NCBI GenBank assembly: GCA_003021685.1
Contig: PXRO01000018.1
Location: 1 to 44,078 of the forward strand
Source: Halobacteriales archaeon QS_4_62_28
GTDB taxonomy: Archaea > Halobacteriota > Halobacteria > Halobacteriales > Haloarculaceae
Length of the DNA stretch: 44,078 bases
Direction: 5' to 3'
Positions 1 to 44,078 of this stretch are shown piece by piece (within the stretch, counting starts at the first letter, position 1; each line of letters opens with the position of its first letter). Under the pieces are notes generated by a model. The model had not been told where the DNA came from. It searched no databases and saw only the letters and a program-made list of their open reading frames with translations. The translations under genes and the position numbers were made by a program.

Positions 1-178
1 TCCACCACTTCTTGAGACTCGGCAAGAGCTTCTGTTCGCTGTATGCTGAGGTGTCATCGGTGCGGTTGAGACGGTGGAGGAAGTGGTTGTAGACCTGCCT
101 ACAGGTATCGACAGTCCACGCTAACTGCTCTTCGAGAGCGTCGGACGGTCGGAGCCGATACCTGTAGTCGTAGTTCAT
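1..178 (-). CDS. tnpB: TnpB, RNA-guided nuclease of IS200/IS605-type element (5' part only)
   Basis: The gene runs off the left edge; only the first 59 codons are visible, read from an ATG at 178. The protein begins MNYDYRYRLRPSDALEEQLA and continues through CRQVYNHFLHRL, the usual TnpB/OrfB N-terminal pattern of a short beta strand, a (K/R)YRL-P start and the C-R-x-V-Y-N helix. TnpB proteins are RuvC-type nucleases guided by an RNA made from the element's 3' end; the RuvC and zinc-finger parts lie outside the window, so integrity cannot be judged. The preceding small ORF ends with TAG directly against this ATG, with no spacer, so the two are surely co-transcribed. No TnpA (Y1 transposase) is visible. 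Confidence 0.85.
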   Translation of the reverse strand, partial: MNYDYRYRLRPSDALEEQLAWTVDTCRQVYNHFLHRLNRTDDTSAYSEQKLLPSLKKWW

Positions 179-301
179 CTACGAGCGTTCTTCGATGAGT
201 TCGTCAAGTTTCTCTTGGACGAACGACGAGAGGTTGAGGTGGTTTTCCTCGACCCACTCGGCTTGGTCATCCCGGATAGAGATGTTCTTGCGCGTTGCCA
301 C
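179..301 (-). CDS. Small ribbon-helix-helix-like protein upstream of tnpB
   Basis: A 40-residue protein starting at a GTG at 301: VATRKNISIRDDQAEWVEE, then NHLNLSSFVQEKLDELIEERS. A basic beta strand (RKNISI) followed by two helices separated by an N-L-S-S turn is the classic RHH/MetJ-Arc DNA-binding layout. Longer upstream extension in the same frame reads into the element's structured left end and is not credible. Small RHH-like ORFs commonly precede tnpB in haloarchaea; a role in repressing tnpB is my inference. Its TAG stop abuts the tnpB ATG, giving tight translational coupling. Confidence 0.65.
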   Translation of the reverse strand: MATRKNISIRDDQAEWVEENHLNLSSFVQEKLDELIEERS

Positions 302-590
302 ACCACACAATACACAAACTACACAAATAAGATTTTCGATGGCGTGGGCCTGTGGGCCGAGCGTCGGACGTGTTCGATACTTGTGCGGCGCTGTATCCAG
401 CGCTGGCCATCGGCCGACACGCGACGGGACAGTGCGTCGGACGTGTTCGATACTTGTACGGCGTTGACGAGACGCGAAGCGTCTCGTTCGCACACCAGAA
501 ATCTTCGATTTCTGGGGACGCTGTATCCCCTCCCTACTCACTCCCTTCGGTCGCTCCTTGAGGAAGGGGCATTAGCGCCTCAATTCAGGT
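302..590 (-). mobile_element. Structured left end of the IS200/IS605-type element (non-coding)
   Basis: This stretch has no gene. Read on the minus strand it precedes the RHH/tnpB pair and is rich in short perfect hairpins: 468-486 (8 bp stem, GAA loop), 495-515 (9 bp stem, TTC loop), and a G/C-rich stem near 560-575. It also has a 24 bp direct repeat at 361-384 and 434-457. A left end with several foldback structures fits elements moved by single-strand HUH transposases, which recognise hairpins. The outer boundary is not defined by a target duplication (these elements make none); I place it near 590 where the repeated flank pattern stops. Confidence 0.5.
361..463. repeat. Direct repeat (24 bp exact, 73 bp period)
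   Basis: Positions 361-384 and 434-457 are identical over 24 bases (starting GCGTCGGACG and ending GATACTTGT), and each is followed by one different base and then CGGCG. The period is 73 bp, so this looks like one tandem duplication inside the IS left end. Confidence 0.8.
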
Positions 591-645
591 AACCGACCCG
601 ATCTTACTTCGCTCGCTCCGTGAGGTCGGGGAATCCACCGTGAAG

Positions 646-727
646 TATACCGGTGGACGTACGCACTGATACATTCAGCCTGAACCGTGATGGCTGAGAA
701 GTATCAAACGGTACGTCCACCGGTATA
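646..727. repeat. 82 bp hairpin element A (17 bp perfect terminal inverted repeats)
   Basis: TATACCGGTGGACGTAC at 646-662 is the exact reverse complement of 711-727. Inside is a second, imperfect foldback (GATACATTCAGCC at 668-680 against 692-705). The whole element could fold into one long stem. It is homologous to element B at 25881-25964, sharing nearly the same inner sequence (…CAGCC…CGTGA.GGCTGAGAAGTATCAAACG). It lies between the IS left end and the small membrane protein gene. The right arm ends in GTATATG, which could serve as a TATA box for that gene. Confidence 0.85.
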
Positions 728-766
728 TGCAGAAGCCCTATGTCGCGGGCTCCCGATCTGGCGGGC

Positions 767-1162
767 ATGGAACAGGAGATCGATCAGCGGGCCATGGAGG
801 CAACGGTGCTCGCGCTGGTCGCCGGTGGGCTGTTGATCGCCGCCAGCGTCACTGGCGTCGGTGGTGGGGTCCCCCTCGTCATCGTGCTGGCGGTGCTGGC
901 GGCCGCGCTGGTCGCCGCCAGGCACCAGCTCCCCCAGCCCGGGTGGGTCCTCGGGCGGAACGTCGACCGGTGCATCCGTGACGTCTGGGTCGCCCCGGCA
1001 GTGGCGGCCCTGGCGACGGTCGCGGTCTTCGGTGCGAGTCCCGGCGAGGTCCAGACGGTCGGGGGCGTGATCGGGTTCGCCGGGATGGTCAATTACTTTT
1101 TGCGACCCGTCTACCATCTCGGCTATTCGCTGGCTACATCCGTGGCCCGAAAGGTCACGTAG
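767..1162 (+). CDS. Small four-helix membrane protein, unknown function
   Basis: Function not recognised. The protein (131 residues from ATG 767) has about four hydrophobic segments: LALVAGGLLIAAS, PLVIVLAVLAAALVAA, APAVAALATVAVFG and a C-terminal VGGVIGFAGMVNYFLRP, so it should be an integral membrane protein with an acidic N-terminus (MEQEIDQ). An in-frame ATG at 740 would add nine residues, but a possible TATA box at 723-730 would place the transcript start near 750-753, favouring the internal ATG. This is an inference only. It converges on the M23 peptidase gene; a small hairpin lies between them. Confidence 0.6.
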   Translation: MEQEIDQRAMEATVLALVAGGLLIAASVTGVGGGVPLVIVLAVLAAALVAARHQLPQPGWVLGRNVDRCIRDVWVAPAVAALATVAVFGASPGEVQTVGGVIGFAGMVNYFLRPVYHLGYSLATSVARKVT

Positions 1163-1187
1163 GCGAGCACACTGCAAGCCCACGCCG

Positions 1188-1219
1188 TCGTGCGAGCGAC
1201 CCGGTAATCGGGTACGACA
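1188..1219. terminator. Hairpin between convergent genes
   Basis: GTCGT … ACGAC flank an inner CCCG-GTAAT-CGGG stem, giving a stem-loop midway between the stop of the small membrane protein (1162) and the stop of the M23 peptidase (1227). Position between convergent genes suggests a shared terminator; no long T tract follows. Confidence 0.35.
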
Positions 1220-1226
1220 GTCAGTA

Positions 1227-2261
1227 TCAGGAGCGGGCGGGTGCTACCCGGTCGCCGGCCCACAGATACAGGCCCTCGTGGTCGTCGTCGTAGACCGCGT
1301 GGTCGGCGCGCTGGTCGTCCTCGCGGGTGATCGCCGTGTCGGCGAACCGGGGGACGAGGCCGGCGGCGAACCAGAAGTTCTGCCGGTCCTGAATCTGGAA
1401 GTGGAGGTGTGGCTCCGTGGAGATGCCGGAGTTGCCACACGCGGCGACGACCTGCCCGCGTTCGACCTCGTCGCCGGGTCCGACGGTGACGCTGTCTCGC
1501 TTGAGGTGTGCAAGCAGGCTGTATTCGCCGTCCTCGTGCCTGATCACGACGTGGTTGCCGGTGATATCCCAGGTGCGCCACTCGACCAGGCCGGTGCCCG
1601 GTCTGGGGTAGTCACGAAGCGAGTCTTTCGTCGCGACGACGGTCCCGTCGGCGGGTGCACGAATCGGTACGCCGAACGCGTAGTAGTCGGTCAGGTCGTC
1701 CCCGTCGCCGTCGTAGGTGTCGCCATCGTCGTCGGTGCGTACGAAGTCGTAGGCGTACCGCTGGGAGACGATGCCCCACGAGTGGGAGGTGTGCTTGGTG
1801 ACCCCGCCGTTGACCGTCGACCACTCGCCGTCGAACGGCAGAGTCAATGTGGTCTCGGGGACGTGCCGGTCGCGGTTCGGGAGGCGACCGAGGTAGCGCA
1901 GGTACGCGGTGACCGTCCCGACGACCTGGAGGACCTGTGTCAGGATGCCCCAGGGCGTAATCGCGAAGAGTAGTTGTGAGACGACGAACTTCACCCGGGC
2001 GTCGTTCGAGATGTCGTGGTCGTACCCGTCCTCGTCCGTCGACACCGTTGCGAGGACGATTGGCAGGAGTCCACCGGCGAGGAAAAACATCCAGTCGACC
2101 GGTTCCAGTGCTGGCGTCCGATCCGCGAGGAAGCCGAGGGCGAAGAACACACTCATGATTACAAAGGAGTTCTGGGCAGCGAGCCACGCCACGAACCGGC
2201 GGGGGACGGATCGGACCGACGCGAGCGATAAAATCGAACGTGACGTTGTGTTCTCAGTCAT
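1227..2261 (-). CDS. Membrane-anchored M23 (LytM-type) metallopeptidase
   Basis: The protein has 344 residues from the ATG at 2261; the frame extends upstream but only into the divergent gene. Residues about 20-140 carry hydrophobic segments (FVIMSVFFALGFLA, WMFFLAGGLLPIVLAT, VSQLLFAITPWGILTQVLQVVGTV), so it is membrane bound. The C-terminal half is a peptidase M23 barrel: HSWGIVSQRYAYDFV, PADGTVVA, GNHVVIRHEDGEYSLLAHL, GDEVERGQVVAACGNSG and the final zinc-ligand signature PHLHFQI. M23 enzymes cut glycine-containing peptide bonds, mostly in bacterial peptidoglycan. Haloarchaea lack that wall, so the substrate is unknown (surface proteins or competitors' walls). A TATA-like GCTAATAAGC lies at 2283-2292, 22-31 nt upstream, suggesting a leaderless transcript. 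Confidence 0.8.
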   Translation of the reverse strand: MTENTTSRSILSLASVRSVPRRFVAWLAAQNSFVIMSVFFALGFLADRTPALEPVDWMFFLAGGLLPIVLATVSTDEDGYDHDISNDARVKFVVSQLLFAITPWGILTQVLQVVGTVTAYLRYLGRLPNRDRHVPETTLTLPFDGEWSTVNGGVTKHTSHSWGIVSQRYAYDFVRTDDDGDTYDGDGDDLTDYYAFGVPIRAPADGTVVATKDSLRDYPRPGTGLVEWRTWDITGNHVVIRHEDGEYSLLAHLKRDSVTVGPGDEVERGQVVAACGNSGISTEPHLHFQIQDRQNFWFAAGLVPRFADTAITREDDQRADHAVYDDDHEGLYLWAGDRVAPARS

Positions 2262-2407
2262 CGGTAACTGCTTTATTCCCCCGCTTATTAGCAATTTTGA
2301 GAAATCGAGTTCACAAGAAATGCCAACGAATGACATAGCAGAACGAGTCCGGCGACGCCGGCGGGTCGACCGGTAGGCTGATTGAGCGCTCCGCCGACAG
2401 ATGGGAT
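2262..2407. promoter_or_regulatory. Divergent promoter region (M23 peptidase / HTH regulator)
   Basis: 146 bp between divergent starts, with an AT-rich core at 2265-2320. The minus-strand TATA-like box (2283-2292) is well placed for the peptidase. The plus-strand signal for the regulator is weak. Since the regulator is a DNA-binding protein, control of the peptidase from here is possible but only inferred. Confidence 0.4.
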
Positions 2408-3295
2408 ATGTCAGACGGCAACGAGACGCCGGACCTGCCCCGCGAGGCGTTCGCGCTGCTCGGGCACGACCTCCGACTCGAAATCCTGCTGGCGTTGCTC
2501 GACCGGTGGCGGGCGGCCAAGACCGAGCCACAGCGGTACGCCGATCTGATGCGCGCGGTCGGACTCGAGGACAGCGGTAAGTTGAATTATCACCTGAAGA
2601 AGCTCCGTGGTGCGTATCTCCGGAAGACCGACGAGGGATACGTGCCGACTGCCAGCGCGACGGCCCTCTCGCGGGCGGTTCTGGCCAACCGACCCACAGC
2701 GGGTGCGACCCAGCGAGACGTCAACCCCGACGTGGCCTGTTCCGACTGTGGCGAACGGCTGGCCGCAACCTACGAGCGAGCCTTTCTCACCGTCGAATGT
2801 GAGGCGTGTGAAAGCGACCGGTGCACGTTCACATATCCGCTTCCCAAGAACGGACTCGGCGGCCGCACGGACGAGGCGTGTCTCAGGACCGTGTATCGAC
2901 GCGCCCGGTCACAGATCGGTCTGGCCCGAACCGGCCAGTGCCCAGACTGTGCCGGGCGAACGTCGGTCACGGTACGCCGAGATAACCTCGACATGGACAG
3001 CGAGCGTGCGGTCCGAATCACGTGTGACACGTGCACGTGGATGGTCCAGACCGGCGTCCTCCTGCCTGTGCTGTCCGACGGGCGCGTCGCGGCGGCGCTG
3101 GTCGAGGTCGGATTGTCAGTCGAGACGGCGTACCACTGGGACCTGCCAGCGCCGACGACGACGGTCCATGCGACCGACCCGCTCGAAATCAAAATGCACG
3201 TCGAAGGCGAGGACGGGACGGCGACGGTCCTCGTCGACGAGGACCTCAAGGTGGTCTCGGTCGAGAACGGTCCAAACGAACTCGCCGATCCGTAG
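2408..3295 (+). CDS. ArsR-like winged-helix regulator with two zinc ribbons
   Basis: A 295-residue protein. Residues about 12-75 form a winged helix of the ArsR/GbsR type (EAFALLGHDLRLEILLALL … KLNYHLKKLRGAYLRKTDEGY). Two zinc-binding knuckle pairs follow: CSDCGERL … CEAC near 110-134 and CPDCAGRT … CDTC near 178-208. The C-terminus is a beta-rich domain (EIKMHVEGEDGTATVLVDEDLKVVSVENG). This three-part layout is a widespread haloarchaeal regulator class with unknown effector. It is divergent from the M23 peptidase gene and its stop is 10 bp from the convergent trm1 stop. Confidence 0.75.
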   Translation: MSDGNETPDLPREAFALLGHDLRLEILLALLDRWRAAKTEPQRYADLMRAVGLEDSGKLNYHLKKLRGAYLRKTDEGYVPTASATALSRAVLANRPTAGATQRDVNPDVACSDCGERLAATYERAFLTVECEACESDRCTFTYPLPKNGLGGRTDEACLRTVYRRARSQIGLARTGQCPDCAGRTSVTVRRDNLDMDSERAVRITCDTCTWMVQTGVLLPVLSDGRVAAALVEVGLSVETAYHWDLPAPTTTVHATDPLEIKMHVEGEDGTATVLVDEDLKVVSVENGPNELADP

Positions 3296-3305
3296 CCCCG
3301 GGGAC

Positions 3306-4418
3306 TTACGCTTCGAGCGTGCTGGTTGCAGTCTCGATTTCGTCGACGCTCGCGTCCGTCTTGAACGTCGTCCCGCCGTAGTGGCTGCGGGAGGCGTCGT
3401 GGCCGGCCTCGCGCAGGGCATCGAGAAACTCGTCCATCGCCGACGCGCCCCGCCCCCAGCGTTTACACAGGCGGTGCTGGTCGTAGTGGGTCGGCCGGGC
3501 GAGTTCTGCGTCGAGCGTGTCGAGCAGGTCCGAGGCCTCTTCGGCCGTCCCCATGTCCTCACTGAGGAAGTCAGCAATAGTGGCTGTAAAGCCGGATTCA
3601 CAGGTGTCGCCCAGCCAGAGAGGGCCGGCGGTCTGGAGGTGCTCGTCGCAGTTCGGGCAGGCGTCGGGAGCGTCGGCGTGCAGGCCCTCGCTGTGATCGC
3701 GCCAGAGGCAGTGCTGGCAGTGATAGACGTGACCGACTTCGCCGAGCGCCTCGTTTGCGACTGTCGCGCCCCCGTCCAGTTCGAGATAGGTGCGCACGTA
3801 ATGTTTGGTCGCGTGCGAGAGAATCGGTCGTGCAGCCAGGTCGTAGCGGGCGGCGGTCCGGACGAGTGTCCCGAGCAAGATTCGCACCCCCATCTCGGTG
3901 TGGTACTCGGTGTTGCGCGGGATGGCGCTATAACTCCGGACGCCGCTCTCGAAGTGTGCGCCACACAGTGGTGCAGTGTCAGTCGCAGTGACACAAACGA
4001 GATTACGGGTGCCCTGGAAGGCAGCATCGACGAAGGGAATCGGCGTCCCGAAGGGGTCGATGTCGACCACGTCGAAGGCGTCGCGGTGCATCGTGACGGT
4101 TGCGTCCTCGTGGCGCACCGCGGCCGCGAGGTCGTTCCGTTCGAGGTTGCGTTCGCACAGTGAGACGGCATCAGGATCGACATCGCACAGTGTCGTCTCC
4201 CAGCCATCGGCGGCCGCCCGGGCCCCCCGGATGCCGCTTGCGGCGTTGGCATCGAGGTACGATGACGCGCGCGACTCACGCTCGCGGTACGCCCGCAGGG
4301 TCGCAATCGTCAGGTCGCGATTCAGTTCCTGAACGGGATTAAAAAAGACGTTCTCACCCGTGCCGGCGTCGGCCTGTGCTGGCACTTCGACAGTGACCTG
4401 TCCCTCCGTGACGCGCAT
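3306..4418 (-). CDS. trm1: tRNA (guanine26-N2)-dimethyltransferase Trm1
   Basis: 370 residues from ATG 4418 ([15 protein letters not shown]). Trm1 uses S-adenosylmethionine to dimethylate G26 at the hinge of tRNA. Visible family features: the Trm1 opening [17 protein letters not shown], the SAM-binding loop [14 protein letters not shown], the catalytic-loop motif [11 protein letters not shown], and a C-terminal zinc ribbon CQHCLWRD … CPNCDEHL. The C-terminal winged region ([12 protein letters not shown] … [13 protein letters not shown]) is the Trm1-specific tail that contacts tRNA. Length matches archaeal homologues. Longer upstream frame has no Trm1 similarity and overlaps the neighbour's promoter. 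It is convergent with the HTH regulator. Confidence 0.95.
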
Positions 4419-4518
4419 ACCACCACTCGATGCCGGGGGGCGAAAAGGGATGCGTTTTGCCGGATACGCCCTGACGCCCACCGACGGTGTTTTCACACGT
4501 GTTACCCAACTCCACCGC

Positions 4519-4866
4519 ATGAGCGCGGTCGACGAATGGGTCGCCATGCTCGAAGACGCCGGGGAGTTGACCCCCGAGGCAGTCGACCGCGTCGTCTCTG
4601 TCCACGGCGACCGGGGCCAGCAGGCCGTCGAAGCCGTCGGCGAGGAGCGTGTCAAAGAATACCGCGATTTCACCATCGTCGTCGGCTACGACGACGAGTA
4701 CGTCGTCGAGGACGGCGGCTGCACCTGTGCCGACAGCGAGTACAATCTCGACGCCGAGGACCCCGATGAACTGTGCTGGCACGCCATCGCCGTCCGTATC
4801 GCCCAGGCCATCGACGCCACGGATGTCCACGATATGTGGTACTCCGACGTGCGGGATTTCTTGTAG
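4519..4866 (+). CDS. SWIM zinc-finger protein
   Basis: 115 residues from ATG 4519. The core [12 protein letters not shown] … [15 protein letters not shown] gives the C-x-C-x(n)-C-x-H pattern of a SWIM zinc finger, which binds DNA or protein partners. The upstream part ([43 protein letters not shown]) is the region that usually leads into the finger in haloarchaeal single-domain SWIM proteins. No enzymatic domain is attached. It is divergent from trm1 with a 100 bp gap; partner and process are unknown. Confidence 0.75.
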
Positions 4867-5000
4867 TCCAGAAAACCTATACTCGATTCTCTCCCACGAA
4901 CACCCATGGATCAGACTGTCCTCGACCAGTCGACCTTCGGTGCGTGACAGCAACGTCGGGACCCAAATAGCAAAGTAACTGTGCACGTTCTGTCCGGTGA

Positions 5001-6761
5001 ATGATCGCCGGGACCTGGATCGTCGTCGCCTCGCTCTGTTCCGGGGCCGGCACGCTCTTTCTCATCGGCCGGCTGTGGCGGTATCGCACCAAGCCGGGCG
5101 CACGGTGGTTCCTGCTCAGCCTCGGCTGCCAGGCGGTCTGGAGCGTAAGCTACGCCGTCTCGTTGCTCGTCTTCGGTCCGACCATCAGGTTCGCACTGGA
5201 GGTGCTGGGCTGGGCACTGCTGGCCGGGATTGCGATCTACTTTCTGACGTTCGCACTGGAGTACACGGGCCGGGGAGAACTCGTCCAGACGCCGTGGTAT
5301 CGCGGGGCGCTTGCACTGCCAGCCGTCGCCGTTGCCCTGCTCGGAACCAATCCCATCCACGGCCTCGTCTGGAGCGACTTCACGGTCACGTCCGTCGCGG
5401 GCGTGGCGGGTGCGGCATACGACCTCGAGACGTGGGCACTACTGGCCGCGACCGGTGGCATCCTGATCGCGGCACTCGGGAGTCTCGTCCTGTTCGACAC
5501 GGTGCTGAGCTACGGGCCGCTGTATCGGCGCGAGGCAATCGCCGTCGGCGTGAGTACGGTCCCGCCCCTGTCGGCGCTGATCGTCTGGCTCTATGGGATC
5601 GGTCCCGTCCCGTCGCTGAACTTCGCGACGGTCCTCTTTCTCCCGCACATCGCGCTGGATGCCTACGCCTTCGTCGGCAGCGACATGTTCGAATTCCACC
5701 CGGCCACCAGACGCGAGGGGGAGCGAGCGGCCATCGAAGACCTGGCCAACCCCGTCGTGATCGTCGACGAGCAGGATCGGATCGTCACACTCAACGACGC
5801 CGCCCAGGCCGTGCTGGGCGTCGACAAGACGGATGCACTGACCCGACCGCTGGCTGCCTTCCTCCGTGAAGACGCCTTCGACGCCACCGATTCCACCCAG
5901 CGGGTAACGGTCCAGACCGACGGCCGCCGTCGAATCTACAGTCTCGCGACGACGCCCCTTGTCGACGGCGGTGATCGACTCGGTTCGACAGTCGTCCTCC
6001 AGGACATCACCGACGAGATACGGCGCGAACAGCGCCTGCAAGTCCTCAACCGGGTCGTCAGGCACAACCTCCGCAACGACATGACTGTGGTTCAGGGCTT
6101 CGCAGAGGCGGCCAACGAAGCGGTAGCAGACCCCGAAGCCAGCGACATGCTCGATACCGTCGAACGGAAAGCACTCGAACTGGTCGACCTCGGTGAGAAA
6201 GCCCGCGATATCGAGCGCGTGCTCGCGGCCGACCGACCACAGCGAGCCACGGAACTCCGACCGTTGCTCGCCGGCATCGTCGACGAACTCGACACTGACG
6301 TGCCCGTTTCGGTCGACTGTCCTGACGTGGCGATCGAAACCGATACCGAGACGCTACGAATCCTGTGTCTTGCACTCGTCGAAAACGCAGTGGAACATGG
6401 TTCCACGAACCCTCGCTCGCAAGCTCGCGAGGATGCCGCAGAACATGGCTCGACGAGCCCTGACTCGCAGGCTCGTCTGGACCCGGACGCGGCGACGACC
6501 GACGGCGATGCCCCCGTGCGTATCAGTGTCGACACGACCGACGAGCAGGTGACGGTTCGTGTGCGGGACGACGGGCCAGGCATCCCGGAGCACGAACTGT
6601 CCGTCCTCGAATCCGGCGAGGAGACCGCCCTCGAACACTCGACGGGGTTGGGACTGTGGCTCGCAAACTGGGCGACCCGGCGACTCGGCGGGGACCTCGC
6701 GTTCCAGACTGACGATGGGACGACGGCGACGTTGACGCTCCCGGTTGGGCCGGGCGAATGA
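5001..6761 (+). CDS. 7TM-PAS sensor histidine kinase
   Basis: 586 residues. About seven membrane helices in residues 1-225 form a HisKA_7TM-type sensor. A PAS domain follows (about 245-340, NPVVIVDEQDRIVTLNDAAQAVLG). The dimerisation/phosphoacceptor helix has His355 in RVVRHNLRNDMTVVQG, the usual haloarchaeal H-box. The ATPase domain has an N-box at 461 (ENAVEHG), a G1 box DDGPGIPEHE and a G2 box STGLGLWLANW. Directly after the N-box, residues 464-479 and 480-495 are two copies of a 16-residue unit (VEHGSTNPRSQAREDA / AEHGSTSPDSQARLDP), a tandem duplication of the N-box itself. No response regulator is adjacent; the partner is encoded elsewhere. Confidence 0.9.
   Translation: MIAGTWIVVASLCSGAGTLFLIGRLWRYRTKPGARWFLLSLGCQAVWSVSYAVSLLVFGPTIRFALEVLGWALLAGIAIYFLTFALEYTGRGELVQTPWYRGALALPAVAVALLGTNPIHGLVWSDFTVTSVAGVAGAAYDLETWALLAATGGILIAALGSLVLFDTVLSYGPLYRREAIAVGVSTVPPLSALIVWLYGIGPVPSLNFATVLFLPHIALDAYAFVGSDMFEFHPATRREGERAAIEDLANPVVIVDEQDRIVTLNDAAQAVLGVDKTDALTRPLAAFLREDAFDATDSTQRVTVQTDGRRRIYSLATTPLVDGGDRLGSTVVLQDITDEIRREQRLQVLNRVVRHNLRNDMTVVQGFAEAANEAVADPEASDMLDTVERKALELVDLGEKARDIERVLAADRPQRATELRPLLAGIVDELDTDVPVSVDCPDVAIETDTETLRILCLALVENAVEHGSTNPRSQAREDAAEHGSTSPDSQARLDPDAATTDGDAPVRISVDTTDEQVTVRVRDDGPGIPEHELSVLESGEETALEHSTGLGLWLANWATRRLGGDLAFQTDDGTTATLTLPVGPGE
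6390..6485 (+). repeat. 48 bp in-frame tandem duplication within histidine kinase N-box
   Basis: Two adjacent 48-base units, 6390-6437 and 6438-6485, encode 16 residues each with about 12 identical positions (shared EHGST.P.SQAR.D). The first unit contains the catalytic N-box residues, the second is a partial copy. Confidence 0.8.
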
Positions 6762-6764
6762 CAG

Positions 6765-7409
6765 TTACTCGGCGCAGATATCGACGAAGTTCCTGAGGAT
6801 CCGTAGTCCCGTCTCGCCGGATTTCTCGGGGTGGAACTGCGTGCCGAAAACGTTGCTCGCATCGTTAGCGACGACACTGGCGAAATCCGTGCCGTACTCC
6901 GTCGTCGCGACGACCGCACTCTCGTTTCCGGGGTCGGCGTAGTACGAGTGGACGAAGTAGGCGTACTCGCCATCGACGCCCTCGACGAGTGGATGCTCGC
7001 GCTGGATGTCGAGTTCGTTCCAGCCCATGTGTGGCACCGTCTGGCCGGTCCGGAAGCGAACGTTCTCGCCGGGAATCAGGTCAAGTCCTTCAGCGTCGCC
7101 CTGGCCGGCGTGGTCGGCTTCCTCGCTCGTCGTCAGGAGCATCTGCATGCCGAGACAGATGCCGAACAGTGGCATGCCCGCCTCGGCCGCCTCGACCAGC
7201 GCGTCCCGGAACGGGCCGGCGTTTTCCATGCCTTCGCTGAACGCGCCGACACCCGGCAGCACGATGCCGTCGGCCGACTCGAAGGTCGCCGGGTCCTCCG
7301 TCAGCGTCACGTCCGCGCCGACGCGTTCGAGACCGCGTGTGACACTCCGGAGGTTGCCCAGTCCGTAGTCCACGACGACCACCTCGGCGGCGGTCTGTTT
7401 CGTTGCCAT
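6765..7409 (-). CDS. hisH: Imidazole glycerol phosphate synthase, glutamine amidotransferase subunit HisH
   Basis: 214 residues. HisH hydrolyses glutamine and passes ammonia to HisF, which makes imidazole glycerol phosphate in histidine synthesis. Visible signatures: start VVVVDYGLGNLRSV, GIVLPGVGAF, the nucleophile loop FGICLGMQMLL (Cys), and the His-Glu pair in FGTQFHPEKSG. PHMGWNEL and YFVHSYY are also HisH-specific. The length is normal. It is convergent with the histidine kinase (3 bp gap) and not next to other his genes, as usual in haloarchaea where the pathway genes are scattered. A TATA-like element on the minus strand at about 7430-7440 suits a leaderless or near-leaderless transcript. 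Confidence 0.96.
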   Translation of the reverse strand: MATKQTAAEVVVVDYGLGNLRSVTRGLERVGADVTLTEDPATFESADGIVLPGVGAFSEGMENAGPFRDALVEAAEAGMPLFGICLGMQMLLTTSEEADHAGQGDAEGLDLIPGENVRFRTGQTVPHMGWNELDIQREHPLVEGVDGEYAYFVHSYYADPGNESAVVATTEYGTDFASVVANDASNVFGTQFHPEKSGETGLRILRNFVDICAE

Positions 7410-7495
7410 ACGCTCACTTGACGCGGCGCTCCTAAGTCGCTTCCTGTTGGAACAAACGTCGCCAGCACTGCCCGTCTGTCCGATTACCCGCTCTC

Positions 7496-7575
7496 ATACT
7501 GTCGGACGGAAGTCCGTGACGAATTTCGCCACCCCGGGGTGGCGAGAATCTTCAGATAGGTACGTCCGACAGTAT
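7496..7575. repeat. 80 bp hairpin element C with inner 20 bp palindrome
   Basis: ATACTGTCGGACG (7496-7508) is exactly complementary to 7563-7575. In the centre, 7526-7545 is a perfect 20 bp palindrome (TCGCCACCCC and its complement). The element ends inside the TGA stop codon of the uracil-DNA glycosylase gene (7575-7577, minus strand). The right arm (TACGTCCGACAGTAT) matches the right arm of element A at 12 of 15 positions. It could terminate that gene or be a dispersed repeat. Confidence 0.8.
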
Positions 7576-8162
7576 CAGAAATCGCCGAGTCGCCGCTGGC
7601 CGCTCCCCTCGTCGGTGTACTCGGCCGCCGCTACGATAGCGTCGACGAAAGTGTCTTTCTGGCCGGGATCGTACAGCGTCGCCGCAGGATGGACACAGAC
7701 CAGCAGTTGCCGGCGCTGGCCGGCGACATCCGGATCGAACACGTCGCCGGCCTCGCCTGTGACGCCCACGTCTCGCCCCAGCAGGTGCTGGGCGGGGACT
7801 TTGCCCAGCGTGACGATCAGTTCGGGATCGACCAGATCGATCTCGCGTTCGAGATACGGCCGACAGTTGTCCAGTTCCTCGCTGCGCGGGTCGCGGTTGT
7901 CCGGCGGCCGACAGCGCACACAGTTGGTGATCCGCACGTCACCCCGGTCCAGTCCGGCCGCCCGAAGCGCCTCGTCGAGTACGTCGCCGCTCCGGCCGAC
8001 AAAGGGGTCACCCTGCTTGTCTTCCTGTGCGCCGGGGGCCTCGCCGACGAACAGCAGATCTGCGTCGGCCGGTCCAGTGCCGTTGACGATCCGCGACCGG
8101 GACTCGACCAGTTCCTCGCAACGCTCACACGCCGTGACATCGGTCCCGTCCATCTGCTTCAT
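7575..8162 (-). CDS. udg: Uracil-DNA glycosylase, family 4 (iron-sulfur)
   Basis: 195 residues. Family 4 UDGs remove uracil from DNA after cytosine deamination and carry a 4Fe-4S cluster. Motif A is FVGEAPGAQED (family 4/5 type, with the E-A-P-G core), followed by DPFVGRSGDVLD. The conserved His motif is VCVHPAATL. Cluster cysteines are the C-E-R-C pair near residue 12 and two cysteines in NCVRCRPP/NCRPY near 80-99. A second in-frame ATG three codons in (MDGTDVTACERC) is an equally good start. The stop codon overlaps the end of hairpin element C. Confidence 0.92.
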   Translation of the reverse strand: MKQMDGTDVTACERCEELVESRSRIVNGTGPADADLLFVGEAPGAQEDKQGDPFVGRSGDVLDEALRAAGLDRGDVRITNCVRCRPPDNRDPRSEELDNCRPYLEREIDLVDPELIVTLGKVPAQHLLGRDVGVTGEAGDVFDPDVAGQRRQLLVCVHPAATLYDPGQKDTFVDAIVAAAEYTDEGSGQRRLGDF

Positions 8163-8198
8163 ACGCTGGTATTCGGACCCGACGATGAAAAGGACTCC

Positions 8199-8759
8199 CT
8201 ATGCCGTTCGTCGGAACTCGTCGGCTCCGCTGGCGGCGAGCCCAGCGACCCTGATCGGCTCCGGCCGACCGCCCTCGGGCGTAAATCCCCGCACGACATC
8301 GGTGGCTGCCCCATCGTCGAGGCCGACACTGCGGACGTACACCGTCTCGTCGTTGACCGTCACCGGCCGTCGTGACGGCTGTGCGCGATAGGTCGCCAGT
8401 CGCCGCTCGACCACCGCTGGATCGTCGAATGCCTCCTCGATAGCCGACGCGAGCCCCTCACTTTCCTCGTAGGTCACAGAGACCACGGGCAGGTCGGTCT
8501 CGCGGTGGATTCTGTGGAGGTCGACGATGTTGAACCACGAGAGCGCGATGCCAGAGACGAGCAGGTATCGTACGTCTTCGCGGTCCAGTCGGTCGACTAT
8601 CCGGACGATTGCGTCTGTCGCGTCGCTGCCTCCGACAGTACAGCGGTCGAAACCGAAGCCGTCGACGACCCGACTCGCGCGGACGACGACACCAGCGAGT
8701 GTGCTAGTCGACTCCCGATACGATTCGGCGATTCCGAGGGCGCGGACCCCGGCTTTCAC
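8199..8759 (-). CDS. DUF99 family protein
   Basis: 186 residues starting at GTG 8759 (VKAGVRALGIAESY). The RALGIAES opening, VVVRASRVVDGFGFDRCTVGGSDATDAI and YLLVSGIALSWFNIVDL are hallmarks of DUF99, an archaeal family with an endonuclease V-like fold but no proven activity. The GTG overlaps the TGA stop of the upstream DUF5786 gene by four bases (GTGA), which decides the start and implies translational coupling. Function is unknown. Confidence 0.85.
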   Translation of the reverse strand: MKAGVRALGIAESYRESTSTLAGVVVRASRVVDGFGFDRCTVGGSDATDAIVRIVDRLDREDVRYLLVSGIALSWFNIVDLHRIHRETDLPVVSVTYEESEGLASAIEEAFDDPAVVERRLATYRAQPSRRPVTVNDETVYVRSVGLDDGAATDVVRGFTPEGGRPEPIRVAGLAASGADEFRRTA

Positions 8760-8941
8760 GTATTTTGATCGTTTTTGATGTCTTCTAACCGGTCTAGTAG
8801 TTCGTCGTTCGAGGCAGTGAATTCGAACTCGACATCGCCTTCGTGGTCGTTTTCCGACGTTGACAGCCCGTCCTCGTCGTCGAGTTCCGTGTCGTACTCC
8901 TGATTGTCTTGCTCAGATTCGTCGTAGCTCCCGAACCCCAT
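8756..8941 (-). CDS. DUF5786 family small acidic protein
   Basis: 61 residues from ATG 8941: MGFGSYDESEQDNQEYDTEL then DDEDG … NDHEGDVEFEFTASNDELLDRLEDIK. This is the typical haloarchaeal DUF5786 pattern: an invariant MGFGSYDESEQ start and a C-terminal SNDELLDRL helix with a highly acidic middle. The role is unknown. It is the first gene of a two-gene operon with DUF99 (4-base overlap). Longer upstream frame runs through the divergent MBL gene and is rejected. Confidence 0.85.
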   Translation of the reverse strand: MGFGSYDESEQDNQEYDTELDDEDGLSTSENDHEGDVEFEFTASNDELLDRLEDIKNDQNT

Positions 8942-9079
8942 ACACGTAATCATTATAGATTCCCCGTGATAAATTGTTCGGCGATTCGGGACGAGGTATT
9001 TCGGCCCCGTCTCCCGAGCGAGGGAACCCGGTCGGGCCCGACCCAAGCCCTCAAACGCCGGGCGACCCTGCACTCGACT

Positions 9080-9688
9080 ATGGAAGTCCACACCGTCACC
9101 GAGCGAGCGGAGACGTTCACTTGCAACGCCCATCTGGTCGTCGGCGAGCGCACGACGCTGGTGGATGCGGGCGCGTACTCCGACGTCGTCGAAACCATCC
9201 GCGAACACACCGACGACCTCGACCGGGTCGTCCTGACCCACCAGCACGGCGACCACGTCGCGGAACTGGACAGCGTTCTCGACGCCTTCGACGCTCAACT
9301 GTACACTTATGGCGACCACATGCGACGCGATCACGACCTCGAGGACGGCGAGCAGATCCGGATCGGCGACGACGACTTCGAGGTCGTGTACACCCCCGGC
9401 CACGCCAACGACCACGTCTCTTTCGTCTCGGACACCGCGCTGTTTTCGGGCGATATCGTCGTCCACGACGACGGCGCGTTCGACGACGGTAGCTTCGGCC
9501 GCACCGACCGCCCCGGCCAGTCTCGGGAACGACTCATCGAATCGATCCGGGACCTGCTCGACCGGATGCCCGAGGGCGTCGAGCGCATGTACGCGGGCCA
9601 CGGCAGCGCCTTCCACGGCGACGTTCGAAACGTCGTCGAGCGAGCGCTGGAGCGGGCCGAGCGACGTGAACCGAAGTATCCGGAGTAG
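9080..9688 (+). CDS. MBL-fold metallo-hydrolase
   Basis: 202 residues from ATG 9080. The dinuclear metal site is visible: THQHGDHVAE (HxHxDH), the later His in TPGHANDHVSF, the bridging Asp in FSGDIVVHDDG and the last His in YAGHGSAFHGD. The arrangement resembles glyoxalase II/hydroxyacylglutathione hydrolase-like members, but haloarchaea use other thiols, so the substrate is not assigned. The gene ends GAG TAG inside the left arm of a long hairpin that is shared with the convergent neighbour. Confidence 0.88.
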   Translation: MEVHTVTERAETFTCNAHLVVGERTTLVDAGAYSDVVETIREHTDDLDRVVLTHQHGDHVAELDSVLDAFDAQLYTYGDHMRRDHDLEDGEQIRIGDDDFEVVYTPGHANDHVSFVSDTALFSGDIVVHDDGAFDDGSFGRTDRPGQSRERLIESIRDLLDRMPEGVERMYAGHGSAFHGDVRNVVERALERAERREPKYPE

Positions 9689-9785
9689 CGAGGGCGACCG
9701 GAGGGAGACCTCGAAAAAGCGAGCGGTGTAACCGCGAGTAGCGAGGGGCGCGACGAACGCAGTGAGGAGCGGCCCTCGCTACTCC
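9682..9785. terminator. Symmetric 104 bp hairpin spanning both stop codons of convergent genes
   Basis: GGAGTAGCGAGGGC (9682-9695) is exactly complementary to 9772-9785. The arms contain the TAG stops of the MBL gene (9686-9688) and of the convergent membrane-protein gene (9781-9779), so both proteins end with Glu-stop encoded by the same repeat. The inner part holds more GCGAG/CTCGC-type foldbacks. A bidirectional terminator is the simplest reading. Confidence 0.65.
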
Positions 9786-10396
9786 AGCAATCGCCCGAGC
9801 AGGTACAGTCCGGCACCGACGGCCACGAGGGGCACGTAGACGGTACTCGTCGCGCCCTCACGGACGATCTCGACCCGCGTTGTGAGGCCGTCGACGATGG
9901 GCGTGAGTTCGATGCCAAAGCCGATGGAGGAAATCGTCGTCTCGACGGCACGCGGGCCAGCGGCGGCGAACATGGCGGTCGTGCCAAGCACGACGAGCAG
10001 GAGCGTCGTGTGGGTTGGCGTCCACCAGGCCAGCGAGTTCCCCCAGCGGGCGGTCCCGAGCAGTGCGACCGCGACGACCAGCAGGAAGCCACCAACCAGT
10101 AGCGGGTCGACCGGCGTGAGAACGATCACGGCGACGATGCCGCTGGCGACGAGGACGACCGTCACCTTCAGATTCTGAAGCGTGAAGCCGTCGGTCAGGC
10201 GAAGCGTCCAAGTGCAAGCCAGTGCGGCCGTGGCAATGTAGAGCACGCGATGGACGATGTTGAACACTTCGAGGGGATATCCACTCGCCGCGAAGGCAAA
10301 CTGGAAGGCCAACAGAAGCGCGAGCACCATTGCGACTTCGACGACGCTGGCACCGGGAAACGTCGGGCGGGCTTTGTCTGCAGCAGACTTACTCAT
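9779..10396 (-). CDS. Multi-span membrane protein, unknown function
   Basis: 205 residues with about six predicted membrane helices: VVEVAMVLALLLAFQFAFAA, VLYIATAALACTWTL, VTVVLVASGIVAVIVL, LLVGGFLLVVAVALLG, TTLLLVVLGTTAMFAAA and a C-terminal VYVPLVAVGAGLYLLGRLL. A loop of about 35 residues (ETTISSIGFGIELTPIVDGLTTRVEIVREGATS) precedes the last helix. I do not recognise the family. It is monocistronic and convergent with the MBL gene. Confidence 0.7.
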   Translation of the reverse strand: MSKSAADKARPTFPGASVVEVAMVLALLLAFQFAFAASGYPLEVFNIVHRVLYIATAALACTWTLRLTDGFTLQNLKVTVVLVASGIVAVIVLTPVDPLLVGGFLLVVAVALLGTARWGNSLAWWTPTHTTLLLVVLGTTAMFAAAGPRAVETTISSIGFGIELTPIVDGLTTRVEIVREGATSTVYVPLVAVGAGLYLLGRLLE

Positions 10397-10980
10397 CCTT
10401 GTTGGGTCGCCAATACAGGCGATTACCTAAGTCTCTATGGGATCGACCTAGAAGATGACCGCGAAGCGAGTGTTTGCTCTCGACACGGTGCCAGAGATGC
10501 ACTCTTGATCGACAACTGAACGCCCTCGGACGTGCTTGGCGATGCTGTGCGGGATATCCTCACTCGCCTTGCTCGTTCGGATAGTGCCCGCGCAGCACCG
10601 CCGACCCCGCCTCACCCGTTCAGTCCATCAGGACCCCACCGCACGGCAGCGCAGCACGGTACCGCAGCCTGTGTAGTGAGAGCCGGTCGTGCAGGATGTC
10701 AGAGAACAGTTCGCACGGTGGTTAGTTTCAGGATTATCGAAAGTGAATCGGCTGCTCAGGAATGCACAGAGTACCAGCATCCGCGCGAGCGAAGCGAGCG
10801 CGGTTCACCAACGGCGAGACCAGTAGTCGAGCCGTCGGCCTTTTTCACCGACGTTTTTCGAGGAGTGGTGCCCACAGCGAAGCGAGGGCACCCGACGGTG
10901 AAAAAGGTCGATGCACAGAGATACATCGAAGTGTGTTTTAATTTTATGTAAATTTTTATTCAATGCAGATGTGTAGTCAT
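10397..10980. other. Gene-poor interval with hairpins
   Basis: No credible gene. ORFs here have no acidic haloarchaeal composition. The interval contains a foldback built from GCGAGCGAAGCGAGC-type repeats (about 10780-10803), the hairpin at 10839-10907, and a T/A-rich tract from about 10926 to 10980 next to the AT-rich lipoprotein gene. It may be debris of past insertions. Confidence 0.5.
10839..10907. repeat. Nested hairpin (12 bp outer arms)
   Basis: CCTTTTTCACCG (10839-10850) is exactly complementary to 10896-10907, and inside lies GGTGCCC … GGGCACC around a GCGAAGCGA loop. Same architecture as the other long hairpins in this window, but not similar in sequence and not beside a stop codon. 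Confidence 0.65.
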
Positions 10981-11415
10981 TTACCCAGGTTCAGTAACCG
11001 TAATATCAAATTGTTTTCGGACCTTTTCATCATGATCCTCGTCTCGATAAATCTCTACCCCATACTGATGTTCGCCTGGTTCAAGAGTATCTTTGATTTT
11101 TAATGGCGCTTCTACAGTCACGTCACTAGGTGACGACCAAAACCATTGTGGAGGATATGAATCGTTTCCAGAATCAGGTGACGGTGTCACCTCACACTTA
11201 TCAAGACTCATTCCGATTTGAATACCTTCCGGGGATGGCAGAAATGAAAATCCCCCGATATCAGTAGCTTCTATACTTATTTCAGTTTCTTCGTCAGGAG
11301 CTAATGTTGGCTCTGATCCACTAATAGTGGGATTCCAATCGTCTTGTCCAGTACAGCCAGTTAACAGGATACTACAAGTAAACCCAAAGTTCCGAAAGAA
11401 AACCCGTCTATTCAC
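10981..11415 (-). CDS. Tat-exported lipoprotein, unknown function
   Basis: 144 residues from GTG 11415: (V/M)NRRVFFRNFGFTCSILLTGC. The twin arginine plus hydrophobic stretch and the lipobox LLTG-C predict export by the Tat pathway and lipid attachment at Cys21. The mature part is a single beta-sandwich-like domain with an EVTPSPDSGNDSYPPQW loop and ends in FDITVTEPG, an immunoglobulin-like pattern. Base composition is clearly more AT-rich than neighbours (TTTGATTTTTAATGG, AGAATCAGG) and codon choice is unlike the rest of the window, suggesting recent transfer. It sits alone between gene-poor DNA and rpl40e. Confidence 0.7.
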   Translation of the reverse strand: MNRRVFFRNFGFTCSILLTGCTGQDDWNPTISGSEPTLAPDEETEISIEATDIGGFSFLPSPEGIQIGMSLDKCEVTPSPDSGNDSYPPQWFWSSPSDVTVEAPLKIKDTLEPGEHQYGVEIYRDEDHDEKVRKQFDITVTEPG

Positions 11416-11502
11416 ACGGTGACATCATCTTGCGATAATATATGATTTATGACTGATGGATGCGATATTGAATGTACGATTCGTCTCGATCTGCGTGATT
11501 TT

Positions 11503-11652
11503 TCAGGCCGAGCGGGGTTCCGTGGCCTTCGGGCGGAGCTTCTTGTAGCCACACTTGCGGCACTTCTCGGTTCGGGCCGGATTGCGAGCGTTACATCGCA
11601 TGCAAATCTGCTTGTTGAGGAGTCGCTCGGACGCTTCTTCGAATTTAGCCAT
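11503..11652 (-). CDS. rpl40e: 50S ribosomal protein L40e
   Basis: A 49-residue protein from ATG 11652: [20 protein letters not shown], then [29 protein letters not shown]. The C-x2-C … C-x2-C zinc ribbon with the basic KKLRPKA tail identifies L40e, a component of the large ribosomal subunit; in eukaryotes it is made as a ubiquitin fusion, in archaea as this short free protein. The gene is too small for many ORF callers. It is divergent from the enolase-like gene; this pairing is common in haloarchaea. Confidence 0.95.
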
Positions 11653-11744
11653 ATCGATCCATTTCCGTCGGCGCGGTTAAGCGTTTCCGAATCGACGCGG
11701 TCGCGCGGCGGTCATTTATTTCGCGTGGGCTCCAAGAGGGGGAT

Positions 11745-12788
11745 ATGTACGAGCGGGTCGCCGACTTGCGGTTACACGTTGACGGGTACGAGTTGACTGA
11801 TCGCGAGCGCGGGACGTCCAGCGGATTCACCCGCCGGACTACGACGATTGCGCTGCGCGGCGACGGTGAAACCGGCCGGGGCGAGGACGTGACCTACGAA
11901 CCCGAGGATCACGACTCCTTCGAGGCGGTCGAGGCGGACCTGGCGGGCGAATACACGCTAGAGTCGTTCTCCACGGCGCTGGATTCAGTCGACCTGTGGC
12001 CCGACCCGCCCACGCGTGATGCCGCTCACCACTATCGGCGCTGGGCCGTCGAGAGCGCGGCGCTTGATCTGGCGTTGAAACAGGCCGACACGACGCTTGG
12101 CGCGGTCCTCGAACGAGAGTACGATCCGGTTCGCTTCGTCGTGTCGACGCGGCTGAGCGAGGACGACAGCGGAACGCCGACGACCGACCGCGTCGAGACG
12201 TGGCTGGACATCGATCCCGCCATGGAGTTCAAACTCGATCCAACGCCGGCCTGGAGCGCCGAACTGATCGCCGACCTCGCGGCGCTGGATGCCGTCTGCG
12301 TCGTGGACCTGAAAGCCTACTACGAGGGGACAGACGTCGACACGCCGGTCGATCCCGAGTTTTACCGGCACATCGTCGAGGGGCTGCCTCAGGCGATCAT
12401 CGAAGACGCGGCGATGACCGAGGGGACACGCCCGGTGTTCGAGGGCCAGACGGAGCGGCTGAGCTGGGACTATCCGATCACCGGTATCGCGAGTATCGAG
12501 GCCCTCCCGGTCGAACCGACGTGGCTCAACTGCAAGCCGTCACGCTTTGGCACGGTCGAATCGCTCTTAGAAACCATCGCCTACTGCGAACAACGCGACA
12601 TTCGACTGTACGGTGGCGGGCAGTTCGAACTCGGCGCTGGGCGGGGACAGATACAGGCGCTCGCCTCGCTGTGTTACCCCGATGCTCCCAACGACGTGGC
12701 ACCGGGCGAGTACAACGCGCCCGAGCCACAGAAAGGGCTGCCGTCCAGTCCGCTCGACGCGCCCGAACACCGCGGCTTTGGCTGGTGA
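11745..12788 (+). CDS. Enolase-superfamily-like protein
   Basis: 347 residues. The N-terminal capping domain (YERVADLRLHVDGYELTDRE … SGFTRRTTTIALRGDGETG.GEDV) and C-terminal TIM-barrel resemble the muconate-lactonising branch of the enolase superfamily. Barrel strand ends can be traced: AMEFKLDP (usual KxK position reads K-L-D), CVVDLKAYYEG (metal Asp), QAIIEDAAM (Glu), and WLNCKPSRFGTVE, which matches the NxKxxRxGG-like Lys strand. The catalytic set is therefore only partly conventional, so the reaction is not assigned and it may be non-catalytic or act on a different substrate. It is divergent from rpl40e and convergent with tsr3. Confidence 0.7.
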   Translation: MYERVADLRLHVDGYELTDRERGTSSGFTRRTTTIALRGDGETGRGEDVTYEPEDHDSFEAVEADLAGEYTLESFSTALDSVDLWPDPPTRDAAHHYRRWAVESAALDLALKQADTTLGAVLEREYDPVRFVVSTRLSEDDSGTPTTDRVETWLDIDPAMEFKLDPTPAWSAELIADLAALDAVCVVDLKAYYEGTDVDTPVDPEFYRHIVEGLPQAIIEDAAMTEGTRPVFEGQTERLSWDYPITGIASIEALPVEPTWLNCKPSRFGTVESLLETIAYCEQRDIRLYGGGQFELGAGRGQIQALASLCYPDAPNDVAPGEYNAPEPQKGLPSSPLDAPEHRGFGW

Positions 12789-12818
12789 CGGGACGGCCCG
12801 AGACGAGGTCACAGCGGC

Positions 12819-13328
12819 CTACTCCGCTTGGAGATAGTCGTCCTGAACGGCGACGACCTCGCCGGAGTCGGTACACGCCGCGTACCGTTCGAGCGGTTCT
12901 TCGTTGAGTTCGAGAAACGTATGGCCCCAGCTGAAGTGATCGAGGATCCGCTCTGCGTGGTCGCGCTCGCCGAGGAGGCAGAGCGCGCCGGCGAACGCCT
13001 CGACAGTGTTCAACTGGAACGGCGTCCCGAAGTTGACCGGGTTGCCGGCGACCAGGAACGGGAGCGACCGGTGGATGCCTTCGAGGTCGAACGCTTCACG
13101 CTCTGCAGTCTCCCACGAGCAGTCCAGCGCGACCAGTCGGTCGGTGCGAGTGCCCTGTTCCGTCGAATCGGCGGGCGAGAGCGCCTGCTCGGCGAAGGGG
13201 TTGAGAACGATGCCCGGTGGCGTCGTTCTGGTGGCGCGATGGAGGTGCGCCTCGTCGAACCGGGCGAGGCGGCGGGCACTGCACTTGTCGGGGTCGTCGT
13301 CACCCTCGTACCTGACATGAAGGTCCAC
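12819..13328 (-). CDS. tsr3: 16S rRNA aminocarboxypropyltransferase Tsr3 (DUF367)
   Basis: 169 residues from GTG 13328: (V/M)[20 protein letters not shown]. Tsr3 transfers the 3-amino-3-carboxypropyl group of SAM to a hypermodified U in helix 31 of small-subunit rRNA. Family signatures: [54 protein letters not shown] and the C-terminal [15 protein letters not shown] … WGHTFLELN. The frame is open further upstream, but a TATA box (TTTTAT, 13356-13351) lies 23-28 nt above this GTG, so a leaderless start here fits best. Confidence 0.93.
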
Positions 13329-13417
13329 AGGCCCCGTAGACGGCCAGTCGATAAAAGCACCACGAGACCGTCGCTCAGCAAATACGTTTAAGTGTGCGAA
13401 CGAATATATACCGTGCA
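13329..13417. promoter_or_regulatory. Back-to-back leaderless promoters (tsr3 / peroxiredoxin)
   Basis: 89 bp between divergent GTG starts. Minus-strand TTTTAT at 13356-13351 serves tsr3. Plus-strand GTTTAAGTG at about 13386-13394 lies 24-32 nt above the peroxiredoxin GTG. Both spacings place transcription starts at or next to the initiation codons. Confidence 0.55.
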
Positions 13418-14743
13418 GTGACGACACAGGGCGACGAAGCGCCCCGGTTCGAACTGCCGGCGCTGGTGGACGGGGACCACCGACGCGTGGCGCTCGAGGA
13501 ATACCTGGGCGAAGACGTGGTTATACTGGCGTTCTACCCGGGCGATTTCAATCCTGCCTGTGACGAAGAGTCCGATCTGGACGAACTCGACCTGTTCACG
13601 ATGCAAAAAGACGTGAGCGTGCTCGGGGTTAGCTCCGATTCGCTGTACAGTCACGGGGCCTTCGCCGAGAAGTACGACCTCCACATTCCGCTCCTCTCGG
13701 ACACGCGCCGGCGCGTCGCCCAGCAGTACGGCGTCGCGTTCGAGGACGACGTCGGCCAAGAACTGATCGAGCGCGCAGTGTTCGTCGTCGACCACGACGG
13801 CGTCGTCCAGTACGCCTGGTCGACCCAGGAGATGCTGTCGTTGCCAGACGTCGACGCGATCAAGGACGCCATCGGCGACACTGGCGGGGACGATACGGCT
13901 TTCGCACGATATCGGATCGGCTACGCCCACTACACGGAGGGGCGTCGGGCCTTCACCAGCGCGATGGGGTCCTACCAGGAGTCGGACTGGATGCTCTCGC
14001 AGTCGGACTTCAAGCGCGCACAGGAAGAGTTCGAGGAGACCGCCGATCACTTCAACAGCGCAGTTCGATTCGCCGACGACCCCGAGTTCAGCGGATACTA
14101 CGAACAGGCAGAGGAGAAGGCAACGGCGCTCTGGCAGGCCGCCGAGTGGCTCACCGACTCTGCCAGTGCCTACTCCAGTGGCTCCGGTGCGGAGGGCCAG
14201 CGACTCAGAAACGACGCCGAGCGACCGCTGGAGAGCGCCCGCGACATCGGCGACCCGATTGAACCCGACGAGTGGCCACCAGACTTCGAGGCAGACGACG
14301 AACAGAGCATCCTCCCGGAGACCGAGCGCACCGGTACAGAACTCGCGGTCGACATCGACGAGGCCGCGGCCGAGAGCGATGAGGCGGGCGCTGACTCGGC
14401 GACAGGCACGGACGGAACGGAGGCAGGCGGGGCAAGTGACACCGGGTCTGGGGCGACGGCAGGAGACGACGAGCCCCCGGTCGGGGCAGGCGAGGACGAC
14501 CAGATCGACGACGACGAACTCGAAGAGATCGAGGCAGAACTCGCGGCCGACGGCACTGACGACCCGGAAACGGACGGCGAGGCCGTCCGGGAGGACGACA
14601 CCGACGGCGGTGTCGGCGAGGACGTACTCGATGGCGAACCAGCGGGGGCCAGCGACGAGGAGATGGCAGCGATCCCGACAGAAGACGACCTCACCGACGA
14701 GGACGGCGACGAGAGCGAACGGGACGAGGAAAGCCGCTATTGA
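13418..14743 (+). CDS. Peroxiredoxin (AhpC/TSA fold) with helical domain and long acidic tail
   Basis: 441 residues from GTG 13418. Residues 1-155 are a peroxiredoxin/thioredoxin-fold domain: [40 protein letters not shown] with the peroxidatic Cys in the position of the usual P-x3-T-x2-C loop (here P-A-C), and [14 protein letters not shown]. The usual T before Cys is replaced, so activity is uncertain. Residues about 160-250 form a helical region ([23 protein letters not shown] … [11 protein letters not shown] … WQAAEWL). The last ~190 residues are low-complexity, rich in D/E/G/A/T and without hydrophobic core, so probably disordered. The start is set by the TATA box at 13386-13394. Confidence 0.78.
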
Positions 14744-14780
14744 TCGTCATCTTCTCGGTACTGGCCTGCCATCCCTGCGT

Positions 14781-15116
14781 ATGGATCGGGTGACGGCTGC
14801 CCGGGCGTACTACCGGGCACTGGACGAACACGACTACGACCTGCTATCGTCGATACTCGCGCCGTCATTCTGTCACGACCGGCCCGACATGACCATCGAG
14901 GGCCGCGACCGGTTCGTCCAGTTCATGCGCGAGGAACGCCCCCAAACCGAGACGAGTCACCCCATTGATACCGTATACGAGGGCGCGACGACGGTGGCCG
15001 TCGAGGGGCGGTTGCTGGCCAGCGACGACAGCGAGATAACCAGTTTTGTCGACGTGTTCACGTTCGAGGGCGGTGACGTTCGTCGGATCACGACGCACAC
15101 GACGAGCGATGGGTGA
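14781..15116 (+). CDS. SnoaL-like (NTF2-fold) protein
   Basis: 111 residues from ATG 14781. The pattern AARAYYRALDEHDYDLLSSILAPSFCHDRPDMTIEGRDRFVQFMREERP … TSFVDVFTFEGGDVRRITTHT is that of a small NTF2-fold/SnoaL-like domain, with a helical start and a long curved sheet. Such proteins are diverse: isomerases, hydrolases, or binding domains; no specific role can be given. It follows the peroxiredoxin gene by 37 bp and may be co-transcribed. Confidence 0.8.
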   Translation: MDRVTAARAYYRALDEHDYDLLSSILAPSFCHDRPDMTIEGRDRFVQFMREERPQTETSHPIDTVYEGATTVAVEGRLLASDDSEITSFVDVFTFEGGDVRRITTHTTSDG

Positions 15117-15193
15117 TGGTGCGCACGTCATCGGCGACGGTCATTCGCACTCACACCGCCAGTGACAGGGAATCGGCCACACCGCGGGGCCGA

Positions 15194-17359
15194 TTAGAAC
15201 ATCATCCACTCGAACAGTCGTCGCAGGAATCCTGGTTGCTGTGATTCGTGCGTGTGAACCGTGATCTCGGTGCAGTCAGCCGCCGGTTCCCCGCTCCCGT
15301 TTGTGAGCAGTCCGCCGATCTGGTGGTTGGCTCCGCGTTGAATCCGGAGGTCGGGTGCCGTCGATCCGGCCGTCTCGGCACCGCTGTACACCGGTACCGA
15401 TAGCAACTCGGCGATTTCCTCCCGGTACGTCTGGAGCGTTCTGTTTCGCTGTTCGTCGCCGTGGTCATCCGCTGCCGACTGGAAGACGACGTGGCCGTCG
15501 TTTTCGGCCGCAATCGTATCGGTGATCGCGACGGTGTCGGGATCGAATGGCCCCTGGTCGTCGTAGACATCGATCCGCTGTGGTGTCTCGTAGCCCTTGT
15601 TGTCCACCAGCAACACGTCGCAGGGTGCGTGACGGACGACCCAGTCGGTCGGGGAGCCAAAGAGTCTCGAACGGAGGCGACGACGCTCGTGTTCGGCCAC
15701 AATCGCGTCGACGCCGCGGTGACGAGCGGAGTTGACGATCGCATGTTTCGTGTCGTGGCTGACGATTTCACCGGCTTCGACCTCGACATCGAGGTCCTCG
15801 ACGAGTTCGTCGGTCTGTTCCTCGAACCGTACGTCAGCCGGTGTCTGTGTCTCTGCGGCCGTCTCCAGTTCCGTCTGGTCCGGGACCTCGTCGAACCGGA
15901 CGGCGATAACGCGACCGTCGTGTGGCCGGACGAGATCCGCGGCCATCCGCAGGAGTGCGGCCTCGCGCTCCTGACTCACTTCGCGCGTGATCGCGACGAG
16001 GACCTCGTAGGCCTCCTCGTCGAGTGCGGATTCGGTCTCGTCGAGGAGACTCCGGCCGATTCGCCGACGGACCACGTCCGCTGCAGCACCCTGGCGTTCC
16101 ACGTTCGAGCGAGCGTAGACGAGATACCAGGCGATGCTCCCGGCCGTGATGACGACGGCACCGAGCATCGCGACTGATCCCATCTGGGTCAGGAGGACGA
16201 GGCCGCTGAAGACGCCGGCCACCTGCATCCAGGGGTACAGCGGCGACTCGAAGCTGGGATCGTACTGGCTCTCTCCCTTGCGGAACGCGACGATAGCGGC
16301 GTTGATGAGTACGAACACGAGAATCTGGAACGCACTTGCGAGTTTGGCGATTTCGAGGATCGGAACGAAAGCGATCAGTGCCAGCAACACCGCGCCCGTC
16401 AGGGTAATCGACAGTGACGGGGTGCCAAAGCGGTCGCTGACTTCGGCCAGCGACTTCGGCACGAGTCCGTCACGTGCCATCGCGAACGGGTAGCGAGACG
16501 ACGAGAGGATGCCCGCGTTGGCCGTCGAGATGAGCGCGAGAATCGCGGCGACGATCACGGCGGCGACGCCAGCACCACCGAGCGTCGCTTCGGCGGCCTC
16601 CGCGACCGGCGTAAGCGATCCCGAGACGGTTCCCGGTTCGGTCACGCCGACGATGATCGCGACGATGAGGACGTACAGGAGCGTGGTGAACGCGAGCGAT
16701 CCGAGGATACCGAGCGGAATGTTCCGGTCGGGGTTTTCGACCTCCTCGGCGACGCTCGCGACTTTCGTGACGCCTGCGTATGAGACGAACACGAGTCCGG
16801 TCGCGGCGAGCAGGCCACCCCAACCATCGGCGAAGAACGGCTCGAAGTTGGCCTGCTGGACACTCGTGCCACTGCCGACCACGAACCACGACAGCGCCGC
16901 AAGCATCACGACGACAATGATCACCTGGAGGCGTCCCGTCTGCTTGGCACCGAGCAGGTTCACGAGGATCAGGACCGCCGCGAGTCCGAGCGCAACGGGT
17001 TTGACCGGGAGATCGAACACTACCACGAGATACGGGACGCCGCCGACGAGAGCGAGTCCGCCTTTAAACGCCAGCGAGAACCACGTGCCCACGCCGGCGA
17101 CGGTACCCAGCAGCGGTCCCATCCCGCGCTCGATGTAGATGTACGTCCCGCCGGCCTCGGGCATCGCTGTCGCCATCTCGGATTTCGACAGCGCTGCAGG
17201 GACAACCAGGATACCGGCGAGAAGATAAGCCAGGACGACCGATGGTCCCGCAATCTTGAGCGCCAGTGCCGGCAGGATGAAGATCCCGCTTCCGATCATC
17301 GCACCGACACTGATCGCTATGACTGTCGGGAGTCCGAGGTCGCGTTCGAGTTGCTTCAT
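15194..17359 (-). CDS. APC-family amino acid permease with C-terminal universal stress (USP) domains
   Basis: 721 residues. Residues 1-430 contain about 12 membrane helices with the APC signatures VIAISVGAMIGSGIFILPA (helix 1), EMATAMPEAGGTYIYIERGMG and VGGVPYLVVV; it should import amino acids or related amines. From about 460 a soluble part follows with USP-like folds: YEVLVAITREVSQEREAALLRMAADL and HRGVDAIVAEHERRRLRSRLFGSPTDWVVRHAPCDVLLVDN, the latter carrying the G-S-x(9)-C nucleotide-loop remnant. A second, degenerate USP unit may follow. Its ATG overlaps the TGA of the TrkA-N gene (ATGA), so the two are translationally coupled, and an Lrp-type regulator lies upstream. Confidence 0.9.
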   Translation of the reverse strand: MKQLERDLGLPTVIAISVGAMIGSGIFILPALALKIAGPSVVLAYLLAGILVVPAALSKSEMATAMPEAGGTYIYIERGMGPLLGTVAGVGTWFSLAFKGGLALVGGVPYLVVVFDLPVKPVALGLAAVLILVNLLGAKQTGRLQVIIVVVMLAALSWFVVGSGTSVQQANFEPFFADGWGGLLAATGLVFVSYAGVTKVASVAEEVENPDRNIPLGILGSLAFTTLLYVLIVAIIVGVTEPGTVSGSLTPVAEAAEATLGGAGVAAVIVAAILALISTANAGILSSSRYPFAMARDGLVPKSLAEVSDRFGTPSLSITLTGAVLLALIAFVPILEIAKLASAFQILVFVLINAAIVAFRKGESQYDPSFESPLYPWMQVAGVFSGLVLLTQMGSVAMLGAVVITAGSIAWYLVYARSNVERQGAAADVVRRRIGRSLLDETESALDEEAYEVLVAITREVSQEREAALLRMAADLVRPHDGRVIAVRFDEVPDQTELETAAETQTPADVRFEEQTDELVEDLDVEVEAGEIVSHDTKHAIVNSARHRGVDAIVAEHERRRLRSRLFGSPTDWVVRHAPCDVLLVDNKGYETPQRIDVYDDQGPFDPDTVAITDTIAAENDGHVVFQSAADDHGDEQRNRTLQTYREEIAELLSVPVYSGAETAGSTAPDLRIQRGANHQIGGLLTNGSGEPAADCTEITVHTHESQQPGFLRRLFEWMMF

Positions 17360-17787
17360 AACTGCTCCGTGACGACCGCCGCGAGAACGTCTGGCAGAAC
17401 AATCGTCTCGACGCCGAGATCTTCGAACGCGCGCACTCGCCCCGGATCGTTGACGAGGACGACGATCGTCTCGGGTTCGTACTCGACGCGAGCCAACTGC
17501 GCGAGTAGAAGGTTCGTACTGTCAGCAGTGCCGACGACCACGACGACATCCGCCTCGTCTGCGTCGACCGCGACGACCGCGTCGGAATCGAGTTCGTCCA
17601 CTTCTTTCGTCGTCACGTCCGGAGGGGGATCTGCAACGGGGGACGCACCGACGAACGTGACAGTCGCACCACTGGCCGCCAGACGGGTGGCGACTGCCTG
17701 GCCAACGTGACAGTCACCGATAACACACGCTGGTGTCTCTACTGACGCTGTTCCGTCGCTGTTTCCCGATATCTGGTGTTTTGCCAT
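17356..17787 (-). CDS. TrkA-N (RCK)-like nucleotide-binding protein
   Basis: 143 residues from ATG 17787 (MAKHQISGNSDG). The core ACVIGDCHVGQAVATRLAASGATVTFVG is a Rossmann loop, and the rest (ADVVVVVGTADSTNLLLAQLARVEYEPETIVVLVNDPGRVRAFEDLGVETIVLPDVLAA) follows TrkA-N order. The loop lacks the classical GxGxxG third Gly spacing (G-D-C-H-V-G), so ligand binding may be changed. RCK domains gate transporters on NAD(H) or nucleotide binding. Placement four bases into the permease start suggests it regulates that permease, which is my inference. Confidence 0.8.
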   Translation of the reverse strand: MAKHQISGNSDGTASVETPACVIGDCHVGQAVATRLAASGATVTFVGASPVADPPPDVTTKEVDELDSDAVVAVDADEADVVVVVGTADSTNLLLAQLARVEYEPETIVVLVNDPGRVRAFEDLGVETIVLPDVLAAVVTEQL

Positions 17788-17908
17788 GGGTCTGAGTGAT
17801 GTTCGACCGGAATCCGGGCTGTCGGTTCCGGTTGCTATCCGATTATAGAGGACGGAGAACAATAAACTAGGTGGTTTCTTTAACGATCCGTGAAAAAATG
17901 TGCTATTA

Positions 17909-18391
17909 TTATCTCTCCTCGTCCTTATTATCCGACTCGAACCCATCGAACGCGCCCGCGTACTCGTTTCTGATGAGGTCCTCGTCAGCAACTTCGAGTC
18001 CGAGTTCGTCCAGATCTCGCCCGATGCGGCTCAGATCGTCGCCGTCTTCGCCGACCGCGCTAACGTGGACGTTCTCCTCGCCGGTCATGATTTCCGTTAC
18101 TCGCACGACGCCGGGGATATCGAGCGCCGCTGCAGCGAGTTCCTCACGGCGTGGAACCGGTGCGGTACAGATGATGAGTGTGTAAAGCTGATAGCCCGCG
18201 GTTTCGTACTCGACGTCGGCGTGGTAGCCACTGATCAGTCCCTGTTCTTCCAGTCGCTGGATGCGGTTGCGAACCGTACTCGCCGAGACGCCAGCCTCTT
18301 CGGCGATCATACCGGACGACGTCCGGCGTGCGTCGTTCTGGAGTTCGTAGATGATCTTTTGATCCAGATCGTCGAGTCCTTCGAGCGTCAT
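17909..18391 (-). CDS. Lrp/AsnC family transcriptional regulator
   Basis: 160 residues. Residues 5-60 form the Lrp winged helix (DDLDQKIIYELQNDARRTSS … VSASTVRNRIQRLEEQGLISGYHADV) and residues 70-150 the RAM effector domain (YTLIICTAPVPRREELAAAALDIPGVVRVTEIMTGEENVHVSAVGED). Lrp proteins sense amino acids. The gene lies 121 bp upstream of the TrkA-N/permease pair on the same strand, so control of amino acid uptake is a reasonable inference. AATATAAT at 18413-18420 (minus TATA, 22-29 nt above the ATG) supports the start. Confidence 0.92.
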   Translation of the reverse strand: MTLEGLDDLDQKIIYELQNDARRTSSGMIAEEAGVSASTVRNRIQRLEEQGLISGYHADVEYETAGYQLYTLIICTAPVPRREELAAAALDIPGVVRVTEIMTGEENVHVSAVGEDGDDLSRIGRDLDELGLEVADEDLIRNEYAGAFDGFESDNKDEER

Positions 18392-18477
18392 ATGTACTGG
18401 TCTGCGTCACGGAATATAATAGTCGCTCCTAAAACACGCCGGACATCTGCGTCGAAATTCCGGTCACGACGCATACG

Positions 18478-18591
18478 ATGACGGCTGTAAGCGGACACGG
18501 GATCCGCGCTGCGGTGACGACCCCCGCGCTCGGCTTCGTCTCTGGCTACGCCGGGAGCGTCACCATCGCGCGGGAGTGGACGAGCGAGTAG
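18478..18591 (+). CDS. Possible 37-residue protein
   Basis: MTAVSGHGIRAAVTTPALGF followed by VSGYAGSVTIAREWTSE. A short hydrophobic centre (AAVTTPALGFVSGYAGSV) and a clean start/stop. No family recognised and no clear promoter. It could be a real small gene or a remnant of a membrane protein tail. It sits between the divergent Lrp gene and the next plus-strand gene. Confidence 0.3.
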   Translation: MTAVSGHGIRAAVTTPALGFVSGYAGSVTIAREWTSE

Positions 18592-18627
18592 TCAGTGAGA
18601 GACCGTATATAGTAGCATATAGGTCAA

Positions 18628-18635
18628 TTATATAC
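18628..18635 (+). promoter_or_regulatory. TATA box for the 18667 gene
   Basis: ATTATATA lies about 32-39 nt above the ATG at 18667, giving a very short leader. The surrounding 18600-18640 is the most AT-rich part of this spacer. Confidence 0.5.
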
Positions 18636-18666
18636 GTTCAAGACGCCCTGGCGACGGTGGTAGGAC

Positions 18667-19077
18667 ATGACAGCAGCGAGCCGGGAGATTGTAGCGTCAG
18701 AACGTGTGCACGAACAGTACGTGCTCGACGTACAGATAACCCGGTACGTGCCCGACGGAGAAACCGAACCACGCTACCGGTTCGACGCACCAGAACACAC
18801 GGATATCGCCTTCGACGACCCGGAGATGGCGACACTGTATGCGGATATCTATTTCGCTGTCAACGGGTTTGTCGAGGCGGGAACAGGAGACAGGGGCGTG
18901 CCACCGGAAGTGATGCAGGCAGGGAAAGACACGCTTGCGGCGTATCTCGTCACGCAAACGTCGATCAACTGGGTTGCATCGTTCTATGGCGCAGAGCCGA
19001 CCAGAATCGAGCGGTACATCTCGTGGGTGCGAGAGAAGGCCGAAGAAATCAGGACACAGGTCGAGAAGAGCAACTGA
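18667..19077 (+). CDS. Conserved-looking haloarchaeal protein, unknown function
   Basis: 136 residues, no recognised family. The protein is soluble and acidic: a short beta-rich N-terminus (YVLDVQITRYVPDGETEPRYRFDAPEHTDIAFDDPEMATLYADIYFAVNGF) followed by a helical C-terminus (VMQAGKDTLAAYLVTQTSINWVASFYGAEPTRIERYISWVREKAEEIRTQVEKSN). No cysteines or membrane segment. A good TATA box at 18628-18635 supports expression. It stands alone upstream of the PhoX gene. Confidence 0.65.
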   Translation: MTAASREIVASERVHEQYVLDVQITRYVPDGETEPRYRFDAPEHTDIAFDDPEMATLYADIYFAVNGFVEAGTGDRGVPPEVMQAGKDTLAAYLVTQTSINWVASFYGAEPTRIERYISWVREKAEEIRTQVEKSN

Positions 19078-19281
19078 TCCAGACTGCAGACATGGTCTTT
19101 TTCTAACATAAATTCGGCGTGCCGGCGGAACAGACAGCGTACCCTCAGTTCTTTGATGTTTTATGTTACCTCAGAGTAGAGCGTACGGCTGCATACTGCT
19201 ACATACTGTTGGTATCTCTTGTGAGACGAATAGAGAAATATTATAATCCTTTACATGTTGCTGTTCCTCGATTATTCATGT

Positions 19282-21306
19282 ATGACGGAATTTACACGAC
19301 GGCAACTGATTTCTACCACCGCCGGGGCGATTGCACTCGGTGGGACAGGCATTGGAACAGCGACAGCGGAAGATAGCGACACCGACGGTGCACCGTTCGT
19401 CGACGGGGAAGCCGACCTGTTCGCCACGACTGCGTTCGGTGCGGAAGTGACCGGGCCGTTCGTGTTCGAAACGAGCGAGTTGCTGTTTAGCCTCCAGCAT
19501 CCAGACACCGAGAACGCCAGCCCCTACGGGAAGGGGGCAATCGGGGTCGTCGAAGGCCATTCGTTCAATATGGACGGGGCCAACGACGATTTCGAAGAAC
19601 TGTCCATTCCCACGACCAAAGCGGAGCAAGAACAGGTCCGGACCGCCAGCGGTCAGTTCACGATACTCGCACAGGCAGGTGACGAAATCGATGGTGGTGA
19701 CGCGAATCTCGGTGTCCCGAGAACCCCCAGCGGCGACCGGGTCGACGAGTTCGCTGGCTCACAGTACTCGGACTTCGGACAGGATCCCGATATGAATCAG
19801 TTTATCGCCACCAACGACGACGGGACCGAGGGGTATCTGTTCACGAATTTCGAGCAGAGTCCAGGAGAGGTCAGTCGGATCCCGCTCAGCCGTGGTTCGG
19901 ACGGGTGGAATGCCGACCTGGAGAACGCGATGAACCTGTCGAGTCTGGACGCGTTTCGCAAGATGGGCGGCACCCGGATCGACTGCGGTGGCGACCTCAG
20001 CCCGTGGGGCACGCCGATGCCAGCGGAGGAAGAGTACTCACACCCGGTTGCGTCGGGACTGGCGAGTGTCAGCGACATGGTCGAAGCCGGCAGCGGCGTC
20101 GGCATTCGCGGTGCGGGCCACTTCTTCAACCGGCCGAACCCGACTGGCATACAGGACGCCATCGACGAACTGTACGGCGACGATTCGTGGTACGTCCACG
20201 GCTACTGGGCACTGAGCGGTGTCGAACTGCTCGCGTACTATCTCGGAACGCCGACACACGATCAGGCAGCGGACAACGGCAAGAACACTAACAACGTGCT
20301 CTTTGGAAGCAATTACCCGAACAAGTACCGATACGGGTATCTGCTGGACATTCGAGAGCCGACGGCAGACGAGCCCGAGCCACTGAAGTATTACGTCATG
20401 GGCAGGGCCGCCTGGGAACTCCCGGAAGTCGCCGCCGACGAGCAGACCGTCTACGCGACAACGGATGGTCAGGACAAGGGTGGACTGTACAAGTTCGTCG
20501 CCGAGGAACCGATTCCGGAGTACGACGATCCGATGGACGTTCGTGGAACACTCTATGGGCCTCGCCGAACGAACGCCCCCGACAGCAAGGAGTCACCGAA
20601 GGACGCAGTGATCGAACTGGAGTGGATGCCGCTTGGAACGGCGTCGAACCGCGAGGTCGAGTCCTGGATCGCGGAGTACGACAATGTCAGCCAGTGGGAT
20701 TACCTGCAACACGCCGACACAATGTGGTGGGACGACTTCGAGCAGGCTCTCGCCGAAGCAGACCGCGAAGTCGCCGAGAACGGGAACAAAGACTACATCG
20801 CAGACGAGATGATCGTCGAGTGGGCACAGCAGTACGAGAACGACGGACCGGACGGTGTCGACGAAGAACTCCGCCGGGTCCCGTTCCTGGAGACGCGCGC
20901 TGCGACCCGCGAACTGGATGGGACCGTCGAGTTCCGGAAGTCCGAAGGGATCGACACCGACGGAAACCAGCGGGGCGCAGAACCGGGCGACAACATCTAC
21001 ATCGGACTGGCAGAGGTCAACGCCGGGATGTCCGACAGCGAGGCCAGACTCCGTCACGAACGCGTCGACGGCGGAATGGTTTACCGGGGAACAGTCGAGG
21101 ACGACTACAACGTCTCGCGACTCGAACCCGCCGTAGTCGGCCCGGACGCGACAGATCCGAGTTCGGTCGCGGACAAGACTCCGCTCAACGTCGACAACAC
21201 GTACGTGATGCCCGACGGTCGCGTGTTGCTCTGTGAAGACGCAGACCAGCTCGGTCGCTCGTACCCGAACGACGGGATGTACGTCTACAAACCGTCGGAT
21301 CTCTAG
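19282..21306 (+). CDS. Tat-exported PhoX-family (DUF839) phosphatase
   Basis: 674 residues from ATG 19282: MTEFTRRQLISTTAGAIALG, a Tat signal (RRQLIS) with cleavage expected after TATA. An upstream in-frame ATG adds nine residues that spoil the signal. The rest matches PhoX-type beta propellers: TFDVPxx-like openings, YLFTNFEQSPGEVSRIPLS, GGTRIDCGGDLSPWGTPMPAEEE, YRYGYLLDIREP, YYVMGRAAWE, VYATTDGQDKGGLYKFV and the late NTYVMPDGRVLLCEDADQ. PhoX enzymes use Ca/Fe and release phosphate from organic esters outside the cell. A role in phosphate scavenging is inferred from the family. Convergent with serS; hairpin element D lies between. Confidence 0.88.
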   Translation: MTEFTRRQLISTTAGAIALGGTGIGTATAEDSDTDGAPFVDGEADLFATTAFGAEVTGPFVFETSELLFSLQHPDTENASPYGKGAIGVVEGHSFNMDGANDDFEELSIPTTKAEQEQVRTASGQFTILAQAGDEIDGGDANLGVPRTPSGDRVDEFAGSQYSDFGQDPDMNQFIATNDDGTEGYLFTNFEQSPGEVSRIPLSRGSDGWNADLENAMNLSSLDAFRKMGGTRIDCGGDLSPWGTPMPAEEEYSHPVASGLASVSDMVEAGSGVGIRGAGHFFNRPNPTGIQDAIDELYGDDSWYVHGYWALSGVELLAYYLGTPTHDQAADNGKNTNNVLFGSNYPNKYRYGYLLDIREPTADEPEPLKYYVMGRAAWELPEVAADEQTVYATTDGQDKGGLYKFVAEEPIPEYDDPMDVRGTLYGPRRTNAPDSKESPKDAVIELEWMPLGTASNREVESWIAEYDNVSQWDYLQHADTMWWDDFEQALAEADREVAENGNKDYIADEMIVEWAQQYENDGPDGVDEELRRVPFLETRAATRELDGTVEFRKSEGIDTDGNQRGAEPGDNIYIGLAEVNAGMSDSEARLRHERVDGGMVYRGTVEDDYNVSRLEPAVVGPDATDPSSVADKTPLNVDNTYVMPDGRVLLCEDADQLGRSYPNDGMYVYKPSDL

Positions 21307-21317
21307 CCGGTCGTATC

Positions 21318-21398
21318 ATAGGGATCGTTGTAACTATTTACCGGTAGATGCCGACCCCGGGCCGGTGTTATCTGGTAATGGCTTACAACGATCCCTAT
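21318..21398. repeat. 81 bp hairpin element D between convergent genes
   Basis: ATAGGGATCGTTGTAA (21318-21333) is exactly complementary to 21383-21398. Inside, TTACCGGTAGATGCCGACC pairs imperfectly with GGCCGGTGTTATCTGGTAA around a CCCG-type loop. It fills the space between the phoX-type stop (21306) and the serS stop (21400-21398), and its last base is part of the serS TGA. The arm sequence differs from elements A-C but layout, length and the ATA…TAT ends match. Confidence 0.8.
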
Positions 21399-22780
21399 CA
21401 GTCGTCCTCACTCGCGCCGACGGCACTCTCGCCGACCGGGTCGTGGCCTTCGACGACTTCCTGGCCGTCCATGTAGGGGCGCAGCGGTTCGGGGACGGTG
21501 ATGGTGCCGTCCTCGTTCTGGTAGTACTCCATGATGGCCACGACGACGCGCGGGACGGCGACGCCGCTGCCGTTGAGCGTGTGGAGGTACTCGGCGGATT
21601 CGTGTTGCTCGGGGCGGTAGTGGATGCCGGCCCGCCGGGCCTGGAAGTCCTCGAAGTTCGAGACCGAGGACACCTCCAGCCAGCGCCCGCCTTCCTCGGG
21701 CCCCTCGGGCATGTCGTCGCCGGGTGCCCAGACCTCAATGTCGTACTTTTTGGCCTGTGTAAAACCCATGTCGCCGGTGCACATGTCCAGTACGCGGTAG
21801 GGCAGTTCGAGGCGCTTGAGGACTTCCTCGGCCTCGCTCAGGAGCCCTTCGAGACGGTCGTAGCTGTTTTCGGGTCGTACGAAGTTGACGAGTTCGACCT
21901 TGTTGAACTGGTGGACCCGGACGTATCCGCGGGTCTCGGTGCCGTGCTCGCCGGCCTCCCGGCGGAAGTTCGGCGAGAACGCCTGGTGTTTCAGCGGGAG
22001 GTCGTCGTCCAGCAGAATCTCGTCGCGATACATGTTGGTGACCGGCACCTCCGCCGTCGGGAGCAACCACAGATCGTCGTCGTCGTAGCCGTCGTCCTGA
22101 CGGGCACCGACGCGGTAGGCGTCCTCGGCGAACTTCGGCAGTTGGCCGGTGCCACGCATGGAGGCGCTGTTGACCGGCAGCGGCGGGAACACGTCGACGT
22201 ACTCCTGCTCGCGGTGCACGTCGAGCATGAACTGGATCAGCGCGTACTCTAAGCGAGCGCCGTCACCCTTGACGAACTGGAAGCCACCGCCCGACACTTT
22301 CGCGCCACGTTCGAAATCGAGGATGCCCAGTTGCTCGCCCAGGTCGTAGTGGGGGACGATTTCGTCGGGCAGGTCCCGCATCTCCTCGAACCCCTCGCGG
22401 AAGCGTTCGACGTTGTCGGACTCGTCCTCGCCGACCGGCACCGACTCGTGGGGGACGTTGGGTATCTCCAGCAGTTTCGCTTCGAGTTTGGCCTCGAGTT
22501 CGTCGGCCCGGTCCTCGACCGCCTCTAGCTCTTCTTTGAGTTCGCTGGAGCGCTCGATGGCTTGCTCGGCTTTCTCCTCCTCGCCCTCGCGCTTGTACTC
22601 GCCGATCTTACTGGAGACCTCGTTGCGCTGGTGGCGGAGGTCGTCGCCCTCGGCCTTGAGTTCGCGCCACTCTTCGTCGATCCGTAGAATCTCGTCGAGA
22701 TCGACGTCCGTGACACCCTTCGTTTCGAGGGCCATCCGGACCTCGTCGGGGTTCTCCCGGACGTGCTGTCTGCTCAACAT
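21398..22780 (-). CDS. serS: Seryl-tRNA synthetase
   Basis: 460 residues from ATG 22780 ([20 protein letters not shown]). SerRS charges tRNA-Ser. The N-terminal antiparallel coiled coil ([40 protein letters not shown]) contacts the tRNA long arm. The class II core shows motif 2 ([27 protein letters not shown]) and motif 3 ([24 protein letters not shown]). It is the common (bacterial-type) SerRS, not the rare methanogen type. The upstream frame is open for more than 700 bp but covers the divergent MBL gene and has no SerRS similarity. The stop codon overlaps element D. Confidence 0.97.
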
Positions 22781-22927
22781 GCACGGCGATTGTCCACGCC
22801 GGGACCTAATCGTGTCGGTCCCGTGTCTCCCCGTGTCACTCGGCCACACTGGTGGGCACGCACCGACGAGAACGCGATCACAGTCGAACGGCCTAGGTTT
22901 ATCCGACGTCCCATCTGTGGTTGGGAT

Positions 22928-23836
22928 ATGGCAATCGGTGACGTATTCCGGGCCGAGTCGGTGAGCGAGGACCTCTGGTACGTCGACACCGGGATGTACG
23001 AGGTCGCGGAGTACGGGTCGGTGTACCTGCTGGACGGCGACCGGCCCGCACTCGTGGATACGGGACTGGGGACCAACGACGGACGAGTCCTCGGCCTGAT
23101 CGAACAGGCAGGCCTGACGCCAGCGGACATCGAGGTGATCGCAGTGACGCACGTACATCTCGACCACGCCGGCGGCGCGGGCGTCCTCGTCGAGGAATGC
23201 GCGAACGCGACCGTCGCGGTCCACGAGCGCGGGGCACGCCACCTCGTCGATCCGGCACAACTCTGGGCGGGGACGAAACAGGCCGTCGGCGACCAGATCG
23301 AGTACTACACCGAGCCGACGCCAGTGCCCGAGGAGCGAATCGTCGAACTGACCGACGGCGACGAGATCGACCTGGGCGACCAGCGTCTCGTTGCGCGCCA
23401 CACGCCGGGCCACGCACCCCACCAGGTCGTCTTCGAGGCACCGGCACTCGACAGCGTATTCACTGCCGACGCGGCGGGTATCTACACCCCGTCGACCGAC
23501 GAGGTCCACGTGACGAGTCCCCCGCCGAACTTCGATCTCGAGCAGGGACTCGCCGACGTGGAACTACTGAAGGCACTCGACACCGAGTGGGTGCTGTACG
23601 CCCACTTCGGGCCCGCACGCACCGCGGAGCGACTGGACGAGTACGCCACGGTCGTCGAGGAGTGGGTCGCGGCGGTCGAACGAGAACGCGAACGGCACGC
23701 AGACGACGAGGCCGTCATCGCCCACTTCGTCGACAGCGTCGAGACGCCTGACATCTGGGGCGAGCACAAGGCCCGCGCCGAGGTCTCGATGAACGTCCGT
23801 GGCGTGCTGACGTATCTGGACCAGCGCGAGGGATGA
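22928..23836 (+). CDS. MBL-fold metallo-hydrolase (lactamase-B like)
   Basis: 302 residues from ATG 22928. Metal motif [14 protein letters not shown], then [11 protein letters not shown] and the bridging Asp in [10 protein letters not shown]; the last His is in [10 protein letters not shown]. The C-terminal helical part ([35 protein letters not shown]) is typical of haloarchaeal MBL hydrolases with unknown substrate. It is divergent from serS with 147 bp between starts and 65 bp upstream of the acyl-CoA ligase gene, possibly in one transcript. Confidence 0.88.
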
Positions 23837-23901
23837 CCTGAAAGACAGCTGATGGGTCTGCCAGAATGCTTTTCACTCACGTTTGCCCTACTTGAGATGA
23901 T

Positions 23902-25875
23902 ATGACACAGGGCGGGAATGGGGCGGGCAGCGAATCCGTTGGCGACCGGACAGTGCCACAACTATTCGAAGCGAGCACAGGACAGCACGCAGATCGGCCT
24001 GCACAGTCCTACAAGGGCGGCGTGTACCACCGCTCGCTGGCGGGTGTCGCGTTCGAAGGGGCACCTGAGGGCGAATTCGTCGATCTCACGTACGGTGAGA
24101 TGCGGTCGATCGTTCGGCGACTGGCCACTGGGTTCCGGGAACTGGACATCAGTCTCGGGGACCGCGCCGGTATCTTCGCAGACACGCGGATGGAGTGGGC
24201 ACAGTGTGACTTCGCGCTGCTCTCCGCGGGTGCCGTCGTCACGACAGTGTATGAAAGTTCCTCGCCGGACCAGATCAGGCACCTGCTCGACGACCCTGAC
24301 GCGACGGCCGTCGTCGTCGAGAACGCCAACCTGCTGGACCGGGTGCTGTCCGTCGAGGACGACATCCCCGTCGAGACCTACATCGTGATGGACGCCGTCG
24401 ACTGCGACCGCGAAGACGTGTACACGCTCGCGGATGTCTACGAAATGGGTGACGAGGAGTACAGCGAGGGAAAATTCAGGACGTACCTGGCCGAACGAGA
24501 TCCCGAGGACCTCGCCAGTCTGGTGTACACCTCCGGGACCACCGGGCAACCGAAGGGCGTTCGACTCACCCACCGGAACTTCGTCGCCAACGTCGAACAG
24601 GTCGAGAGCCAGTACGGTCCGAGTGCAGACCTGCCATCGGGGACGCCACGCATCGACGAGACGACCCGAACCGTCTCGTATCTCCCGCTCGCGCACGTCT
24701 TCGAGCGCCAGTCCGGCCACTTCTCCATCTTCGAGGTCGGCGGGTGTGTGGCCTACGCCGAGAGCGTCGATACCCTCAAAGAGGACTTCAAGACGGTCGA
24801 ACCCACCGCAGCGACCAGCGTCCCGCGAGTGTACGAGAAGATTTACGACGCAGTCCGTGCGGAGGCCGAATCCTCGACCATCGGCGAGCGCGTGTTCCCG
24901 TGGGCGGTCCAGGTTGGCCGGCGGTACCACCGCGAGGAGCGCCCCGGGTTCGCACTACAGACGAAATACGCCGTCGCGGACCGCCTCGTGTTCTCGAACG
25001 TCAGGGACGCCCTGGGTGGCAACATCGAGATGCTGGTCAGTGGCGGCGGGACCCTCTCGAAGCAGCTGGCCGAACTGTACCACGGGATGGGGTTGCCCAT
25101 CTTCGAAGGGTACGGACTGACCGAGGCGTCGCCGGTCGTCACGACGAACCCGCTTGCCGAACCCAAGACCGGGACGATCGGGACGCCCCATCCGGGCATC
25201 GATATCGAGATAGACACGAAAACGCTCCCCGAAGAACAGATCGGCGCGACGCTTGGCACGACCGGCGAACTGCTCATCAGGGGCCCGAACGTCACTGATG
25301 GCTACTGGAAGTTGCCCGAGGCGACCGAGGCGGCATTTACCGACGACGGCTACTTCAAGACCGGCGACATCGTGACGCGACGGCCGGACGACTACCTCGT
25401 CTTCCGGGAGCGCTCCAAGCAACTGCTCGTCCTCTCGACGGGCAAGAACGTCGCGCCACAGCGTGTCGAGGGCGAACTCGAAGAATCGCCGATCATCGAT
25501 CAGGCGATGATCGTCGGCGACGGCCGGAAGTTCGTCAGCGCGATCCTGGTTCTCGATACGGGCGAAATCGTCGACTACGCCGCAAAACAGGGGGTTTCGG
25601 TACCGACCGAGCCGGCAGAGATGCAGACCGACGAGTCGGTTCGGGACCTCGTCGCCTCGGAGAGAGACCGTGCCAACGAATCGCTCGAGTCTCACGAATC
25701 GGTGTCGGCGTTTCGCCTGACGACAGAGCCATTCACCGAAGTCAACGGTCTGTTGACCCCGACGATGAAGAAGAAACGCCCAGCGATCACAGCGGCGTAC
25801 CGGGACGAGATCGAGTCGATGTACGACGACACCGAGTTCACGCGGACGGAACAGGTCACTGTCGACGGGGAGTAG
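23902..25875 (+). CDS. Long-chain acyl-CoA ligase (AMP-forming)
   Basis: 657 residues. The adenylate-forming enzyme signature is LVYTSGTTGQPKGVRLTHRN, with later motifs GYGLTEASPVV, GYWKLPEATEAAFTDDGYFKTGDIV and KNVAPQRVEGELEESPIIDQAMIVGDGRKFVSA. The length, and the sequence ETTRTVSYLPLAHVFERQ, match the FadD15/FAA1-like long-chain branch, which activates fatty acids with ATP and CoA. The C-terminal KLTxEPFTxxNGLLTPTMKKKRP-type tail is visible (RLTTEPFTEVNGLLTPTMKKKRP). The thiolase at 28778 could act in the same oxidation pathway, but the genes are not in one operon. Confidence 0.93.
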   Translation: MTQGGNGAGSESVGDRTVPQLFEASTGQHADRPAQSYKGGVYHRSLAGVAFEGAPEGEFVDLTYGEMRSIVRRLATGFRELDISLGDRAGIFADTRMEWAQCDFALLSAGAVVTTVYESSSPDQIRHLLDDPDATAVVVENANLLDRVLSVEDDIPVETYIVMDAVDCDREDVYTLADVYEMGDEEYSEGKFRTYLAERDPEDLASLVYTSGTTGQPKGVRLTHRNFVANVEQVESQYGPSADLPSGTPRIDETTRTVSYLPLAHVFERQSGHFSIFEVGGCVAYAESVDTLKEDFKTVEPTAATSVPRVYEKIYDAVRAEAESSTIGERVFPWAVQVGRRYHREERPGFALQTKYAVADRLVFSNVRDALGGNIEMLVSGGGTLSKQLAELYHGMGLPIFEGYGLTEASPVVTTNPLAEPKTGTIGTPHPGIDIEIDTKTLPEEQIGATLGTTGELLIRGPNVTDGYWKLPEATEAAFTDDGYFKTGDIVTRRPDDYLVFRERSKQLLVLSTGKNVAPQRVEGELEESPIIDQAMIVGDGRKFVSAILVLDTGEIVDYAAKQGVSVPTEPAEMQTDESVRDLVASERDRANESLESHESVSAFRLTTEPFTEVNGLLTPTMKKKRPAITAAYRDEIESMYDDTEFTRTEQVTVDGE

Positions 25876-25880
25876 CCTGT

Positions 25881-25964
25881 TATACCGGTGGACGTAAGCA
25901 ATGATACATTCAGCCCGGGGACCGTGACGGCTGAGAAGTATCAAACGTTCCGTCCACCGGTATA
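25881..25964. repeat. 84 bp hairpin element B (homologue of element A)
   Basis: TATACCGGTGGACG (25881-25894) is exactly complementary to 25951-25964. The inner part matches element A almost throughout (TGATACATTCAGCC, CCGTGA.GGCTGAGAAG, TATCAAACG). It begins 6 bp after the acyl-CoA ligase stop and ends 30 bp before the TATA box of the antiporter gene, a good place for a terminator. Confidence 0.85.
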
Positions 25965-25994
25965 CTGCCGGCCACGACAGCGACGAGTGGGTGC

Positions 25995-26004
25995 GTTTAT
26001 ATCG
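25995..26004 (+). promoter_or_regulatory. TATA box for the antiporter gene
   Basis: GTTTATATCG lies 27-36 nt above the ATG at 26031, implying an independent, nearly leaderless transcript downstream of element B. Confidence 0.5.
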
Positions 26005-26030
26005 AGGGCCACCCTTGCCCCGAATAGACG

Positions 26031-27932
26031 ATGGCGACTACCGGACTGATATTACTAGTTGCCGGGATCATCGCGATCGGCGTCCTCGCACAGTTGCTCG
26101 CCGACCGCCTGCAGATCCCGACGATCATCTTCTACATCGCTGCCGGCCTCTTGCTCGGACCGGTCGCACCGTTCCTTCCGGGCATCGAGACGCGCGTCAT
26201 CGACCCCGCCTCGTTCGGCGACGCGCTGCCGGCAATCGTCGGACTCGCTGTCGCCATCATCGTCTTCGAAGGAGCCTTCCACCTCAAGTTACAGCGAATC
26301 AAGGAAGCCCCGTCGGCCGCCCTGCGCATCGTGACGGTCGGTGCACTCATCGCACTCGTCGGCACCGCCGTCGCGGTACGCTTTGTTCTCGACGCGTCGT
26401 GGGGACTGTCGCTGACGATTGGTGCCCTCCTGACCGCGACGGGGCCGACCGTCGTGACACCGATCCTCCATGTCGTCCCGGTGCGGGACCGCGTCGCCGC
26501 TGCGCTGGAGACGGAGGGAATCGTCAACGACGTGAGTGCTGCCATCCTCGCGGTCGTCTTCTTCGAACTCATCAACCCCGTCACCCATTCGGACGGTCTC
26601 CTCCAGGGGTTCATCGAGCGCCTCGGCGTCGGACTGCTCTTTGGAGTCATCGTCGCCGGCACCCTCTACTATCTCGTGCGGTACGTCGACCTCGCCCCCG
26701 GCGATGCACCGCGAAACGCGCGATTGCTCGTGCTGGCCGGCGCACTCGTCGCCTTCGCGACCGCGAACTCCGTGGCCAGCGAGGCCGGCGTTGCCGCCGT
26801 GGCGGCCGCCGGGTTCCTCCTTGGCAACGCCGACATCCCCTACGAGGAAGACATCGAGGATTTCAAGGGCGATATCACGTTGCTGGTGCTCTCTTTCGTC
26901 TTCATCACGCTGGCGGCGCTGTTGCAGTTCGGAACGCTGGAAGAGGTCGGTCTGGCTGGCGTCCTCATCGTGGTCGTCATCGCGCTCGTGCTTCGCCCGC
27001 TCTTGATCTTCATCTCGACAATCGGTGATCGGTTTACCATCCAGGAGCGGGCGTTCATGAGCCTCGTCGGCCCACGCGGGATCATTCCGGCGTCGGTCGC
27101 GACGCTGTTTGCCGTCGAATTGCGGACTGCTGCCGAAGAACTCGGCCAACCCGCCCTCGAACAGCAGGCGAGTCTGCTACTGGGCGTCGTCTTTCTCGCC
27201 ATTTTGTTGACGGCCGTCTTCGAGGGCGGCTTCGCGCGCTACATCGCCGAATACCTGGATGTGATACCAATGCGAGTCATCATCGTCGGAGGCGGCAAGG
27301 TGGGCCGGTCGCTCGCCGAACGCCTCGAAGACCGTGGCGAGAACATCGTCATCATCGAACAGACACAGCAAACAGTCGAACAGGCACGAAACGCCGGGTT
27401 CACCGTCGAATGGGGTGATGGCACCGACACCGACGTGTTACGCTCGGCCGGTGCGGACAACGCCAAGATCGTCGCCGCCGCGACCGGTGACGACGACGTG
27501 AACCTACTCGTCTCACAGCTCGCGTCGTCGAAATTCGACGTCGAGCGCGTGATCGCACGGGCCAACAACCCGGACAACGTCGAGGCCTTCGAGGACCTCG
27601 GTGTCAGGACGATCTCGTCGTCGATGGCGACCGCCTGGGCCATGGACAACCAGATCGAACGGCCGGCAATCGCCAACTGGATGACCGAAATGAACCACAA
27701 CGGCGACGTTCAGGAGGTCGAGGTACTGGGCGGCGAGTTCGTCGGCAAACCGGTCAGCGAAGTCGGTCCGATGCTGCCCGACGTCTGCCTGATCGCGCTA
27801 GTTACACGTGACGGCGAGACGACCGTGCCGACGGCCGAGTACACGATAGAGGAAGGCGACATGATCACGCTGCTCGGCCGGCGCAACTCCGTCCGTGAAG
27901 GCATGAAGATGGTCAATCCGAACGGCGAGTGA
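26031..27932 (+). CDS. CPA1-type Na+/H+ antiporter fused to TrkA-N/TrkA-C regulatory domains
   Basis: 633 residues. Residues 1-415 are about 12 membrane helices with antiporter signatures: GLAVAIIVFEGAFHLKL, ALLTATGPTVVTPIL, the ion-site ALETEGIVNDVSAAI (N-D type, the electroneutral CPA1 form) and VGPRGIIPASVATLF. From residue 417 a TrkA-N/RCK domain follows (MRVIIVGGGKVGRSLAERLEDRGENIVIIE, an intact GxGxxG), then TrkA-C (EVEVLGGEFVGKPVSEVGPMLPDVCLIALVTRDGETTVPTAEYTIEEGDMITLLG). This fusion links ion exchange to NAD(H) or nucleotide sensing. It probably helps keep Na+ low and pH stable in a salt-in cell. Confidence 0.93.
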   Translation: MATTGLILLVAGIIAIGVLAQLLADRLQIPTIIFYIAAGLLLGPVAPFLPGIETRVIDPASFGDALPAIVGLAVAIIVFEGAFHLKLQRIKEAPSAALRIVTVGALIALVGTAVAVRFVLDASWGLSLTIGALLTATGPTVVTPILHVVPVRDRVAAALETEGIVNDVSAAILAVVFFELINPVTHSDGLLQGFIERLGVGLLFGVIVAGTLYYLVRYVDLAPGDAPRNARLLVLAGALVAFATANSVASEAGVAAVAAAGFLLGNADIPYEEDIEDFKGDITLLVLSFVFITLAALLQFGTLEEVGLAGVLIVVVIALVLRPLLIFISTIGDRFTIQERAFMSLVGPRGIIPASVATLFAVELRTAAEELGQPALEQQASLLLGVVFLAILLTAVFEGGFARYIAEYLDVIPMRVIIVGGGKVGRSLAERLEDRGENIVIIEQTQQTVEQARNAGFTVEWGDGTDTDVLRSAGADNAKIVAAATGDDDVNLLVSQLASSKFDVERVIARANNPDNVEAFEDLGVRTISSSMATAWAMDNQIERPAIANWMTEMNHNGDVQEVEVLGGEFVGKPVSEVGPMLPDVCLIALVTRDGETTVPTAEYTIEEGDMITLLGRRNSVREGMKMVNPNGE

Positions 27933-27987
27933 GACTGTCGGTCGGTGTCCGTTTCACTGCTTCGATGCTCATTCCCACCCTGGGGAG

Positions 27988-28656
27988 TCAATACCCGGCG
28001 TGGACGTACAGCAGTTGATCGGCGGCGTCCTCCGCGGCGTCGATGGCAGCGTCGAGCGACCGGGCCAGGTCACGGATCACGACTGCCTCGGCGGTCGACA
28101 GTGCGTCGAAGGCGTGGGTGATCACCTCGTATTTGATATCGTCGGCACTGCTCTCAAGCGTCGCGACCTGGTCGACCGTCTCGACGACTGGGGCTGGCTC
28201 ACCGGAGCGAACGAGGTCTGTGACGAAGTCGGCGACGGTGTCAGTCAGGATACGTGTCCCACGAGTGACCAGTGCAGCCATCCGTGTCAGTGCGTCAGCG
28301 GCGCTCTCGTCGAGTGGCGGCCGCATCGCGTCGAGTTCTCGCAGGAACTGCTCGGCCCGGTTCGGAATCTCGTCGATGAGCACGAACAACTCCATGATCG
28401 CCCCGGTGTTGAGATAGACATCCGTGTAGTTCGGTTCGGCCGTGCCCAGTGTGGTGCGGAGTTCGCACAACCGCTCGTCGCAGTTCGACTCACTGGTGAC
28501 GAGTTCCGCGACGCTGTCTGTAAACCCGTTGCGCCCATACCGCAAGAGTGTGGGCGGGAGCAACGCTGTACAGGTGCGCACCGCCGAGAGGTACTGTTCG
28601 GTCTGCCTGGTCACAGCGTCACCGAACGCGTCAGTGGTGGTCGCCATCAGTGACAT
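27988..28656 (-). CDS. PhoU-like / DUF47 family protein
   Basis: 222 residues, all helical: FGDAVTRQTEQYLSAVRTC … FLRELDAMRPPLDESAADALTRMAALVTRGTRILTDTVADFVTDL … VDQVATLESSADDIKYEVITHAFD … VIRDLARSLDAAIDAAEDAADQLLYVHAGY. The E-S-x-A-D-x-I-K-x-E motif and the C-terminal DAAEDAADQ helix are characteristic of the DUF47/PhoU-like fold, often encoded beside Pit-type phosphate permeases. No such permease is adjacent here; it is convergent with the antiporter gene. A start three codons later is equally possible. Confidence 0.82.
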   Translation of the reverse strand: MSLMATTTDAFGDAVTRQTEQYLSAVRTCTALLPPTLLRYGRNGFTDSVAELVTSESNCDERLCELRTTLGTAEPNYTDVYLNTGAIMELFVLIDEIPNRAEQFLRELDAMRPPLDESAADALTRMAALVTRGTRILTDTVADFVTDLVRSGEPAPVVETVDQVATLESSADDIKYEVITHAFDALSTAEAVVIRDLARSLDAAIDAAEDAADQLLYVHAGY

Positions 28657-28777
28657 ATCGACGATACCTGTTGGAAAGACCTGCTATGAGAACGATATAG
28701 TGGTATGGAGGTCTCGTGATACCGGCGGCTGTCCCAGCGTAGTGTCCAGAAAGCGAGCGTCTCGGAAACCGGACGGA

Positions 28778-29914
28778 TCAGGGCAGGTGGAACTCGATGG
28801 CCGCGCCCTGGCCGAAGCCGACACACTCCGTCGCCAGACCCAGGTCGGCATCGCGTCTGTTCATCTCGTGGATCAGCGTCACCGGGAGGCGTGCGCCACT
28901 GGCACCGAGGGGGTGGCCGATGGCGATTGCACCGCCGTTGACGTTGAAAGAGTCGTCCTCGAAGCCGAGTTCGCGCTGGCAGTACAGCGTCTGGCTGGCG
29001 AAGGCCTCGTTGAGTTCGACCAGATCGTAGTCAGCGGGATCGCGACCGGTGCGGTCACAGAGACTCTCGACGGCGGGGACGGGACCGACGCCCATGATCG
29101 TCGGATCGACGCCGGCGACGGAGTGGTCGCCGACGACTGCCAGGACATCCAGTCCGTGTTCCTCGGCGAAGGCTTCGGATGTGATCATGAGGCCAGCCGC
29201 GCCGTCCGAGACCTGTGAGGCGTTGCCCGGCGTGATCGTCCCGCCGGATTTGAACACCGTCGGGAGGTTGGCCAGTTTCTCCAGAGCGGTGTCCCGGCGG
29301 ATCCCCTCGTCTTCCTCGACGGGACCGTTGCCCGTCTCGATGGTGACGAGTTCGTCGTCGAACCGGCCCGAGTCGGTGGCGGCAGCGGCCCGCTGCTGGC
29401 TTCGCAGGGCGTACTCGTCCTGGGCCTCGCGGTCGATGTCGAACTCCTCGGCGACCGTCTCGGCGGTCATCCCCATCTGGAGTTCCCCGACGTTGTACAG
29501 GTCGGCTATCTGCGGGTGGACGTTGTGAGTGTTCTCGCCCATCTCGACCCGAGACATCGACTCGACGCCACCGGCGATCAAACACTCCCGCTGGCCGGCG
29601 GTGATCGAATCGGCCGCCGACATGATTGCCTGTGCCGAAGAAGCACACCAGCGGTTGATCGTCGTCCCCGGCACGTCCTCGCCCAGATCTGAGAGCAGGG
29701 CGACGACGCGAGCGAGGTTGTTACCCTGCTCATTCCGTTGCTGGGCACACCCCCAAAGCAGGTCGTCGACCTGACCGGACTCGATACCCGTGGTGGCGAG
29801 CAACTGGTTGATCAGCGGGACCGAGAGATCCTCGCTCCGTACGTCGGCATAGACCCCATCTTCTTTCCCCTGTGGTGTCCGAACTGCATCGACGACGACT
29901 GGCGTCTGTGACAT
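28778..29914 (-). CDS. Acetyl-CoA C-acyltransferase (thiolase)
   Basis: 378 residues, full thiolase length. The nucleophile is Cys90 in [21 protein letters not shown]; the C-terminal His and Cys sites are in [16 protein letters not shown] and [21 protein letters not shown] is also canonical. Thiolases cleave 3-ketoacyl-CoA (beta-oxidation) or condense acetyl-CoA units (isoprenoid or polyester synthesis); sequence alone does not decide, though the FadA-like [19 protein letters not shown] start leans to degradation. It is divergent from the AAA ATPase gene, with an orphan element-like arm at 29978-29992 in between. Confidence 0.95.
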
Positions 29915-30085
29915 AGCCCGACTGTTGTGCGCGTGCGTGTTAAATTCTCACAAACTACGAGGGCGGTGTCGGCCGTTTATCGGTGGACGTAATGAAAGTC
30001 CCGACAGAATCTGCTGTGCCACCGGGACTCACACCAACTGTCGCTTCGATTCACTTATCCGGGTTGCCGGCGTATCCCAGTGGGA

Positions 30086-31441
30086 ATGAGTGATCCGGAG
30101 CTAGATATCGTCGAGTTCCTGCTGACGTCGCAGGTATACACGGAACGACGCGAGCTGGAGCCCGACGACCTCCCGCCGGCCTACCGGGCGGCGTTCTGGA
30201 CCGACGGCGAGATCGAACGGCCACTGACACCGACAGCGAGTGCAGCGACGACTGCCACCGGCATCGAACGTCCCTGGGAGGCGATTTCGGGACTGATGTT
30301 TACCGACCGTGACGAGTTCTCTGGCTCGATATCGTTCACCGACAGTGGGATGGCCGAGGAGTGGTACGAGAAGCGAACCGACACACAGCGACTCCAGCAA
30401 AACCCCGTCCTCGCTGCCGAGTTCGAGGACGCCGTCGAGGGCGTCGATTACGAGACTGCCAGAAAGCAAAACCGGCCCGCCCGCGCCGACCGTGCACTGA
30501 TCGATGCACTGCTCGACGACGCCTTCGACGAGGAGGAACAGGAGGAGGGAATGCTCGATCTGGTCGAGGTGCGCGCCCCGTCCGAAGTCGATATGACGCT
30601 CGACCAGTTGGTGCTGACGCCCGACCAGGAAGACGAGATTCTCAAGATCGTCAAGGCAATCGAACACCGGGACTACCTGGCCGACATCGGCCTGCGAGAG
30701 ATCGGGAAACTGCTGTTCGTAGGGCCGCCGGGGACCGGGAAGACGAGCGTCGCCCGCGCGCTCGCCCAGGACCTGGACCTTCCGTTCGTCGAAGTGAAAC
30801 TGTCGATGATCACCTCCCAGTATCTCGGCGAGACCGCCAAGAACGTCGAGAAGACCTTCGAGGTGGCAAAGCGCCTGGCACCGTGTATCCTCTTTATGGA
30901 CGAGTTCGACTTCGTCGCGAAGACCCGCTCGTCGGACGAGCACGCGGCGATCAAGCGTGCGGTCAACACGCTTCTAAAATCCATCGACGAAGTGAGCCTG
31001 ATCCAGGACGACGTGTTGCTGATCGGTGCGACCAACCACCCGGATCAACTCGATGCCGCCGCCTGGCGACGCTTCGACGAGATTGTCAATTTCCCCAAAC
31101 CAGATCGGGATATGCGTGCAGACATCCTCCGCGTGGTCACCCAGGAGATGGACATCATCGATTTCGACCCGACCGAACTGGCCGAGATCACGGAGGGACT
31201 CACCGGCAGCGACCTGCGACTCGTGCTCCGGGAGGCCGTCCTCGATGCGCTGACCGAGGAGCGGACGACGCTCACCCAGCAGGATCTCAGGGACGCCGTT
31301 ACCGACTTCGAGGAGCGTGACAACCTCAAGAACATGGACATGATCGAGGGCGACCACGACGCGCTCGTGGCCGGGGGCGACATCTCGGGGGCAGGCGACG
31401 CCGACACGGCGTCCGACGGCGGCCACGACCACGATCACTGA
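30086..31441 (+). CDS. AAA+ ATPase with unique N-terminal domain
   Basis: 451 residues from ATG 30086; a GTG two codons earlier is possible. Residues 1-165 are a haloarchaeal-specific region without known motifs. The AAA module follows: Walker A GPPGTGKTS at 213-221, Walker B CILFMDEFDFVAKTRSS, sensor 1 LLIGATNHP and sensor 2 GLTGSDLRLVLREAVL. The order matches proteasome/katanin-like (classic clade) ATPases with a single ring. The extreme C-terminus is GGHDHDH, a His-rich tail that could bind metal. Such enzymes remodel proteins; the target is unknown. It is monocistronic. Confidence 0.85.
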   Translation: MSDPELDIVEFLLTSQVYTERRELEPDDLPPAYRAAFWTDGEIERPLTPTASAATTATGIERPWEAISGLMFTDRDEFSGSISFTDSGMAEEWYEKRTDTQRLQQNPVLAAEFEDAVEGVDYETARKQNRPARADRALIDALLDDAFDEEEQEEGMLDLVEVRAPSEVDMTLDQLVLTPDQEDEILKIVKAIEHRDYLADIGLREIGKLLFVGPPGTGKTSVARALAQDLDLPFVEVKLSMITSQYLGETAKNVEKTFEVAKRLAPCILFMDEFDFVAKTRSSDEHAAIKRAVNTLLKSIDEVSLIQDDVLLIGATNHPDQLDAAAWRRFDEIVNFPKPDRDMRADILRVVTQEMDIIDFDPTELAEITEGLTGSDLRLVLREAVLDALTEERTTLTQQDLRDAVTDFEERDNLKNMDMIEGDHDALVAGGDISGAGDADTASDGGHDHDH

Positions 31442-32050
31442 CCTATGGGACCGATACAGAAGCTGCCAGTTTTTGCCGTAGCGATCAATCGCCAGTACCG
31501 ACCGACAGTGTGCCATCCGTCTCGGCAACCCGTGAGCAGCGAGTGCCATCTCGAACGGGAATAAACAGTAGTCTTACTATTATCCTCTTCAGATATGATT
31601 CGGATACCGAGGGCAGAGCGACCGAAATCACGGAAGCGGGCAGGTTCCGTCGCGAACCGTCCTTCGTTCCCTCAATAGTTGTACAGCATCTTCAACGGCC
31701 GAGAGCCGGCGTTCGTCATTAATTAGTGAAAAGCGCCGGATACGGCGGCTGGTGGTCGGCCGAACACTCGTCGATCAGCGTCTTCGGCCCTATTTCAGAC
31801 GTTTCAGCCGGTTGTGCTACACGTTTTCTGGTACTGGTCGTCGTCGGTTTCCGCAGTGGATACGGAGTGTCGATACCGGTTCTTAGAGTGCGCGTCGTTA
31901 TGTCAGGTTTGTTTTCTTTTAGGGATGTGATATCTTTGTTTATACTTTTCGCCGCTCGCGGTCATGACGAACCGCCGGTCGGAGTGATGTCGACTGACCA
32001 CCCCGTCAGAGACCAGTATTACTATCATAGAGGCGGTCATCGGGACCGAT
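31442..32050. other. Intergenic region without recognisable gene
   Basis: 609 bp between two plus-strand genes. ORFs here lack acidic coding character and none has a recognisable product. The stretch 31560-31620 and 31890-31960 is more AT-rich than the surroundings. TATTACTATCATAG at about 32015-32030 could be the promoter of the AGE-family gene. It may hold decayed genes; nothing more can be supported. Confidence 0.5.
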
Positions 32051-33313
32051 ATGACAACAGCGATAGAACAAGTGAAGGAGGACCATCTTCGGGACCTCAA
32101 GGAGGTACTAACGGAGAACGTGCTAGGCTTCTGGTTCCCGCGATGTATCGACGACGAACACGGCGGCTTCATCACGAGTTACGACCGGCACGGCGAGTTC
32201 GCCGGGAACGGAAACAAGCAAATCGTCACGCAGGCGCGGATGGTGTGGCTGACGGCCCGTCTCGCACGCGAGGGCTACGGCGACGAGTATCGGGACATCG
32301 CCGACGACGGCTTTGACTTCCTCGTCGGCTCGATGTGGGACGAGGACAACGGCGGGTTCGTCTGGGAAGTCGAACGCGACGGGACCACCTCCAAGCCCAA
32401 TAAACACCTCTATGGCCAGTCGTTCGCACTCTATGCGCTCTCGGAGTACTACCGCGCGACCGAAGACGACCAGGCGGCAGGGTACGCACACGAACTGGTC
32501 GAGGTGATGGACGAGCAGGCCAAAGACGACGAGCACGGTGGCTACGTCGAGTATTTTACTCCCGACTGGGAACCGATCACCGAGGGCCAGACTTATCTCG
32601 AGAACATCGAACCCGACTGGTCGCCCAAAGAGTCCGGGGAGACGGTACTCGATCCGACGCTGAAGTTGACCAACACCCACCTCCACCTGATGGAAGCGTT
32701 TACCACCTACCAGCGCGCGTTCGACACGGATCTGGGTCGCCAGCGCCTCCACGAACTGCTGAACATCGTCACGAACACGGTTTACCGGAAGCAGCGTGGC
32801 TTCTGTACGGACAAGCACGCGCCGGACTGGACGCCGAAACTCGACGACGAGGACTTTCGCATCGTCTCTTACGGCCACGACCTCGAAGGCGTCTGGCTTG
32901 CGATGGAGGCGGCCGATGCCCTCGATATCTCCTCGGACCTCTTTACCGACCTCTTCGAGACGCTGTGGGAGTACTCACTGGAGCACGGCTACGACGAGGA
33001 ACGCGGTGGCTTCTACTTCTACGGTGGCTTCGACGAACCGGCGAGTTTCCGCATCAAGGCCTGGTGGGTCCAGGCCGAGTGCATGACGAGCGCACTGCGA
33101 ACGTACGAGCACACCGGCGACGAGCAGTATCTCGACGTGTTCGCCGAAACGTGGGAGTTCATCCGTGAGTACCACGTCGACGAGAAGTACGGCGAGTGGC
33201 ACTCGGGCGTCGACGGCACAGAACCCGTCGGCCGCAAGGGGGCCGTCTACAAGGCCGCCTACCACAACGGCCGTGCGTTGCTCGAGTGTATCGCTGCGCT
33301 CGAACGCCTGTGA
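32051..33313 (+). CDS. AGE-family epimerase/isomerase (N-acylglucosamine 2-epimerase fold)
   Basis: 420 residues, an (alpha/alpha)6 barrel. Family features: FWFPRCIDDEHGGFITSYDRHG, KQIVTQARMVWLTARL, WDEDNGGFVWEVERDG, HLYGQSFALYALSEYY, LTNTHLHLMEAFT, YGHDLEGVWLAMEA, KAWWVQAECMTSALR and YGEWHSGVDG. The paired His residues in HLYGQ, THLHLMEA and YGHDLE are the acid/base residues of cellobiose 2-epimerase and mannose isomerase members, so isomerisation of a glucose/mannose unit or disaccharide is likely, exact substrate unknown. Downstream lie a cupin and an SDR enzyme, giving a sugar-metabolism neighbourhood. Confidence 0.9.
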   Translation: MTTAIEQVKEDHLRDLKEVLTENVLGFWFPRCIDDEHGGFITSYDRHGEFAGNGNKQIVTQARMVWLTARLAREGYGDEYRDIADDGFDFLVGSMWDEDNGGFVWEVERDGTTSKPNKHLYGQSFALYALSEYYRATEDDQAAGYAHELVEVMDEQAKDDEHGGYVEYFTPDWEPITEGQTYLENIEPDWSPKESGETVLDPTLKLTNTHLHLMEAFTTYQRAFDTDLGRQRLHELLNIVTNTVYRKQRGFCTDKHAPDWTPKLDDEDFRIVSYGHDLEGVWLAMEAADALDISSDLFTDLFETLWEYSLEHGYDEERGGFYFYGGFDEPASFRIKAWWVQAECMTSALRTYEHTGDEQYLDVFAETWEFIREYHVDEKYGEWHSGVDGTEPVGRKGAVYKAAYHNGRALLECIAALERL

Positions 33314-33324
33314 GATACGGCCAG

Positions 33325-33534
33325 ATGCTTGGTTCGCTGATCGCGTTCGACTCGGGGAGTTTTGACGAGGCGTACTACACTTCGAGATCATCCCCGCACA
33401 CGCATGAGACCGACGCCAGCTCGGCCAGCCGAAGCGTCGGACTCCTCGACAGCGTCCGTGAGGAACTGGCCACACCTGTCCCGATTCTGGAGGTGATCAC
33501 CGACAGACCACGGAATATTCGGCCGACACTGTGA
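33325..33534 (+). CDS. Possible 69-residue protein after the AGE gene
   Basis: Starts 11 bp after the AGE stop: MLGSLIAFDSGSFDEAYYTS … SVGLLDSVREELATPVPILE then VITDRPRNIRPTL. Composition is acceptable for the organism, especially the C-terminal half, but no family is recognised. It might be a small co-transcribed gene or the tail of a lost one. Confidence 0.3.
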   Translation: MLGSLIAFDSGSFDEAYYTSRSSPHTHETDASSASRSVGLLDSVREELATPVPILEVITDRPRNIRPTL

Positions 33535-33580
33535 AGAGTGCGCCCGTCGACCCGGCAGTCGGAGTGCCAGTTCGAGGTGC

Positions 33581-33964
33581 TTACGATTTTTCGAGAAGTT
33601 CGGTCCCGGTATCGCCGTTGGGGACGACACAAACGAACTCGCTTTCCTCGTCGCTCTCGTTGCGGAACCAGTGGACCGTTCCCGCAGGAATGAGCAGCGT
33701 ATCGCCTTCGGAGACGGTGTGTTCCTCGTCACCGATACCGACGACGTACTCCCCGGAGACGTTGTAGACCTCGTGTTCGACTTCGTTCGTGTGTTTTGGT
33801 ACTTCGGCGCTGGGTTCGAGTTTGTACTGGCGCATCCGGAAGTTCGGGGTGCCGTCGGACTCGTCCAGCATCACCGACCGTGTAACGCCGTCTGCGATAT
33901 CGAGCGGTTCGTAATCCATCTCCTCGTCGTCTCTGATAACCGGTGCTGTTTGATGGTCGCTCAT
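33581..33964 (-). CDS. Cupin-domain protein
   Basis: 127 residues from ATG 33964. One cupin barrel is visible: motif 1 VPKHTNEVEHEVYNVSGEYVVGIGDEEHTV (metal His/Glu residues H-T-x-E-x-E-H-E) and motif 2 GDTLLIPAGTVHWFRNESDEESEFVCVV. Single-domain cupins act as sugar-binding sensors, epimerases or isomerases; the role is undetermined. It is divergent from the SDR gene with a shared 72 bp promoter region and lies next to the AGE epimerase gene, so a function in the same sugar pathway is plausible. Confidence 0.85.
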   Translation of the reverse strand: MSDHQTAPVIRDDEEMDYEPLDIADGVTRSVMLDESDGTPNFRMRQYKLEPSAEVPKHTNEVEHEVYNVSGEYVVGIGDEEHTVSEGDTLLIPAGTVHWFRNESDEESEFVCVVPNGDTGTELLEKS

Positions 33965-34036
33965 GGGACAAAGCGGGAATCGTATCAAAATAAATCCACC
34001 GATGTTTTTATATTGGTCGCAGGTAGTGGTATAACC
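33965..34036. promoter_or_regulatory. Divergent leaderless promoters (cupin / SDR)
   Basis: Minus-strand TATA ATTTATTTT (33994-33986) lies 22-30 nt above the cupin ATG. Plus-strand TTTTTATATT (34005-34014) lies 23-32 nt above the SDR ATG. With only 72 bp between the starts the two genes are likely controlled together. Confidence 0.6.
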
Positions 34037-34870
34037 ATGCCGGAGCCGTGTTCGCGACTCGATAGTAGGTCTACCATCGTGACCGGAGCCGCATCGGGGA
34101 TCGGGCGAGCCATCGCAGACAGGTTGGCCCGGGAAGGGGCGTCGGTCACCATCGCAGACATCGACGAGGAGAACGGACGGGCGGTTGCCGAGGCATTTCG
34201 CCGGGACGGACACGACGCTCGCTTCCACCGGACTGACGTCACTGACCCCGAGGACGTGCGAGACCTCGTTAACTCGACGGTCGAACAAAACGATGGAATC
34301 GACGTCTTCGTCAACAACGCTGGCAGCCACTTCGGGGGAGACAAGTTGCATACCGTCTCCCTGGAGGACTTTCAGCGCAACGTCGATCTGAACCTCCGTG
34401 GGACGTTCATCTGCTCGCAGGAGGCTGTTGCACACATGATCGAAGATGGTGGGGGCTCGCTGGTACATATCGCCTCCGTCGCCGGCCAGTTTGGCTGCTG
34501 GGCCCCGGCCTACTCGGCGGCCAAGGGCGGGGTGATCGCGCTCTCGCGGCTCATCGCCACACAGTGTGGCACCCACGGCATCCGCTCGAACGCGATCTGT
34601 CCGGGTATCGTCGAGACCGACGGCAAAGAAGAGTCGATGTCCGAACGCGGCGGCGACTCGCTCCGGGCAGAGTGGATCAAACAGTTCCCGCTGGGTCGGC
34701 TCGGCCGTCCCGAAGACGTGGCCGCGGCCGCCGCGTTCCTCGCGAGTGACGATGCTTCCTTCGTCTCCGGAACGGAGCTAGTCGTTGACGGTGGCTCCAC
34801 TGCGGGATTCGACCACGATATCGAACAGATGGCCTTCGACATTGAAGCGGTCCCAGTTCCGAACCGATAA
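34037..34870 (+). CDS. Short-chain dehydrogenase/reductase (SDR)
   Basis: 277 residues. Classical SDR: TGAASGIGRAIA (cofactor loop), IADIDEENG (acidic residue at the end of strand 2, favouring NAD(H)), NNAGSHFGG (structural NAG), the catalytic Ser in HIASVAGQ and Y-x3-K in AYSAAKGGV, and the PGIVETDG loop. The C-terminal FLASDDASFVSGTELVVDGG is the usual end of glucose dehydrogenase/3-oxoacyl reductase-like members. The extra tail (TAGFDHDIEQMAFDIEAVPVPNR) is unusual. The neighbouring epimerase and cupin genes suggest a sugar substrate. Confidence 0.9.
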   Translation: MPEPCSRLDSRSTIVTGAASGIGRAIADRLAREGASVTIADIDEENGRAVAEAFRRDGHDARFHRTDVTDPEDVRDLVNSTVEQNDGIDVFVNNAGSHFGGDKLHTVSLEDFQRNVDLNLRGTFICSQEAVAHMIEDGGGSLVHIASVAGQFGCWAPAYSAAKGGVIALSRLIATQCGTHGIRSNAICPGIVETDGKEESMSERGGDSLRAEWIKQFPLGRLGRPEDVAAAAAFLASDDASFVSGTELVVDGGSTAGFDHDIEQMAFDIEAVPVPNR

Positions 34871-34916
34871 CAGATACCGACGGTTCTCCCCCCAAATGCC
34901 GGATATTCGATTTCTA

Positions 34917-35463
34917 TCTTGATTCAGTGAGAGAATCCCGGCCTTCAGGCCGGGCGTGGATCGCGTAAGCCCGGTGGCGCAACCGCAGGATTTAGGCCGC
35001 TCGGGGTCAAACATCCAGTAACTCAATCGCCGAAATCAATCCGGAAACAGTGGGGTCCTTCCCGCCGACACGCATCACACGATGCTTCCAGTACCCCTGC
35101 CCCTGCAACACGGGATGGGGTGACGGCACGACCAATCCAACCCCGCCGGCGTGGGAGTCTGTCCACCGTGGCTCAACGGACAGGCAGGCCGATGGCACGG
35201 CCCGTGTCCATCCGCGCTTCAACCGCGGATGGTCGCCCGATGCGGTATCGGGCGCTGTGCGAGCGGATACCGTGTCTCTGTCGGGGCACGCAACACGCCA
35301 CACCCTGCAAAGGGCCGAAGTACCGAGCACAAACCGGAGTACGCCCACGCGGCGGAAGCTTGCCCCCGTCGGCCGGGGCGGACCCACGCACCGTTTTGCC
35401 GGGTGCGATGGCCGCCCCGACCCCGAGCGCGGGGAACCCCACGACTTCATTCGTGGGAGGATG
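34917..35463 (+). mobile_element. Non-coding structured interval between two IS200/IS605-type terminal hairpins
   Basis: Left: GAATCCCGGCCTTCAGGCC…GGAT (about 34926-34958). Right: GGGGAACCCCACGACTTCATT…GTGGGAGGATG (about 35430-35463). Both have the GAA-stem-CTTCA-loop-stem-GGAT form typical of the 3' ends of haloarchaeal tnpB elements, both on the plus strand. No tnpB or tnpA can be read between them. The interior is full of short perfect stems (35209-35229, 35232-35252, 35159-35183). The element ends directly before the TGA stop codon of the next gene (35466-35464, minus). Possible readings are two nested remnants or a non-autonomous guide-RNA-like unit. Confidence 0.5.
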
Positions 35464-36141
35464 TCAGTCTTCGAGGTCCTGTCGTTCGACGACGATGGGA
35501 CAGTCGACGACGCGCACAGTGTCCATGTTCAGAAACTCGACGATCTCGGTCCCCTCGTTCGAGCAGTCGATCTCCGGTGGCTCCGAGAAGTACTCGCACT
35601 GCTCGCAGTAGCTGTGTTTCGACACCTCGGCGTACGCGCGCTCGGCCTCCTGCGTGACCGAGCCGCGGGCCTCGGCGCTGGTGAGACGCTGCCAGACCTC
35701 GGCGGCGTCGACGCCCTCTACGTCCATCTCGGAGAAAGCGTCGCCCATCGACTCGAACGGGTCGCCCTCGCGGTGCTGTCCGGTGTCGATCGTCGGCTCC
35801 TCCTGGATGCCGTCGGCGTGCTCGTCGACTACTGGCTCCTCCCCGAGTTCCGGCTGTTCGTCCTCGCTGTCCAGTGGCGAAGCGCCCCCCGCCCGGCTTT
35901 CTCTCACCTCGTCCGGGGTGTCCGGCTCCAGGGGTTCACCCCACGGTGACCGGGACTCCGCGTCGTCGTCGGCATCCTCACCGGCGTTCGAGTCGCCTTC
36001 CTTTGTTGGAACACCGGTCTCGTCATTGCCCGATTCCTCGCCCTCCGTCCCGTCGTCCGGATGCCCGAGGCTGTCGAACGGGTCGCCCTCGCGGCCCTCG
36101 ACTGCCTCGTCCAGTTCCTCGAACGGGTCGTCGTCGCTCAC
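35464..36141 (-). CDS. Acidic protein with repeated DPF motifs and C-terminal Cys cluster
   Basis: 225 residues from GTG 36141. The first 150 residues are strongly acidic and low in hydrophobic residues, so probably disordered, but hold three copies of a short motif: DPFEELDE, GDPFDSLG and GDPFESMG. The C-terminal ~75 residues are folded: AEVWQRLTSAEARGSVTQEAERAYAEVSKHSYCEQCEYFSEPPEIDC … VVDCPIVVERQDLED, where C-x2-C and two later Cys suggest a zinc site. No family recognised. Its GTG overlaps the TGA of the RHH/coiled-coil gene by four bases, and the KaiC-like gene lies further upstream, so it is the last gene of a three-gene operon. Confidence 0.75.
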   Translation of the reverse strand: MSDDDPFEELDEAVEGREGDPFDSLGHPDDGTEGEESGNDETGVPTKEGDSNAGEDADDDAESRSPWGEPLEPDTPDEVRESRAGGASPLDSEDEQPELGEEPVVDEHADGIQEEPTIDTGQHREGDPFESMGDAFSEMDVEGVDAAEVWQRLTSAEARGSVTQEAERAYAEVSKHSYCEQCEYFSEPPEIDCSNEGTEIVEFLNMDTVRVVDCPIVVERQDLED

Positions 36142-37148
36142 CCGGACTCACCCGATTCGAGCTGTGAGGCGACCCGGAGCTTCGGTTTCCGGAACCACCC
36201 CGGGTCGGCCTCGACGTTGGTCACCGTCGCGTCGCAGTGCGGACAGGCCGGGTCGGTGAGCAGCGACAGCGTCACCCCGTTCCCGCAGTTCTCGCATTTC
36301 GCGCGGTCGATGTCGGCCTTCGCGGCGGCGCGTTTGATTCGTTCGACCGCCTCCAGGCCGTTCCCGGACTCGTGGGCCTCCCGGAGGTCGCTGACGACCC
36401 ACGCGACGGTCTGGAGCCGGTCTTCCAGCTCCCCCAGGCGGGCGTCCAGCCCCTCGATCTGCTCGTCGTGTTCGGGCACCAGCGCGTCCACCTCCGACCG
36501 GATCTCCGACAGCTCCGTCTCCAGCGTCGCGACCTGCTGCTCGAGGTCCGCGACCCCCTCCAGCGCCTCGTGCGTGTGGTCCGCTGGGGCTTTCGCGTCG
36601 GTCTCCTTTTTGAGCTGGATGACCCGCTCGCGGACGTCTTCGAGTTTGGCCTGGAACTCCTCCTCGACGCCGTCGATCCGATCGCCGAGCTGGCGCTGGA
36701 CGGCGTTGGTCGCCTCGGTGACCCGCTCGGTCACCAGCGGTTCGGCGTTCTCCTGGACGGCCGACGCGAGCTGGTCCTCCAGCGTCTCAGTGAGGATTGA
36801 CTGGACCGTCGCCTCGATCTGCTCGTGGAGGTTCGACGCGAGCGCCTCCTCGACTGCAGCTGCGAGCTCCTCGATCGTCTCGTCGTCCAGATGTTCGCCG
36901 AGGGCGTCGTCCAGGTGGTCGTCGATCGCGTCCGGGAGGGTATCGTCGATCGCGTCGGCAACCTGTTCGTCGACCGCGTCGTCGAGGTGGTCGTCGAACT
37001 CGGCCGTCGTGCGGTACGCGCCGATTACCTGGACGAGCAGCTGCTCGCGGTCCACGCCGAGTTCGGCGGCCTGTTCATCGAGCCAGTCGCGCAACTCCGA
37101 CGGAAGATCGACAGACACTGTTCCCCCCTCGGTCGACTCACTCGCCAT
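36138..37148 (-). CDS. RHH - coiled coil - zinc ribbon protein
   Basis: 336 residues. Residues 9-48 look like a ribbon-helix-helix DNA-binding domain (GTVSVDLPSELRDWLDEQAAELGVDREQLLVQVI). Residues 50-130 carry quasi-repeats (DDHLDDAVDEQVADAIDDTLPDAIDDHLDD…, not a perfect period). Residues about 145-255 are coiled coil (VEEEFQAKLEDVRERVIQLKKE; LEQQVATLETELSEIRSEVDAL). The C-terminus has a zinc ribbon with C285-x2-C288 and C302-x2-C305 (CENCGNGVTLSLL … CPHCDATV). The layout suggests a dimeric or higher-order DNA-associated scaffold. It lies 62 bp after the KaiC-like gene and overlaps the acidic gene by four bases. Confidence 0.78.
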   Translation of the reverse strand: MASESTEGGTVSVDLPSELRDWLDEQAAELGVDREQLLVQVIGAYRTTAEFDDHLDDAVDEQVADAIDDTLPDAIDDHLDDALGEHLDDETIEELAAAVEEALASNLHEQIEATVQSILTETLEDQLASAVQENAEPLVTERVTEATNAVQRQLGDRIDGVEEEFQAKLEDVRERVIQLKKETDAKAPADHTHEALEGVADLEQQVATLETELSEIRSEVDALVPEHDEQIEGLDARLGELEDRLQTVAWVVSDLREAHESGNGLEAVERIKRAAAKADIDRAKCENCGNGVTLSLLTDPACPHCDATVTNVEADPGWFRKPKLRVASQLESGESG

Positions 37149-37210
37149 TACCGGTCTTTTAGTGACTGGCTAGTTAAGCGTTTGCCGTCTATTTCAGTCT
37201 GCGATAGGGC

Positions 37211-38050
37211 TCACCGGATCTTGCGCACGTCGCTGATGTCGAACCCGGCGTCGCCGAGATCGGTCTCGAACTTCACGATATTCTCTGATTCGATCGTCGA
37301 GAGGACGCCACGGAAGTTCTTGACCACGAGCGTGCGAGCGCGGGTGCTGCCGCCGGTTTCCCACTCGAACCGGAGCGTCCCGCTGCAGCTGTCGACCAGC
37401 TGACCGAGCTGCGTTCCCGACAGCGTCTCGTGGTTGACCGGGATCAGGATCAGCCCGTCCCACTTGTGGGCGGCTTTCACAATGCCCTTGAGGAGGTAGT
37501 TGACGTCCGCCCAGGGGATCGTGTCGCCGGCGGCGCCCGCGAGGTCCGACAGCGAATCGACGATCACCAGGTTTCCCGGCGCCCGCTCGCTGAGCGTGTC
37601 GCCCAGCGCAGTCAACAGCCCTTCGCGATCCTCGTGGCGCTTGCGCAGGCTCGTGATGTCGGTCGTCTCCTCGGCGTACCAGGTGCGCGGTACTGGACTG
37701 ATATGGAAGTAGTTCTTCGAGAGAGACTTGAACTGGACTTTCGACAGGCCCGACTCGGCGATGTCGTCGTCCATCGTCATCTTGATCTCCCGCCGCAGGT
37801 TGTCCTCGTCGGTCGTAAAGGAGATGTAGTGGATCTCCTCGGGTAGCGCTGCATCCCGCGCGAGGTCCCCGTAGTGGAGGTCGAACAGGTCGTGGCCGTC
37901 CTTCGCGAGGCCGTTCATCGTCGCCGCCGTGTAGACGAACTCGCGGGCGCCGGCCCCAGCCTCCCCCGACAGCAACACGACGCTCCCCCGTGGCGCCCCG
38001 CCACCGATGGTGGTGTCGAGCCGGCTGATCCCGAACGGTATCCGCTCCAT
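37211..38050 (-). CDS. KaiC/RAD55-like protein (HTR-like) with degenerate P-loop
   Basis: 279 residues in the RecA/KaiC superfamily: PFGISRLDTTIGGGAPRGSVVLLSGEAGAGAREFVYTA, then ISFTTDEDNLRREIKMTMDD, a Walker B-like NLVIVDSLSDLAG and ILIPVNHETLSG. The Walker A reads GEAGAGARE, residues 29-37: the invariant Lys and Ser/Thr of GxxxxGK[TS] are Ala and Arg, so ordinary ATP binding is doubtful. Haloarchaeal relatives are called HTR-like or RAD55 family proteins. GTGTTAAG at 38073-38080 (minus: CTTAACAC) lies 23-30 nt above the ATG and marks a leaderless start. First gene of the operon with the RHH and acidic proteins. Confidence 0.8.
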   Translation of the reverse strand: MERIPFGISRLDTTIGGGAPRGSVVLLSGEAGAGAREFVYTAATMNGLAKDGHDLFDLHYGDLARDAALPEEIHYISFTTDEDNLRREIKMTMDDDIAESGLSKVQFKSLSKNYFHISPVPRTWYAEETTDITSLRKRHEDREGLLTALGDTLSERAPGNLVIVDSLSDLAGAAGDTIPWADVNYLLKGIVKAAHKWDGLILIPVNHETLSGTQLGQLVDSCSGTLRFEWETGGSTRARTLVVKNFRGVLSTIESENIVKFETDLGDAGFDISDVRKIR

Positions 38051-38122
38051 ACCCCCTACACTGGAGTGCAGCGTGTTAAGTTCGGGGGTGGATTGGACCC
38101 CATCGACGTTCCAGGAACTGGG

Positions 38123-38731
38123 TCACTGACCGTAGCGGCGCTGGCGTTCCTGGTAGTCGCGGAGAGCGCGCAGGTAGTCCCGGCGGCGGAAGTTGCGCCA
38201 GTTGACGTCGGTGAAGTACAGTTCGGAGTAGACGGACTGCCAGATCATGAAATCCGAGAGGCGCTCGGCGCCGGTCTTGATCACCAGGTCCGGCGCCGTC
38301 GGGAACACCAGCCGCTGCTCGACGTCCTCCTCGGTGATCATCTCCGGTTCGAGCGCGCCCGCGGCGACGTCCTCGGCGATCCCCTGGACGGCGTTCGCGA
38401 ACTCGTGTTTGCCGCCGAGGCCGATGCCGATCTGGACCGGCGCGTCCGCGCGCTCGTCGTCCTCGGGCGACCGCACCGCGACCGGCCGCGGGGAGTCAAG
38501 CGACTCCAGTTCGCGCCGCAGCGTCGGGACCACCTCCGCGTCGAGCACGCTGACGTAGACGACGACGCGCTCGGCACCGAACCCGAACGCCCACCCGAGG
38601 AAGTCGGCTAGCGTGTCGTACGCTCCCGACGCCAGCAGGTCACGCTCCGTGATCACGACGGCGACCGTTTCGGGGAGGTCGGCCTCCGAGAGGCGGATCC
38701 GGGCAGCGAGGTACCGATCGTACAGGCCCAC
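38123..38731 (-). CDS. Cis-prenyltransferase (UppS) homologue lacking the catalytic motif
   Basis: 202 residues from GTG 38731: (V/M)GLYDRYLAARIRLSEADLP. The N-terminal catalytic signature of undecaprenyl diphosphate synthases (H-x-x-x-x-MDGN-x-R) is replaced by TVAVVITERDLLASG, so the essential Asp is missing. The rest of the fold is well kept: GFGAERVVVYVSVLD, PDLVIKTGAERLSDFMIWQSVYSELYFTDVNWRNF and a C-terminal R-x-G (RRYG). This looks like an accessory subunit of a heteromeric cis-prenyltransferase (NgBR/Nus1-like) rather than a stand-alone enzyme. TATA CCTAAACG at about 38754-38761 fixes the leaderless GTG start; upstream frame extension is rejected. It is divergent from DUF92. Confidence 0.82.
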   Translation of the reverse strand: MGLYDRYLAARIRLSEADLPETVAVVITERDLLASGAYDTLADFLGWAFGFGAERVVVYVSVLDAEVVPTLRRELESLDSPRPVAVRSPEDDERADAPVQIGIGLGGKHEFANAVQGIAEDVAAGALEPEMITEEDVEQRLVFPTAPDLVIKTGAERLSDFMIWQSVYSELYFTDVNWRNFRRRDYLRALRDYQERQRRYGQ

Positions 38732-38851
38732 AGCGGGCGTTCCCGGCGACGGCCCTAAACGACTCTGGTTGCGGATAGAGCGCCACAGCCGCGGCCCAGC
38801 CACAGCCGGTGTTCGGAAACTGTAAGTATCGGTGGGGAAATACCGCCGATA
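38732..38851. promoter_or_regulatory. Divergent leaderless promoters (cis-PT homologue / DUF92)
   Basis: A minus-strand TATA-like TCGTTTAGGG (38762-38753) lies 22-31 nt above the GTG at 38731. A plus-strand GTAAGTATC (about 38822-38830) lies 22-30 nt above the GTG at 38852. Confidence 0.5.
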
Positions 38852-40207
38852 GTGACAACTGCTGTCCGACGGGCAGGAGCGTTCGCTGCGGTGGCGTCGT
38901 TAGCCCTGGTGGCTCCGCTCGTCGTCTCGATCGAGGAGCCGGCGCTGGCGACGGTCGCGGCGATCGGTCCGTTTCTTCTCGTCGCCGTGTTCGCGCTGAG
39001 CGTCAACGAGGAGCACGCGCTGTTCGACCTGTTCGCCCGGCCGGGCGATCGGCGCGACGGGACGCTGTACAGCCTCGCCGGCTTCTCGCTGGCCGCCGCC
39101 GGGATGGCAATCCTCTCTGTCGGCTTCGGAATGCCAGCCCACGTCTACGTCGGCACCATCGTCCTGCTCGCGCTGGGGAACCTGGCGGGACAGTTCACCA
39201 GGACCGTCTCGATGGGAGCCGTCGTCGTCACCGCTGGGTTCGTCGCTGGTGGCGTGATCGCAGCGACCGCGGCACAGCTGTTTACCGTCGAACTGTCCGG
39301 GGCGTCGGTGTCGCTGCCCAGGATCGTCTTCCTCGCAGCGAGCGGCGGGCTGCTGGCCGCGCTGCTCCGGGAACTGCTGTTTGAGCGCGACCACGCGCTG
39401 GTGATGCTCTGCGTCGGCCTCGTTCTCTGGCTGTTTGCGGCCATCCCCGTCGAGATCACCGCGACGCGCATCGGCGTCGCGCTGACGGTCACCGTGTTGC
39501 TTGGGTACGCCTCCTACGCGCTGGAAACCGCCTCGCTGGCAGGCATGCTGACCGGCGTCCTGCTGAGCCTGCTGACTATTGTCCTCGGCGACTACGGCTG
39601 GTTTCTCATGCTCGTCGCCTTCTTCGGCATCGGCGGCCTCTCCTCGAAGTACCGGTACGATATCAAACGCGAGCGGGGGATCGCCGAGGAGAACGAGGGC
39701 GCACGCGGCACCGGGAACGTCCTCGCGAACTCACTCGTGGCGCTGGTGGCGGTGCTGGGCGCCGCCGCGAGCTCCCACGAGTTCGTCTCCGGACTCGGCC
39801 TCTCGGAAGCGCTGTTCTTCTACGCGTTCGCGGGCGCCGTCGGCGCCGCGCTGGCCGACACGCTGTCCAGCGAGATCGGCGGCTTCTACGACAACCCGCG
39901 GCTGATCACGACGTTCGAGGTAGTCGACCCCGGGACCGACGGCGCCGTCACCTGGCAGGGGGAACTCGCCGGCTTCGCTGGCGCGCTGACGGTTGCCGGC
40001 ATCGCGTTCGTCGGGTTCGATGCCGTCGGCGCCCTCGGGGCTCTCTGCGTCGTCGCGGCCAGCGCCGTCGGCATGACCGTCGACAGCCTGCTGGGCGCGA
40101 CGATCGAGGGACGGGTCACCGGCAACCAGGGCGTGAACTTCCTCGCGACGCTTGCCGCGGCGGTGATGGGTATCGCCCTCGCGGCTTCCGTCGGCCTCTC
40201 GATCTAG
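38852..40207 (+). CDS. DUF92 family membrane protein (phytyl-phosphate-kinase-like)
   Basis: 451 residues from GTG 38852 with about 12 membrane helices. The DUF92/TIGR00297 core is the C-terminal 220 residues: GYASYALETASLAGMLTGVLLSLLTIVLGDYGWFLMLVAFFGIGGLSSKYRYDIKRERGIAEENEGARGTGNVLANSLVA, ADTLSSEIGGFYDNPRLITTFE and AVGMTVDSLLGATIEGR. The plant member VTE6 phosphorylates phytyl phosphate, so prenyl-phosphate metabolism in the membrane is likely. An additional ~190-residue membrane region precedes the core. Being divergent from the cis-prenyltransferase homologue supports a shared role in isoprenoid lipid carriers; this is inference. Confidence 0.88.
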   Translation: MTTAVRRAGAFAAVASLALVAPLVVSIEEPALATVAAIGPFLLVAVFALSVNEEHALFDLFARPGDRRDGTLYSLAGFSLAAAGMAILSVGFGMPAHVYVGTIVLLALGNLAGQFTRTVSMGAVVVTAGFVAGGVIAATAAQLFTVELSGASVSLPRIVFLAASGGLLAALLRELLFERDHALVMLCVGLVLWLFAAIPVEITATRIGVALTVTVLLGYASYALETASLAGMLTGVLLSLLTIVLGDYGWFLMLVAFFGIGGLSSKYRYDIKRERGIAEENEGARGTGNVLANSLVALVAVLGAAASSHEFVSGLGLSEALFFYAFAGAVGAALADTLSSEIGGFYDNPRLITTFEVVDPGTDGAVTWQGELAGFAGALTVAGIAFVGFDAVGALGALCVVAASAVGMTVDSLLGATIEGRVTGNQGVNFLATLAAAVMGIALAASVGLSI

Positions 40208-40261
40208 CTCCCATGCCCCTCGTCCGCCCCGCAGCACCGGCCACCTCGAACTCGCTGACAG

Positions 40262-41983
40262 TTACGTCGGGAGCGTGAGATCCTCGCCGGTCAGCAGCCG
40301 GACCGAGGTCGGCTGTTTGACGAACTCGTGCGCCTCGGTGCCGACGATCTGCCCGACACCGCGCTGGGCGGCCACGTCGAGGAGGCGCTGGGTCACGGTC
40401 CCGTCGATCGCGAGCACGTGCGGGACCGGCTCGGCGTCCACAACGGCGTCGAAGGCGTCGTCGGCGTCACACGCCTCGATCGTCTCGAAGGACTCGGAGA
40501 GCAGCCTCGCCTGACCGCTCCCCGCGCCGATGACTGCCTCGACGTGAGCCTGCAACGTCGTGGGCTGGCCGCCAGCATCGTTGTCGCCTGGTGGCGCGTC
40601 ACCCTGTTCGGCAGCGTCCGGGGAGGCCTCACTCGCCCCCGCAGCCTCTGAGGAGGCCTCACTCGCCCCCGCAGCGTCCGGGGAGGCCTCACTCGCCCCC
40701 GCAGCGTCCGAGGAGGTGGCACTCGGTTCCGCAGCCTTCGAGGAGGGTTCATCTGCATTCCCAGTCTCCGACTGGTCCGCACCGTCCGTCTCGGCGTCCA
40801 CGGAGTCCCCAGCCGTGGGCTCTCCGGGACTCGCCGGCTCCTCGGTCGTCGGGTCGGCCGCTGTGGCACCACCGTCTGCGGTCCGCGGCCCACCGGCCGC
40901 GGAGTCGTCCTCCTGCTCGTCGACCGGGCGGTCGGCAGGGTGTTCGGGCTCGGGGGCGTCCTCGTCTGACTGAGTGGGGCTCACTCCGTCAGGTCCGGAC
41001 TCCGCCTCGCCGTCAGATGTGAGCCCGTCGGCGGGCTCGTCGCCACCGGCTGCCCGGGACTGGTCGGTCACTGCTCCGGAATCGGTTCGCGCGGCGTCGC
41101 CAGCCCTCTCGACGACGTCCTCGACCTGCTGGCGGGTGGCGGCATCGCTCGACGGTGCGAACGCGTCCCGCGGCGAGTCGGCCTCCATCGCCTGTTCGTA
41201 GGGGACTTTCTTCCGGAGTGCGGACATGATCGCCGAGCGGTCCAGGTCCTCCACGCAGTTGCCGGCGGGCGCGAACGCGACGTAGTCGACGCTCCCGATC
41301 TGGGTGAGTTCCTCGAGGATGAGGTCGCCGCCCCGGTCGCCGTCGAGCAGCACCGTCGTCGTGCGCTCCGTGGTGAGTCGCGCCACCGTCTCCGGGATGT
41401 CCGTCCCCTCGACCGCGACGGCGTTTTTGACGCCGAAGCGCAGCAGCCGGCGGACGTCCGCGCGACCCTCGACGACGATGATGGCGTCGCTGTCGGCCAC
41501 TCGCGGGCCCGCAGGCACGCCCTCGAACTCGGTGATGTCCTCGACGCGGGACTGCTGGCGCACCGCCTCGACGAGGCTCTCGCTGGTCATCGTCGAGTCC
41601 TCGAGGTCGGTCAGCAGGTCTGTCGCCCTGTCGACAAGTTCGCGACGCTTCGCTGCGCGTGCGTCCTCGATCGCCGTCACTGTGCAGTCTGCTCGACACG
41701 GGCCGACGCGTTCGATCGTTTCGAGGGCGGCAGCCAGGACCGCCGTCTGTACCCGGTCGAGGCCGCTCCCGATGGTGATCGTCCCGAACGAGCGGCCGTC
41801 CTCCGACTCGATGTCGACGTCTATCCGGCCGATCTTCGAGGCTTCCTGCAGGCCGCGCAGGTCGAGTTCGTCGCCGAGCAGCCCCTCGGTCTGCCCGAAA
41901 ATGGCGCCGACGACGTCACTCCGCTCGACCACCCCGCTCGTGCGGATCTCCGCGTGAATGAGGTACTTCGCTGAATGTAGCAT
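40262..41983 (-). CDS. dnaG: DnaG-type primase (archaeal) with repeat-containing linker
   Basis: 573 residues. Archaeal DnaG start MLHSAKYLIHAEIRTSGVVERSDVVGAIFGQTEGLLGDELDLRGLQ. The Toprim domain (about 165-250) has the catalytic Glu in IIVVEGRADVRRLLRFG and the acidic D-G-D in TVLLDGDRGGDLIL. Residues about 300-475 are a low-complexity acidic linker including decapeptide repeats (GASEASPDAA type). The C-terminus (LQAHVEAVIGAGSGQARLLSESFETIEACDADDAFDAVV … LLTGEDLTLPT) is the conserved archaeal DnaG end. In archaea DnaG is known as an exosome subunit and may also make primers. Its tail ends near the convergent DUF92 gene; a response regulator gene lies upstream. Confidence 0.95.
   Translation of the reverse strand: MLHSAKYLIHAEIRTSGVVERSDVVGAIFGQTEGLLGDELDLRGLQEASKIGRIDVDIESEDGRSFGTITIGSGLDRVQTAVLAAALETIERVGPCRADCTVTAIEDARAAKRRELVDRATDLLTDLEDSTMTSESLVEAVRQQSRVEDITEFEGVPAGPRVADSDAIIVVEGRADVRRLLRFGVKNAVAVEGTDIPETVARLTTERTTTVLLDGDRGGDLILEELTQIGSVDYVAFAPAGNCVEDLDRSAIMSALRKKVPYEQAMEADSPRDAFAPSSDAATRQQVEDVVERAGDAARTDSGAVTDQSRAAGGDEPADGLTSDGEAESGPDGVSPTQSDEDAPEPEHPADRPVDEQEDDSAAGGPRTADGGATAADPTTEEPASPGEPTAGDSVDAETDGADQSETGNADEPSSKAAEPSATSSDAAGASEASPDAAGASEASSEAAGASEASPDAAEQGDAPPGDNDAGGQPTTLQAHVEAVIGAGSGQARLLSESFETIEACDADDAFDAVVDAEPVPHVLAIDGTVTQRLLDVAAQRGVGQIVGTEAHEFVKQPTSVRLLTGEDLTLPT
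40623..40742 (-). repeat. 30 bp minisatellite inside dnaG
   Basis: Three near-identical 30-base units start at 40623, 40653 and 40683 (GAGGCCTCACTCGCCCCCGC plus ten more bases), followed by a diverged fourth (40713-40742) and a trace of a fifth. Each unit encodes ten residues of the DnaG linker, so copy number can change without breaking the frame. Confidence 0.9.
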
Positions 41984-42086
41984 TGGTGAACTGCCCCGTG
42001 AAGGGCGGTGATGATGATGTCATGAGTGTACTCACGACAGCCGATGCTACAAGCGGTGTCCGGAAATAGCTGGCGGGACGGCCAGC

Positions 42087-42650
42087 CTACAGCAGATCCC
42101 GGAACGCGTCTTCCGGATCCTCGAACTGGTCGACGACCTCGTCGAGTTCGGACTGCAGCTGTTCGCTGCGCTCCCTGAGCCGCTCGACGTCGTCGTGGGA
42201 CTCCAGTTCCACCGTGGATTTCTCCCGTTCCAGCAGGCCGAGTTTCGTCGTCACCTCGATGTACTCGGTGACGCGCTGGTCGTACTCCGTGGCGGCGAGC
42301 TGCTGTTCGATGGCCGAAAACAGCTCCTCCCGGCTCGCGGGCTTCTGGAGGTAATCATCGAACGGCATGTCGACGATGTCGAAGTCCGGATCGACTGCCG
42401 TGACCATGACCACCCGACAGTCCAGACCCCGCTCGTGGATGATTTCCAGCACCTCGTCCCCGGACCGGTCGGGCATCCGCCGGTCGAGAAGGACGACGTC
42501 CACCCCGTCGTCGACCTTCTCCAGCGCCTCCTCGCCGCCGTAGGCCGTCCGGGTCTCGTACTCGCTGTCAAGCTGGGCGGTGTAGGCGCCAGCGACGGCC
42601 TCCTCGTCGTCGACCACCAGCACCGTTGCGTCCTGGGAGGTCGGTTCCAT
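42087..42650 (-). CDS. HalX-domain response regulator
   Basis: 187 residues. Receiver domain 1-120: acidic pair VLVVDDEEAV, phospho-acceptor Asp56 in VVLLDRRMPDRSG, MVTA (Thr84) and Lys103 in DDYLQKPASREEL. The C-terminal HalX domain (YDQRVTEYIEVTTKLGLLEREKSTVELESHDDVERLRERSEQLQSELDEVVDQFEDPEDAFRDLL) is a helical output module specific to haloarchaea and pairs with PAS-type histidine kinases. No kinase is adjacent; the 5001 kinase is one candidate but 36 kb away. It lies on the same strand just upstream of dnaG. Confidence 0.92.
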   Translation of the reverse strand: MEPTSQDATVLVVDDEEAVAGAYTAQLDSEYETRTAYGGEEALEKVDDGVDVVLLDRRMPDRSGDEVLEIIHERGLDCRVVMVTAVDPDFDIVDMPFDDYLQKPASREELFSAIEQQLAATEYDQRVTEYIEVTTKLGLLEREKSTVELESHDDVERLRERSEQLQSELDEVVDQFEDPEDAFRDLL

Positions 42651-42779
42651 AGTTCTCGTTAACTGCCCGGCAGGTTCAATCTACTGGTCATACTATCGGC
42701 CGTGATTACCAGCGGCTGTATCAGCGTGTCTTCGTTACAACAGCCGGCTGGTTCGGACGACAGGCGCAAGTGACGACGA

Positions 42780-42787
42780 TTTAAGTA
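42780..42787 (+). promoter_or_regulatory. TATA box for the glycosyltransferase gene
   Basis: TTTAAGTA lies 25-32 nt above the ATG at 42812. Confidence 0.5.
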
Positions 42788-42811
42788 CGGGCTCGCCGGC
42801 AGTAGGGGTAG

Positions 42812-43766
42812 ATGCTGGTCAGCCACTACTTCGAGTGGGAGCGACAGATTACGGGCGGGCACCGCCAGTCCGTCCAGAACCAGCGGACGATCCTCGATCG
42901 AGCTGGCATCGAGTACACGACGAGCCCGATTCTCGACGCCGATCTGCTGCATCTCAACAACATGGGTCCCCGGTCGGCCTACTACGCGAAACGGGCACGG
43001 GGGGCCGGCGTGCCAGTCCTGGTCCACGGCCACCAGACGGCTGCGGACCTCAGGGAGAGTTTCCGTGGGTTCGACGCGCTCGCCACCGTCGCAGAACCGT
43101 ACCTCTCGTGGGCGTACTCGCTGGCGGACCACATCGTCTGCCCCTCCGAACACAATCGCGAGGTGCTGGACTCGTACGCCGACGTCCCCAAGACCGTCAT
43201 CAGCAACGGGTTCGATCCCGCCAAGATCGAGGGGTTCGACGACGCTGGACTCCGCGAGGAGTATCTCGACCGCTACAATCTGGAGCCGCCGGTCGTGTTC
43301 ATGGTGGGCCACGTCATCGAGCGCAAGGGGCTGAGCACGTTCGTCGAGACCGCCCGGCGGATGCCCGATACCGAGTTCGTCTGGTTCGGCTATCTCAACC
43401 CCAGCGGCGGGACGGTCGACCGCCTCCTCCGCAGCAGCGCGACCACCCGCCTCGTCAGGGCGGCGCCCGAGAACTGCACGTTCACCGGCTACGTGGAGGA
43501 CATCCGGGGTGCGTTCGCCGCCGGCGACGTGTTCTTCTGGCCGCAAGCCGCCGGTCATCCGCGACATCCCCACCTACGAGTGGCTGGAAGACGGGACGCA
43601 GTGTCTCAAAAGCGACGACCAGTTCGTGGCCCCGCTCCGGCGGCTCTGTGACTCCCCCGGGGAGCGCGAGCGCCTGGGCGCGGCCGCTGTGGAGAAGGCC
43701 GAGGGGTTCACGCTCGACGCCGTCGGCGACGACCTCGTCGCGCTGTACGAGGACCTGGCTGCGTGA
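42812..43766 (+). pseudogene. GT4-type glycosyltransferase broken by an internal deletion/frameshift
   Basis: Frame 1 reads a normal glycosyltransferase from ATG 42812: LVSHYFEWERQITGGHRQSVQNQR, ALATVAEPYLSWAYSLADHIVCPSEHNREVLDSY, TVISNGFDPAKI, VVFMVGHVIERKGLSTFVETARRM, CTFTGYVEDIRGAFAAGDVFFWP. Near 43545 it shifts frame and the true sequence continues as KPPVIRDIPTYEWLEDGTQCLKSDDQFVAPLRRL … LDAVGDDLVALYEDLAA to the stop at 43766. Between FFWP and KPP the family normally has about 17 residues including the E-x7-E donor-binding motif (…ENEGIALLEAMA…). Those are missing, so about 50 nt were lost and the product cannot be functional. Sequencing error is less likely because a whole motif is absent. 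Confidence 0.8.
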
Positions 43767-44078
43767 TACTGTCGAACGTGAGTGCGTGGAAATTGCCTCA
43801 TACTGACTGAGCGCCGTTGCTAGACGCGTTCTCCGGTCAACCGGTCTGCCTCCAGGAGTTCTTCTGACCGCTTTCGGCTCTGTGAACCGCCTCGGGGTCA
43901 AGCCCCGAGGCACTCGGCCTGCTCCGCCTGTAGAGACGGGTAGTGTTCAGATAAGCCGCCAGACTGAGAGCGATATTTCGAGACAGCGTGAAAGCCCCCG
44001 CTGGCTCCGGTCGAGGGGCTCGCTGCGCTCCTCACTGCGTTGCGGTGCTTACGTCGCCCGTCTTCCCGGAGCCAGCGG
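43767..44078. other. Intergenic right edge with IS-like end
   Basis: No gene is visible. GAACC followed by the hairpin GCCTCGGGG-TCAAG-CCCCGAGGC (43891-43913) resembles an IS200/IS605 terminal hairpin. After it comes GGTAGTGTTCAGATAAGCC (43940 region), which I could not assign. The stretch ends in the inverted repeat described separately. Confidence 0.4.
43998..44078. repeat. Long hairpin cut by the window edge
   Basis: CCGCTGGCTCCGG (43998-44010) is exactly complementary to 44066-44078, the last bases of the window. The left arm is preceded by GAAAGCCC, so the repeat may continue outside. Length (81 bp visible) and layout match the other hairpin elements. Confidence 0.6.

Follow-up and report, generated by a model that had tools for sequence, protein, structure and literature searches.

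A dispersed family of short hairpin repeats of probable mobile origin in a member of the Halobacteriales

Two short hairpins in a 44,078-nt contig of Halobacteriales archaeon QS_4_62_28 (the whole of this stretch is called the window below) belong to a dispersed family of repeats, here family 1, that is very probably a miniature inverted-repeat transposable element (MITE), that is, a non-autonomous unit moved by an enzyme encoded elsewhere. The initial annotation had offered a MITE-like nature as one of several readings, and copy number, inverted repeats, 2-bp target duplications and nested insertions all support it. By its features family 1 is filed as a MITE with a putative parent, and it is a new family within a known class.

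The window copies and the extent of the family

The two copies and their parts are as follows.

646-727, plus strand: family-1 copy 1 (78 bp) with its flanking TA/TA (fold, blastn, covariance model, paired ends)
646-662, plus strand: left outer arm of copy 1, the TA of the duplication plus the terminal inverted repeat (fold, paired-end listing)
667-706, plus strand: inner foldback of copy 1, with stems 667-672/701-706 and 674-680/692-698 (fold)
694-698, plus strand: inner-stem CTGAG of copy 1, where superfamily-A elements entered five other family-1 copies; empty here
711-727, plus strand: right outer arm of copy 1, the terminal inverted repeat plus TA (fold, paired-end listing)
25881-25964, plus strand: family-1 copy 2 (80 bp) with its flanking TA/TA (fold, paired ends)
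25881-25894, plus strand: left outer arm of copy 2, perfect over 14 bp (fold)
25931-25935, plus strand: inner-stem CTGAG of copy 2; empty here
25951-25964, plus strand: right outer arm of copy 2 (fold)

Both hairpins lie where they had been annotated, and they are 78 and 80 bp long, or 82 and 84 bp when the flanking TA/TA is counted. The perfect outer arms (17 bp in copy 1, 646-662/711-727; 14 bp in copy 2, 25881-25894/25951-25964) and the homology of the two copies (89% identity across the whole query) were likewise borne out. Each is a nested palindrome, in which the outer arm is followed by a 6-bp stem TGATAC/GTATCA and then by an inner stem TTCAGCC/GGCTGAG with a short loop. As plus-strand RNA the copies fold with z-scores of -9.2 (copy 1) and -6.7 (copy 2), and none of 200 shuffled sequences was equally stable; folded as DNA they give -8.1 and -7.5. 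Copy 1 stops 12 nt short of an ATG at 740, upstream of a start as had been noted, and the 140-aa frame that begins there has no Pfam match. Copy 2 sits just after a stop codon, also as described: it lies between an AMP-binding enzyme gene, whose reading frame ends at 25875, 5 nt upstream, and a Na/H exchanger gene, and its sequence recurs with 100% identity on another contig (C5:36710-36793). No Rfam family reached its gathering score in the window. Two other repeats of the window may be recorded here: a 40-nt direct repeat upstream of copy 1 (354-393 and 427-466, 88% alike and 73 bp apart), and tandem 30-bp repeats at 40596-40775 (five 60-nt register copies at a spacing of 30) within a long minus-strand reading frame.

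The proposal that the pair belongs to a dispersed family was confirmed in the organism's own draft genome (2.64 Mb in 57 contigs, 89.7% complete), where the lack of further copies that would have told against it did not occur. A blastn search with copy 1 gave at least 40 places (the best 40 of 75 candidates), which, copy 1 itself aside, share 83-92% identity with it. From 38 of them (L038 and L039, whose right ends are damaged, were left out) we built a covariance model, and its 110 two-strand rows merged into 62 distinct places, spread over 31 contigs, at E<=0.1; 49 of the 62 have E<=1.7e-11, and a few of the weakest could be false matches or members of superfamily A (below). Chance similarity as the origin of the likeness between the hairpins is ruled out by these blastn and covariance-model copy numbers.

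Outside this genome the family is scarce. None of 58 relatives, among them six from the same genus, had it, and a search of the order at E<=1e-4 found it in two of 392 genomes; that search scored the best two candidates per genome, and diverged relatives could escape it. The two are its own genome and G281, a genome of the same family, which holds two copies, 76% and 74% identical, with TA on both sides, ends TATACCGGT and a TTGATA/TATCAA-like stem; their interior folds but differs in sequence. Such a patchy distribution counts in favor of a mobile element. Plasmids gave no match to family 1 or to the G281 relative. Viral contigs gave none in one scan and 71 single matches in another; the paired-end partners of these 71 all have 3-4 mismatches, and we read them as chance. 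The only match of a scan of contigs, an exact one to the family-1 core in a Chloroploca contig, was also taken as chance. The end strings of the element occurred in no haloarchaeal paper of the literature that we searched.

Ends, target duplications and nested insertions

A listing of paired ends had 57 rows, of which 8 spurious pairs and 2 hybrids were dropped to leave 47 two-ended copies. With the boundaries taken as TACCGG..CCGGTA, so that the ends are TACCGGTGGACGTA and its complement, 46 of the 47 are 78-81 bp long, and the remaining one (L085) is an 88-bp mosaic; there is no room for a gene. The terminal inverted repeats are conserved across 38 aligned copies. Identical 2-bp flanks are present in 35 of the 47 copies, 32 of them TA/TA and one each GA/GA, TC/TC and AA/AA; the last three are the only copies without TA on either side, and when right flanks were permuted, three matching non-TA pairs were reached in 58 of 100,000 trials. 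The next base outward matches in 13 of 47. In the other 12 copies the flanks are unequal, with TA on one side and other bases opposite. In the TATA at the element ends, the outer half is the duplicated target. Of the features by which MITEs are recognized, short length and lack of a transposase, inverted repeats, target duplication and many dispersed copies are found here.

Duplication of a TA target is reminiscent of IS630-type enzymes; the three non-TA duplications are a misfit for a strict TA transposase. Correia, ERIC and RUP elements are short, mostly intergenic, imperfect palindromes that also duplicate a TA target, and RUP has been linked to IS630. Family 1 resembles the general description of these elements in its target (32 of 47 copies with TA/TA) and differs from them in its three non-TA duplications and in its host, theirs being bacterial.

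The window also holds a member of a second group with the same nested build and a different sequence, which we call superfamily A (TACTG..CAGTA).

7494-7496, plus strand: TCA, left copy of the superfamily-A 3-bp duplication
7497-7574, plus strand: superfamily-A element TACTGTCGGAC..GTCCGACAGTA, 78 bp
7575-7577, plus strand: TCA, right copy of the duplication, which is the minus-strand TGA stop of frame 7575-8162

A palindrome that contains this core spans 7492-7579. In our reading the insertion struck the stop codon of a uracil-DNA glycosylase gene (frame 7575-8162), and the duplication preserved the stop. Superfamily A has members in many haloarchaea: relatives were present in 14 of 40 genomes searched, its own included, and among 72,556 plasmid records 13 held one, all of them haloarchaeal and from five genera; phages gave no match. 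For the exact ends TACTGTCGGAC and TACTGCCGGCT the counts in its own genome are 38+43 and 35+22 (controls, 1+0 and 2+1). A script found 91 elements in all, and 86 remained after 5 were dropped. Identical 3-bp flanks are present in 59 of the 86, all of them TNA (25 TGA, 24 TCA, 5 TTA and 5 TAA), against a mean of 21.4 and a maximum of 37 when the flanks were permuted; in its own genome the figure is 35 of the 56 elements that lie on the fetched loci, which are not the genome total. The flanks are unequal in 27 of the 86, and these, like the unequal flanks of family 1, are read as later mutation. TNA duplication is reminiscent of some IS5-type groups. A version of the TACTGTCGGAC element 108-109 bp long and with a different interior occurs in another genome (G023, L159-L162), a 2.4-Mb draft in which the 11-mer end of that element is present 59+54 times.

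The two groups have inserted into each other. Five superfamily-A elements (L076, L121, L127, L128 and L131) lie at one and the same base step of the family-1 inner stem, GGC-TGA-GA, and TGA (TCA on the other strand) stands on both sides of all five. Once one copy of the duplication is taken out and the flanks are joined, they match the family-1 site at scores of 17-23; no other element of the 56 scores above 9. These nested insertions serve as related empty sites carrying the duplication. The fraction, 5 of 56, may be biased upward, since some loci were fetched for their family-1 pieces, and given how often CTGAG occurs in the window it is moderately unlikely (P 0.016, with 60 sites assumed), so that part of the preference is accounted for by the motif. 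In the other direction, family 1 has entered a superfamily-A element in L007: it lies at that element's terminal TA, and the element's TCA/TCA is now on the outside. Hybrids also exist: L084 has one end from each group, L123 has a family-1 body with TACTG-like ends, and L085, the mosaic above, has a superfamily-A piece inside family 1.

Two further loci showed unusual surroundings. At L071 399-797 (G000 C12) the family-1 loop holds about 300 bp of other sequence, which includes a palindrome of its own and a stretch of N. At L039 the family-1 copy adjoins a superfamily-A element, and CRISPR-like repeats (GTCACCCCAACGGTGGTGTTTCAAG) start about 40 bp past the copy, from 2122.

Counts against the MITE reading are that partial searches found no parent and that relatives gave no clean empty site, along with the three non-TA duplications and the unequal flanks. 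In a parent transposon the ends would be TACCGGTGGAC or TACTGYCGG and the duplications TA or TNA, and no autonomous element with family-1 or superfamily-A ends was present in 30 PF01609 loci, 3 plasmid records and 152 viral loci. The PF01609 loci (30 of 62 matches, from six genomes) were examined for inverted ends that start with TA and lie 600-2600 bp apart. The only TACTG-type end pair near a PF01609 gene (L195, in G009) proved to be an insertion sequence inside a superfamily-A element, and hence not a parent; this 1.4-kb DDE_Tnp_1 insertion sequence (1071-2473, encoding 458 aa) has a 10-bp duplication, CTTTACGAAC, and further copies elsewhere in G009. Among TACTGYCGG pairs less than 3 kb apart in the three plasmid records, the sole candidate turned out to be two separate small elements that flank ordinary genes. 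The 81 viral loci with a 15-mer end had partners only at 2-4 mismatches, and the best of these pairs (L343, 2 mismatches) has no duplication and, by eye, no interior like that of the hairpin families. In a comparison of the Halomicrobium LC1Hm and H. mukohataei plasmids no clean empty site was found, only a rearranged gap and one partly deleted element, and both superfamily-A elements examined were common to the two plasmids.

Folding, gene context and competing explanations

Changes on both sides of a base pair that keep it paired could point to selection on folding, and we counted them in three alignments. Such counts are raised by the relatedness of the copies, and in the outer arms two-sided changes would arise in any case if a single enzyme reads both ends. 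Among the family-1 copies of its own genome 94.9% of cells pair and 14 cells are two-sided (shuffled mean, 6.3), and the number of pairs with two-sided changes, 3 versus 2.9 in shuffles, is not above expectation. An alignment of older copies together with those of G281 (A3, 19 hand-chosen rows) has 14 two-sided pairs versus 7.0 shuffled, among them five of the six inner-stem pairs. The superfamily-A alignment (A2, 48 rows chosen from 83) has 16 versus 11.2, with two-sided changes in six of nine inner pairs, and its middle stem is only 70.5% paired. The signal dropped in all three sets when partner columns were slid. The inner-stem changes suggest selection on folding, weakly so among the copies of its own genome.

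Gene context was assigned with a home-made gene finder, which placed 35 of 40 copies: 14 in convergent gaps, 17 in tandem gaps and 4 in divergent gaps, where 4.4, 12.5 and 18.1 would be expected from intergenic length. By gene-pair counts the divergent deficit has a Fisher P of 0.013 and the convergent excess a P of 0.076. Orientation in tandem gaps (9 same, 4 opposite) is not decisive. The suggestion that copy 1 supplies a TATA box found little support, given that the outer TA is duplicated target and that 4 of 35 copies lie between divergent genes. This avoidance of promoters fits purifying selection, and it is no proof of a terminator.

If the MITE reading is right, the non-coding unit of about 80 bp would be recognized at its ends, TACCGGTGGACGTA and complement, by a transposase encoded elsewhere (both the enzyme and its chemistry are deduced), and would be excised or copied and then inserted at a 2-bp target, in most cases TA, that is duplicated in the process. 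The nested hairpin inside the ends may be kept by selection, at least in the long term, as the two-sided changes suggest. Landing sites that survive would mostly be other than promoter gaps and often the 3' ends of genes, where a palindrome may do little harm, and the co-resident, TNA-duplicating superfamily A, present in many haloarchaea, would have taken the family-1 inner stem as a target.

The MITEs of Haloquadratum and other prokaryotes share inverted repeats, target duplication, lack of a transposase and multiple copies with family 1, as two accounts describe them (PMC3119063, PMC10969869), and the latter names Sulfolobus, Halobacterium, Haloquadratum and a few others as archaea with MITEs. 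What sets family 1 apart from them is that no parent transposon was found in our partial searches and that its inner stem carries two-sided changes.

A possible, if unlikely, alternative is that family 1 belongs with the SMR-A small mobile repeats of Haloquadratum (HqIRS42, HqIRS43, HqIRS55), which have inverted repeats and aim at the palindromes of other elements. Compared by description, the Haloquadratum small mobile repeats are the nearest haloarchaeal class that we found. SMR-A elements, as described in PMC3119063, are about 110 bp long with up to 54 copies, have inverted repeats unrelated to known transposons and enter the palindromes of other elements, of the PATE/IS605 kind, and the authors call the mode of movement of small mobile repeats enigmatic. 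Family 1 is likewise short, non-coding, haloarchaeal and present in tens of copies with inverted repeats; superfamily A enters the family-1 palindrome at one site, much as a palindrome preference would have it, and has a 108-109 bp version in G023. Against this stand the 2-bp and 3-bp duplications seen here, whereas that account describes small mobile repeats as lacking target duplication (PMC3119063). By description the two also differ in length, about 80 versus about 110 bp.

It is rather doubtful, within the MITE reading, that the inner hairpin is itself part of mobility, such that a haloarchaeal transposase, or a host protein along with it, reads the folded element, as a cruciform or a single strand, and yet 2-3 bp duplications are made. 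Just as tentative is the corollary that the same recognition of structure draws other families into the inner stem.

We think it improbable that the repeats are RNA or DNA hairpins used by the host (as terminators, protectors of mRNA 3' ends or chromosome-organizing sites) and spread or kept for that function. The very stable folds, the scarcity of copies in divergent gaps and the two-sided changes in A3 and A2 would all be consistent with such a role. The duplicated target bases, the nested insertions and the near absence from the sampled order tell against it, and neither the mixed orientation in tandem gaps nor the unremarkable count of two-sided pairs in the organism's own genome speaks for a host function.

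Least probable is movement as folded single-stranded DNA by IS200/IS605 (TnpA), as for REP/REPIN or PATE sequences: hairpin form, dispersal and the abundance of IS605-related PATEs in Haloquadratum make it worth naming, but family 1 and superfamily A, palindromic and haloarchaeal as PATEs are, have both terminal inverted repeats and duplications, while PATEs are described as without terminal inverted repeats and IS605-type elements as making no duplications (PMC3119063). The REP-like reading of the initial annotation is not supported, as REP/REPIN sequences are given, in PMC3733652, as 20-40 bp palindromes with a GTAG or CGTC tag that are moved by RAYT, and the element here is about 80 bp with TACC..GGTA ends and duplications.

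Implications for haloarchaeal mobile repeats

Transposition that reads hairpins and transposition that makes duplications are normally separate, and the idea that the folded element is read would, if true, join the two. The defined ends, targets and nested insertions described here can be used in seeking the transposases behind haloarchaeal small mobile repeats. Finally, a hairpin that resembles a TATA box or a terminator in such genomes may be a transposon end.
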